IMG/VR virus record: IMGVR_UViG_3300047300_000770
Location: 1 to 38,391 of that record
Direction: 5' to 3' (one strand)
Origin: a virus
DNA length: 38,391 nucleotides
The notes below the pieces were generated by a model. That model was given only the letters and a program-made list of their open reading frames with translations. It was not told the origin of the DNA and searched no databases. Positions 1-38,391 of the stretch are shown here, one piece after another. The first letter of the stretch is position 1. The number at the start of each line of letters is the position of its first letter. Position numbers and translations under genes: made by a program.

Positions 1-176
1 ACATGAAGCATATCGGCGACGATTGGCGTGAGATAAGTCGCTGAAGCAGTACCAGCAATTACCGAACCGAATGCCGCACCCAAGTTCTTACTTGAGTCCT
101 TGCTCGCCATAATCAGAGAACCAACGAACCCAGCAATCGCTTGCCCTACGTTGATTCCGAGTTCTTCGATTTTCAT
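1..176 (-). CDS. Small hydrophobic protein, cut by the window edge
   Basis: Only the first 58 residues are visible, starting MKIEELGINVGQAIAGFVGS and continuing leftwards out of the window. They contain two Ala/Gly-rich hydrophobic stretches (about residues 9-22 and 32-52) separated by a short Lys/Ser-containing turn, which suggests a small membrane protein. The ATG overlaps the stop of the upstream gene in an ATGA junction, so translation is probably coupled. Its place just after the head-completion genes, next to another small membrane protein, is compatible with a holin or a virion membrane peptide, but nothing proves either. The C-terminus is missing. Confidence 0.6.
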   Translation of the reverse strand, partial: MKIEELGINVGQAIAGFVGSLIMASKDSSKNLGAAFGSVIAGTASATYLTPIVADMLH

Positions 177-520
177 ACGTCCCTCGTTGCTGAACTAACC
201 GTCACATACCTCTCGGATTCCTTCTGTGCTTGAGCCTGTATAACCTCAGCCTCAGTCTTCTTTTTGACCGAGCCTACGGAAAACGCTGGCACATCAGAAT
301 CTTGCCTCATGAAGAATGCAATCATAGCCGTAACCATCGCTGGAATACCAGCACGAATGCCTTCTATCGATGCGAGGGTGAACGACTTCATTATCGAACC
401 GAACGTAGCAGTGTCAGGGATATGCTGGGCTTTCCAGCAAGCATCGAACTCAGGTGCGGCACTTGCCATGAACGCACCTATAGCGATGATTATTAGTCTT
501 CCGTATGCTACGTCTTTCAT
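173..520 (-). CDS. Small membrane protein, holin-like in size
   Basis: The protein has 115 residues with two hydrophobic segments: about residues 8-22 (RLIIIAIGAFMASAA) and 55-70 (GIRAGIPAMVTAMIAFFM). A charged, Gln/Lys/Glu-rich C-terminal tail follows. Two segments plus a charged tail resemble class II holins, but no lysin gene is visible beside it, so the role is inference. It overlaps both neighbours by 4 nt (ATGA) and sits at the promoter-distal end of the head gene block. It is unusual to find such a gene directly after the head closure protein, where tail genes normally follow. Confidence 0.65.
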   Translation of the reverse strand: MKDVAYGRLIIIAIGAFMASAAPEFDACWKAQHIPDTATFGSIMKSFTLASIEGIRAGIPAMVTAMIAFFMRQDSDVPAFSVGSVKKKTEAEVIQAQAQKESERYVTVSSATRDV

Positions 521-909
521 AATTGGTCGCCATCCTCATCACTCATGATGTCGCAACTCAGACTCAGTAGCAATGCATTGTCACGACCGTTGTCAACACT
601 TTCAACGGAGAAGACACGACCCTCGATTGCACCACTCGTCACACGGATTCTGTCTCGTGGAAGTACGTCTGTATCGATTGGTACACGTATCGTCCAATTG
701 GAACGGGCTTGCATGACACCGCCCTGAACAGACTCATTCCCAGAGGACTGGTTGATGCGGCACTTGCAATAGGATGAGATACGCCACTCAGTAAGCACTC
801 CTCCAACACCATCAGATAGAGGTGAGTTTCGGAGGATATCAGCGGTGGTAGGTAATGCTCGACGTGCCATTTCAGCACGGATAGGGCTTATCGTGTCTTC
901 AGGGTACAT
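517..909 (-). CDS. Putative head closure / head-tail joining protein
   Basis: The 130-residue product has the build of SPP1 gp16-type head closure proteins: a short N-terminal helix, then a small beta barrel. It shows the typical run of a strand ending in a Trp-x-Ile motif (WTIRVPIDTDVLPRDRI, about residues 72-88) with 'disordered loop, DRI' and a final strand pair. These proteins bind under the adaptor ring and close the portal channel after packaging. The gene follows the adaptor gene directly (4-nt gap), the normal order in head modules. The family call rests on fold-like pattern and position, not on a catalytic motif. Confidence 0.65.
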   Translation of the reverse strand: MYPEDTISPIRAEMARRALPTTADILRNSPLSDGVGGVLTEWRISSYCKCRINQSSGNESVQGGVMQARSNWTIRVPIDTDVLPRDRIRVTSGAIEGRVFSVESVDNGRDNALLLSLSCDIMSDEDGDQL

Positions 910-913
910 GGCA

Positions 914-1387
914 TCAGACTATCTCCATCGGTCTATATCGGCTTGCCGCTTTCATGCACTGGTCATACAACTGACTCATACGCACATTAACGCTACCGTC
1001 TGATGCATCCGTAAGTTCAACACACCGTTCAGCCTTCATCAACCAGCCACGCCAAGCGGCTCTCTTGATGTCATACAGTTCTTTATAACAGGGGCCTACA
1101 TCTATGAACTCGACTCCATTGTCGGTTGTTAGGCTACTCTTCCCAGATGTGTTCCAATCAGGTTCAGTGGCACTGGTAGTACCTTCCACTGTCACCTTGT
1201 AAAGTCGTCCATTGAACGTAGCGGGGAATACTAAATCTCCAATGGCATACGTCGTTGACGCTTCCCAGAGTAATCCCCGCTTTGATTCATCTACAACCGC
1301 AAGGATGTCGTCCGTAGACAACAATGGTTGCCTGTCTGAGGCACACATACGTGCAACTTCAAGTGCGACTTCCTCACGAGTTTTCAT
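914..1387 (-). CDS. Head-tail adaptor with an inserted carbohydrate-binding-like domain
   Basis: The outer parts look like the gp6/gp15 head-tail adaptor family: an N-terminal helical piece (residues 1-38) and a C-terminal piece with the family pattern 'helix rich in Ala/Lys, then SQLYDQCMKAASRYR' (residues 102-157). These proteins form a ring below the portal. Between the halves, at about residues 39-97, lies a small beta domain with the pattern LWEASTTYAIGDLVFP, NGRLYKVTVEGTT and EPDWNT. That pattern is typical of the carbohydrate-binding-like repeats seen in tail proteins and chitinases. The insertion keeps the adaptor helices intact. The ATG lies right at the stop of the upstream gene. 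Confidence 0.7.
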   Translation of the reverse strand: MKTREEVALEVARMCASDRQPLLSTDDILAVVDESKRGLLWEASTTYAIGDLVFPATFNGRLYKVTVEGTTSATEPDWNTSGKSSLTTDNGVEFIDVGPCYKELYDIKRAAWRGWLMKAERCVELTDASDGSVNVRMSQLYDQCMKAASRYRPMEIV

Positions 1388-1824
1388 TAGGTTAACAATA
1401 CTTCTCCGCCGTTTGCTCCACGAAGTAGAGCGGACGACGGCACTTCTTTAGAACGGGACAAGATGGCGAATGCTGTTACGAAGCCACCAGTAGTACCCGA
1501 ACCAATAGTCAGCACGAGGTCGAGGTAACGCTTACGTTTTCGCATATCAATATGGAAGACAAAAAATTTGTTGTCGTCTGTCGCCGTTGGGCTAAGGACA
1601 GCACCAGTAATGTCAACAAAACCAGACCCTGATGTGTCTGACTCCTGAATCTTACACTGAGTTACGGCTACGTCCGTTGCACCGAGATACACATATACGG
1701 ATGCCCAGTCATACTTCACACCGTTTTGCACAGAATCAACTTCAGCCGTGGTGAACGATGCGTTGTTGACAATTGCGGCAGGTGGGGTGATACCGAGAAT
1801 CTTTTGGTCAAGAAAGTTAATCAT
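1387..1824 (-). CDS. Putative capsid decoration protein, paralogue 2
   Basis: This 145-residue protein is a clear paralogue of the next gene upstream (1876-2304). Both share an N-terminal DQKI motif, a TxAEVDSVQNG-like segment, QESDTSGSGFVDI, and a DxRKxKRYLxLV strand in the same order, ending in a 'K-E-x-P' and 'RGxxGxEVL' tail. Small beta proteins of this pattern often lie directly after the major capsid gene in phages and are thought to sit on the capsid surface, so decoration is a position-based inference. A 9-bp hairpin stands in the gap before the start, and the ribosome site is weak. Confidence 0.6.
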   Translation of the reverse strand: MINFLDQKILGITPPAAIVNNASFTTAEVDSVQNGVKYDWASVYVYLGATDVAVTQCKIQESDTSGSGFVDITGAVLSPTATDDNKFFVFHIDMRKRKRYLDLVLTIGSGTTGGFVTAFAILSRSKEVPSSALLRGANGGEVLLT

Positions 1825-1837
1825 GTCGGTTACCCAA

Positions 1838-1864
1838 GTGACCCCCTCATTACAAGGAGGTCAC
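1838..1864 (-). promoter_or_regulatory. Intercistronic hairpin before decoration paralogue 2
   Basis: GTGACCCCC (1838-1846) pairs with GGAGGTCAC (1856-1864) around a 9-nt loop, one pair being G-U. There is no T-run, so it is not a simple terminator. It may protect mRNA ends or tune translation of the next gene, whose start is 14 nt further on. Confidence 0.55.
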
Positions 1865-1875
1865 CTATAGCGAGA

Positions 1876-2304
1876 CTAGATGACGAGTTCAGCACCAGTT
1901 ACGCCACGAGTAGCGGCTGTGAATGGGGCTTCCTTCATCTCAAGGACAGCAAAGCCACAGGCTAGGGTTGCGGCAGTGGCGTTACAAACAACCTTGAGAT
2001 AACGCTTTGTCTTGCGGAGGTCAGCGTTGATGGCGTAAATCTTTCCATCATCAGTCGTTGTGGTAACAACACCAAACGTGCCACCGACAACATCCACGAA
2101 TCCAGAACCGGATGCATCAGAGTGCTGGAGTTTGAAGTTTCCAGCAGTGATGTTTCCAGCACCGATTGCACCAAAGATATAGTAGATGACGGCGTAATCA
2201 GCCTTGATACCACTCTGTACAGTGTCGAGTTCAGCGGATGTCAATGCTGTACCCGATTGCGGGTTCAGGATTTTGACAATCTTCTGGTCAGTTGTGCTAA
2301 TCAT
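1876..2304 (-). CDS. Putative capsid decoration protein, paralogue 1
   Basis: The 142-residue product starts MISTTDQKIVKILNPQSG at an ATG with a GGAGAA ribosome site 5-6 nt upstream; a longer reading frame exists but lacks support. It is related along its whole length to the 1387-1824 product, with shared landmarks QHSDASGSGFVDVVGG and DLRKTKRYLKVV. It follows the major capsid gene, the usual place for cement or decoration proteins. The tandem pair is most simply explained by duplication and divergence. No enzyme motif is visible. Confidence 0.65.
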   Translation of the reverse strand: MISTTDQKIVKILNPQSGTALTSAELDTVQSGIKADYAVIYYIFGAIGAGNITAGNFKLQHSDASGSGFVDVVGGTFGVVTTTTDDGKIYAINADLRKTKRYLKVVCNATAATLACGFAVLEMKEAPFTAATRGVTGAELVI

Positions 2305-2315
2305 TGAAGTTCTCC

Positions 2316-2344
2316 AGTGGGAGGCAGTACAACCACCTCCCACT
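2316..2344 (-). promoter_or_regulatory. Intercistronic hairpin after the major capsid gene
   Basis: AGTGGGAGG (2316-2324) and CCTCCCACT (2336-2344) form a perfect 9-bp stem with an 11-nt loop. It lies between the capsid stop and the ribosome site of decoration paralogue 1. With no T-run it is more likely to stabilise the capsid mRNA 3' end than to terminate. Confidence 0.6.
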
Positions 2345-2355
2345 AAGTCAAATCA

Positions 2356-3738
2356 CTACGAAGACGCAGTGATAAGTCCGACGATAGGGCCGGTCTGGCG
2401 GTTTCCGACTACAGAGGAAGCGTTTCCAACGTCATGGACGTTGATATCGAAACGCTGGGTTCCACGGAGCGTCAACTCGTCAGTTGTGAAGGCGGCGTGT
2501 TCGGAGAGTGCGAGGGTTACGTCACGGCGGTCACCAAGCATGGTTCCCATGCGGAGGTCACCGAGGAGTGCTGTAACTTGGCTAACGGCACTATCCTTTG
2601 GAAGAACCTGTGCAAACTCCACTGGGTAACCAAGGAAGTATTGACGAGCAATTCCGTTGATGATTTCGACACTGGAAGTACCAGCAGTACCTTCAGCCAA
2701 CTTCACCATGACTTCATGGTAGAAGGAGCGGTGAACATACCACTTAGCATTCGGGGTGTCAGCGTACTGAGGAAGACGACCAACCAACTTGCGGAAGTCG
2801 GCGAGCGTCAGGGAGTTGAAGGACGAGGCGTAACCAGTACCTGTACCAATTACGAGACCAGCGATGTTTGCTGGGCTTGCGTCCAATCCCTTGAGTTTCT
2901 CACGGACACCAACGATACCACCGTACTGGGAAGTACCATCACCGTTGAAACCAGCGTTGTCCTCAGCAAGTGCAAAGGCGTATGCGATTTCATCAGCAAC
3001 CGTGGAAGCGAGGTCGATTGCACTGTCTTCGTTCAGTTCAACAGACAACTTCGCCAATGCCGCCAACTTCTTGGCAATCAGGCGAACTCTGTCCCACTGG
3101 AGTTCGGACTCAGTTACAGTTGAAGCCTCACCGACATAGTAAGCGGTAAGACCACCCTTGCGACGTGGGCGAGTCTGAGTGTCAGAAGACATCGGGGTAA
3201 CACGGGAGTTACGGCGGAATACACCGTACTGCTCACGGAGGTCGATGAGGTCGGAGAGGAACTCTTCAGGTACGAGGAATCCACCAGCCTCGTTCTCGTT
3301 CTCGACATGACCCTTGACTTCAATACCACGCTCTTTGCACCAGCGTTGAGCCTTGGACTGACCAGCAGGGCCTGCGAGGAACCACATACCAAAGCGGTAT
3401 GCCTTCAATGCTCGCTCGGACTTCGTTTCACCTTGGAAAGGGCCGGTCTTCTGAACAGCGGACAGAGAAGCGGCTTTGATTGCGTCGGTGCGGTCGTAGT
3501 TCTTGACGGCAGGGGTCTCTTCGACTTCCTTTACCTCTGGGTAAGGCAGGGAGTTGTCGGATGCCTGACCAGCAAGCGTCTTGAGGGACTTGATGCGAGC
3601 GAGGAGCGTGTCGTTCGTTGCAATCAGTTCCTGAGCGTCATCCATCGAGAGATTTGGGTCACCAAGGATTCCCTCGGCTACCTTCTTGTTTTCCGCAATT
3701 TGTGCTTCGTAATTGCGGATTCGTGCGTTGATATCCAT
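2356..3738 (-). CDS. Major capsid protein, HK97 fold
   Basis: The protein has 460 residues. Residues 1-110 are helical and coiled-coil-like, as in the delta domain that guides HK97-type assembly and is cut off by the prohead protease. The shell domain follows, with family landmarks: GGFLVPEEFLSDLIDLREQ (about 151-169), a P-domain TRPRRKGGLTAYYVGEAS, the ELQWDRVRLIAKKLAALAKLS spine, a long alanine-rich helix VADEIAYAFALAED, and the NGDGTSQYGGIVGV loop. The C-terminal region has the typical 'GDLRMGTMLGDRRDVTLALSEHAAF' type strand set. The gene directly follows the protease gene (5-nt gap) with its own AAGG ribosome site. Confident from sequence pattern, length and position. Confidence 0.93.
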   Translation of the reverse strand: MDINARIRNYEAQIAENKKVAEGILGDPNLSMDDAQELIATNDTLLARIKSLKTLAGQASDNSLPYPEVKEVEETPAVKNYDRTDAIKAASLSAVQKTGPFQGETKSERALKAYRFGMWFLAGPAGQSKAQRWCKERGIEVKGHVENENEAGGFLVPEEFLSDLIDLREQYGVFRRNSRVTPMSSDTQTRPRRKGGLTAYYVGEASTVTESELQWDRVRLIAKKLAALAKLSVELNEDSAIDLASTVADEIAYAFALAEDNAGFNGDGTSQYGGIVGVREKLKGLDASPANIAGLVIGTGTGYASSFNSLTLADFRKLVGRLPQYADTPNAKWYVHRSFYHEVMVKLAEGTAGTSSVEIINGIARQYFLGYPVEFAQVLPKDSAVSQVTALLGDLRMGTMLGDRRDVTLALSEHAAFTTDELTLRGTQRFDINVHDVGNASSVVGNRQTGPIVGLITASS

Positions 3739-3743
3739 CTTTA

Positions 3744-5828
3744 CTAACCTTCCTGTGATGCAAGTTGCTGAAGCAATAGTTGACGCATGAGCGTTTCACG
3801 TTTTGCTTCGGAGATTGCCTTTGCTTCTTCAGAGACTTCTTCGACGGCAACAACTGATTCATCAGCGGTGTCATCGGAGTCATCATCATCATCAGCATCC
3901 GTATCGTCGAGTTCGTTGACTGACTTAGCCTCTTCTACTGGAGCGACTTCCTCAGCAACTGGTTCAGCAACAGGCGTAGCGACCTGTTTCTTACGGGGCT
4001 TCTTTACAGGCTCTTCGGCGATTACTTCCGTAGCATCCTGTACTACTGGCTCTTCTACTTGCGGAGCATCTTCCCAGATGATTGCTTTCGATTCGCTTTC
4101 GACCTCATCGGTCAGTGCGGCAACCCCTGCATCGCACAGGGCTTTCCATCCATGGGACGCAACAGTCTTTGCTTCCCGTCTTGAGAGTCCGAATGCATCA
4201 CGCACACGCTTCTCAAATTCACTTACAGTCAATGGCTTGGACTTGCTAAAAGTCACTGGAATCGACTGGACTTCGTTTAGTGGGCGAACACGCTCTGACA
4301 AGAACGACTTGCCAGCGGCATGGAACATATCCCACTCCTTCATCAACTTACCATGATAAGCGTCGTATGCACTCTCATCTTCACCCTCAGACATAGCCTG
4401 AATCATTTCATAGTAGGCTTGCATGAGGTGGCTAAGGATAGAGGACAGGGATTGTGGGTTGACCTCAATCTCTGGCTTTTCGTTCATCATGTCTTCAACG
4501 ACGTTTTCGGACTCAGCCCTCAGTCGTGGAAGAACCATAGGGGCTTCGCCATTCTTCTGTGCCGACCCGCAGTTTGGACAAAACGCCATTGTCTTGTGCA
4601 TTCCACGACCACACATCTTGCAAGCGGTGAACGGGGATGCCATTGCTTGCATATAGTCTGGCATATAGCCCTGAACCTCAGCGTAACGGCGACGACGCAT
4701 CTCCTCCTCAGACATAGGAGCATTGGCTCGTCCGTAACCAACCATTGGTACAGTTTGCATATAACCCTGAGGGGCATACATCTCATTCATACCTTGAACG
4801 GCTGGATAATCAGTAGAAGGGGAAAGTACTGGCATATAACCTTGAACGGCAGGGTAAGCAGTCGTGTTAGGCAAGACTGGCATATAACCTTGCATCGAAT
4901 CTTCCCGTGGAACCATGTAACGACGACGCATCATTTCTTCCTCCGCCATAGGAGCGTTATTAGTTATTGTATTCATTCCTCGTGCTTCCGCACGTACAGG
5001 GAATGCATAAGTGTACGGTCTTGGCTGTACAAGTACTACTCGTGGGCTCGATTGCCGTGGATAACCCATTCCGCACTTCACATCTATCTTAGAAAGCGAA
5101 TCCGCTCTATGGACGACAGATACGTCTGTTGACTCCATCTCGCCATCAGGGTTTTCTCTCATCACCCTAATCAGGTAGACAGGTTGCTCTTCAGTTCCAG
5201 TCATAGGGCTACCCTTAGGGCTTGGGGACAACGTCCCATTCATAGACATTCGCTCAATGCGTCCGAATGCTCTACCCCCAGATGATTGCCACTGGACAGT
5301 ATCTCCAATTTTCAAGTCCTCTACTGATGCTTTGAGTTCAGCACCCATCAGACTCTTCAGCGATTTGACACTTGCCATATTGCGAGGCTCGGCTGGCTTA
5401 GGAGTCAAACTCGCTTCAGCAAGATTCCACCGAATAATTTGGCTTGCCTCACCAACTTGTTTTCGCTCAACCAAATGAGATGCCGCCCCACTCGAGAATC
5501 CAAGGCGACCTTCTTGCCCGAGTTTCGCAATCATCTTCCGGTACTCGTCACTAATCTCTATCTGACCCTCATACCAGAGACCAGCGTCTTTTACGACAAC
5601 TCGTCCTGTACCTACAGTCTGTTTACCCACGACATCATCCATGCCATGAGCGTAGTAAAGATTCATCTTGAACGAGTCACCAACATTAGTTGGTCTTCCA
5701 AAATCACACGATTGGGTAAAGAAGTCACCATCCAAGTCCGTTCCACCGAACCGAATAAGGTAACCACTGACTTTCCCACTCGACGTGACCTTGACTTCGT
5801 CACCGAATGTAACCAGTAAGTCTTTCAT
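3744..5828 (-). CDS. Prohead protease fused to a repeat / zinc-ribbon / scaffold-like region
   Basis: Numbered from the ATG at 5828 (694 residues), the N-terminal 150 residues are an HK97-type prohead protease. His61 (YYAHGMDD), the Ser112-Ser113 pair (RLGFSSGAASH) and the closing NLAEASLTPKPAEP motif fit the serine-protease triad region. A tudor-like segment follows (about 173-242, GDTVQWQSSGGRAFGRI). Next come Tyr/Met/Pro repeats built on QGYMPV and NAPMxEEEM (about 290-392), and a two-knuckle zinc ribbon (Cys403, Cys406, Cys417, Cys420). The tail is about 250 residues and very acidic, ending in a helix. The C-terminal part probably acts as scaffold and delivers the protease inside the prohead. 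An upstream TTG at 5852 with an AGGA site is a possible alternative start. Confidence 0.85.
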   Translation of the reverse strand: MKDLLVTFGDEVKVTSSGKVSGYLIRFGGTDLDGDFFTQSCDFGRPTNVGDSFKMNLYYAHGMDDVVGKQTVGTGRVVVKDAGLWYEGQIEISDEYRKMIAKLGQEGRLGFSSGAASHLVERKQVGEASQIIRWNLAEASLTPKPAEPRNMASVKSLKSLMGAELKASVEDLKIGDTVQWQSSGGRAFGRIERMSMNGTLSPSPKGSPMTGTEEQPVYLIRVMRENPDGEMESTDVSVVHRADSLSKIDVKCGMGYPRQSSPRVVLVQPRPYTYAFPVRAEARGMNTITNNAPMAEEEMMRRRYMVPREDSMQGYMPVLPNTTAYPAVQGYMPVLSPSTDYPAVQGMNEMYAPQGYMQTVPMVGYGRANAPMSEEEMRRRRYAEVQGYMPDYMQAMASPFTACKMCGRGMHKTMAFCPNCGSAQKNGEAPMVLPRLRAESENVVEDMMNEKPEIEVNPQSLSSILSHLMQAYYEMIQAMSEGEDESAYDAYHGKLMKEWDMFHAAGKSFLSERVRPLNEVQSIPVTFSKSKPLTVSEFEKRVRDAFGLSRREAKTVASHGWKALCDAGVAALTDEVESESKAIIWEDAPQVEEPVVQDATEVIAEEPVKKPRKKQVATPVAEPVAEEVAPVEEAKSVNELDDTDADDDDDSDDTADESVVAVEEVSEEAKAISEAKRETLMRQLLLQQLASQEG

Positions 5829-5905
5829 TGTCTTAGTTCCGTTGTTATCCAATGCTTCATCCTATGCATCGTAAGGACTTGGACGGCACAGTGACCGTCT
5901 CACTT

Positions 5906-5933
5906 ACATTACGTTGTTTTTGCACGTTGTCAA
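5906..5933 (-). promoter_or_regulatory. Internal promoter before the protease-capsid genes
   Basis: On the minus strand TTGACA (5933-5928) is followed after 16 bp by TAATGT (5911-5906). It lies in the largest gap of the head block, so protease, capsid and decoration genes can be transcribed apart from the portal. A small GACGG/CCGTC stem (5882-5899) lies in the leader. Confidence 0.6.
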
Positions 5934-8617
5934 CTTGACACTATAAGTTCACTGATTGGTGTCAGTCGAACGACATTACCCCATGTGTCATCCATATAGG
6001 TTGAGGCGAATGATGACAGAGGAGTTCCGCTTTGCCATAATTCGTACCTTGTTGTACCGAGAGTACTCTTACGCTCGTCTGGCTGAAGAGACATGAAGAG
6101 TTGTTCTGAAGTTGGGATGTCGGTGTCTTGACTACCTTCCACAATTGGGACAGATGTACAACGACATCGAGGATGAACGTGAGGATGCTGAGTAAGTGGG
6201 GATACAACACCATGCAAGCCCCAGCATACGGCACTTGTCTTTACATCGGCTGAACACACCCGCTTGTAGCCAAGGACGCTTGATGTGTTCTTAGCGTAAG
6301 CAACCATTGCTCCCGAACGTGATGCATGAAGCATTTCGTTACGAACAATATTCTCGTATTGATTGAAACCATTGAGCCGAATACCGTTGAGGACGGCAGT
6401 GATGTAGGCTGGGTCGGTTGTCTCGAGTGCATCTTCCACGCTTCTCTTGAGTGTGGTCAACACGTCGTTCATCATCGATGAGATTGAGTCGCCACTCGAA
6501 GCAACACCAGACAAGTCACTGATGTCATAACTGTCTACATCATTCCATTCGAGTTCTGGGTTCTGAAGTAGTGCCATATCCTTGACTTCTTCTGATGCGG
6601 TTTCAGCCACGCTGAACTGACCAGACTCAGTTAATTCGGTCACCTTTTCAGTAAACGATTCCAATGCCCCGATGTGCTTCTTACACAGTGCCGTTGCCTG
6701 AGCCTTAGTCATACCTTCAGATAGTTCGAGTGCCATCTTCTGACTGGAGGCGAATGCCTTGCTCCAAGCCGTTTGTGCTGACTCGACTACGATTTGCTCT
6801 TGACGGAGGATGTCACGTTGAAGTTGTTTCGCACTGGAGTAGAGAGGAGAGTGGAAAGACTTAGCGGCAAGACCTTCGTCGGAAGAAGCAGTGTCTTCAG
6901 CCCTCTTAGCCAAGATGCGGTTACGCATTCTTTTCGACCAAGCAAATCCATCGTCACCACCCCAAGCGTCCCACGCCACACGCCCCTTTGACGGGAACCC
7001 TTCTTCACCTTCATTGAAGCCTTCCGCTTGCTTATCTACTTCATGTCTTGCAAAGAAGGAGTACATACGCATGACGGTGTCAGAGGAGAGTTTTTCACGA
7101 TTGACAAGTTGATTAGCCCGAGCCCAACCTACACGAGTTGCACCGGGACGACCCTCTTCACGCCATCGTATTGCTCGACGGGCGGCACTTGCCATGGAAG
7201 ACGTTGGGATGAACGTATCAGCGGAGCGAATCTCATACTGGACGAGTTTAATCTCCTCGTCAATCTCGACATCTTCACTCTTGACTTCAGCCGATTTGAC
7301 CATAGGTTCAGAAGGCATGATGCCACCAACCAGTCCAAGCCCCTTCGAGTGGAACACTTCTCCGTCCTGAGGTTGAACCAGTTCGCCAACAATCTTACGA
7401 GCCTCAGCACGGTCAATAATGCCGCTTTCATACAGAGCCGTAGAGCGAGCCACCTTGGTCGTGTTGTCCTCATCAAGTGCATTGACATTGGAGTTGTCAA
7501 ATGCAATGACATCACCTTCTTGGATGTCCGGGAATAATGGGAGAATCTTCAGTGTGATGACATCAGCGAGTTGCTGTTGAAGAGGAACCATTCCATCTTC
7601 CCAAGCCGCTTTACGAGCCTCAGCGTAGTTCGAGTAGGTGTTACGCTCAAGCCCAGCACCCAGACTCAGCACCATACAGTTCAACCCAAGTGCCGCACTA
7701 ATTCGCTCTTCAGGTTTCCGTCGTAGTCCATCGAGGTTCATCTCAGACGGGCTCATCGACAAACGACTCACGTTGTACGGGGCGGTCATGACAGCGATGC
7801 CACCAGCCCAGTCAGATGTGAAGTCCTCAGCCAACTTTTCCTTCATTGTGCGAGCATCGTCAACAGACATCTCAACCATGTCTCCGGGCGAAGGCCCGAC
7901 CATGAGTGATGGCATTGCGTTGTTACGGACGAGTGCGTACGCCGTTGTAGAAGATTGGTTATCTGTGGCAATCTCTTTTAGGACGGCACTGAGTTGTGTG
8001 CGTCCAAGACGGATGTCCTTTGGGTCACGGAGGTAAGCCCAATGAATGATTTCCTCTGACGGAATTAGGAATCGTCGCCCATCAACCGTGTACACGTAGT
8101 TCTCGGTTGTAGTCGTCTGATTACCCTCAGGAGAGACCATGTCTCCGGGTAGATACTGAAGGTAGTACTGTTGCTCACCGTCTTTAGCACCCTTAATAGG
8201 CATGATGCGAGCATAGGCGTTACCCAGAACCTTGTAGTCCTGAATAATCCACCCCCACCATCGGCTCGCTGGAATATTAGGATACGGATTCTTGATAACC
8301 GTCAGACAAGGATGCTCATCAATGATTTCGTACTTATCCGCACTTGTGTTCGGTGTATTACGGCGAATTACTGGCTTAGAAAGACCCCAGTTTCGGACGT
8401 ACCAGTCGATACCGATGGCAACAATTCCATTTAGTCCAAGGTCACCAGTTTCCTTAGCCCAGTCACGAGTGGAGTTCGGGAGACGTGTCGTAATCAGACT
8501 CGTCAGTTTGCCGTTTCCATACCTCGCTACGACCCGACTCTGATTACGGGATAACGGGAGTTCACCCGCCGGGGCACTTTGCTTAAAGAACCCCTTCATC
8601 CGTTCCCAAATTGCCAT
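5930..8617 (-). CDS. Portal protein fused to a MuF-like head morphogenesis domain
   Basis: An 895-residue fusion. Residues 1-430 are an HK97-type portal: VAIGIDWYVRNWGLSKPVIRR near 66-86, the WGWIIQDYKVLGNAYARI helix near 121, IIHWAYLRDPKDIRLGRTQL near 190 and ERISAALGLNCMVLSL near 304. Residues 465-570 form an inserted helical domain, with FIPTSSMASAARRAIRWREE, then SFFARHEVDK and GRVAWDAWGGD. Residues 730-825 are a MuF/SPP1-gp7-like domain ending in VCWGLHG and the His/Cys-rich HPHVHPRCRCTSVP. The portal forms the packaging ring; MuF domains are carried into the head and may be ejected. Usually these are two genes. The start follows the 8620-8844 gene with a GAGGGATAGCA leader. Confidence 0.9.
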   Translation of the reverse strand: MAIWERMKGFFKQSAPAGELPLSRNQSRVVARYGNGKLTSLITTRLPNSTRDWAKETGDLGLNGIVAIGIDWYVRNWGLSKPVIRRNTPNTSADKYEIIDEHPCLTVIKNPYPNIPASRWWGWIIQDYKVLGNAYARIMPIKGAKDGEQQYYLQYLPGDMVSPEGNQTTTTENYVYTVDGRRFLIPSEEIIHWAYLRDPKDIRLGRTQLSAVLKEIATDNQSSTTAYALVRNNAMPSLMVGPSPGDMVEMSVDDARTMKEKLAEDFTSDWAGGIAVMTAPYNVSRLSMSPSEMNLDGLRRKPEERISAALGLNCMVLSLGAGLERNTYSNYAEARKAAWEDGMVPLQQQLADVITLKILPLFPDIQEGDVIAFDNSNVNALDEDNTTKVARSTALYESGIIDRAEARKIVGELVQPQDGEVFHSKGLGLVGGIMPSEPMVKSAEVKSEDVEIDEEIKLVQYEIRSADTFIPTSSMASAARRAIRWREEGRPGATRVGWARANQLVNREKLSSDTVMRMYSFFARHEVDKQAEGFNEGEEGFPSKGRVAWDAWGGDDGFAWSKRMRNRILAKRAEDTASSDEGLAAKSFHSPLYSSAKQLQRDILRQEQIVVESAQTAWSKAFASSQKMALELSEGMTKAQATALCKKHIGALESFTEKVTELTESGQFSVAETASEEVKDMALLQNPELEWNDVDSYDISDLSGVASSGDSISSMMNDVLTTLKRSVEDALETTDPAYITAVLNGIRLNGFNQYENIVRNEMLHASRSGAMVAYAKNTSSVLGYKRVCSADVKTSAVCWGLHGVVSPLTQHPHVHPRCRCTSVPIVEGSQDTDIPTSEQLFMSLQPDERKSTLGTTRYELWQSGTPLSSFASTYMDDTWGNVVRLTPISELIVSS

Positions 8618-8619
8618 TG

Positions 8620-8844
8620 CTATCCCTCGATGAATTTCGTGACGTTCTTATCAGCCCAGTCAACGTCGTTCACGTTCCTAGCCCTGATGAACATCACGTT
8701 ACCATCAGCCCCCACGAACTCAAGCCCGTAGCCCTTACCGAAACTGTACACAACACCCTTGAACTCACAGTCAGTCCCACAAGGTAACTTTGCTTTGAGA
8801 CTTACCTTCTCGTCCAAGAGTCTTTGAAACTTGATGATATTCAT
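8620..8844 (-). CDS. Small protein at the head of the portal transcript
   Basis: The 74-residue product is unrecognised. It reads MNIIKFQRLLDEKVSLKAKL, then a compact beta-rich part (FKGVVYSFGKGYGLEFVGADGNVMFIRARNVNDV), a pattern that fits a small beta barrel. It is the first gene downstream of a leaderless-type promoter (8851-8879) and is followed 2 nt later by the portal gene, so it is probably made late and may be a virion or assembly factor. Its ATG coincides with the predicted transcription start. Confidence 0.7.
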   Translation of the reverse strand: MNIIKFQRLLDEKVSLKAKLPCGTDCEFKGVVYSFGKGYGLEFVGADGNVMFIRARNVNDVDWADKNVTKFIEG

Positions 8845-8850
8845 GTCTGT

Positions 8851-8879
8851 ACTATATGCAACCGTCGGTATACACGCAA
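8851..8879 (-). promoter_or_regulatory. Leaderless promoter for the portal transcript
   Basis: TTGCGT (8879-8874), 17 bp, TATAGT (8856-8851), then exactly 6 nt before the ATG at 8844. The expected start site is the A of that ATG, and there is no room for a Shine-Dalgarno sequence. Confidence 0.65.
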
Positions 8880-8895
8880 CAGAATAGGCACGAAA

Positions 8896-8926
8896 AAAGA
8901 GCGAACCGAGTAATCAGTTGCTCTTT
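8896..8926 (-). terminator. Rho-independent-like terminator
   Basis: Reading the minus strand, AAAGAGC and GCTCTTT pair, helped by inner AAC/GTT with one bulge, and are followed by a run of six Ts in all. It separates the accessory genes at 8970-9614 from the portal transcript. Confidence 0.6.
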
Positions 8927-8969
8927 ATCCTAAACTCGCTGTATGAGCCCTGTAGAGGCTCTTGTGATG

Positions 8970-9134
8970 CTAGTTCACGTCAGGTGCGTTATCCGCCATA
9001 GCCTTTGAGTGCTTTGCAATCGCCTCAGCCTTTGCATCTTCATGTTGGAGTGCAATCCGTGTTGAGTCAATGAAGAACCAGACGAGTGCAATGACGAGGA
9101 TGACTCGCCCGATAACTTTAAGACTATTCTTCAT
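8970..9134 (-). CDS. Single-pass membrane peptide
   Basis: From the ATG at 9134 the product has 54 residues: a short basic start (MKNSLKVIGR), one hydrophobic segment (VILVIALVWFFI, about residues 11-22) and a charged Ala/Lys/Glu helix. That is an N-in, C-out topology as in small spanin-like or holin-like proteins, but no function can be assigned. An in-frame ATG at 9146 is the alternative start, with a GGAAGGG placed rather close. The gene overlaps the end of the preceding small gene by 11 nt. Confidence 0.55.
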   Translation of the reverse strand: MKNSLKVIGRVILVIALVWFFIDSTRIALQHEDAKAEAIAKHSKAMADNAPDVN

Positions 9135-9282
9135 TGCGACCACCATTACCCTTCCGGGTGTAAGCCTTACGGCTCTTGAAGACTGTAGGACGAGCCCACG
9201 GTCGCTCCGACGCTGGAATGCGGTCTTTGACCGCTTTGCGGGCTTTTGCCATTTCCCGCTCACTGATTACGATTGTCTTCAT
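9124..9282 (-). CDS. Small basic protein
   Basis: A 52-residue gene starting MKTIVISEREMAKARKAVKD and ending in a basic KSRKAYTRKGNGGRNEE tail. The start is supported by a GAGGAG ribosome site and by the shared early leader (ATCAAGTTCG) with a promoter at 9314-9342. About one residue in three is Lys or Arg, which suggests nucleic-acid or ribosome contact, but the function is unknown. It overlaps the next gene, so the two are probably co-translated. Confidence 0.65.
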   Translation of the reverse strand: MKTIVISEREMAKARKAVKDRIPASERPWARPTVFKSRKAYTRKGNGGRNEE

Positions 9283-9313
9283 TTTTGTTTACTCCTCGAA
9301 CTTGATTGTCTAT

Positions 9314-9342
9314 AGTATTGCACACTAAAAGACTGTTGTCAA
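9314..9342 (-). promoter_or_regulatory. Early-type promoter
   Basis: TTGACA (9342-9337), 17 bp, AATACT (9319-9314), followed by the conserved leader ATCAAGTTCGAGGAG and the ATG at 9282. Confidence 0.75.
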
Positions 9343-9356
9343 GTAGTGTGCAAAGA

Positions 9357-9614
9357 TTATTTTGATGCCTGTACCTCAAGCAGTAACTTGGACTCATCAA
9401 TTGCATCCGCTATGAGGATACGCAACTCTTCTTGTCGGAACTCAGTACAAGCGAAACAGGTTGCATGACCCTCGAACTCGTACGAGTCACCTTCATCGTA
9501 TGTCCAGACTTGGGTGTCTGTGACTTCACAGATTTCCTCGTGCTGACCGCAGTCAGTACAAGTTGCCATCATTCCGACTTTGACGTTGCTTGGGATTGTT
9601 GTTACTACTCTCAT
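9357..9614 (-). CDS. Small protein with four Cys in a zinc-ribbon-like layout
   Basis: An 85-residue product beginning MRVVTTIPSNVKVGMMATCT. Cys pairs CTDC (about 19-22) and CFAC (about 55-58) are separated by an acidic Tyr/Glu-rich loop, as in small zinc ribbons or rubredoxin-like knuckles. A helix follows (RQEELRILIADAIDESK). The ATG at 9614 is chosen because it lies 9 nt after GGAGG in the shared early leader; an upstream in-frame extension would run into the promoter. The role is unknown; zinc binding is inferred from spacing. Confidence 0.7.
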   Translation of the reverse strand: MRVVTTIPSNVKVGMMATCTDCGQHEEICEVTDTQVWTYDEGDSYEFEGHATCFACTEFRQEELRILIADAIDESKLLLEVQASK

Positions 9615-9643
9615 TTTTGTTTCCTCCGAACTTGATTGGTTAG

Positions 9644-9673
9644 AGTATCGCATACACTTCACATACTTGTCAA
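9644..9673 (-). promoter_or_regulatory. Early-type promoter
   Basis: TTGACA (9673-9668), 18 bp, GATACT (9649-9644), then the leader with ATCAAGTTCGGAGG. A T/A-rich quasi-palindrome (about 9680-9696) lies just upstream of the -35. Confidence 0.75.
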
Positions 9674-9703
9674 GTACTTTGTCAACTATTTTTCAAAAAA
9701 GTT

Positions 9704-10297
9704 TTACGTGTCTATTGTCACGAGTCTGAACCCGAGCCAATCCCTCTTAAAGATAGGTGTCTGGTAAGCCCTAGATTGACACATACCGTACGTTTGTTCA
9801 GCGGAGTACCAACTACCTGTAGCAAAGCACTTCTGACCGTCCTTGGAGTCCTGTAGCCACTCAGCGACGTTGCCTGAAACATCAAGTAGCCCATATCCAT
9901 TGAGATAGATGTTATGAGTCCGTGCTACGGATACAGTCCCGAACTTCCTTGTCCTCACAGATGTCCAAGTTGCGGCATCTGTATATGAATCACCCCACGG
10001 ATATGGAGCGATTGTTGGATGTAACCCACCACGAGCAATCAGCGTCCATTCAGAGTCATATGGAAGCCTGACTTTGTCTTGGTATCGAGACGCAACCCAA
10101 GCACAGTAGTCTTGCACGTCGTACCAATTTAGGTTCACTATCGGGTGGTCATCTTGCCAGCCAAATGACGGCACAGGAGGCATTCGCTTTGACGCATCCT
10201 GACAATATTCTTTGTACATTGCTACGGTCACCGGATACACACCGACGTTCATCCGTAACCCAACCTTCGTGTACTTGTAGTCTTCGTATGTATTCAC
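9704..10297 (-). CDS. FGE/SUMF1-fold protein lacking the catalytic cysteines
   Basis: The 197-residue product has the formylglycine-generating-enzyme (C-type-lectin-like) fold: an N-terminal YPVTVAMYKEYCQ, HPIVNLNWYDVQDYCAWVASR, VRLPYDSEWTLIARGG and the signature GYGLLDVSGNVAEW (about 130-143), with a final GFRLV strand. In true FGE two Cys near the C-terminus bind copper and catalyse; here that segment (SAEQTYGMCQSRAYQTP) has one Cys only, so oxidation of a sulfatase is unlikely. It could be a lectin-like virion protein. The start is a GTG at 10297 with no ribosome site and a weak -10 5 nt upstream; the ATG at 10252 is an alternative. Confidence 0.85.
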   Translation of the reverse strand: MNTYEDYKYTKVGLRMNVGVYPVTVAMYKEYCQDASKRMPPVPSFGWQDDHPIVNLNWYDVQDYCAWVASRYQDKVRLPYDSEWTLIARGGLHPTIAPYPWGDSYTDAATWTSVRTRKFGTVSVARTHNIYLNGYGLLDVSGNVAEWLQDSKDGQKCFATGSWYSAEQTYGMCQSRAYQTPIFKRDWLGFRLVTIDT

Positions 10298-10334
10298 TCG
10301 GGCATTACATCATGCTTATTTATTTGCAACACTA

Positions 10335-10363
10335 TTGACATTCATATTATTTTGTGTTACTGT
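10335..10363 (+). promoter_or_regulatory. Leaderless promoter
   Basis: TTGACA (10335-10340), 17 bp, TACTGT (10358-10363), 6 nt, ATG at 10370. The six bases before the ATG (TTACAC) resemble those of the 14648 promoter on the other strand (ATACAC). Confidence 0.65.
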
Positions 10364-10369
10364 TTACAC

Positions 10370-10597
10370 ATGAGAAGAAAGAAGAACTGGAAGTCGAGTG
10401 ACTTCTATTCCGTACCAGTTGTATTCGACTGCCCTGACAAAGCAGTACGGTACTCCAAGAGGATGATAGTGAAGTCCGTCGCATTCGCTGTTGATGGCAA
10501 ATGCTGGGTCGTCAATCCTGTTGATGCTCCGAAATTGGAGAAGGCGGGTTACATGATTCTGGACGACTCAACGGTTTCCCATATGCACAAACCTTAG
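10370..10597 (+). CDS. Small plus-strand protein, tail-to-tail with a minus-strand gene
   Basis: The 75-residue product (MRRKKNWKSSDFYSVPVVFD...) is unrecognised. It has a basic start and a compact alpha/beta centre (MIVKSVAFAVDGKCWVVNPV). Support comes from the promoter whose -10 stands 6 nt before this ATG; there is no Shine-Dalgarno. Its last 86 nt overlap the 3' end of the minus-strand gene 10512-11159, so the two converging transcripts are mutually antisense there. Orientation is opposite to every neighbour for several kilobases. Confidence 0.55.
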   Translation: MRRKKNWKSSDFYSVPVVFDCPDKAVRYSKRMIVKSVAFAVDGKCWVVNPVDAPKLEKAGYMILDDSTVSHMHKP

Positions 10598-11159
10598 ATA
10601 GGGCTCGTGCGTCGTCAACGTGTGAGGCTAGGCACTTATGTGCCAGAGGGCTCCACATACGCATGATGTCCTCACCAATCTCACGACGACCGTGCCACTT
10701 ACGACTCGCTGTCATCTGAGCGTCTTCTGGTCGTAATGGTGTCCAAAGCGTCGTTAGGAAGTGTAACGGCACAGTCAAGTAATCATCGACAACACAGACT
10801 CTGACTGTTGACGGGGCAAGCCCATATCCAACCTTCCGAGGCGGGAATACAACTCGACAAAGCGTTCCTTCAGGGATAGATGTGGAACTCCCGTGAGGCG
10901 TGAACTCACGGGCAAACTCCATTAGGTTACCAACCCTAACTTCGGGTTTCTCTTTACGTTGGCGGGACGACACTTGAAGATGCATCGCCCACGCTGTCAC
11001 GTACCATTGCTGAACCGTCAGTAACTCATTACTGGTGATTGGCGGATAGACATCTACCTCGTAATCAACCTCAATCCTGTCGCACTTGACATTCAGCACG
11101 AGGTCTTCGATTACTCCGTACACATCAATAACTTGAGCGAGAGGAATGAAGTTTCTCAT
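10512..11159 (-). CDS. Protein of unknown function downstream of TerL
   Basis: 215 residues, unrecognised. It opens MRNFIPLAQVIDVYGVIEDL and has a beta-rich middle (about 75-140, EGTLCRVVFPPRKVGYGLAP...VRVCVVDDYLTVPLHFLTT) followed by a basic helix region (MTASRKWHGRREIGEDIMRM). The ATG overlaps the TerL stop (ATGA), so it is co-translated with the large terminase and may assist packaging or head assembly. The final 28 residues look low in complexity and overlap the opposing plus-strand gene, so the true C-terminus could have been extended recently. Confidence 0.7.
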   Translation of the reverse strand: MRNFIPLAQVIDVYGVIEDLVLNVKCDRIEVDYEVDVYPPITSNELLTVQQWYVTAWAMHLQVSSRQRKEKPEVRVGNLMEFAREFTPHGSSTSIPEGTLCRVVFPPRKVGYGLAPSTVRVCVVDDYLTVPLHFLTTLWTPLRPEDAQMTASRKWHGRREIGEDIMRMWSPLAHKCLASHVDDARALSKVCAYGKPLSRPESCNPPSPISEHQQD

Positions 11160-12592
11160 ACGGCTTGCATCGTCCTCCTACGAACGACTTCGTCATAAGC
11201 ATCTACGACGGCATCGATGATGTCATCGTGTCTACCCATCGGGAACATACGCATCTCATCGAGAACTTCGTTATTCCACTTACCCTTGAGCATATAGACA
11301 TTGCCATTGTTGATTTGACTGACTAGGGCTTCGGCTCGGACTATCTTGCTTCCACTAGGCATATGAATCGACACCTTGAACCCATGCAACATCTTCAAGA
11401 GATACTTTGCCTGAGAACGACCAGCCTGTGCTGGGTCTTGAGGAAGACGACACGTTGCTTCACGTCCATCAGCGATAGTTGTTCTGAGGATTAGGTCATC
11501 ACGCTCCTCAACATCGAACTGCCCCCTCACCAAGTCGAGTATCCAAAATCGCCCTTGTTTATCGAGTGCCGCTTTTATGCCAACGGTGTAGTCGCCACTA
11601 CCCTTTACGGATGCCAAGTCCCATGCACGTACCAGTTTTGCAATATCCGGGCCGTGGTCAACAATCGTAATCTTGTCTTGCTTGATGAACGAGCCAGTCC
11701 TCTGAGTAGGAGTTTGCTGATAAAGGGCAAGCCACGAGTACTCACCTTCGTTTTGCATCTGAACCGAACGGATACGTTCAAGTGCGTCAACTGGGTAACG
11801 GTCAGGCCACAGTGCTTCACCAATGTTGCGTCCTAGTGGGTCATCCGGTTCGTCGGCAATGGCTGGAAGTTTGAGTACAGTCCAACGATTCGGCTCTGAC
11901 TCGATAGCACGGCTAATGATGTCGTCGTGATGCCATCGAGTAGCCACGATAATCATCGCACCCCCGGGCTCGAGACGAGTATAGATATCGTCGGTGTACC
12001 AGTCCCAAGCCTTTTCACGAGCATTAATCGATTCAGCGTCTTCACGAGAACGGATAGGGTCGTCAATGATGATGTGCTTGAAACCAACACCAGTAGGAGG
12101 CGAGCCAACACCACGGCTCATAAATGTGCCGCCCTCAGGCATACCCCATTCATCCTGAGCCTTCGAACTTTCCATCAACGCTCTACGCCCACTCACAATC
12201 GCACGGGCTTTACGTGAGAAGCGTCGTGCAATACGTTCGTTATAAGCGGTGACCAAGACGTTGCTATCCGGCTCACGCTCAAAGCAGTACGCTCCATACC
12301 GAACAGTGATAGTCTCGGTCTTCCCATGACGAGGGGGCATTGAGACGGCAAGGCGGTCTATCTCACCCCTATCGATAGCATCCATGTGTTCACAGATGAG
12401 TTTGATGTGCGGAGGGTTTGCATCCCACCCCTTAGGTAACGTCAGTCGAAGATACTCGTGATAGTCATTGAGCGACCCCATCTCAATCCCTTTGAAGTAA
12501 GGGCTAAGAGCGGTCTTCCCATCAGGACTCAGGTTCCTCTTCAGTGCCTCCTCCATCAGAATCTTGCGTAAGTAGGGAGATAATTTGCTCAT
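11156..12592 (-). CDS. terL: Terminase large subunit
   Basis: The 478-residue packaging motor and nuclease. The ATPase half shows Walker A PPRHGKTE (86-93), Walker B HIIIDDP (173-179) and the coupling motif ATRWHHDD (217-224). The nuclease half has the RNase-H-like acidic residues Asp325 (VRAWDLASV), Asp386 (LPQDPAQAG) and the HDDIIDA cluster (455-461). It would cut concatemers and drive DNA into the portal. The start at 12592 has an AAGGA site 8 nt upstream and overlaps the small subunit gene by 71 nt; an internal ATG at 12556 is less likely. All key residues are present. Confidence 0.95.
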   Translation of the reverse strand: MSKLSPYLRKILMEEALKRNLSPDGKTALSPYFKGIEMGSLNDYHEYLRLTLPKGWDANPPHIKLICEHMDAIDRGEIDRLAVSMPPRHGKTETITVRYGAYCFEREPDSNVLVTAYNERIARRFSRKARAIVSGRRALMESSKAQDEWGMPEGGTFMSRGVGSPPTGVGFKHIIIDDPIRSREDAESINAREKAWDWYTDDIYTRLEPGGAMIIVATRWHHDDIISRAIESEPNRWTVLKLPAIADEPDDPLGRNIGEALWPDRYPVDALERIRSVQMQNEGEYSWLALYQQTPTQRTGSFIKQDKITIVDHGPDIAKLVRAWDLASVKGSGDYTVGIKAALDKQGRFWILDLVRGQFDVEERDDLILRTTIADGREATCRLPQDPAQAGRSQAKYLLKMLHGFKVSIHMPSGSKIVRAEALVSQINNGNVYMLKGKWNNEVLDEMRMFPMGRHDDIIDAVVDAYDEVVRRRTMQAV

Positions 12593-12971
12593 TCGTAAGT
12601 TCCTTCACTGTAATCTGTTGCTTGCGTCCCCAGCGTTCAGAATGACCACGTTCCAGTAGCCATGCCGCCGCCGACCAGTTCTCCTCGGACGCTTTGCGAA
12701 CACGGGCAATAAGCCCAACCTCACCTTTAGCCTGTGCTTGCCTAACCTTCTGAGCAAACTCGACATACTCTTTGTAAGCGGGACGCTCATGCCCATGCTC
12801 ACCTCGAGCAATCCACTTCTTCAACGTGTCGTATGACACACCAGCCGCTTCTGCCGCAATCTTGAGTGTTGCACCAGCCGTAACCGCATCGAGAACTAAC
12901 TTTTCAGATGTCTCATTCAATAGTGACCGTCGTCCATTAGGGTTTTTACGCTCTTCGCCATAACCTTCCAT
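12522..12971 (-). CDS. terS: Terminase small subunit
   Basis: 149 residues with an N-terminal helix-turn-helix (about 20-60, LVLDAVTAGATLKIAAEAAGVSYDTLKKWIARG) as in homeodomain-type small terminases that recognise the packaging site. A helical oligomerisation region follows (YVEFAQKVRQAQAKGEVGLIARV) and a WSAAAWLLERGHSERWG motif common to this family. The acidic tail probably contacts TerL. The ATG shares a base with the stop of the ParB-like gene (TAATG), and the 3' end overlaps terL by 71 nt. Confidence 0.9.
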   Translation of the reverse strand: MEGYGEERKNPNGRRSLLNETSEKLVLDAVTAGATLKIAAEAAGVSYDTLKKWIARGEHGHERPAYKEYVEFAQKVRQAQAKGEVGLIARVRKASEENWSAAAWLLERGHSERWGRKQQITVKELTNEQIISLLTQDSDGGGTEEEPES

Positions 12972-13576
12972 TACTCAACTAGCCTCGCTTTCCGTCGTGT
13001 AATCTTTTCCCAGAATGAGAGAAGTGCATCGCACGTCTCTACGTCTTCACCAACAGTGAGTTCTGAGTCATCGAGTTGCCATACCTGACCGACGGCACAA
13101 CGCTCTTCAGGGGATTCTTGTTCAGGTTGATTGTCCTCAGACAACGATTCGGATGCATCAGTGGCGGACTTAGCCAACAACCCTATGAGTTCATCGAGGT
13201 CACTGTCGTCAAATCCAGTTCCAGCCAAGCCTTGCTCGGTGGCAATCAGAGTCGATAAGAGTTCAGCCAAGCCCGATTCATCATCCACGCCAAGCCTCGT
13301 TGTTCTGTTGTCAACCAAAAGCAACCGAACCTCGTCACGCTCATCGATATCAACGTACTCAACCGGAATAGTTTCGAACCCCAGATTCTTTGCCGCTAAA
13401 TATCGATGGTTACCAGCGAGGATATGGTTGTTCCTCTTGTTGACCACGATGCGACCGTAGAATCCATTCTTCTGTATGGACTCCACGATTGCACCAACGT
13501 CGCCTTGGTTGACGTTGTCAGCATGAGGCTTCAGTAGTTTTATGTCTACCTCAGCCGTCATCGCATTGATTGTCAT
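12971..13576 (-). CDS. ParB-like protein with remnants of a fused DNA methyltransferase
   Basis: 201 residues. Residues 1-110 are a ParB/sulfiredoxin-like domain: LLKPHADNVNQGDVGAIVESI, GFYGRIVVNKRNNHILAGNHRYLAAKNLG and an LLLVDNRTT motif. In many phages this domain is fused to a DNA methyltransferase whose first strand reads like GxxWQLGxHRLxxGD and whose end reads like CDxxxxRWExxTGxKAxxI. Here both ends survive next to each other (CAVGQVWQLDDSELTVGE, then CDALLSFWEKITRRKARLVE) with no catalytic motif between. This suggests an internal deletion. It precedes terS, the usual place for such fusions. Confidence 0.75.
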   Translation of the reverse strand: MTINAMTAEVDIKLLKPHADNVNQGDVGAIVESIQKNGFYGRIVVNKRNNHILAGNHRYLAAKNLGFETIPVEYVDIDERDEVRLLLVDNRTTRLGVDDESGLAELLSTLIATEQGLAGTGFDDSDLDELIGLLAKSATDASESLSEDNQPEQESPEERCAVGQVWQLDDSELTVGEDVETCDALLSFWEKITRRKARLVE

Positions 13577-13911
13577 ATGAGGTCTTTCTTTTGCCAGACT
13601 TCGTCGTAGCCCAACACCTCAACGCTTTCCTTCTTGATAGGGAAGATGCGGTGAGAAACCTTTACCTGAAGTTGCTCTAATTCATCAAGTTCGAGTTCGA
13701 CAGCACGGAGAATGTAGAGCGTTCGCTCACCAACGATATCCTCCTCGATAACGCCGTACTTCCAATTGCCGTCCTTTGAGCCTCGGTAGCGTACCCGGGT
13801 TCCCTTCTTGACAACATCTAGTTTTTCACCCTTGTTCTGAGTTAGCCCAAGAGTGTACGAGATTACAGACACAACAAACATGATGATTCCGTCAGTGACA
13901 TCTATGCCCAT
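13573..13911 (-). CDS. Membrane-anchored small beta protein
   Basis: 112 residues from the ATG at 13911. A hydrophobic anchor (DGIIMFVVSVISYTLGL, about 7-23) is followed by a KOW/SH3-like segment (VVKKGTRVRYRGSKDGNWKYGVIEEDIVGERTLYILRAVEL) and an acidic helix. The GTG at 13923 is in frame but has no spaced ribosome site, whereas AAAGGTGG stands 8 nt before the ATG. It overlaps both neighbours slightly. The function is not recognised; presence in the packaging transcript suggests a late role. Confidence 0.65.
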   Translation of the reverse strand: MGIDVTDGIIMFVVSVISYTLGLTQNKGEKLDVVKKGTRVRYRGSKDGNWKYGVIEEDIVGERTLYILRAVELELDELEQLQVKVSHRIFPIKKESVEVLGYDEVWQKKDLI

Positions 13912-14648
13912 TTCTTGTTCCACCTTTCCATGCCTTCTTTAGCCGTACTCTTATTACGACTAGCCCGATACAGTGCATAAGCCCTCTTGGCGACACTGAG
14001 ATTCACAAAGTGCTTATTCTGTGTAAAGCCACCAGCCTCACGAATAAACTGAGCCCGAACATCTTCAGGTATTTTGTTTACCTCGTCTTCAAGTTCAGCC
14101 CTATGGGTAGCATCCATAACCATATGAGCGGAAGTCAGCGTCTTTGCCACCTTGACCGCCTCGTCAGCACCCGCAATGTTTTCAATTCGGCTGACCATAT
14201 TGGCTACAAACTCGTCACGCTCTTTATCGCCAGTTGGACGTAAGTGGTCAACCCAGTCGAATAGGTTATGTTGTTGAGGTTGTTCACGAGCCTCAAGTTG
14301 CGGAGAGGGTTGTGCCGTTGTTATCTGACGTGCTTGATATGTAGCCCCGTCAATTCCATAAGGAATATCCAAGATAGCACAAACCTTCTTGGTTACATCT
14401 TCATACGTCGGACGATACCGTTGACTACGAATCCAATAACGGAGTTCCCATACCTCAGGAGACTCAACACTATACGTCTGTCGATTTCTATCCAACAATC
14501 CATCACACACACGCTTGCGTAGCGGTGCTAATGTACGGGTGTAGGAGTCAACATCCATCTTGTCCATCTCGATACCGCCAATGCGAGAGATATCGCCCAT
14601 GATGTCTTTCCACACCTGAACCCATGCTTTTTGTCCTTCAGTGCCCAT
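13902..14648 (-). CDS. Unknown protein heading the packaging transcript
   Basis: 248 residues from the ATG at 14648. The N-terminal 90 residues are helical with a basic pattern (TLAPLRKRVCDGLLDRNRQ, VWELRYWIRSQRYRPTYEDVTKKVCAIL) that could bind DNA. A Gln/Pro-rich linker follows (about 115-130) and then a helical C-terminal half (RDEFVANMVSRIENIAG...). I do not recognise the family. The ATG is exactly 6 nt from a -10 element, so the mRNA is probably leaderless and this gene opens the transcript that runs into parB-like, terS and terL. Confidence 0.65.
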   Translation of the reverse strand: MGTEGQKAWVQVWKDIMGDISRIGGIEMDKMDVDSYTRTLAPLRKRVCDGLLDRNRQTYSVESPEVWELRYWIRSQRYRPTYEDVTKKVCAILDIPYGIDGATYQARQITTAQPSPQLEAREQPQQHNLFDWVDHLRPTGDKERDEFVANMVSRIENIAGADEAVKVAKTLTSAHMVMDATHRAELEDEVNKIPEDVRAQFIREAGGFTQNKHFVNLSVAKRAYALYRASRNKSTAKEGMERWNKKWA

Positions 14649-14654
14649 GTGTAT

Positions 14655-14683
14655 ATAGTACACGCACATTTACCTATTGCCAA
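14655..14683 (-). promoter_or_regulatory. Leaderless promoter for the packaging transcript
   Basis: TTGGCA (14683-14678), 17 bp, TACTAT (14660-14655), 6 nt, ATG at 14648. The layout matches the promoters at 8851 and 10335. Confidence 0.65.
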
Positions 14684-14720
14684 CAGGGTGAAATATTTTT
14701 GAAAATACTTCAATTTGCTA

Positions 14721-14749
14721 TTGACAACACTATATGTGTGTAGTAATCT
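14721..14749 (+). promoter_or_regulatory. Early-type promoter
   Basis: TTGACA (14721-14726), 17 bp, TAATCT (14744-14749), then ATCAAGTTCG in the leader. A quasi-palindrome with core ATATTTTTGAAAATA (14693-14707) lies upstream. Confidence 0.75.
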
Positions 14750-14783
14750 CTTTACATCAAGTTCGGTTCTGGAGGAAGCAACA

Positions 14784-15152
14784 ATGGAAGCAATGCTCAC
14801 TGATTTCGTAAACAACATCGTAGTCGCTGAGGACTATGATGTCTTCACATACCTTGAAGACGCTGACCCACGGTCAGATGACCTTCATCGTTGTGAGCCT
14901 CAGACAATGTCTGGGGTTGGTGTCAACTGGGGACGCACCATCATCAATGGTGTATTCACCAACTTCGATGAGCGTGACACTACGCTCGTCACCAGTGCAA
15001 TTGCTCAGTGCATTGCATATCCAATCAAAAACGTATACGCCGAGTATTCCAACTGGGGAGTATTCATCCGTGTAACCACGACAGAGGACTCTATCTATGA
15101 GTTCAACTGTCATGGGAAGATGGATTATTCTTCTCTGGAGTGGAACTCCTAA
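14784..15152 (+). CDS. Small acidic protein of unknown function
   Basis: 122 residues from the ATG at 14784, which follows a GGAGGAAG site in the shared early leader. The product is acidic with a repeated pattern of short strands (VGVNWGRTIINGVFTNFDE, YAEYSNWGVFIRVTTTEDSIYEF) like a small alpha/beta domain. No family is recognised. Expression from a strong early-type promoter suggests an early host-takeover or anti-defence role, but that is inference from context only. Confidence 0.75.
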   Translation: MEAMLTDFVNNIVVAEDYDVFTYLEDADPRSDDLHRCEPQTMSGVGVNWGRTIINGVFTNFDERDTTLVTSAIAQCIAYPIKNVYAEYSNWGVFIRVTTTEDSIYEFNCHGKMDYSSLEWNS

Positions 15153-15170
15153 AATATTTTTACATAGGAC

Positions 15171-15200
15171 TTGACAACACTGTAAATCATATCCTATACT
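15171..15200 (+). promoter_or_regulatory. Early-type promoter
   Basis: TTGACA (15171-15176), 18 bp, TATACT (15195-15200), then TAATCAATCAAGTTACGGAGG before the ATG at 15231. Confidence 0.78.
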
Positions 15201-15230
15201 CTAATCAATCAAGTTACGGAGGCAACAACA

Positions 15231-15527
15231 ATGAAACCATTCATCACACCATTCAGCCCTAAAACAAAGGAGGTTGTCATCATGACACCACAATATCTTC
15301 ACGACTGTGAGTCGTGTACGTTCCTTGGACAGCACGGAAGTGCTGACCTCTACGTTTGCAATCAGTTCGATTGCATCATCGTGAGGTACTCCTCACAAGA
15401 CAGCGATAACGTCGCATATCGCTGGGACATCATCGAGCGATTCGGACTCGAAAGCATCGACAACATCGATGTACTTGAGGCGTATCGCCGAGCCATCAAA
15501 CTCCAGAAGGAGTTAGCGAGCAACTAA
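15231..15527 (+). CDS. Small conserved-type phage protein with two possible starts
   Basis: 98 residues from the first ATG. The core (HDCESCTFLGQHGSADLYVCNQF, then IIVRYSSQDSDNVAYRW) matches a type of small Cys-containing protein often seen in phages, of unknown function, which normally begins just before the HDC motif. A second in-frame ATG at 15282 gives exactly that form and has an ideal AAAGGAGG site 8 nt upstream. The first ATG uses the standard early leader. The gene may therefore make two proteins differing by 17 residues. A terminator begins at its stop codon. Confidence 0.75.
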   Translation: MKPFITPFSPKTKEVVIMTPQYLHDCESCTFLGQHGSADLYVCNQFDCIIVRYSSQDSDNVAYRWDIIERFGLESIDNIDVLEAYRRAIKLQKELASN

Positions 15528-15548
15528 GCGGGGAAACCCGCTTTTTTG
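15527..15548 (+). terminator. Rho-independent terminator
   Basis: AGCGGG (15527-15532) and CCCGCT (15537-15542) form a 6-bp stem closed by a GAAA tetraloop, followed by six Ts. The stem starts within the TAA of the preceding gene. Confidence 0.9.
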
Positions 15549-15576
15549 TTGGTACACTTGACATAAGGAGAATCGA

Positions 15577-15915
15577 ATGAACCCTATTGACCAAAGTGCC
15601 TACGCCGACATTGATGCGTATCGTAATGAGGTTGTGAACGCTGTCTCTCAGACCTCACCAGCCTTCTACAAGAACTTTAAAATCATTGCCCTAGATAACA
15701 CCAAGGACGTTATCCTTTTTGCCAGTGCAAAGGAAGGCACACAGGTTGTTGACATCAGTGGCTCTGGAACACTTGAAACCGTCATCAACACTTGTGCCCT
15801 TTTCCACGATGGAATTCCAAGCAATGAAACAGTTAGTGCTGTTACCGATGAGAAGGTTCGCACCCTAGCGACTAAACTCATCAAGAAGATACCAGCACAA
15901 GACTCCGACCTTTAG
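15577..15915 (+). CDS. Unknown protein upstream of the fibre gene
   Basis: 112 residues beginning MNPIDQSAYADIDAYRNEVV, with a ribosome site TAAGGAG 7-8 nt before the ATG. Predicted helix, then strands (FKIIALDNTKDVILFASAKEGTQVVDIS), then a C-terminal helix rich in Lys. I do not recognise it. It lies between two terminators with no early leader of its own, immediately before the large fibre-like gene, so a link to virion assembly is possible but not shown. Confidence 0.7.
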   Translation: MNPIDQSAYADIDAYRNEVVNAVSQTSPAFYKNFKIIALDNTKDVILFASAKEGTQVVDISGSGTLETVINTCALFHDGIPSNETVSAVTDEKVRTLATKLIKKIPAQDSDL

Positions 15916-15941
15916 GCTAAAAGCCTCTAGGAGCCCCGTAC

Positions 15942-15970
15942 AGCCCCGTTTCATGCGGGGCTTATTCGTT
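15942..15970 (+). terminator. Rho-independent-like terminator
   Basis: AGCCCCG (15942-15948) pairs with CGGGGCT (15956-15962) around a 7-nt loop, followed by the T-rich TATTCGTTTT. It lies just 20 nt before the ribosome site of the fibre gene, so some read-through is likely. Confidence 0.75.
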
Positions 15971-15989
15971 TTACAGGTGATAATGAACC

Positions 15990-18900
15990 ATGCCTTATTT
16001 GGACACTACACGAACTAGCACACTGACGATGGACTATTCGTTCAGCGTCGCAAACCGTATATGGAAGCCCGGATACCCTTTACCGCCTGAAGCCGAAATC
16101 ACCTACAAGAACCATTCACTGACAATGAGTGGGCATCTTGGGTTTTCGGCTACGGTCACGATTCATTCAACAGCAGTGCCAAACTCTACTGACCCTCCAT
16201 ACCTCGGCGGATTCGACTACTCATCCCCGTGGAACTGGAAGATATATGCCACTATCGTCTGTAACAACGGGCACGGAGTCAATACGTCAACAAACGTGGA
16301 CTTGTATACAGGCACGGCTGTCCCAGTAGCCACGAACTTCATTGACTGGGCAAGCACTATTAACGGCAGTCTTAGTTGTAGCGTTGGCACAGATGTATTG
16401 TGGGATGTCACTGTCACTGGACAAAGCGAACCACCCCCAATCACGACTGTAACGTGGCCTCCGAGTACAGCGTATCGATGGTACGAACGCTCTACGGTTG
16501 GAAGCACGGCTACAACAACCCTTACCGTGAACTCGTCATATGGGGGTGGCGGAAGTGGGTCTCACTCAGCAACTGGGACGGTAGCGTCGATACGTCCAAC
16601 GGCGGCATATAACGCTACGATTGGGTCATCGAGTTCAATCAGTTCGCCTACAACAACATCAACTAATCTTTTTGTGTCAAACGTCCTTATCAACGCAAAA
16701 ACACCGAAAACATATACGCATAACCACTCATACCTATCTCAAACAGCAGATATGTTCTCGATGACACTCCAGACGATAGCGGGAAGTGTGTATTCAGCCA
16801 ACGGCACAATTGGGACAACGACTCACCTAACGAGGAATGTAAGCCTTAGAGGTAACTATCGTTCTTGGAAGAATGCTTATACGGATGTCCTTCATCTGAA
16901 TGTATATGGATTTGATTACGAAGTGCCTCCGGGCTATAGGGTATTGACATCGAGTAGTGGTGTAGTAGGCGGAAGTGACACTATTGATAACTACTCTACG
17001 ACTACAACCTTAAATCAGAGTGCAACCGAGTTTCCGGGTACAAACAACACCCTTACAACATCCCTCAACCAAGTGCCGTCATCAATCTACGCCTCGACTA
17101 ATACAACTGACTTGACCAATAACGGTGAATTGGCTACTGAAAACAGATTCTTGTTTAGAGGTTGGCGGTTTAACGGGATGAGTACGACTCATGACGTGAC
17201 CAAGAGCGTCCCTATTACCGGACTCAACACTACATTTGCTGATAACTACAATATGTCGGCATATCGATATTTGGACTACAGCACAACTAGCGGTGGTGCT
17301 TTTACCGGAACATTGACAATCACTAGTCAGCCGGGAGCAAGGACGAAAGTTTGGAATGTCGCATTCGGCGGTGCTGGTACGGTTGTTTCACGACTCGATT
17401 TATGTGCCCCTCCAACAGAAGTGGCAAGTTCTGATTCTCAAGACACTCCTCTACCCAGAGTCAACACTGATATGGCTCATAACTCAGCATATGTGGGGAC
17501 GGCACAGCAAGACGGGCCTTATTGGGGAATTACAAGAGTCAGTAGTATAGTCCTTGCTGTTACTAGTGGAGCAGTACCAACACTGAACTCAATGACACTG
17601 ACTAGGACTGGTGTGACTACAACTCAAAACTTCGTTTATCCATCTCGAGACTACAGTGTTGAGCGAATCACTAAGGCGGTTGTGTCTGAGGCTGATACGA
17701 CCACCACCTTCTATTGCCGTCGCTTCTGGCAACAAGATTCAACGCATCGCACAGAAGAGGAATCTGATGTGCATTGGCAAGTCACTGTCGGAGGAGCGAC
17801 TGGAGTCACTACGACAACTATCCTCGGACGAACGATAAAGAACCTTGTAGATGACATCAATGCAATCGATGCCCTTAGCACCTACGGCGGAAACGTAGTC
17901 CGACATAACGGATGGACAGCAACACGCTCTGTCCCTGAACCGGGAGGCGGTACGTGTGCCGTTAGTCAGCCACCATTACGTGACTGTTACCTCAACGGTG
18001 ATACAGGCTACGCTACTTGGGTGTATGGAGGAGGGATTCTTTGTATACCAACTGTTGCACCCGGAACTGGCACGACGTTTCAATACGGCTTTGACATTGC
18101 CCCCGGAAGCCACACGGCTCAAACCTTATTCGACTCAATCAACGGTGACTTCATCCCAGATATCGATGACCCATTCGATGTCAGCACATCTGCCGTCTTT
18201 GAAGGACTTGTGCTGGTAGGGGGAAACATTTTTAGAGGCCCGGCTCATGGGATTGTCATCAACTCAAACACTCTGGCAACCCCTAACGTCGGAGCGACTG
18301 TTGACTTAATTCGCACTTCATCTGGTGCGAATAGAGGTACGGCTATCACTGGCACATATGGTCAATTTGAGACAAGTACCCCGTTTGCCCAGAACACTGT
18401 AGTCCACTATGCTAGATACGGCACAATCAACATCACTGGAACATACTATTCTGGCAAGAGGAATCGGAATGCTTTTCGGTTTACGATTGCAACTGGCAAT
18501 AGCCTATCCGCACACAATCATGACTACTCTTTGATGCACTTGTATTCAGAAGCATCGTCAGCATTTGGTGGCAGGATTACGTTCTACATATCTCCAGACA
18601 ATGGCTCTACTTGGAATGTCACTGATACTGGCATATCAGCACTCAGCACAGTAAGTGGAGGTGGACACAGCACAAGGTTGCCATTCAATGCTGACAGTCG
18701 GAAAATATGGCTTACTTATATCCCATCAACTCGCCCCCAAGTGCCATCACTTGTGACTCGGTACACAGAAAACGAAGGGAATACGTGGAGTTCAATGGTA
18801 ACACTAGCAAACCCAGCCTATAGACCAACGACGTGTGTCGGAATCAATGGATTCGAATACATCTTCTATTACACGAGCAACAGCACAACGGGTGCTTTGT

Positions 18901-19094
18901 CTGTTGACTCAATTACCCGTGATATGGATGGCAACGTCATCCAATCGGCTCACACCGTCGTCACCACTGATGCCGCATTCGACACATTAGCGGCGTACGT
19001 CCGTGACACCGACATCTTCCTCTTCTATCGCAAGTACACGACAAACGCCGTTGTAGTCGTTAAAAGCACTGACATGGGGAATTCATACACTTGA
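15990..19094 (+). CDS. Large fibre-like virion protein with sialidase-type Asp-boxes
   Basis: 1034 residues, Ser/Thr/Asn-rich and almost wholly beta in character, with no signal peptide and only a few Cys, as in tail fibres or spikes. The last 170 residues carry Asp-box (BNR) motifs of sialidase-type beta-propellers: SPDNGSTW (about 868) and TENEGNTW (about 925), with a degenerate KSTDMGNSY at the very end. A propeller here would bind or cut surface glycans. The protein ends right after that third box, so the propeller may be incomplete or finished by trimer contacts. No catalytic Arg triad can be pointed to. It is plus strand, opposite to all other head genes. Confidence 0.75.
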   Translation: MPYLDTTRTSTLTMDYSFSVANRIWKPGYPLPPEAEITYKNHSLTMSGHLGFSATVTIHSTAVPNSTDPPYLGGFDYSSPWNWKIYATIVCNNGHGVNTSTNVDLYTGTAVPVATNFIDWASTINGSLSCSVGTDVLWDVTVTGQSEPPPITTVTWPPSTAYRWYERSTVGSTATTTLTVNSSYGGGGSGSHSATGTVASIRPTAAYNATIGSSSSISSPTTTSTNLFVSNVLINAKTPKTYTHNHSYLSQTADMFSMTLQTIAGSVYSANGTIGTTTHLTRNVSLRGNYRSWKNAYTDVLHLNVYGFDYEVPPGYRVLTSSSGVVGGSDTIDNYSTTTTLNQSATEFPGTNNTLTTSLNQVPSSIYASTNTTDLTNNGELATENRFLFRGWRFNGMSTTHDVTKSVPITGLNTTFADNYNMSAYRYLDYSTTSGGAFTGTLTITSQPGARTKVWNVAFGGAGTVVSRLDLCAPPTEVASSDSQDTPLPRVNTDMAHNSAYVGTAQQDGPYWGITRVSSIVLAVTSGAVPTLNSMTLTRTGVTTTQNFVYPSRDYSVERITKAVVSEADTTTTFYCRRFWQQDSTHRTEEESDVHWQVTVGGATGVTTTTILGRTIKNLVDDINAIDALSTYGGNVVRHNGWTATRSVPEPGGGTCAVSQPPLRDCYLNGDTGYATWVYGGGILCIPTVAPGTGTTFQYGFDIAPGSHTAQTLFDSINGDFIPDIDDPFDVSTSAVFEGLVLVGGNIFRGPAHGIVINSNTLATPNVGATVDLIRTSSGANRGTAITGTYGQFETSTPFAQNTVVHYARYGTINITGTYYSGKRNRNAFRFTIATGNSLSAHNHDYSLMHLYSEASSAFGGRITFYISPDNGSTWNVTDTGISALSTVSGGGHSTRLPFNADSRKIWLTYIPSTRPQVPSLVTRYTENEGNTWSSMVTLANPAYRPTTCVGINGFEYIFYYTSNSTTGALSVDSITRDMDGNVIQSAHTVVTTDAAFDTLAAYVRDTDIFLFYRKYTTNAVVVVKSTDMGNSYT

Positions 19095-19097
19095 TGT

Positions 19098-19121
19098 AAA
19101 AAGACCCGCTATTGCGGGTCT
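19098..19121. terminator. Bidirectional terminator
   Basis: GACCCGC (19103-19109), TATT, GCGGGTC (19114-19120). On the minus strand the stem is followed by TTTTT. It lies between the fibre gene and the converging 19109-19288 gene, whose stop codon is part of the stem. Confidence 0.85.
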
Positions 19122-19288
19122 GGTAAGTCTACAAAGCGTTCGTAATCATCATCCGCCCACTCCATAGCGAGGACGATTGCCTCCTCCTCGATTTCATGAG
19201 GGCTCGCATCAGGGTTCACCCCTTGAATACAAGCCCTTGCCTGAGGGAGGTAGTACTTGTAGTACTCCTCCAGCGTTGCTCCTGTCAT
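19109..19288 (-). CDS. Small acidic protein
   Basis: 59 residues (MTGATLEEYYKYYLPQARAC...), supported by a GGAGGAGGAGAAG ribosome site. It is helical and strongly acidic (EIEEEAIVLAMEWADDDYE). The TAG stop lies inside the terminator stem, so coding and terminator sequence overlap. It is the last gene of the transcript that starts at the 19596 promoter. No family recognised. Confidence 0.7.
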   Translation of the reverse strand: MTGATLEEYYKYYLPQARACIQGVNPDASPHEIEEEAIVLAMEWADDDYERFVDLPDPQ

Positions 19289-19300
19289 CTTCTCCTCCTC

Positions 19301-19564
19301 CTAACAGAACCGATGTCCAACCTCTGAGATTGCATCGCTTGATGGAACCCCCTGAGCCTCCAACAACTCGATGAGACTGTTGACGTAGTAGTCAAACTTG
19401 TCTTGAAGGGTTGTCTTGTCCGTAATCTTGTTTACGAACTTCTTGAACGTCTGAGCGTTCTTTTTGGTGCGGAAGTAGATGCACTCCTCACCGTTCTCGG
19501 TGACCAGAAACCATCCGCCACTCTGGTCGAAATCGATATAGGTCTTCATTACTCGTGCTGTCAT
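19301..19564 (-). CDS. Small protein of unknown function
   Basis: 87 residues from the ATG at 19564 (MTARVMKTYIDFDQSGGWFL). A three-strand start (TYIDF, GWFLVTENGEECIYF) is followed by helices rich in Lys (KKNAQTFKKFVNKITDK) and an acidic C-terminal helix. The start has a GAGGTG site; a longer in-frame form would use the leader sequence. First gene behind an early-type promoter. Confidence 0.72.
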   Translation of the reverse strand: MTARVMKTYIDFDQSGGWFLVTENGEECIYFRTKKNAQTFKKFVNKITDKTTLQDKFDYYVNSLIELLEAQGVPSSDAISEVGHRFC

Positions 19565-19595
19565 TGTCTTCACCTCTTCAAACTTGATTGTCAAT

Positions 19596-19624
19596 ATTAT
19601 TGCACGGTATTAAGCGGATGTCAA
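19596..19624 (-). promoter_or_regulatory. Early-type promoter
   Basis: TTGACA (19624-19619), 17 bp, AATAAT (19601-19596), then ATCAAGTTTGAAGAGG in the leader. Confidence 0.65.
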
Positions 19625-19652
19625 TACCGTGCAAAGATTTATTTTGAATAGG

Positions 19653-19916
19653 TTACGGAGCCCATTCCTCGATATCCGAGGCGTTCACTACAGTCTTAGT
19701 GATTTCTCCGTTCGTGAAGACCGTCAGGGTAACGGTTGCATTTGTGAAGCCAGCGTTGCTCTTCTTGTGAACGATTGCCACTGGAGTGTCAGTGAGAGCC
19801 CTCATGACAATAGCGTTCCCTTTCCACAGGGCGTAGCGAACAGCCTCGACATACGAGTTCAAGTGATGTTCATTAGTCTCGTCAACTGGTACAACCTTGT
19901 AATCACCAAAGTACAT
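19653..19916 (-). CDS. Small protein of unknown function
   Basis: 87 residues (MYFGDYKVVPVDETNEHHLN...). A start strand, a central helix (VEAVRYALWKGNAIVMRALT) and three C-terminal strands (TPVAIVHKK, ATVTLTVFTNGEITKTVV) suggest a small alpha/beta fold. AAGGAGATTTAGAA precedes the ATG. It follows a 30-residue peptide gene in the transcript from the 20073 promoter. Not recognised. Confidence 0.72.
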   Translation of the reverse strand: MYFGDYKVVPVDETNEHHLNSYVEAVRYALWKGNAIVMRALTDTPVAIVHKKSNAGFTNATVTLTVFTNGEITKTVVNASDIEEWAP

Positions 19917-19946
19917 TTCTAAATCTCCTTAATTTCCGAGTGAATC

Positions 19947-20039
19947 TCAACCCAGAAAATCTGGGTCGAGGATGATAGCGAGGTCATCGCTGGAGAAGTC
20001 GTCTCCAGCAAACGGTGCGTCATAAGCAAAATTGAACAT
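19947..20039 (-). CDS. Acidic Phe-rich micropeptide 1
   Basis: 30 residues: MFNFAYDAPFAGDDFSSDDL plus AIILDPDFLG. The ATG is placed perfectly after the early leader (ATCAAGTTCGGAAAGAGG), which supports translation. Composition is one third Asp/Phe. It resembles the 37-residue peptide at 21071 in length, composition and position as first gene after a promoter. Could be a genuine peptide or a translated leader that couples expression of the next gene. Confidence 0.55.
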   Translation of the reverse strand: MFNFAYDAPFAGDDFSSDDLAIILDPDFLG

Positions 20040-20072
20040 TTGTGTTTCCTCTTTCCGAACTTGATTGAACAT

Positions 20073-20102
20073 AGTATAGGTCATACTTTACACACTTGTC
20101 AA
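20073..20102 (-). promoter_or_regulatory. Early-type promoter
   Basis: TTGACA (20102-20097), 18 bp, TATACT (20078-20073), then CAATCAAGTTCGG. A T/A-rich box (about 20113-20131) stands upstream. Confidence 0.78.
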
Positions 20103-20137
20103 TAGTAATAACAAAACATTTTAAAAATAGTTGACAC

Positions 20138-20163
20138 AAAAAAAGACCGCCCGAAAGCGGTCT
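20138..20163 (-). terminator. Rho-independent terminator
   Basis: On the minus strand GACCGC and GCGGTC pair around a 6-nt loop, followed by seven Ts. It closes the transcript that starts at the 21215 promoter. Confidence 0.9.
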
Positions 20164-20185
20164 GAGTATCAAGTCCGTGAGTGTC

Positions 20186-20311
20186 TCACGTCTTACGGTC
20201 TGTAAGGTTCAGAATGACCCATACAGCGGTCATATCTATGTCGGTGGCATCTTTACCAGTAATGCGTTGTTTAGCGTCAGAATCAGCCTTGAGAAGGTCT
20301 TTTATCGTCAT
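20186..20311 (-). CDS. Small polar protein
   Basis: 41 residues (MTIKDLLKADSDAKQRITGK...). The reading frame overlaps the end of the membrane protein gene by 26 nt and stops shortly before the terminator. The ribosome site is weak, so translation would rely on coupling. Composition is ordinary (Asp, Lys, Thr) with a final hydrophobic helix-like stretch MTAVWVILNL. Tentative. Confidence 0.45.
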   Translation of the reverse strand: MTIKDLLKADSDAKQRITGKDATDIDMTAVWVILNLTDRKT

Positions 20312-20561
20312 CGGTATTAGCGTATCCATTCACCTTTTTGAGGAGTGTCAATCCTAACATAGTTGCCACGGATAACGCCACGAATAGTGTCAATGCGTCC
20401 TGAAGATGCTCGATGAGGAATAACCATGCGTTTGCCATGACTATCATCGAGAATAGAGCCCCTGTAGCCAGACAGAGCATAGCGAGAAGCACAAAGCCTC
20501 CAGCCACCCCTAGCACCAAGGGCGTAATAACGAATGTCGCATACGCTTGCTTTAGTGTCAT
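20283..20561 (-). CDS. Small membrane protein
   Basis: 92 residues with hydrophobic stretches at about 8-42 (long enough for two passes around Gly-rich turns) and 55-73 (DALTLFVALSVATMLGLTLL), ending in a short charged tail (TDDDKRPSQG). The ATG overlaps the stop of the upstream gene. Early-region membrane proteins of this size are common in phages and may block superinfection, but no family is recognised. Confidence 0.65.
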   Translation of the reverse strand: MTLKQAYATFVITPLVLGVAGGFVLLAMLCLATGALFSMIVMANAWLFLIEHLQDALTLFVALSVATMLGLTLLKKVNGYANTDDDKRPSQG

Positions 20562-20812
20562 ACAGCCACCTCCTCGAATGTAACGGTAGGTTGACCAACC
20601 CAGCGAATCTTAGTTACGCCAATGGCATTGAACACCTCGGTAACCTCAGCGGAGGTTCGGACATAACCGATGAATTCATAACCCTCGTTATGAAGAACGG
20701 CGTTAGTGAGAGGGTTGCTCTCAGCGTAAACACCCGTCGTCTCAACAACCGTTGGGCTATTGCCAAGAATGCTGATTTCCTTGATGAGATTGCGTTTCCA
20801 AAGTCCGAACAT
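20558..20812 (-). CDS. Small protein, paralogue of the 20825 gene
   Basis: 84 residues (MFGLWKRNLIKEISILGNSP...). The middle and end align with the next gene: VYAESNPLTNAVLHNEGYEFIGYV against VYSEQNDFIYQTLVNDGWDFVGCV, and KIRWVGQPTVTFEE against RKVDVSVSFTFED. Both contain a helix followed by a G-Y/W-x-F-[IV]-G strand. A GGAGGAGAAG site precedes the ATG. Function unknown. Confidence 0.72.
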   Translation of the reverse strand: MFGLWKRNLIKEISILGNSPTVVETTGVYAESNPLTNAVLHNEGYEFIGYVRTSAEVTEVFNAIGVTKIRWVGQPTVTFEEVAV

Positions 20813-20824
20813 AATCTTCTCCTC

Positions 20825-21058
20825 CTAATCCTCGAATGTAAAGGACACCGAGACATCAACCTTGCGAACAGATTTCGCACGATACGAACACCATGCGATG
20901 TCTTCCACTTCATCCTCAGGGACACATCCAACGAAATCCCATCCATCATTGACCAGTGTCTGGTAAATGAAGTCGTTCTGTTCACTGTAAACAACTTCGG
21001 TCTTGAACGACGAGTTTGCGAAATTCGTCTCAAATGCATTCTTTACGAATAGGTACAT
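20825..21058 (-). CDS. Small protein, paralogue of the 20558 gene
   Basis: 77 residues (MYLFVKNAFETNFANSSFKT...). It shares the helix plus 'GWDFVG' strand and the C-terminal TFED ending with the 20558 product, indicating an old tandem duplication. AGGAGGAGAAG precedes the start. It is second in the transcript from the 21215 promoter. Function unknown. Confidence 0.72.
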   Translation of the reverse strand: MYLFVKNAFETNFANSSFKTEVVYSEQNDFIYQTLVNDGWDFVGCVPEDEVEDIAWCSYRAKSVRKVDVSVSFTFED

Positions 21059-21070
21059 AGCCTTCTCCTC

Positions 21071-21184
21071 CTAGTACAAACCGTCAATGAAGTTAGGGTC
21101 AAAGTCCCCGTTGTCAATCATGTCGCTCAGGATGTCAGCCAAGCGAGACACATCACCATCGAAACCGTCAAAGTCGAAATCCAT
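21071..21184 (-). CDS. Acidic Phe-rich micropeptide 2
   Basis: 37 residues: MDFDFDGFDGDVSRLADILS and then DMIDNGDFDPNFIDGLY. Twelve Asp and six Phe make it very acidic and amphipathic. It lies right after a strong early promoter and leader. It shares the pattern 'F.F/Y.D..F.GD..S..LA.IL' with the 30-residue peptide at 19947. Real translation is likely given the GTGAGG site, but the function is unknown. Confidence 0.6.
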   Translation of the reverse strand: MDFDFDGFDGDVSRLADILSDMIDNGDFDPNFIDGLY

Positions 21185-21214
21185 CTTAGATACCTCACCG
21201 AACTTGATGTCAAT

Positions 21215-21243
21215 AGTATAGGCAATGATTTACAGTATGGCAA
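21215..21243 (-). promoter_or_regulatory. Early-type promoter
   Basis: TTGCCA (21243-21238), 17 bp, TATACT (21220-21215), then CATCAAGTTCGGTGAGG. Confidence 0.75.
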
Positions 21244-21272
21244 GGGTGTTTTGTAAATATTTTTCAAAACTG

Positions 21273-21302
21273 TTGACTGATGTAACACACTCGAGTTATT
21301 AT
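21273..21302 (+). promoter_or_regulatory. Plus-strand promoter, divergent from the 21215 promoter
   Basis: TTGACT (21273-21278), 18 bp, TATTAT (21297-21302). A T/A quasi-palindrome at about 21253-21270 lies between the two divergent promoters. The leader lacks the ATCAAGTT box and is very short. Confidence 0.6.
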
Positions 21303-21321
21303 CAGGATGGAGGGTTGATAT

Positions 21322-21753
21322 TTGATACTTAGTTTTGACGGTGTGTCCTTCTTAGACATATTCGTTCAGTCAATGCGGATGAAAGACTTGCCTGTTTATG
21401 AAGGTGTTCAGGCGGAGCCCGGTGACTTAGTACTCCAATACGATATGGGGATATATCTGAGACCGCCCACTAAAGACTTGCACTACACGGTTGTGCCTTC
21501 TTTTGAATATCCGATTGAAGGCCCGGAAGAGTGGCATGAGTACTTGGGCTGGAACGAGGGCTTTGCACTTCTATCCCGTGAATACGTGACCGAGGTGTTG
21601 CGTCATGTTGATACCAAGTATCAGCGGATGTACATCAAGGTGATTCGAGAAGGTGACGAGTTTGACTTCACTACGATTAGCCCTGAGGAATACTCAGTGA
21701 TATCGATGATGGGGTTCAGCGACTTACCCCCCAAAGGATGGAAAGACTATTGA
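21322..21753 (+). CDS. Unknown protein with a TTG start
   Basis: 143 residues (MILSFDGVSFLDIFVQSMRM...). No ATG fits, but GGAGGG stands 7 nt before the TTG. The sequence has an N-terminal helix, a loop rich in Pro/Glu (FEYPIEGPEEWHEYLGW) and a C-terminal alpha/beta part (RMYIKVIREGDEFDFTTIS). Not recognised. Single-gene unit closed by its own terminator. Confidence 0.72.
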   Translation: MILSFDGVSFLDIFVQSMRMKDLPVYEGVQAEPGDLVLQYDMGIYLRPPTKDLHYTVVPSFEYPIEGPEEWHEYLGWNEGFALLSREYVTEVLRHVDTKYQRMYIKVIREGDEFDFTTISPEEYSVISMMGFSDLPPKGWKDY

Positions 21754-21771
21754 ATAACACTTACATAAAAG

Positions 21772-21797
21772 AAGCCCCCGTTACTGGGGGCTTTTAT
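21772..21797. terminator. Bidirectional terminator
   Basis: AAGCCCCC (21772-21779) and GGGGGCTT (21786-21793) form an 8-bp stem with a 6-nt loop and TTTTATT behind it. It separates the converging 21322-21753 and 21811-22260 genes. Confidence 0.88.
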
Positions 21798-21810
21798 TGT
21801 CACGCTTTAA

Positions 21811-22260
21811 TTAGCCTCGGCTCACGATTTCTGCGTTAAGACCATTTGCGTACCGATTCAATCCAATAATGCTTAACTGACCTTGAGTCCGTGCGGCACG
21901 AAGACGCATGGCTGTTTCCATAGGCAGTGGGGCACGAGACATACTATTAACATCATCAAGAATTCCACTTACCGTTCGAATCCTAGCCTCAGTATTCATC
22001 AGTCTAGTATTCAACTCTGGAGTAGTCATCGTCCGTGCTTCTTGACGTACATCTTCAGGAGTTAAGTCCCTCAGCCTGAGTCCCTGACGGGCACTCGTGT
22101 TCATCTGAGTCACTAATAGATTGGCAGAACTAACGGCAGTTGGGCTAAACGGTGAGTTCGCACCAGCAACTCCTCCTCCTGCTCCTCCTGCTCCACCACC
22201 AGCACCGACTCGTCTAGCCTGTCTTCTTGAATAAGAGGCTGACCCCGGATTTGTTCCCAT
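21811..22260 (-). CDS. Gly-rich N-terminus, helical protein
   Basis: 149 residues. The first 35 are basic then Gly/Ala-rich (RRQARRVGAGGGAGGAGGGV), probably disordered; the rest is helical with Arg/Leu heptad-like spacing (LTPEDVRQEARTMTTPELNTRLMNTEARIRTVSGIL). Paired with the Arg-rich 22314 gene, and both resemble internal head or DNA-associated virion proteins in composition. Function is not recognised. A 7-bp intercistronic hairpin precedes its GAGG ribosome site. Confidence 0.65.
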   Translation of the reverse strand: MGTNPGSASYSRRQARRVGAGGGAGGAGGGVAGANSPFSPTAVSSANLLVTQMNTSARQGLRLRDLTPEDVRQEARTMTTPELNTRLMNTEARIRTVSGILDDVNSMSRAPLPMETAMRLRAARTQGQLSIIGLNRYANGLNAEIVSRG

Positions 22261-22272
22261 ACTTATTCCTCA

Positions 22273-22300
22273 GGTAGCCTCACCATAAAGCAAGGCTACC
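22273..22300 (-). promoter_or_regulatory. Intercistronic hairpin
   Basis: GGTAGCC (22273-22279) and GGCTACC (22294-22300) form a perfect 7-bp stem with a 14-nt loop between the two Gly/Arg-rich genes. No T-run follows, so an mRNA-processing or translation role is more likely than termination. Confidence 0.55.
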
Positions 22301-22313
22301 CTTATTGATGTGA

Positions 22314-23171
22314 TTAGCCGTTATTGCGGTTGCTCAAACGGCGATTGATTCGGTTACCACGAGTACGTGCCGCCTCAAGACGCTGAATCTGACCACGCTC
22401 ACCAGCGGTAAGTGGGCGACCAGCACGACGAGCCGTGTCACGAATGCGTTGTGCATTGTTACGAGCCACTCGAGCATTACCAGCACCTTGACCAGCAAGC
22501 GTCGAAACGCCAACACGAGCGGCAGTTGCTGGGTTAGCGGTAATACGGCTAGAAGTTCGACTTGTTCGTTCGCCAGTAGCACCCGGAACACGTCCATTAT
22601 TTGCGGGGCGAATCAATTCAGTTTGATTAGATGTTCGCCGTAATGCATTGTATTGTTGACCAACAGAGCCTTCACCACGACCTGACATCATGTTCTGGTA
22701 TCCAGCACGAGAAACGCCAGCGTGTTGATACACCTCACCATTTTTCAGTCTGACAATCATTGTTCCAGTAGAAGAGCCACGGCGGTCAGGGGTGAATCCA
22801 GCACTAGCAATCAACGACGATGGCTGTGATGGGCGACGGAGGCTGACTCCAACAGAAGTCGTTTGTCCGCCAGCACCTGCCGCTGGAGCAGGCCCTTGTC
22901 TAAATCTACGTGAATACTGTGCCACCAGTGCATCCGCTTCAGCACCAGTTGCTTTACGAAGTTCGTTATAGGCACTACGTGGAACATCACGGAACTGAAC
23001 CGTCTGTCCGTTACGAGTAACAGTCAGGTTACCTACTTGACCACGACCACCTTCTTGAATCCCGCCAGTCAAGTTGTCCTGCGTTTGGAACATTGCTCCC
23101 GTCACTGCGTTCCCAGCAACTGGCATTGTTCTTGCCGCTTTACCACTGACGCTAATACGTCCTCTTCCCAT
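22314..23171 (-). CDS. Arg-rich protein with two KTSC-like domains
   Basis: 285 residues, with about one sixth Arg. Two segments resemble the KTSC domain (a short beta-beta-alpha unit): LTVTRNGQTVQFRDVPRSAY (about 48-67) and MIVRLKNGEVYQHAGVSRAG (about 137-156). Each is followed by a helix with the NELRKATGAEADALV or QQYNALRR pattern. The last 100 residues are a basic low-complexity tail (ARVARNNAQRIRDTARRAGR, then RTRGNRINRRLSNRNNG). High charge suggests nucleic-acid binding or packing inside the head. KTSC function in phages is not established. AAAGGGG precedes the ATG. Confidence 0.7.
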   Translation of the reverse strand: MGRGRISVSGKAARTMPVAGNAVTGAMFQTQDNLTGGIQEGGRGQVGNLTVTRNGQTVQFRDVPRSAYNELRKATGAEADALVAQYSRRFRQGPAPAAGAGGQTTSVGVSLRRPSQPSSLIASAGFTPDRRGSSTGTMIVRLKNGEVYQHAGVSRAGYQNMMSGRGEGSVGQQYNALRRTSNQTELIRPANNGRVPGATGERTSRTSSRITANPATAARVGVSTLAGQGAGNARVARNNAQRIRDTARRAGRPLTAGERGQIQRLEAARTRGNRINRRLSNRNNG

Positions 23172-23215
23172 AAGGAAACACCCCTTTCATAGTCGCTAAG
23201 GGCGAACTATTGAAG

Positions 23216-23773
23216 TCATTCTATAAGGGCTACTTTCAGACGCAACGCCTCTTCTTCTTCAATGCGTTGCAACATTGCATCCGCACACGCTTCTATCTTT
23301 GACTTAGTCCGATTGAAAACTTCAGCCCGAGTGCCACCAGTCAGTGCTGGAGGGTTGTCTCCCATGAGCCAAGCATCAAGCACCTTCATCCGCCAACGAG
23401 CCTTGTAGCGTGGGTTAGTCTTTACCTCAATCGCCTGTAGGGCTCCACGCCAATGATATCTATCAACACTCTGGTCGCAATCACTGAGGATGACCTCGAC
23501 TTCACGCTCGAGTTTCTGGTCATATGTCTCTTCGAATCCGAACAGGAAGTATTCTGTGCCGTCGAATGCAATCAGGTTAGCCATCGTCAGTCTGGCAACA
23601 TCGCCAGCCGACGCACTACACATACCAACAAGCCCTGTCATAGCCTCACTCGACACGGAACCTCTTGTGTCCTTGGCATGACAATACGTCTCAAGGGCTA
23701 ACAAGAGGAACCGTGAACTTGCTGGAAGACTCTCTAATCTATTATTGATGAACCAAGATAACCGGACTCTCAT
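23216..23773 (-). CDS. Putative replication initiator / organiser
   Basis: 185 residues. The N-terminal 90 look like a winged-helix domain of phage replication proteins: MRVRLSWFINNRLESLPASS, RFLLLALETYCHAKDTRGSVS, SEAMTGLVGMCSASAGDVARL and a wing ending NLIAFDGTEYFLFGFEETYDQ. The C-terminal half is helical and basic, then acidic. Proteins with this build bind the origin or load helicase, but no direct motif proves it. It overlaps the nuclease gene upstream by 4 nt. Confidence 0.55.
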   Translation of the reverse strand: MRVRLSWFINNRLESLPASSRFLLLALETYCHAKDTRGSVSSEAMTGLVGMCSASAGDVARLTMANLIAFDGTEYFLFGFEETYDQKLEREVEVILSDCDQSVDRYHWRGALQAIEVKTNPRYKARWRMKVLDAWLMGDNPPALTGGTRAEVFNRTKSKIEACADAMLQRIEEEEALRLKVALIE

Positions 23774-24138
23774 TCCTTCTTGCCCCCGAAATATGCCTTA
23801 GCATTCCCGGAGGATATGAGTTCATCATTCAGAGATACTGAAGTTGACCCGTACACACTTGCCAAGATACGCCCATACTTGTCAGGCTTATCACTCAGCG
23901 TACGGACGACCAATGTCCCGTCTTTGCCTACACTCTTACCAACCCAGTCGATAGTGAATTGCTTTGCCTTCACTCCCTCAGGGGTGTTCTTCTCCGGTGT
24001 GTCCAAACCGTATAAGCGTAACCGCCTACTATGCAACCATATGCCAAAACCTAAGTCTATGTCAACATCAATTGTGTCCCCATCGATGACTTTGACGAAC
24101 CTAGCGGAATATGTATACAAGTCCAACGTGCTATCCAT
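23770..24138 (-). CDS. Staphylococcal-nuclease-like (SNase) protein
   Basis: 122 residues from the ATG at 24138, which has GAGGTG 7 nt upstream. The OB-fold nuclease landmarks are all there: KVIDGDTIDVDID (Asp pair binding calcium), RRLRLYGLDTPEKNT (Arg and Glu of the active site) and DKYGRILASVY (second catalytic Arg). It should cut DNA or RNA in a calcium-dependent way. No signal peptide is seen, so it acts inside the cell, perhaps on host DNA or in DNA processing. Confidence 0.9.
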   Translation of the reverse strand: MDSTLDLYTYSARFVKVIDGDTIDVDIDLGFGIWLHSRRLRLYGLDTPEKNTPEGVKAKQFTIDWVGKSVGKDGTLVVRTLSDKPDKYGRILASVYGSTSVSLNDELISSGNAKAYFGGKKE

Positions 24139-24181
24139 TACACTCACCTCGCAAGTGCATCATACACGCTGTTCTATTTAG

Positions 24182-24210
24182 ATTGTATTTCACTTATCAT
24201 GTACAGTCAA
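24182..24210 (-). promoter_or_regulatory. Promoter for the nuclease transcript
   Basis: TTGACT (24210-24205), 17 bp, TACAAT (24187-24182). The leader lacks the ATCAAGTT box and is about 37 nt long, so it belongs to neither main class. Confidence 0.6.
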
Positions 24211-24243
24211 TGGTACGACTTTTATATTTCTCTATATTTTTTC

Positions 24244-24273
24244 TTGACAACTTCATTGTTAATGTCGTATCAT
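24244..24273 (+). promoter_or_regulatory. Plus-strand promoter, divergent
   Basis: TTGACA (24244-24249), 18 bp, TATCAT (24268-24273), followed by a leader with GGAGAAG before the ATG at 24319. Confidence 0.55.
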
Positions 24274-24318
24274 TCTGTGTCGGGCAAGAAATCCCGGGAA
24301 AGTTGGAGAAGACTAAAA

Positions 24319-24516
24319 ATGTTAGGTGCAAAAAATCGTGCTGTTCAACAGCCTGTCGTGACGACCCCTGAGCCACAGGAGTCGAAGATTATCATCACCC
24401 TCACTGGTGCTGAAGCCGAGAAGTTCGCTGAAACGAAGTCTCGTCTGGAGGAAGAGATTGGATTCCGCCTTCACAATCACCAAGCGATGACGAAGATTCT
24501 TCAGATGCTCAACTAG
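24319..24516 (+). CDS. Possible ribbon-helix-helix regulator
   Basis: 65 residues. After a disordered start (MLGAKNRAVQQPVVTTPEPQ) come a short strand (KIIITLTGAE) and two helices (AEKFAETKSRLEEEIG and HNHQAMTKILQML), the strand-helix-helix order of CopG/Arc-type repressors. The strand would contact DNA in a dimer. The gene is transcribed away from the nuclease-replication block through a shared divergent control region, which fits a local regulator. No exact family match can be claimed. Confidence 0.6.
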   Translation: MLGAKNRAVQQPVVTTPEPQESKIIITLTGAEAEKFAETKSRLEEEIGFRLHNHQAMTKILQMLN

Positions 24517-24542
24517 CGTCTGAATAAGACACGGAATAAGAC

Positions 24543-24569
24543 AAGCCCATGCAACAGCGTGGGCTTTTT
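24543..24569 (+). terminator. Rho-independent terminator
   Basis: AAGCCCATGC (24543-24552), AACA, GCGTGGGCTT (24557-24566) with one T-G pair, then a T-run. It closes the small regulator gene. Confidence 0.88.
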
Positions 24570-24571
24570 GT

Positions 24572-24862
24572 TTATTTGGCTACGGACAGCGGTCGCACCC
24601 TTGACTCATTGAACCTAAACAGGTGAATGTTCCCAACGGATGTCTCGCCCTTACGATTCAAGTCGAAGATGATGGCATCCGCATACGACGAGAACGGAGC
24701 GTCCTCCGCAATACCGACGGCAGTACGGTAACGATTGATGTTTAACTCGTACCGCTCTTGGTCGGTCAACGATGTAGTCATAATGTCGTAGTCTGAAGAT
24801 GATGACTCACAGCGTCGCTTGATGAGCCAGTTGAACTCAGGCTCGGTCAGTGCTTTGTCCAT
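24572..24862 (-). CDS. Small protein of unknown function
   Basis: 96 residues (MDKALTEPEFNWLIKRRCES...), mixed charged, with a helical N-terminal half and a strand-rich end (NIHLFRFNESRVRPLSVA). It overlaps the VRR-NUC gene by 16 nt and is co-transcribed with the replication module. Not recognised. Confidence 0.65.
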   Translation of the reverse strand: MDKALTEPEFNWLIKRRCESSSSDYDIMTTSLTDQERYELNINRYRTAVGIAEDAPFSSYADAIIFDLNRKGETSVGNIHLFRFNESRVRPLSVAK

Positions 24863-25290
24863 AACTCGTCCTCCATTCCTGTGTATTCAGCGATAATCTT
24901 GACGGCATCTGTCCAGCAATAGCACACTACCCAATTATATGACGCACCGTACTGTTGAAGTGTTTCCTTAAACACTTTTTGGTTGTCAGTGAGTTTGCCC
25001 TTACCGAACTTCATTTCCATCCACATACCGTCGTACTCGACACCACCTATCGAGCCACGACAGGCGACGAATATGTCCCATACACCAGACTTCTGTCCCT
25101 CAGCCTTCATCTTTCCGGCGGCAAGCGGGGTGCGGTAGCCACCGTTCGGGATAGCGAAGATGGTCTTCAGTTTCGGGTTGCGTGACTCGAACATCCGTAT
25201 CCAAGTAAAGAGGTTGACTTGCTCTTGATGCTCGCTACCAGCATTCTTGGACGGCACAGTAGCATTGACTGAGGCTAGTCGTCGTCGCAT
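24847..25290 (-). CDS. VRR-NUC-type nuclease
   Basis: 147 residues with the compact PD-(D/E)XK layout of phage VRR-NUC enzymes: SEHQEQVNLFTWIRMFE (19-35), the FAIPNGGYRTPLAAGKMKAE loop, SGVWDIFVA (catalytic Asp), MWMEMKFGKGKLTDNQ (the ExK and Gln) and a final AEYTGM segment. These nucleases act on branched or replicating DNA. It lies among recombination genes and overlaps both neighbours, consistent with translational coupling. Confidence 0.88.
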   Translation of the reverse strand: MRRRLASVNATVPSKNAGSEHQEQVNLFTWIRMFESRNPKLKTIFAIPNGGYRTPLAAGKMKAEGQKSGVWDIFVACRGSIGGVEYDGMWMEMKFGKGKLTDNQKVFKETLQQYGASYNWVVCYCWTDAVKIIAEYTGMEDELWTKH

Positions 25291-25850
25291 TCGTCATCCT
25301 CATCTTCTTGGTCTTCCAGTGAATCAACCATTGATGTCAGGTCAGTACCCGATTGGAGGAGCATACGCATCAGCGTTTCTTCACGGAACGACTTTGCCAC
25401 GATGATGATGCCATCGTTCTCGTCAATCTCACGGCTCAGACGGTCAAGTGAGTCTCGCTTCTCTGGAGTTGCATAACTCTTATTCATTGCAATGAGGAGA
25501 GAGGACGAGACCATGAACTCCTTGTTGATAGCCACGATAATCAGCGAGTTCATATTTGCCGTATCTTCGTGACTCCAAGCGGGGTGGAGGCATTTGACTG
25601 ACACGCCATGCTCGCCCCCTACAGACTTTCTACAAGCCTCTATAGCCCGTCCTACGCACTGAGGGAGCCTCCCATTGACACCACTGAGGCACACGAACTG
25701 GTAGTACCCATTGAATACCTTGTATCTGAAATCATCCCAGAACTGAATGTCTTCAGGAGTGCCTTGCTTGTAGTGCGATACGCCGTATATGTCCACTCTT
25801 GCACCAATCCATCTAAAAGGAAGGTCGCCAAACTGGCGACCATTGCTCAT
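25275..25850 (-). CDS. Protein of unknown function in the recombination block
   Basis: 191 residues from the ATG at 25850. It has FGDLPFRWIGARVDIYGVSH near the start, a Cys-containing middle (VGRAIEACRKSVGGEHGVSV), a hydrophobic strand-helix segment (NSLIIVAINKEFMVSSSLLI), and ends in a long acidic tail (DLTSMVDSLEDQEDEDDECD). Such tails are common in phage DNA-metabolism partners. The family is not recognised. The ATG shares a base with the upstream stop. Confidence 0.65.
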   Translation of the reverse strand: MSNGRQFGDLPFRWIGARVDIYGVSHYKQGTPEDIQFWDDFRYKVFNGYYQFVCLSGVNGRLPQCVGRAIEACRKSVGGEHGVSVKCLHPAWSHEDTANMNSLIIVAINKEFMVSSSLLIAMNKSYATPEKRDSLDRLSREIDENDGIIIVAKSFREETLMRMLLQSGTDLTSMVDSLEDQEDEDDECDDD

Positions 25851-26152
25851 CAAGTCTCGACTACGAAGTCTGTCTCTACAGGGCTCTTACGAGGTCGCCC
25901 ACGAGGACGACCAGTTGGGACGTACCACTTCTTTCGAGGCTTCTTTGGAGCCCCTAGTGCGTCAAACCAAACCTGACGGTGCTTAGTGAACTCTTCTATC
26001 GAGTCGATATCGACATACGAATAACGACCATTACGCTTGATTTCCAGACGACCAGTTTGAGCGAGGACGTAAATCCTCGCTCTACTGATTTGGAGTTTTT
26101 CCATCGTTTCTGGAATCGTCAGCGTGTTAGGCAAACGATTTACATCTTCCAT
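25850..26152 (-). CDS. Excisionase-like HTH protein with an AT-hook
   Basis: 100 residues. Residues 8-60 look like a MerR/excisionase-type winged helix (TLTIPETMEKLQISRARIYV, then GRLEIKRNGRYSYVDIDSIE). About residues 80-90 read GRPRGRPRKS, a double match to the AT-hook core GRP, which grips A/T-rich minor groove. So it has two DNA-binding modes in one small protein. It could be a regulator or an origin-binding architectural factor; the repeat-dense A/T region at 34195-34290 is a possible target. No integrase is present in this window. Confidence 0.75.
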   Translation of the reverse strand: MEDVNRLPNTLTIPETMEKLQISRARIYVLAQTGRLEIKRNGRYSYVDIDSIEEFTKHRQVWFDALGAPKKPRKKWYVPTGRPRGRPRKSPVETDFVVET

Positions 26153-26161
26153 CTAGTACCC

Positions 26162-26755
26162 CTACTTAGTTGCATTGAGTAGGTCACTGAGTTGTTGCGT
26201 TGACTTGAACGTACCCAAGACATCAAGTGCTATCTTTAGGTTGTTATCGTCAAGCGTCTCAGTACCAGTCAACTTCCTGAAGACTTCCATGCAATCATCC
26301 GCACTAGCCGTAGGGTAGAAGGACAGAACCTTCTCACGGAACTCACTCTTCAAGCCCTTAGGTTTAGGAGCCACTGGAACCTGAATCGCAACCGGAGCAT
26401 CGACAATACGAGGATTAGCCACTGTAGGGTCAACCTCATCGAATTCCGGGGCGAATTGCGTACCGTAGCCCAAGATACCCAAGGCACGTCCGATAGAGCC
26501 CGTTTCAGCCTTCTCGAGGTAATCAGCAAAGCCCTTGGAGTCCTCCATCTTTGTACCTTCAGCGACTATACGACCGTTCTCGTCGGTAATCGTTGCATGA
26601 AAGATGGCATACCTCGCATCAGGGTCAAACTTGACTAACTCGGTCTTAATGCCCCAGTCTGGATGCTCCATACGGAACCAGACCAACCGCCACTTCACCT
26701 CAAGGTAAGCCTTACCTTTCAGCGATATCAAATGCTCATTTGGATTGAATGACAT
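26162..26755 (-). CDS. Rad52/DdrA-like single-strand annealing protein
   Basis: 197 residues. The core (about 15-105) fits phage DdrA/Rad52-type proteins: AYLEVKWRLVWFRMEHPDWG, an IKTELVKFDPDARYAIFHAT strand pair, and the diagnostic DYLEKAETGSIGRALGILGYGTQFA helix. The C-terminal 60 residues are a separate small helical part. It would anneal complementary strands in recombination or concatemer formation, together with SSB (32749). It heads the recombination block on the minus strand. Confidence 0.82.
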   Translation of the reverse strand: MSFNPNEHLISLKGKAYLEVKWRLVWFRMEHPDWGIKTELVKFDPDARYAIFHATITDENGRIVAEGTKMEDSKGFADYLEKAETGSIGRALGILGYGTQFAPEFDEVDPTVANPRIVDAPVAIQVPVAPKPKGLKSEFREKVLSFYPTASADDCMEVFRKLTGTETLDDNNLKIALDVLGTFKSTQQLSDLLNATK

Positions 26756-26776
26756 GATTTTCTCCTCACTCCTATC

Positions 26777-27118
26777 TTAGTCCTGTAAATCCTTGTTGTC
26801 AAGGTTACAGACCGGTATTATTTTCTCTATTTGAACTTCGTATACAACCTTGATACCGCTGTCAAAGCCAAACTCATTAATAGTTGCTAACTCGAGCGTG
26901 ACTTGCCTACCGCACTCAGGGTTATCGTTGTAATGAAAATGAATAAGACGTGTTGCATTATTCAACAGTGCCTCAAATTCATCGTGATTCAACACAATGT
27001 CGTGACTGACAATCACCTTATTCACGCCATGGACATAAAGACGCACGTTGTTACTTTTCCTCTTGTCTAACAACCAAGCGGCTTCTTCTTTCTCTATATA
27101 TGTAAAACAAAGGCTCAT
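26777..27118 (-). CDS. Small protein of unknown function
   Basis: 113 residues (MSLCFTYIEKEEAAWLLDKR...). Mixed alpha/beta, with HFHYNDNPECGRQVTLELAT near the middle and strands at the end (GIKVVYEVQIEKIIPV). GAGGAGAAAAAG precedes the ATG. Three perfect hairpins in a row lie just upstream in the mRNA, so its expression may be tightly controlled. Not recognised. Confidence 0.7.
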   Translation of the reverse strand: MSLCFTYIEKEEAAWLLDKRKSNNVRLYVHGVNKVIVSHDIVLNHDEFEALLNNATRLIHFHYNDNPECGRQVTLELATINEFGFDSGIKVVYEVQIEKIIPVCNLDNKDLQD

Positions 27119-27133
27119 TCTTTTTCTCCTCTA

Positions 27134-27208
27134 TGGATAACATCTATCCAGACGGTGGATAATTTCTATCCACCGCCCGTAAACGGTGACTACTCAGAAC
27201 GAGTAGTC
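27134..27208 (-). promoter_or_regulatory. Three tandem perfect hairpins
   Basis: Stems pair 27134-27139 with 27145-27150 (6 bp), 27154-27161 with 27167-27174 (8 bp), and 27188-27195 with 27201-27208 (8 bp). All have 5-nt loops. The first two share the half-site GGATA/TATCC. The third contains the stop of the upstream gene. They could act as operators (DNA) or as an RNA structure ahead of the 26777-27118 gene. Confidence 0.7.
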
Positions 27209-27523
27209 GAAGTAGTAGTCCCGGGTTCCGAACCGGAAGACTCGGAAGTTGGTGTTCATCGCTTTCCAGCGTCCGTCCTTACGGAGGGTGACCACCACGG
27301 TGACTCCATTAGGGTTGCGGGTGATTTCCCATTGTTGGGAGTACATCTCGCCGATGCTCTTCACTGAGTCTTCCTGAAGGGTAACCTTCTTACCGTTTTT
27401 GCTGACCTCGATGACCGTGTAGACACGGCGGTCGCTCCAGCAGTACTCGGTTGCTCCGTCGCCAACCTGAGGGGCTGGGCTTACGATATCCGTCGCTATC
27501 TTATTGATGAAATTTCCGTACAT
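27194..27523 (-). CDS. Widespread-type phage protein, function unknown
   Basis: 109 residues from the ATG at 27523. The pattern ATEYCWSDRRVYTVIEVSKN, VTLQEDSV, QQWEITRN, VTLRKDGRWK and the ending GTRDYYFDYSF matches a small beta protein type often met in phages, with the closing 'G-x-R-x-Y-x-D-x-S-F' conserved. Its role is unknown. The start lies behind an early-type promoter and leader with an AGGAG site. A 15-codon upstream extension would enter the leader and is rejected. Confidence 0.75.
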   Translation of the reverse strand: MYGNFINKIATDIVSPAPQVGDGATEYCWSDRRVYTVIEVSKNGKKVTLQEDSVKSIGEMYSQQWEITRNPNGVTVVVTLRKDGRWKAMNTNFRVFRFGTRDYYFDYSF

Positions 27524-27556
27524 CTCTGTACTCCTATCTCCGAACTTGATGTACAG

Positions 27557-27586
27557 AGTATAGGGCACGATTTACATACTTGTCAA
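27557..27586 (-). promoter_or_regulatory. Early-type promoter
   Basis: TTGACA (27586-27581), 18 bp, TATACT (27562-27557), then CATCAAGTTCGG. The quasi-palindrome core TATTTTTGAAAATA (27600-27613) stands upstream. Confidence 0.8.
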
Positions 27587-27617
27587 CAGTGAATTCAAGT
27601 ATTTTTGAAAATAGTTT

Positions 27618-27899
27618 TTAAAACCCTAAATCGTCAACAATGATTGGGTTCTTGGCATTGGACACACGGACGCATTCGATGTTGAACTCGATATACTCGA
27701 CAGCCTCGTCGTAGTCCATACCGTCCTTCATGAAGTGCTTTACCAACTTCATCTTGGAATAGACAACGCAGTCGCTACCGTCCCCGTCGTAAGTTGCGGC
27801 AACTCCGATAATGCAATCATCCAGACCATCGAACATGATGGCGTTATGTCCCATATCAGTCAGGTAGTCACGGATATCCTGACGGTCACGCTTTGTCAT
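27618..27899 (-). CDS. Small acidic protein of a common phage type
   Basis: 93 residues (MTKRDRQDIRDYLTDMGHNA...). It has a strand-loop IIGVAATYDGDGSDCVVYS, then YSKMKLVKHFMKDGMDYDEAVEYIEFN, a pattern ('KM..L...DGM.Y.EA.E.I..N') frequent in small phage proteins without known function. Its ATG overlaps the stop of the DUF3307-like gene. It is followed by the early promoter region at 27557. Confidence 0.72.
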   Translation of the reverse strand: MTKRDRQDIRDYLTDMGHNAIMFDGLDDCIIGVAATYDGDGSDCVVYSKMKLVKHFMKDGMDYDEAVEYIEFNIECVRVSNAKNPIIVDDLGF

Positions 27900-28327
27900 T
27901 TGCTTACCAATACTCCGTACAAGTAGTAGAGCGTGTATATATGACAGAACTGGTCAAGACCAATCGTGTCCCAGAACTTCACCATGTTGCCGTCCTTCCA
28001 TGCCTTTGATGAGATACGGCTCGTAATGTAGTCAGTAATCCAGTGGAACAGACCGTTGTAGATGATGAAGACAGCACGTTGATGCGAAGTGAATTCAACT
28101 AAGAAACTGAACGCAAGTAGAGTTGCCGCATATATTGCAACATGAATCGAGAGGGCTAAGACACTCGATGACTTCTTGACCGCTATCTCACGACTCTGAA
28201 GGAAGAAGTCTCCAATGTAGTGAGCAAGGATGAAGACAGCAAAGCCTGTCCATCCGCCATACGGGATTCCGTGATATGCATCAACAAGCATTCTCCAGTA
28301 TGTCGTAAAGGGTTCGCCAAGCCACAT
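27896..28327 (-). CDS. DUF3307-like integral membrane protein
   Basis: 143 residues from the ATG at 28327, which has GGAGG 5-6 nt upstream. Three to four hydrophobic segments are visible: FAVFILAHYIGDFFLQ (29-44), SIHVAIYAATLLAFSFLV (60-77), VFIIYNGLFHWITDY and a C-terminal IYTLYYLYGVLV. The conserved polar residues of DUF3307 are present: H..GDFFLQ, SIH, N..FHWITD and D.FCH. The function of the family is unknown; in-membrane His/Asp sites suggest a metal. A moderately hydrophobic early phage protein. Confidence 0.82.
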   Translation of the reverse strand: MWLGEPFTTYWRMLVDAYHGIPYGGWTGFAVFILAHYIGDFFLQSREIAVKKSSSVLALSIHVAIYAATLLAFSFLVEFTSHQRAVFIIYNGLFHWITDYITSRISSKAWKDGNMVKFWDTIGLDQFCHIYTLYYLYGVLVSK

Positions 28328-28413
28328 GAGAACCTCCATTGCTGAAGTGTACTATTGTCAATAACTCAACGCAATGACAACAGACACTCAGTCACTTCAC
28401 TATACGACGGCAC

Positions 28414-28680
28414 TTATGGCTTTGGTCGTACCTCAACCGTACGAGGCTTTGTGTTACGAGCATGGTCACCCATGATTTGATGCACGTCGGCGAACAACGA
28501 CTTCATTGCTGGGTTGCGAACGTATCCGATTACCGTACTAGTGCCGTCGTCATGAGTCACGAACAACTCGACCCCCAGCACATCTGGGTTCTCAGCAAAG
28601 TACCGACTTGCCTTATAGACCATTCGCTCAACGTCATCCGAGCCCGGGTTGTTCAACGGGCGTATATCGACACCATTCAT
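28414..28680 (-). CDS. Small protein closing the Tad2-like array transcript
   Basis: 88 residues (MNGVDIRPLNNPGSDDVERM...). Short alpha/beta protein with VLGVELFVTHDDGTSTVIGYV and a helical FADVHQIMGDHARN; not a Tad2-like member. Its ATG overlaps the stop of array copy E by ATGA, so it is translated with the array. Not recognised. The 86 nt behind it hold no clear terminator. Confidence 0.7.
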   Translation of the reverse strand: MNGVDIRPLNNPGSDDVERMVYKASRYFAENPDVLGVELFVTHDDGTSTVIGYVRNPAMKSLFADVHQIMGDHARNTKPRTVEVRPKP

Positions 28681-28904
28681 TCTTCACCCCACTCACAGAT
28701 TTCCCAGTCGTCAGCACTCATGTCTTCGTGAGTGACACAGATGAACTTGCATTGGGTCTCCCATTTGTCTGCCGTCCTCCTGTCAACGAATGCCTTGATT
28801 TCCGGGTCATAGAAAACAATCCGGTTCTCGTCATCCTCTATCCATTCAGCACGAGTGACAGGGTTGCCACTCATCAGGTCATTAAACACCTCAATGAACG
28901 TCAT
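28677..28904 (-). CDS. Tad2-like (DUF2829-like) protein, array copy E
   Basis: 75 residues from the ATG at 28904. Start MTFIEVFNDLMSGNPVTRAE, then W, matches the DUF2829 opening 'short helix, GxxVxRxxW', and SADDWEIC matches the closing 'AxDWE'. DUF2829-type proteins include the Thoeris anti-defence factor Tad2, which traps cyclic signal nucleotides. Copy E is the most diverged at its C-terminus, with extra EWGEE. ATGA junctions link it on both sides. Confidence 0.75.
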   Translation of the reverse strand: MTFIEVFNDLMSGNPVTRAEWIEDDENRIVFYDPEIKAFVDRRTADKWETQCKFICVTHEDMSADDWEICEWGEE

Positions 28905-29134
28905 TCCACTATCTCCCAATCGTCTTCAAGGAAGTCAGACCCATCAAACGGGTCACCTCCACACCACGCTTGCACCCAGTTTTCATCAGCCTCATGGAAT
29001 GGAATCCACACTATTCTTGTATACGGCGAGCCATCTTTTTCGGGTGTAAGTACGACAGCAAAGAAACTTGGCATAGTTGAGTTGGTGACTTTCTTGCCAT
29101 CACGTAAGGCTTGCAGTGCTTGAAGTCCGGTCAT
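28901..29134 (-). CDS. Tad2-like protein, array copy D
   Basis: 77 residues. MTGLQALQALRDGKKVTNST opens the fold, and FLEDDWEIVE closes it. The Arg-x-x-Trp motif is lost (TNSTMP instead), but the middle carries several aromatic residues (RIVWIPFHEADENWVQAWCG) that could line a ligand pocket. This suggests a changed ligand. It is linked to copies C and E by 4-nt overlaps. Confidence 0.72.
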   Translation of the reverse strand: MTGLQALQALRDGKKVTNSTMPSFFAVVLTPEKDGSPYTRIVWIPFHEADENWVQAWCGGDPFDGSDFLEDDWEIVE

Positions 29135-29364
29135 TCCACTACCTCCCAGTCGTCTTGAAGAAAGTCATTCAAAATATCTTCCACTAACGTGACCGCATCC
29201 TCTGGATAGTAGCAGTCCTCTCCTCGTCTGCGATGATAGTCGAGTGATGGACTTATGGTTTTATTGTCGTCACAACTTCTCAAGTATTCACTTTCTCGCC
29301 ATTCAGCACGTTTGACTTTGGCTGGACTATTTCGTAACAAATTAAGTGCCTTAAGTCCCGTCAT
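29131..29364 (-). CDS. Tad2-like protein, array copy C
   Basis: 77 residues from the ATG at 29364. MTGLKALNLLRNSPAKVKRA is followed by EW, so the VxRxxW motif is kept; the C-terminus is LQDDWEVVE. The variable middle is rich in Asp/Tyr/Arg (DYHRRRGEDCYYPEDAV). First and last parts are nearly identical to copies A and B, whereas the middle is not, a pattern expected if only the ligand pocket diversifies. Confidence 0.78.
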   Translation of the reverse strand: MTGLKALNLLRNSPAKVKRAEWRESEYLRSCDDNKTISPSLDYHRRRGEDCYYPEDAVTLVEDILNDFLQDDWEVVE

Positions 29365-29594
29365 TCCACTACCTCCCAATCATCATGCTCTTCCAGAAAT
29401 CCCTTAACCATTTCGGCAAACAGGTTGGCGTTTCTGTGCATTTTGTCTGTTAAGGAACAGTCTTTCTTGACCATTTCCATTGCCACTTGCTCCTCACTTA
29501 AAATTGTCCATTTAATGAAAGTCCCACTATCCCAGCCCTTACGCCGTATATTCTTCCGGTCTCGCAATGCGAGAAATGCTTCAACACCTGTCAT
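29361..29594 (-). CDS. Tad2-like protein, array copy B
   Basis: 77 residues. MTGVEAFLALRDRKNIRRKG then W, the canonical RxxW, is followed by FIKWTILSEEQ and the ending HDDWEVVE. It is the copy closest to the family pattern. A start GGAATGACAGG with the upstream stop embedded is repeated, nearly unchanged, at each junction of the array. Confidence 0.8.
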   Translation of the reverse strand: MTGVEAFLALRDRKNIRRKGWDSGTFIKWTILSEEQVAMEMVKKDCSLTDKMHRNANLFAEMVKGFLEEHDDWEVVE

Positions 29595-29830
29595 TCCACT
29601 ACCTCCCAGTCGTCTTTAAGTAGGTCATTATAGAAATGTTCGACGATAGCACCCGGTGAACCGAATCGTAAATCGAATGCAAATTCATTTTGTATGTATT
29701 CGTCATAGTTGGTTGATAATGAAAGTTGCCCTTCTTCGTCAATAAGGATGAACATATCGTCATCGCCCTTGCGACGTATACGATGAACTGTTCCTTCTAA
29801 CAATGCTTGCAATGCCTCTATTCCTGTCAT
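29591..29830 (-). CDS. Tad2-like protein, array copy A
   Basis: 79 residues from the ATG at 29830. MTGIEALQALLEGTVHRIRR opens, KDDWEVVE closes. The Trp after the Arg pair is replaced (KGDDDMF). The middle is acidic (YDEYIQNEFAFDLRFGSPGA). It is first in the array and lies 4 nt after the preceding gene. Ligand unknown. Confidence 0.77.
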   Translation of the reverse strand: MTGIEALQALLEGTVHRIRRKGDDDMFILIDEEGQLSLSTNYDEYIQNEFAFDLRFGSPGAIVEHFYNDLLKDDWEVVE

Positions 29831-29834
29831 TCGA

Positions 29835-30068
29835 CTACCTACGCTTTCTACTCTTCGCATCGGTTTCGCTCTGAAGGTTGTTCCGCATGATGTCAAGCAT
29901 CACGAGTGCCTTGTCGATATGTCGCTTCCGAGCCTCAGTGAGGTCATCAGCGTCGTACGCCTTCCTGAGTTCGTCATGAGCGTTACTGAGGAGCAACGCC
30001 GTTCCGGTATAGACACGAGGCTTACCAACCTTGATTTTGATAAGCCCGTCTGGAGTGCGTTCAATCAT
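29835..30068 (-). CDS. Small helical protein
   Basis: 77 residues (MIERTPDGLIKIKVGKPRVY...). After a short beta start it is helical and highly charged (LSNAHDELRKAYDADDLTEARKRHIDKALVMLDI), ending in a basic SRKRR tail. Possibly nucleic-acid-binding. Its ATG overlaps the stop of the 55-residue gene upstream. It precedes the Tad2-like array in the same transcript. Confidence 0.7.
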   Translation of the reverse strand: MIERTPDGLIKIKVGKPRVYTGTALLLSNAHDELRKAYDADDLTEARKRHIDKALVMLDIMRNNLQSETDAKSRKRR

Positions 30069-30232
30069 TTCCGTTTACCTACTTTCTGTTGGTTACGAGT
30101 CTGACCAAAGGTCGCCTTTGCACTGAGTTTATGGGCTTCAGCCCTAGTGGAATCGTTTATCCAAATGATAAACGTAGAGCCCTTGTGAGCCCCCTCCTTC
30201 GCACCCGTCAACCGAACCGCCATCTTTGCCAT
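30065..30232 (-). CDS. Small basic protein opening the array transcript
   Basis: 55 residues (MAKMAVRLTGAKEGAHKGST...), ending in a basic Gln/Lys tail (RNQQKVGKRK). A strand FIIWIND lies in the middle. GGAGGAG precedes the ATG in an early-type leader (ATCAAGTTTTGG), and the stop forms an ATGA overlap with the next gene. It is the first gene of the 30232-28414 operon. Not recognised. Confidence 0.7.
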   Translation of the reverse strand: MAKMAVRLTGAKEGAHKGSTFIIWINDSTRAEAHKLSAKATFGQTRNQQKVGKRK

Positions 30233-30262
30233 TTGTAGGCTCCTCCAAAACTTGATGTCAAT

Positions 30263-30292
30263 AGATTACTACACTACTTATATATTTGTCAA
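30263..30292 (-). promoter_or_regulatory. Early-type promoter of the Tad2-like array operon
   Basis: TTGACA (30292-30287), 18 bp, TAATCT (30268-30263), then CATCAAGTTTTGGAGGAG. The divergent promoter for 30409 lies 56 bp away with two A/T quasi-palindromes (30299-30312 and 30321-30338) between them. Confidence 0.78.
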
Positions 30293-30348
30293 CCGTTCTA
30301 TCAAAAATAGTTAGTGAAAGTATTTTCAAAAATAGTTGCCTAGTTCTA

Positions 30349-30378
30349 TTGACAACACCGTAAAGTATTGCCTATACT
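30349..30378 (+). promoter_or_regulatory. Early-type promoter
   Basis: TTGACA (30349-30354), 18 bp, TATACT (30373-30378), then CATCAAGTTCGGAGG before the ATG at 30409. Confidence 0.82.
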
Positions 30379-30408
30379 GTTTACATCAAGTTCGGAGGAA
30401 ACAAAACA

Positions 30409-30795
30409 ATGTTGACAATCGCTGAAATCGTAGACGCTCTCGAGTCGGGCAAGATGGTAGTCGGAACTGAAGTCGAGACTGGTACTCCTATCAAGGCTGT
30501 ACTCGGAAATACCATCCGAGATTGGGAGTGCGGTGAAGGGGCTCACATTATCATCAACAGCATCGGTGCTGATGGTACTTACGAGTGGGAAGACCTTGCT
30601 GAGGTATACGAAGATGACTTCCAGTCGTCTGGCTGGTTCGATGCACCAGAGTACTACGTTTGGGAATCAGTCGAGAATGCACCAAACCTCGTTTCGCTGG
30701 GGTTTGCACTCCACACAAATCCCGCTTGCGATGAAGTGTGGGACTCAGTCGGTCACTGGGACGCTCAACAGGCAAAGATGGGCTTACCGAGGTAA
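30409..30795 (+). CDS. Acidic protein of unknown function
   Basis: 128 residues (MLTIAEIVDALESGKMVVGT...). The opening 'helix, SGKxV' faintly resembles the Tad2-like start, but no DDWE ending follows, and the rest (GAHIIINSIGADGTYEWEDL..., FDAPEYYVWESVENAPNLVS) is unlike that family. It is acidic and Trp-rich. Driven by one of the best early-type promoters in the window, and upstream of two XRE regulators. Function unknown. Confidence 0.75.
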   Translation: MLTIAEIVDALESGKMVVGTEVETGTPIKAVLGNTIRDWECGEGAHIIINSIGADGTYEWEDLAEVYEDDFQSSGWFDAPEYYVWESVENAPNLVSLGFALHTNPACDEVWDSVGHWDAQQAKMGLPR

Positions 30796-30826
30796 TCGGT
30801 AGGCTCACATCACAACTAACGTGTAT

Positions 30827-30843
30827 GGGGCTCACAGAGCCCC
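30827..30843 (+). promoter_or_regulatory. Intercistronic hairpin
   Basis: GGGGCTC, ACA, GAGCCCC: a perfect 7-bp stem without a T-run, about 22 nt before the ribosome site of the first XRE gene. It may partly terminate or protect the upstream mRNA. Confidence 0.55.
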
Positions 30844-30877
30844 GTACGGACACATAAAACAAACGAGGAGGATAGTA

Positions 30878-31138
30878 ATGACAGAAGTAGCAAGTGAAGT
30901 AAGTGCGAAATTTGGAGCGTGGCTCCGAGGGGTTCGTGAGGACAATGGTTATAGCGTTCGTGGAATGGCAAAGGTGTTAGAGGTAACGCCGAGTTACCTA
31001 TCAAAAGTTGAGCGTGGCGATTTCACGCCCTTGACCCTAGAGAAGTTAGTCATCGTGAGTCACTCATTCAACATACCTATTGCGACACTGTTGGAGAAGG
31101 CTGGACGTTGTGAACATTGTGGAGGGTTTAAGCACTAA
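30878..31138 (+). CDS. XRE-family regulator with a C-terminal CxxC
   Basis: 86 residues from the ATG at 30878 (GAGGAGGATAGTA upstream). A Cro/CI helix-turn-helix covers about 12-65: WLRGVREDNGYSVRGMAKVL, TPSYLSKVERGDFTPLTLEK, LVIVSHSFNIPIATLLEKAG. The tail CEHCGGFKH could bind a metal with a second subunit. It is the kind of regulator that could read the shared palindromic box at the early promoters. It overlaps the next XRE gene by one base (TAATG). Confidence 0.88.
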   Translation: MTEVASEVSAKFGAWLRGVREDNGYSVRGMAKVLEVTPSYLSKVERGDFTPLTLEKLVIVSHSFNIPIATLLEKAGRCEHCGGFKH

Positions 31139-31410
31139 TGCAACGAGATAGGAAGATGGTGGCGGGTGATATTGAACTTGCGTATGGACGGTCTGTATCA
31201 CGCCTGAGACGACGTATAGGGCTAGGTCAAGAAGCATTTGCGTACAAGGCAAATATCAACCGAACGTACATGACAGATATCGAACTCGGACGACGTTCCG
31301 TAGGGATTGGAATCACACAGAAGATTTGCCAAGCACTCAATGTGAGCCTAGTCGAGTTTGCTGTTGAACTCACGAATCAAGTCGAAAACCTAAAACGAGA
31401 ACCCAAGTAA
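31138..31410 (+). CDS. XRE-family regulator
   Basis: 90 residues with an HTH at about 14-70: ELAYGRSVSRLRRRIGLGQE, AFAYKANINRTYMTDIELGR, RSVGIGITQKICQALNVSLV. A short helical tail follows. The pattern is of the restriction-controller or repressor type. Translation is coupled to the first XRE gene. Two HTH proteins made together could form a heteromeric switch, but this is inference. Confidence 0.88.
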   Translation: MQRDRKMVAGDIELAYGRSVSRLRRRIGLGQEAFAYKANINRTYMTDIELGRRSVGIGITQKICQALNVSLVEFAVELTNQVENLKREPK

Positions 31411-31414
31411 CCAA

Positions 31415-31443
31415 AAAGCCCCGCTGACAAGGCGGGGCTTTCC
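31415..31443 (+). terminator. Rho-independent terminator
   Basis: AAAGCCCCGC (31415-31424) and GCGGGGCTTT (31432-31441) form a perfect 10-bp stem with a 7-nt loop. It closes the XRE pair. Confidence 0.9.
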
Positions 31444-31491
31444 TGTTGGACACAGAGTCTAGGAGAAGAAAGAGAAACTAGACTGACCTGA

Positions 31492-32508
31492 TTATACCGA
31501 ATCATCTATAGTGTCGGCAATATTATCTGAATCGGTGACTCTTGCACTCTTCCTAAACGATGGGTTGCCCCTTGGTCTCGAGTGGGGTTTCAGGTCATTG
31601 ACTTCTTTGATGACATCACCCGTTGTAACCATCTTCACTGAAGGAGCATACGAGATTCCAGTGCTGGAGTATCTTGTGCCGTCTTGTGTGATTACAGTTG
31701 CTTTGTCCTTGATGAAGACGATGACTCGACCACCTTCATGTCGGATTGCTTCTGTATTTGCCTCTACGAACTCAGCGTCGCCCTGTACTCTAAGGACGGC
31801 ATTACCGCTGAGGATAGCAAAGGTTGCTTCGTAGGCATCGACTATGGCGTTCTCGCTTGCATGAACAGTTGCTCCGGGGTTGGCGATGACTGTAGCCTGA
31901 CCTGACGCAACAACGAGGTTTGTGTCATTGGTAATGACTCGAGCAAACCCATTGGCTTTTGCTTCGGCTTGCTCGTAAAGACGGCACATACCGGACGATG
32001 CGTTTACCTCTGATGTACCGTAAGCATCAACAGTCAGTTGACACTCCTCGTGTGCAAAGATGACCCCTTGAGTGAGGCGTACCATACAGTGCCCGTTTTC
32101 AGCGATATGCACACGCCCGTCATTAATCACATGAACGTAAGTGTTGCGTTTCGGCTCTTCCTGTATGAACAGATTGCCGCCATCAACAAGCAACTCACGC
32201 TCGTTCTCAGCAATGACCGTATCGTTCCTACCAATGACCCTGTACTCAGTGGTCGTGAATGGGGACGTAGCCTCCTCTAAAACACCTGTACTGACTTTGC
32301 GGGTAAACCTTACACGAGGACGCTTGTAGTACGACGTGTCAGGAGTAAGGATAGAAACTTCCCATACGTCTTTGTTGAATGAGACTTGTGCATCGACATT
32401 CGTCCATACCTCAAGGTTTGCCGTCATGTTAGGGTGTGGGTCGCTGTCCAGAGTTCCCCGTTGCTCCACTCCGTACCAAGTTCTTCCTTCGACTACGACG
32501 TAAGGCAT
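31492..32508 (-). CDS. Beta-repeat (possible beta-helix) protein
   Basis: 338 residues. About residues 95-285 are made of short strand-turn units rich in Ala/Val/Asn/Gly with a period near 8 (ARVITNDTNLVVASGQATVI, ANPGATVHASENAIVDAYEA, TFAILSGNAVLRVQGDAEFV), as in beta-helices or solenoids. The C-terminal 50 residues are basic and probably disordered. GGAAGGA precedes the ATG. Its place in the SSB transcript is unusual for a fibre-like fold. The role is not known: surface-binding, scaffold and DNA-mimic are all possible. It overlaps the preceding gene by 80 nt. Confidence 0.7.
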   Translation of the reverse strand: MPYVVVEGRTWYGVEQRGTLDSDPHPNMTANLEVWTNVDAQVSFNKDVWEVSILTPDTSYYKRPRVRFTRKVSTGVLEEATSPFTTTEYRVIGRNDTVIAENERELLVDGGNLFIQEEPKRNTYVHVINDGRVHIAENGHCMVRLTQGVIFAHEECQLTVDAYGTSEVNASSGMCRLYEQAEAKANGFARVITNDTNLVVASGQATVIANPGATVHASENAIVDAYEATFAILSGNAVLRVQGDAEFVEANTEAIRHEGGRVIVFIKDKATVITQDGTRYSSTGISYAPSVKMVTTGDVIKEVNDLKPHSRPRGNPSFRKSARVTDSDNIADTIDDSV

Positions 32509-32752
32509 TCCGTTTGTCCTTCCAATTGTTGTAAGCCACGAGCGACAACTCGTGTATGTAAGCGTGAGGTAACCCGATGATGGATGATAACGCCTCAGTG
32601 AACTCCATATCTGGAGTACCTCTCATGAGACGCATCAGGAGTGCATGGTACGAGAGGTCATACCCCTTTTGCCGCAACTCCTTCAGTACATCGGTGTGGT
32701 AGTAGCCCTTATTGAACAGGGCTACTCCATACACTTTTCGAAACTCCGTCAT
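32429..32752 (-). CDS. Small protein with a repressor-like helical domain
   Basis: 107 residues. Residues 7-70 are helical with the rhythm of phage repressor N-domains (GVALFNKGYYHTDVLKELRQ, LSYHALLMRLMRGTPDMEFT, EALSSIIGLPHAYIHEL), though no clear HTH score can be claimed. The tail is basic (KDKRNALRRSRRKNLVRSG), suggesting nucleic-acid contact. ATGA overlap with the end of SSB. Its last 80 nt overlap the beta-repeat gene in another frame. Confidence 0.6.
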   Translation of the reverse strand: MTEFRKVYGVALFNKGYYHTDVLKELRQKGYDLSYHALLMRLMRGTPDMEFTEALSSIIGLPHAYIHELSLVAYNNWKDKRNALRRSRRKNLVRSGATGNSGQRPTP

Positions 32753-33249
32753 GCAAACGGATTGCCTCCAGCGGGAGCATCGTCAAACGGGTCGCTGATG
32801 TCATCCATTGGGATTGGTCGCACCTGACGCTGAACAGGAGCCTGAGCCTGTCGGTAGGGTTGCCCGTCCTGAGCGGGACGTGAGTACGAGCCACCACCAG
32901 AGTTGCCATTACCAGCGTTCTCAGGAGCCCTATCAAGCCCCTTTAGTTTCTCGGCGACCACTTCAGCGATGGTACGCTTTTCGCCCTCTTTTGTCATGTA
33001 GTCACGAATCTGGAGTTTCCCAGATACGGCGATGAGACGACCCTTGCCAAGGTAGTTGATGGCAAACTCAGCGGTCTTTCCCCATGCTACGAGGTTTATA
33101 AAGTCCGAGGCTACTTCCCCAGCCTCTTTCTTCTCACGACTAATTTCCCTATCGACAGCGATTCTCATGCTCGCCTTTGTCATCCCACTTTGGAGTTGGG
33201 TTCCTTCAGGTTCGGCGACAAGTCGCCCTATCAGTAATACTTGATTCAT
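32749..33249 (-). CDS. ssb: Single-stranded DNA-binding protein
   Basis: 166 residues. OB-fold landmarks: MNQVLLIGRLVAEPEGTQLQ, ASMRIAVDREI, DFINLVAWGKTAEFAINYLG and GRLIAVSGKLQIRDY (about 1-105). A Gly/Gln/Pro-rich linker leads to an acidic end with DDISDPFDDAP and a final NPFA, which differs from the bacterial DDDIPF tip but keeps the Asp-Pro-Phe idea. It coats single strands for the recombination and replication proteins. The ATG at 33249 lies 6 nt from a -10, with no Shine-Dalgarno. Confidence 0.92.
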   Translation of the reverse strand: MNQVLLIGRLVAEPEGTQLQSGMTKASMRIAVDREISREKKEAGEVASDFINLVAWGKTAEFAINYLGKGRLIAVSGKLQIRDYMTKEGEKRTIAEVVAEKLKGLDRAPENAGNGNSGGGSYSRPAQDGQPYRQAQAPVQRQVRPIPMDDISDPFDDAPAGGNPFA

Positions 33250-33255
33250 GCCCCG

Positions 33256-33285
33256 AGTGTAACACACTATTTTCGGAAGTGTCAA
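33256..33285 (-). promoter_or_regulatory. Leaderless promoter of ssb
   Basis: TTGACA (33285-33280), 18 bp, TACACT (33261-33256), then GGGGC-containing 6 nt and the ATG at 33249. Same -10 to ATG distance as the other three leaderless units. Confidence 0.65.
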
Positions 33286-33298
33286 CTGTACTAAACAG

Positions 33299-33324
33299 AA
33301 AAACCCGGGAGGTCATCCCGGGTT
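33299..33324 (-). terminator. Rho-independent terminator
   Basis: On the minus strand AACCCGGGA and TCCCGGGTT pair perfectly (9 bp, 5-nt loop), followed by Ts. It closes the 33341-33748 gene just before the ssb promoter. Confidence 0.88.
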
Positions 33325-33340
33325 CCATCAGCGTTCCAGA

Positions 33341-33748
33341 TTAGTCGATTCTGGATGACATCCAAGTGTTGATACCCTTTGCCTCCAGAATCGGTTGCCA
33401 TGCACTCCAATAGGCTTCCTGAAGTTCCATTGATTGGCATAGGGCTCCGAACTCATTAAGAGTTCCCATACCGAGGCTATACAACTGAATACGATTCTCG
33501 TATCCAAGTGCATCTTTGTGCTTCAGGTACTGAGCGAATCCGCACCGCCCGTTGGATACCTTTAGGCTTACAAAGCCAAATGGATACCCGTACATCTTGT
33601 ACTTCACCTTACGGCTGGAGTCTAGAATGACATCGGCTTCACGAGCCATAATGACACGCTTCGCTTTCTTTGCGGATGCCATACCAGCCTTATGGGCTCG
33701 GGCGATAAGCCTATCAAACTTTGCGATTGTTACTTCACTGATTGCCAT
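33341..33748 (-). CDS. Basic protein of unknown function
   Basis: 135 residues (MAISEVTIAKFDRLIARAHK...). A Lys/Ala-rich N-terminal helix leads to a beta-rich core (YKMYGYPFGFVSLKVSNGRC) and a helical end (ELQEAYWSAWQPILEAKG). Not recognised. It starts in an early-type leader (TCAAGTTCGTAAGAGG) and is a one-gene unit between promoter 33781 and the terminator at 33299. Confidence 0.72.
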   Translation of the reverse strand: MAISEVTIAKFDRLIARAHKAGMASAKKAKRVIMAREADVILDSSRKVKYKMYGYPFGFVSLKVSNGRCGFAQYLKHKDALGYENRIQLYSLGMGTLNEFGALCQSMELQEAYWSAWQPILEAKGINTWMSSRID

Positions 33749-33780
33749 TGTGTTTACCTCTTACGAACTTGAATAGACAG

Positions 33781-33809
33781 AGTGTACTTGACTCAATACA
33801 CTCTGTCAA
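33781..33809 (-). promoter_or_regulatory. Early-type promoter
   Basis: TTGACA (33809-33804), 17 bp, TACACT (33786-33781), then ATTCAAGTTCGTAAGAGG. Confidence 0.75.
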
Positions 33810-33821
33810 ACCTATTAGAAA

Positions 33822-34028
33822 TTAGAAATCAAACTTGAGCGTAACGTCAGGGTTGGAAACCTTCCAAGCCTTGATTACATTGATAATCGAGGCGGAACCC
33901 TTAGGGAAAGTTCCCATTACGATACGAGCGATAGGACGCTTTCCAGAACCGATGTGTCCGATGATTTCGGTCATTTCCATACCGTGAACCGTCGTGTTTT
34001 TGATGTTTACAGTGATTACAGTGTTCAT
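33822..34028 (-). CDS. Small protein, paralogue of the 34565 gene
   Basis: 68 residues from the ATG at 34028. It reads VHGMEMTEIIGHIGSGKRPI then ARIVMGTFPKGSASIINVIK, and aligns with the plus-strand 34565 product over almost its whole length (GKRPxxRIVMGTxPxG, then a helix and 'NPD' before a final strand). The compact strand-Gly-Lys loop might suggest a phosphate contact, but the motif is too short for a P-loop. Early promoter 34062 drives it. Unknown function. Confidence 0.74.
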   Translation of the reverse strand: MNTVITVNIKNTTVHGMEMTEIIGHIGSGKRPIARIVMGTFPKGSASIINVIKAWKVSNPDVTLKFDF

Positions 34029-34061
34029 TATGTTTACCCCTCGTCCGAACTTGATGTGGAA

Positions 34062-34090
34062 AGTATAGGCAATGCTTTTTGATATGTCAA
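34062..34090 (-). promoter_or_regulatory. Early-type promoter
   Basis: TTGACA (34090-34085), 17 bp, TATACT (34067-34062), then CATCAAGTTCGG. Quasi-palindrome core TATTTTTGAAAATA at 34110-34123. Confidence 0.8.
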
Positions 34091-34140
34091 TACCTGTGTC
34101 ACGGTATTTTTGAAAATATTTTGACATACCTATAGACAAG

Positions 34141-34502
34141 AGCTGGTCTATATATAAGGTACGCACGGGCACACACACAGGCACACACACGCGGAATTAG
34201 TACTTAACTAATTAAGTAGTTAACGTAGTACTAATTAGGTTGTTAATTAAGTCTTCCCTAATTAGTACCTACTGAACTAATTAAAGGTAGGGGGTATGGG
34301 GGAAGGGTAGAGTAAGACCTATACATGACAGCCCTGAGTTGAGTCCGGGATTACATGAATGAAAGCCCGTGTAAGCCCCTACAACGCCCGTAGAGGCGTT
34401 CTACATATCCATATAGGCTAACTTATCGTCTGGAGTCAAAACGAGGCTGTACGGTCATTCTGGAGGCTTGAATCTTTTTCGAAAAATAGTTAGGTAGGGG
34501 TA
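34141..34502. other. Gene-free, repeat-dense A/T region, origin-like
   Basis: No gene is visible between 34029 and 34564. The part from 34166 to 34190 carries two GCACACACAC-type repeats. 34195-34290 is strongly A/T-rich with three copies of AATTAGTAC (34195, 34260 direct; 34228-34236 inverted), an inner inverted repeat TTAACTA/TAGTTAA (34204-34223), and several TTAATTAA-like words. Then come a G-rich purine strand (34286-34315) and a small hairpin ACGCC/GGCGT near 34394-34409. Repeats plus A/T-rich DNA between divergent early genes are typical of phage origins; no initiator site is proven. Confidence 0.5.
34195..34236. repeat. Nested inverted repeats (10 bp and 7 bp)
   Basis: AATTAGTACT (34195-34204) and AGTACTAATT (34227-34236) are perfect inverted repeats 22 bp apart; TTAACTA (34204-34210) and TAGTTAA (34217-34223) nest inside. 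A third AATTAGTAC lies at 34260-34268. Confidence 0.85.
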
Positions 34503-34531
34503 TTGACATTACGAATATCGTTGCCTATACT
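34503..34531 (+). promoter_or_regulatory. Early-type promoter
   Basis: TTGACA (34503-34508), 17 bp, TATACT (34526-34531), then AATCAAGTTCGAGGAG before the ATG at 34565. An A/T quasi-palindrome lies at about 34474-34492. Confidence 0.82.
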
Positions 34532-34564
34532 CTCTACATTAATCAAGTTCGAGGAGTAAACAAA

Positions 34565-34765
34565 ATGGTCACTACAGTCAAGGTCAGCACAACGACGTTC
34601 GTTCAGTCCGGTATCGAGATGACATCTGTCATCGGAACCTTTGGCAATGGCAAGCGTCCTGTAGGTCGCATCGTGATGGGAACCTACCCTACAGGAACGG
34701 TCGCTTGGTACGCCGTACTTGCGACGTGGATGAAAGCAAACCCTGACATCAAGGTTGCATTCTAA
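34565..34765 (+). CDS. Small protein, paralogue of the 33822 gene
   Basis: 66 residues (MVTTVKVSTTTFVQSGIEMT...). IGTFGNGKRPVGRIVMGTYP matches IGHIGSGKRPIARIVMGTFP of the opposite-strand gene; both end in a helix and a 'NPD...F' strand. Copies face away from each other across the repeat region. GAGGAG lies 9 nt before the ATG. Function unknown. Confidence 0.76.
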   Translation: MVTTVKVSTTTFVQSGIEMTSVIGTFGNGKRPVGRIVMGTYPTGTVAWYAVLATWMKANPDIKVAF

Positions 34766-34774
34766 AATTTCTTA

Positions 34775-34806
34775 CCGGGGTTTGTCACGAAACTGGCAAA
34801 TCCCGG
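34775..34806 (+). promoter_or_regulatory. Intercistronic hairpin
   Basis: CCGGGGTTTG (34775-34784) and CAAATCCCGG (34797-34806) pair over 10 bp with one G-T. There is no T-run, and the next gene starts 25 nt on, so it probably protects the upstream mRNA or tunes read-through. Confidence 0.6.
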
Positions 34807-34830
34807 GACTATATCAGTGAAGGTGAAACT

Positions 34831-35331
34831 ATGAACAACAAACTCTACATCCCAGACATCTCTAACATGACCCGCCCTCAGCGTATGAAGTGGGCTATGT
34901 CTAACCTCGAACTCGCCGAGTACGTTGGTTACCGGAAAGATATGCTCGGCTACCTTGCACTCAAGGGGCACTTTGTATCCGAGGAATCCAACCGTGACGT
35001 GCTGTTCACGATTTTTATGGAAGCGGATAAGGCATTCAACTTCTTTGTTGACTACCTCGAGAATGCACATCCGCTCGAATCCGATGAAGAACGGACAGCA
35101 ATGTTGGCAAATAACGCCTATCCAACGGAACTCATGCATGAGGCATTCCAGAATGTCAATGACACGTTCTTTGCACGGCGTGGGGAAACCGGAAACCTAA
35201 GTGCTACATCACTTGGCTTCACGTTTACCAGTGACAATGAGCCGTACGACCCGCTATGGTGGGTTTATCGATTCATCGACTTCTACCTCAAGTCATGCTC
35301 TGAAGGTAGTGGAAAGCCTTTCGATAACTGA
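34831..35331 (+). CDS. Acidic helical protein of unknown function
   Basis: 166 residues (MNNKLYIPDISNMTRPQRMK...). Largely helical with many aromatic residues (YRKDMLGYLALKGHFVSEES, AFNFFVDYLENAHPLESDEE, WWVYRFIDFYLKSCSEGSGK). Net acidic. GAAGGTG precedes the ATG. It shares the early transcript of the 34565 gene. Not recognised; such early acidic proteins often bind host enzymes, but this cannot be shown. Confidence 0.72.
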   Translation: MNNKLYIPDISNMTRPQRMKWAMSNLELAEYVGYRKDMLGYLALKGHFVSEESNRDVLFTIFMEADKAFNFFVDYLENAHPLESDEERTAMLANNAYPTELMHEAFQNVNDTFFARRGETGNLSATSLGFTFTSDNEPYDPLWWVYRFIDFYLKSCSEGSGKPFDN

Positions 35332-35347
35332 TAGCCCTAACTGAGTC

Positions 35348-35388
35348 AAGCCCCTGTATGAGCCTTCTAGAGCCCTACAGGGGCTTTG
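35348..35388 (+). terminator. Rho-independent-like terminator
   Basis: AAGCCCCTGTA (35348-35358) and TACAGGGGCTT (35376-35386) form an 11-bp stem around a 17-nt loop, followed by a short T tract. Confidence 0.8.
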
Positions 35389-35397
35389 TAATTTGAC

Positions 35398-35426
35398 TTG
35401 CACTAACTGATTCAGATGTGTTACAT
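35398..35426 (+). promoter_or_regulatory. Putative promoter
   Basis: TTGCAC (35398-35403), 17 bp, TTACAT (35421-35426). A second TTGACA at 35444-35449 lacks a good -10. It would drive the 35477 operon. Confidence 0.45.
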
Positions 35427-35476
35427 TCAAGCCCCGGGCGAACTATTGACAACCGGGATGCTACTGAGGAGAAAGC

Positions 35477-35692
35477 ATGACAATCAGCGACATGATTCCG
35501 CACCTGATATCTGGGGCGACGGTTACCCGCAAGTCAAGTACAGTTGACAGGACAATCCGATACAACCGAACTACAAAGAGTTTTCATGAGGGCATACAAG
35601 GCATTCAGGACATGATTGTCGCCCGTAGAATCGAGTTGACAATCGATGACCTTAAAGCCGAGGATTGGGAATTAGTTAATGACGGGAATTGA
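35477..35692 (+). CDS. Tad2-like (DUF2829-like) protein, plus-strand copy 1
   Basis: 71 residues. MTISDMIPHLISGATVTRKS matches the family opening with VxR but without the Trp, and LKAEDWELVNDG matches the closing 'AxDWE'. The middle is basic (TIRYNRTTKSFHEGIQGIQD). GAGGAGAAAG stands before the ATG. A second family member overlaps its end by 14 nt in the style of the minus-strand array. Confidence 0.7.
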   Translation: MTISDMIPHLISGATVTRKSSTVDRTIRYNRTTKSFHEGIQGIQDMIVARRIELTIDDLKAEDWELVNDGN

Positions 35693-35888
35693 CGCACTGA
35701 TAATGCTTAGGAGCGGCAAGGCGGTTTTGATTACGCTGGTCGATGACTACCGGATTCAAATCGAAGCAACTAACCAGACGCTCGCCAATGGCGAAGTCGA
35801 AACCTCTATCAGGGTGTACGGGACTCCGTTGAATAATGACATTCTCCTGTACAACCTGCTCAATGAACAATGGACTGTACTGAAATGA
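35679..35888 (+). CDS. Probable diverged Tad2-like protein, plus-strand copy 2
   Basis: 69 residues. MTGIDALIMLRSGKAVLITL is close to the array copies' MTGxxALxxLRxGKxV start, even at DNA level (ATGACGGG), and the end reads LLNEQWTVLK where the others have DDWEVVE. The Arg-x-x-Trp motif is missing. I see it as a drifted member; a chance similarity of the first 20 residues is possible but less likely given the neighbouring copy. Confidence 0.62.
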   Translation: MTGIDALIMLRSGKAVLITLVDDYRIQIEATNQTLANGEVETSIRVYGTPLNNDILLYNLLNEQWTVLK

Positions 35889-36181
35889 CATCGATGTATC
35901 TATCTGGCTCGACTGAACACTATGTAGATGACTCTGGAAGATATGTAACCTATTGGAAGTTTGGATATTCCGATGCAAAGGTTGCGGCACACGTTAGGAA
36001 GTTTGATTTCACGCTTGATGTTGAAAATCACCGACGTGAAGTGGCATTCGTTGCAAGTGAGATTGTTTACGACGGTGATGGCAACCTTGTGCTAGATGAA
36101 AATGGGAAGCACACGACAAAGCCTATGAAGTATCGAGTCAAGTCATTCGTAATCGAGTTGGAACCTACACCAGATGAGTAG
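35885..36181 (+). CDS. Small beta protein of unknown function
   Basis: 98 residues from the ATG at 35885, which forms an ATGA overlap with the previous stop. It has a run of strands (GRYVTYWKFGYSDAKVAAHV, FDFTLDVENHRREVAFVASE) and a turn DGDGNLVLDENGKH that resembles a calcium-binding or beta-hairpin turn, then KPMKYRVKSFVIELE. Not recognised. Part of the 35477 operon. Confidence 0.7.
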   Translation: MTSMYLSGSTEHYVDDSGRYVTYWKFGYSDAKVAAHVRKFDFTLDVENHRREVAFVASEIVYDGDGNLVLDENGKHTTKPMKYRVKSFVIELEPTPDE

Positions 36182-36440
36182 CCCAACATTCAAAGATGTT
36201 GAGTGTGCCGTTGTCGATGCTATCGATTCACGGTTTGCAATCGGCGACTACCTAGTCACGGTCAACTGTTCAGACTCAGACGCAACGCTCACAATCACAG
36301 ACACAAAAAACGAGAAGGGTGTGTCACGAATCATCCCGTTTTGCAAACTCATCGCAAGTACTTTCCCAGAAGACATCGTGAGACAGATGATATGGAAGAT
36401 GCGTTCTGAACTGATGGACGCACGACAACGAGTAGGATGA
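36174..36440 (+). CDS. Small protein of unknown function
   Basis: 88 residues (MSSPTFKDVECAVVDAIDSR...), with strands YLVTVNCSDSDATLTITD and a helical C-terminal half (DIVRQMIWKMRSELMDARQR). It overlaps the end of the previous gene by 8 nt (GATGAGTAG). Not recognised. Confidence 0.68.
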   Translation: MSSPTFKDVECAVVDAIDSRFAIGDYLVTVNCSDSDATLTITDTKNEKGVSRIIPFCKLIASTFPEDIVRQMIWKMRSELMDARQRVG

Positions 36441-36447
36441 CCTAGAC

Positions 36448-36654
36448 ATGAAAAACAACAACCCATTCCAGTTTCAAGTCCCAATCCCAACAATGATAAG
36501 TGACCTCCAGAAGCACATAACCAACTTGCCGCAATATTCCGACGAGCAAAAGTTGTACATCCGAACCGACCGCTACATTGACGCACTGAGGAAGATTATC
36601 GAGGTACAAGAGGAAGAGATTGCTCACCTGAAAAAGAAATTGAAAAAGAAGTGA
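36448..36654 (+). CDS. Small coiled-coil protein with a Lys-rich end
   Basis: 68 residues (MKNNNPFQFQVPIPTMISDL...). The second half is a long charged helix with coiled-coil spacing (ALRKIIEVQEEEIAHLKKKL then KKK). It is the last gene of the 35477 operon; no terminator is evident before the RNA region that follows. Confidence 0.65.
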   Translation: MKNNNPFQFQVPIPTMISDLQKHITNLPQYSDEQKLYIRTDRYIDALRKIIEVQEEEIAHLKKKLKKK

Positions 36655-36662
36655 CTTTACTA

Positions 36663-36691
36663 TTGACAATCAGTTTCCTGTGAAGTAACAT
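36663..36691 (+). promoter_or_regulatory. Promoter for a structured RNA
   Basis: TTGACA (36663-36668), 17 bp, TAACAT (36686-36691). The expected start site near 36698 falls on the first base of a stem that closes the RNA. Confidence 0.6.
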
Positions 36692-36697
36692 CTATAC

Positions 36698-36833
36698 GTG
36701 GCTGAGATGAAGCACTCCATCAAAGCCTAGCGGAGAGGTTTGGAATCGATAACCCTCGGCTTTAGAAGTTAGAAGGTAGGGTGGCAGGGATACACCAGTT
36801 TACTGGTCTGGGTTCAAGCCCCAGCACACCACG
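36698..36833 (+). ncRNA. Structured RNA with a T-arm-like hairpin, not a normal tRNA
   Basis: From the predicted start the RNA folds: outer stem GTGG (36698-36701) with CCAC (36828-36831); AAAGCC (36722-36727) with GGCTTT (36758-36763), enclosing GAG/CTC and GGTT/AACC; ACCAG (36794-36798) with CTGGT (36803-36807); CTGGG TTCAAGC CCCAG (36808-36824), which is an exact tRNA T-arm. No D-arm, 7-bp acceptor or 7-nt anticodon loop can be placed, so a functional tRNA is unlikely. It may be a tRNA-derived or tRNA-mimic RNA. Confidence 0.5.
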
Positions 36834-36845
36834 GACTAACAAAAA

Positions 36846-36927
36846 TTGCGAGATATCGGGCTCGTGACTGAGTGTAGGGTAGTCTCCCTCCGGGGTTCGA
36901 CTACCCGCAAAAATATTTTTGAAAAAG
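36846..36927 (+). other. Inverted repeat with a second T-loop-like motif
   Basis: GGGTAGTC (36878-36885) pairs with GACTACCC (36899-36906), enclosing TCCC/GGGG and a GGTTCGA motif. TTGCG (36846-36850) can close it with CGCAA (36906-36910). An A/T box follows (36909-36925). It could be the 3' part of the preceding transcript or a weak terminator; no gene is seen. Confidence 0.45.
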
Positions 36928-36930
36928 TAC

Positions 36931-36960
36931 TTGACAACTAAGTAAAGTGTGAACTATACT
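36931..36960 (+). promoter_or_regulatory. Early-type promoter of the tandem RNA
   Basis: TTGACA (36931-36936), 18 bp, TATACT (36955-36960), then CAATCAAGTTACTTGA. It has the early leader box but no ribosome site or gene behind it. A T/A box stands at 36911-36925. Confidence 0.8.
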
Positions 36961-36966
36961 CTGTTC

Positions 36967-37254
36967 AATCAAGTTACTTGATAGGGTGGGATTCCCAAAC
37001 TGACGGACAAACTAAACTCCTCAGGGGGCTATTCGGGGACATAAAGCAGGAGTCCCTCCAGCATAGTGACAGTGCTGGAAGTTTTCTGACCGCATTGAAA
37101 TAGGCATGGACTTGATGCATCCATGAAGGGGTGGAATTCCCAAATAGCAGGACTTATCAGACTCCTCTACGGGCTATATGGGCTGACGCAAAGCAAGAAG
37201 TCAGCACCGTTCTACGGAACGGTAGGCAATACCAACCTCAGGGTTGGTTTTTTT
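36967..37254 (+). ncRNA. Non-coding RNA made of two diverged copies of one fold
   Basis: No reading frame with a ribosome site is present. Copy 1 (36969-37078) and copy 2 (37105-37222) share, in order: a short hairpin; the box GGGxTGGRATTCCCAAA (36983-36999 and 37128-37144); ACTCCTC (37016-37022 and 37161-37167); GGGCTAT; a hairpin whose loop holds AAAGCARGA; and a last hairpin. The loop-bearing stem is GGGAC/GTCCC in copy 1 and GCTGAC/GTCAGC in copy 2, so pairing is kept while bases change. The RNA has its own promoter and terminator. No known RNA family is recognised. Confidence 0.75.
37231..37254 (+). terminator. Rho-independent terminator of the tandem RNA
   Basis: ACCAACC (37231-37237), TCAG, GGTTGGT (37242-37248), followed by a run of seven Ts. 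Confidence 0.93.
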
Positions 37255-37312
37255 GTTTTAGGGCTTGCCCTTGAACAAGGCACTGGTAAAGTCGTAATGA
37301 ATCTCCTTCACT

Positions 37313-37350
37313 GAAGCCTCACGCTAACTCCTCGGCGTGGGGCTTCTTTT
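37313..37350. terminator. Terminator, probably bidirectional
   Basis: GAAGCCTCACGC (37313-37324) and GCGTGGGGCTTC (37335-37346) form a 12-bp stem with one T-G pair and TTTT behind it. It also serves the 3' end of the minus-strand Mom-like gene that stops at 37349. Confidence 0.85.
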
Positions 37351-38332
37351 ATTCGCCCCTGACACTTGGATACGGATAGGTTTTATTCGCCTCCAGAAAC
37401 CTCATCCTGAGGCGTTTTGTCTCAACCTTGGACTTACCTAGCACGTAGGCATATTTATGCTTCTTTGGCGACTGTACTGGGGTAGCAATCGCTTGCTTTG
37501 CTTTGGACATTGCCCTCAACTGAGCCTCAATGGATGACGGCACACGAGACCAGTCGATTGAGTCATTGACCATCCACGAGTCTTGCCATCTGATTCCAAG
37601 TTCACGAGCATAGAGTCGGTACGCTGACTTCTGTCGGAAGAATCTATCGGACACAATCTTCCCGTTGTAGGGATTGATGTACTTACTCGTCGCTCCGAAC
37701 CGATTACCGAGGTAGTAGAAGTTACAGGCTTGGTAAATCGTGCCTAGTTCTTTGGCGGCAGGGTCGGAATAGGCGGTAAACAGCCTGAACTCGGTGTTCC
37801 TAACCATGTCTCGGATGCACCACATCATCATTCGGCTGGCTAGACACTTCGGTGACCAAGACACACACGCTCCTCGACTGATTAGGCGTTCGATACGGGT
37901 GTCCTCACCGAGCATCTTGGACATTCCGTTCGGGATGTTCATCAGAATAACCCCAGCAAGAACGTGCCGTCCAAAGAGACCCTGATTCTTATCGAAATAG
38001 TACGACCCGTACCAATGCGTCGTGTACTGAGAGATTGTTCCGAGCCACTCATGCCTCTGAATGAAGAGAATTGCTTGCTCCTTCTCCTCATCTGTCCTCA
38101 TCAACCGGAATTCAAAGTCGTCCGGTGTCATTGCCGCTATCAAATCAACCGGAATCCCCGACTCACGGATGTCTTCAGTGAGATTGTTGCTCCGAATGTC
38201 GTATTGCCAACAATGAGACTTGTCATACAGACGCAAAGACACGTCATCTGAGTCAGCACTGACGGTCAGGATTGGGTCAGTCTCGACGGCACATGGCTCG
38301 ATATCGAAAAGCGGAAGTTGGATGTCACTCAT
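37349..38332 (-). CDS. Mom-like DNA modification protein (GNAT-type fold)
   Basis: 327 residues. The centre fits the phage Mom group: HVLAGVILMNIP (123-134), IERLISRGACVS (147-158), a helix SPKCLASRMMMWCIRDM, and AYSDPAAKELGTIYQACNFY then YLG (187-209), the 'A.D....G.IYQA.N..Y.G' signature. Mu Mom converts adenine to N6-carbamoylmethyladenine and protects phage DNA from restriction. The N-terminal 80 and C-terminal 100 residues (basic, Lys-rich) are extra, possibly for DNA binding. The ATG has no Shine-Dalgarno and follows a terminator-type hairpin by a few nucleotides. Confidence 0.75.
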   Translation of the reverse strand: MSDIQLPLFDIEPCAVETDPILTVSADSDDVSLRLYDKSHCWQYDIRSNNLTEDIRESGIPVDLIAAMTPDDFEFRLMRTDEEKEQAILFIQRHEWLGTISQYTTHWYGSYYFDKNQGLFGRHVLAGVILMNIPNGMSKMLGEDTRIERLISRGACVSWSPKCLASRMMMWCIRDMVRNTEFRLFTAYSDPAAKELGTIYQACNFYYLGNRFGATSKYINPYNGKIVSDRFFRQKSAYRLYARELGIRWQDSWMVNDSIDWSRVPSSIEAQLRAMSKAKQAIATPVQSPKKHKYAYVLGKSKVETKRLRMRFLEANKTYPYPSVRGE

Positions 38333-38360
38333 AGAAGAAAAAACCCCGCATGAAGCGGGG
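38333..38360 (-). terminator. Terminator-type hairpin in the mom-like leader
   Basis: On the minus strand CCCCGC (38360-38355) and GCGGGG (38349-38344) pair around TTCAT, followed by six Ts and then TCTTCT before the ATG at 38332. It either ends a gene lying to the right of the window or acts as an attenuator for the mom-like gene. Confidence 0.8.
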
Positions 38361-38391
38361 GTACGGAAGGACTCCGCTAGAGAAGACTAGT

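Follow-up and report, generated by a model that had tools for sequence, protein, structure and literature searches.

Most characterised members of the Tad2 family are nucleotide binders; their ligands are gcADPR in the case of phage SPO1, His-ADPR in Myroides odoratus, or cyclic dinucleotides (PMC12043709, PMC13299392). Tad2 is a homotetramer, and a long insertion between β2 and β5 serves the binding of cyclic dinucleotides (PMC12043709). The characterised family members in the PDB are anti-defence proteins; one of them is deposited as AcrIIA7, i.e., an inhibitor of type II CRISPR-Cas. So far, Tad2 sponges have been studied singly. No description of multi-copy Tad2 arrays was found in the titles, abstracts and passages of the mainly open-access literature searched.

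Here we report on a virus record of 38,391 bases (IMGVR_UViG_3300047300_000770, positions 1 to 38,391), which is referred to as the window. It also encodes an HK97-type capsid (PF05065), a portal and a terminase. On the minus strand, from 28677 to 29830, five open reading frames of 75-79 aa follow each other head to tail. These are p1, the first cassette (29591..29830, 79 aa), p2 (29361..29594, 77 aa), p3 (29131..29364, 77 aa), p4 (28901..29134, 77 aa), and p5, the last cassette (28677..28904, 75 aa). All five frames are open. At each junction the TGA stop shares four nucleotides with the next start codon (ATGA), and p5 overlaps in the same manner with the next, unrelated ORF (28414..28680, (-), 88 aa, no family). 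The gene immediately upstream of the array (29835..30068, (-), 77 aa) also belongs to no family; in a sister phage, G001, it is joined directly to p5. The five genes, their positions and their 4-nt overlaps are as given in the preliminary description of this DNA. Its count of five is correct for the array, yet two further genes on the plus strand were missed. p6 (35477..35692, 71 aa) matches PF11195 with an E value of 0.0004 and has an orthologue in G001. p7 (35679..35888, 69 aa), which shares 14 nt with p6, is a probable seventh member; it has no Pfam match, and our own family HMM detects it with E 0.009 (≤ 1e-3 after iteration).

Every array copy starts with MTG or MTF and carries DDWE near its C-terminus. 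Four copies end in DDWE(V/I)VE, p5 in DDWEICEWGEE. The common ends which had been described are thus real. The motif GxxVxR, said to be present in all copies, fits strictly only in p5 (GNPVTR); the correspondence is loose in p4 (GKKVTN), p2 (RKNIRR), p3 (AKVKR), and p1 (VHRIRR). Near the array operon, on the opposite strand, two overlapping genes of the Cro/CI-type HTH class are located (30821-31138 and 31138-31410, both (+)). Elsewhere in the window an ORF of 1034 aa (15990-19094, (+)) has no Pfam or PHROG match.

The assignment of the array proteins to the Tad2-like superfamily is well supported. Each of the five proteins has PF11195 (Tad2-like, formerly DUF2829) as its best Pfam family, with E values of 0.0026, 0.0015, 0.0072, and 0.00066 for p1 through p4. 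Only p5 (26.9 bits) passes the curated cut-off of 25 bits; p1 to p4 score 17.3-20.6 bits and remain below. A single-sequence phmmer search of the PDB with p5 gave no relevant match. A profile built solely from array proteins (93 sequences, taken from the window and from related contigs) matches every solved Tad2 among the PDB sequences with E ≤ 6e-6, i.e., AcrIIA7/HgmTad2 (7e-10), M. odoratus Tad2 (2e-9), SPO1 Tad2 (5e-8), and SptTad2 (6e-6); no non-Tad2 protein in the PDB matches below E 0.3. p1, p2, and p4 are tied to the p5 group by profile comparison with E values of 6e-6 to 2e-5, in the case of p2 over residues 1-27 only.

The fold comparison covers single-chain models of p5 and p3. The AlphaFold (AF2) model of p5 (pLDDT 85.3) is assigned by Foldseek to 12 Tad2/AcrIIA7 chains with a probability of 1.00. 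VIA yields Z scores of 9.6-10.5 against Tad2 entries with 64-67 residues aligned; the next unrelated chain has 4.6. For the p3 model (pLDDT 90.7) Foldseek gave no significant match. In VIA all top-ranking matches are Tad2 entries (Z 6.3-6.9; the next chain has 3.1), and the Tad2 relation of p3 is accordingly based on VIA-align and the profiles. Within residues 41-67 of p3 two helices are predicted (41-48 and 54-67) where p5 has strands. Pfam, the family profile searched against the PDB, and the predicted folds of p5 and p3, for both of which only Tad2s rank on top, together bear out the relation to Tad2/DUF2829 that had been proposed at the outset.

How do the array copies compare with the Tad2 proteins of known structure? 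SPO1 Tad2 (Thoeris anti-defence 2) is from a Bacillus phage (PDB 8SME/8SMF/8SMG) and has a fold like that of p5 (VIA Z 9.6-10.2, 64-65 residues, rmsd 1.7-1.9). Common to it and the array copies are an N-terminal helix, RxxW, a C-terminal DW motif, and the format of a small phage-encoded protein. In contrast, SPO1 Tad2 has 89-90 aa and a WNGK loop and is known to bind gcADPR, whereas the array copies have 75-79 aa, no WNGK, and are organised in a tandem series. MoTad2/ModTad2 from a Myroides odoratus prophage (PDB 8V3E, 9EIB), the His-ADPR binder, demonstrates that different signals are bound within one family. Its fold, too, is like that of p5 (Z about 10), yet it is a single protein with a longer middle than the array copies. 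The best profile match and the best fold matches (Z 10.5) are those to HgmTad2/AcrIIA7 (PDB 8KBI, 8KBJ, 8KBK, 9KZR) and SptTad2 (8WJD). These proteins have 101-104 aa (158 in 9KZR) and possess the long insertion linked to cyclic dinucleotides, which the array copies do not have.

Pocket residues were judged from the solved Tad2 sequences and a review. Marks of a characterised Tad2 signal sponge include pockets between the protomers and the relief of Thoeris or CBASS. WNGK is part of the β1-β2 loop in the gcADPR pocket region of solved Tad2s. It is absent from p1-p5; of the 178 distinct array copies, 2 have it. As all five lack this loop, gcADPR as such is unsupported as a ligand. At the position of the cyclic-dinucleotide insertion the solved Tad2s have extra residues compared to the family profile, and the p5 model shows short turns between strands. 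With neither of these two sequence features present, the array copies are at best putative nucleotide-binding Tad2 sponges. The helices of p3, which replace part of the pocket region, also count against the explanation favoured below.

A central claim of the preliminary description was that the ends are constant while the middle varies freely. Among the five paralogues the contrast does exist: mean identity is 42% for residues 1-22, 19% for the middle, and 63% for the last 14 residues. Between orthologues it vanishes. Each copy has counterparts in other phages, orthologous or closely related, with middles that are 30-86% identical. Free variation of the middle is contradicted by this comparison and by purifying selection: the median dN/dS is 0.16, and in none of 205 orthologue pairs, considering those with moderate dS, does it exceed 1. 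Further, each subfamily has near-invariant polar residues in its middle, e.g., R28, R42, Q51, and K53 in p5 or R47-G48-E49 in p3. Orthologues of p1 are present in the contigs L114 (78% identity), L031, and L115, and one of p2 in L029/L073 (61%). For p3 they are found in about ten contigs (49-73% identity), p4 has relatives in L032 and L039, and p5 has more than 25 orthologues. As judged by these alignments, the copies are distinct, constrained subfamilies, from which we infer distinct targets.

This leads to the explanation we favour, to which we would give slightly better than even chances, i.e., that the locus is a combinatorial counter-defence cassette array built on the Tad2 fold, with middles specialised for different host immune signals or defence components. 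The product of each cassette gene would be a small protein of Tad2 fold whose middle has been remodelled. This middle would most probably face the ligand and be specialised for a different signal or component in each case. A panel for different targets had been suggested before. Indirectly, it is favoured by the fixed middles, by purifying selection, by the rarity of neighbours from the same subfamily (see below), and by the different signals bound by known Tad2s. It is unlikely, though worth keeping in mind, that the copies are instead direct binders or inhibitors of host defence proteins which use Tad2 as a scaffold and do not sequester small molecules. The deposition of a solved family member as AcrIIA7, the missing features of the characterised nucleotide pockets, and the invariant polar middle residues peculiar to every subfamily would all fit such inhibitors. 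Against them stand the nucleotide ligands of most characterised members (PMC12043709, PMC13299392) and the lack of a known partner for any copy. Should every conserved subfamily indeed have a target of its own, the arrays would constitute a sequence-readable catalogue of the immune signals natural phages must defeat.

The conserved C-terminus deserves a separate consideration. The codons TGG GAG GTA GTG GAA TGA specify W-E-V-V-E-stop and at the same time include GGAGGT, spaced from the overlapping ATG as expected of a Shine-Dalgarno sequence. Of 54 copies which have W at position -5 and overlap the next gene by ATGA, 43 use GAG for the glutamate; where the overlap is lacking or W is at -8 or further, 24 of 55 do so (p 1.6e-4). 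Because related sequences are not independent, the count by subfamily is the safer figure (17/22 vs 9/26, p 0.004). A first count had given 36/42 vs 15/50, the GAG share in the remainder of these genes being 26%; among non-overlapping copies with the same end motif, 6 of 9 have GAG. In view of this codon bias at the Shine-Dalgarno position the constancy of the C-terminus likely has two causes, a feature of the Tad2 family and a service to the next gene. As the WEVVE codons double as the Shine-Dalgarno sequence of the following gene, the cassette genes would be translated serially in a coupled fashion.

The boundaries between the genes are marked by a 17-base repeat on the minus strand. GGAGGTAGTGGAATGAC is found at p1/p2 (29590..29606), p2/p3 (29360..29376), and p3/p4 (29130..29146); GGAGATAGTGGAATGAC with one mismatch is located at p4/p5 (28900..28916), and an entrance copy with two mismatches, GTAGGTAGTCGAATGAC, at 29826..29842. 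These are five occurrences in the array region at ≤ 2 mismatches, compared to 0.04 expected from shuffles at ≤ 3 mismatches. Hence, the pattern is not due to chance.

What happens at these boundaries is evident from pairs of related loci. In the upstream flank of the array (6.6 kb) G001 and the window share about 87% DNA identity, in the downstream flank (4.6 kb) 86%. G001 lacks exactly p1 through p4, and the upstream gene joins p5 via GGAGGTAGTGGAATGAC. In addition, p5 of G001 is truncated by a deletion of about 140 bases (window 28768 to 28628 vs G001 50322-50321), by which p5 loses its end and the next gene its start. When the contigs L069 and L039 are compared, L069 has one extra cassette, positioned exactly between RBS and start of the gene which comes next in L039. 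In another slot the two contigs carry different cassettes and the matching sequence resumes at ATGA. In the pairs L086/L101 and L105/L097 the last cassette differs from its start onwards. Going by these breakpoints, recombination probably acts at the boundary repeat. A short repeat which carries RBS and start codon would provide every cassette with interchangeable ends, and phages could thus acquire, drop or exchange cassettes one at a time and assemble differing repertoires out of a common pool. The arrays suggest that a counter-defence repertoire may be changed stepwise without breaking gene expression because the conserved C-terminus also supplies the RBS of the next gene.

Integron gene cassettes are one-gene units with common ends, which are combined into varying arrays from a shared pool. 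By analogy, the Tad2-like arrays appear to have all of these properties. They differ in that the ends consist of a coding and RBS repeat; no integrase or attC is implied, and recombination of the homologous or illegitimate kind would be enough.

The state of G001, with p1-p4 absent and p5 truncated, indicates that the set is dispensable in this phage. One might be inclined to regard the whole array as selfish or decaying DNA that has no function at present and persists through repeat-mediated duplication. Considering the median dN/dS of 0.16, the five open frames, and the fact that the array copies are not recent duplicates of each other, we rate this as extremely improbable.

The arrays are not confined to the window. 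A scan for the junction pattern combined with protein searches retrieved 64 loci from viral contigs, most of them with several copies; the PF11195 matches number 10 in one contig and 11 in another. Clustering by average linkage, used here since single linkage had merged distinct subfamilies, resolved 193 copies into 59 subfamilies. Among 88 tight junctions 61 are 4-nt overlaps; these overlap counts, like those of orthologues, are biased upward, as many loci were found via the junction pattern or with p1, p3 or p5 as seeds. The same subfamily is present on both sides in 2 of the 88 junctions, and 51 different ordered neighbour pairs occur. The median best identity of a copy is 0.78 between contigs and 0.31 within its own contig. 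As the best match usually resides in another contig, the arrays have been assembled from a pool and not by fresh local duplications; recent tandem duplication as their origin is ruled out by the same figures.

These data bear on the question of whether p1-p5 form fixed mixed multimers with a stoichiometry set by co-translation. Tad2 is a homotetramer (PMC12043709), translation coupled by 4-nt overlaps favours assembly of neighbours, and the paralogues have an N-terminal helix in common. A fixed partnership, however, would preserve pairs, while we observe 51 ordered pairs in 88 junctions and single cassettes swapped in otherwise matching loci. Such free reassortment disfavours mixed multimers, which had been offered as a second possibility, at least in their obligate form, and we consider them very unlikely.

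Several array-bearing contigs of 53-166 kb have no relatives of the terminase and capsid of the window, with the reservation that these contigs may be incomplete. This suggests that the arrays are shared between phage lineages. We tentatively propose, with less confidence than we attach to the counter-defence array as such, that several phage lineages share a pool of one-gene Tad2-fold cassettes, recombined cassette-exactly against many immune signals, some of them not yet known. In that case every subfamily would point to a host defence messenger of its own. Among cellular genomes, 5 of 299 from Bacillota have PF11195 at E ≤ 1e-4, with one copy each, and a junction scan of GTDB genomes resulted in two loci only, each with a single Tad2-like gene. 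In 50,697 phage records tblastn found no convincing match for p3, p4, p5, one copy each from L029 and L027, or an HTH fusion; there was one weak DUF2829 match in a Lactobacillus phage (E 0.5). Likewise, megablast against these records gave no match for the second half of the window. The matches of its terminase are below 60% identity and are scattered over many hosts.

Some array copies are not small. N-terminal extensions of more than 45 aa are present in 32 of 205 copies, in 29 of the 64 loci, and several contain HTH domains. HTH matches above the Pfam cut-offs precede the Tad2-like domain in L032 (8097-8657), L040 (10100-10492), L049 (12886-13284), L058 (4441-4839), and L088 (1656-2060); weaker HTH matches are found in L027 (11207-11602), L039 (4042-4449), and L069 (4282-4689). 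All these fusions are located within or beside arrays. The long extensions, some of them with HTH, suggest regulation and weigh against the counter-defence reading. Conceivably, Tad2-like domains are ligand-sensing or oligomerisation parts of a phage regulatory network in which the HTH-fused forms are regulators and the short ones modulate; the weak matches of p1, p2, and p3 to PHROG 643 ('transcriptional regulator') point in the same direction. The five copies of the window, however, have no HTH, and free gain, loss and swapping fit accessory functions better than a fixed circuit. A regulatory network is thus quite unlikely in our opinion.

A few minor observations are added. A single 172-aa ORF with two consecutive Tad2-like domains, of which the latter retains a WNGK loop, is present at L025:2650-3168, L033:1213-1731, and L035:3823-4341. 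The window further encodes a Mom-like DNA modification protein (37349-38332, (-); PF25680, E 6e-10; PHROG 1384), possibly a further counter-defence gene. Short stretches which resemble dispersed repeats, at about 27540-27620, 30230-30420, 34480-34690, and 36910-36976 of the window, match many other places in G001 at 70-100%. In G001 (C1:24100-25349) the orthologue of the major capsid protein is read as two overlapping ORFs; in the numbering of the protein from the window they correspond to residues 1-195 and 236-458.
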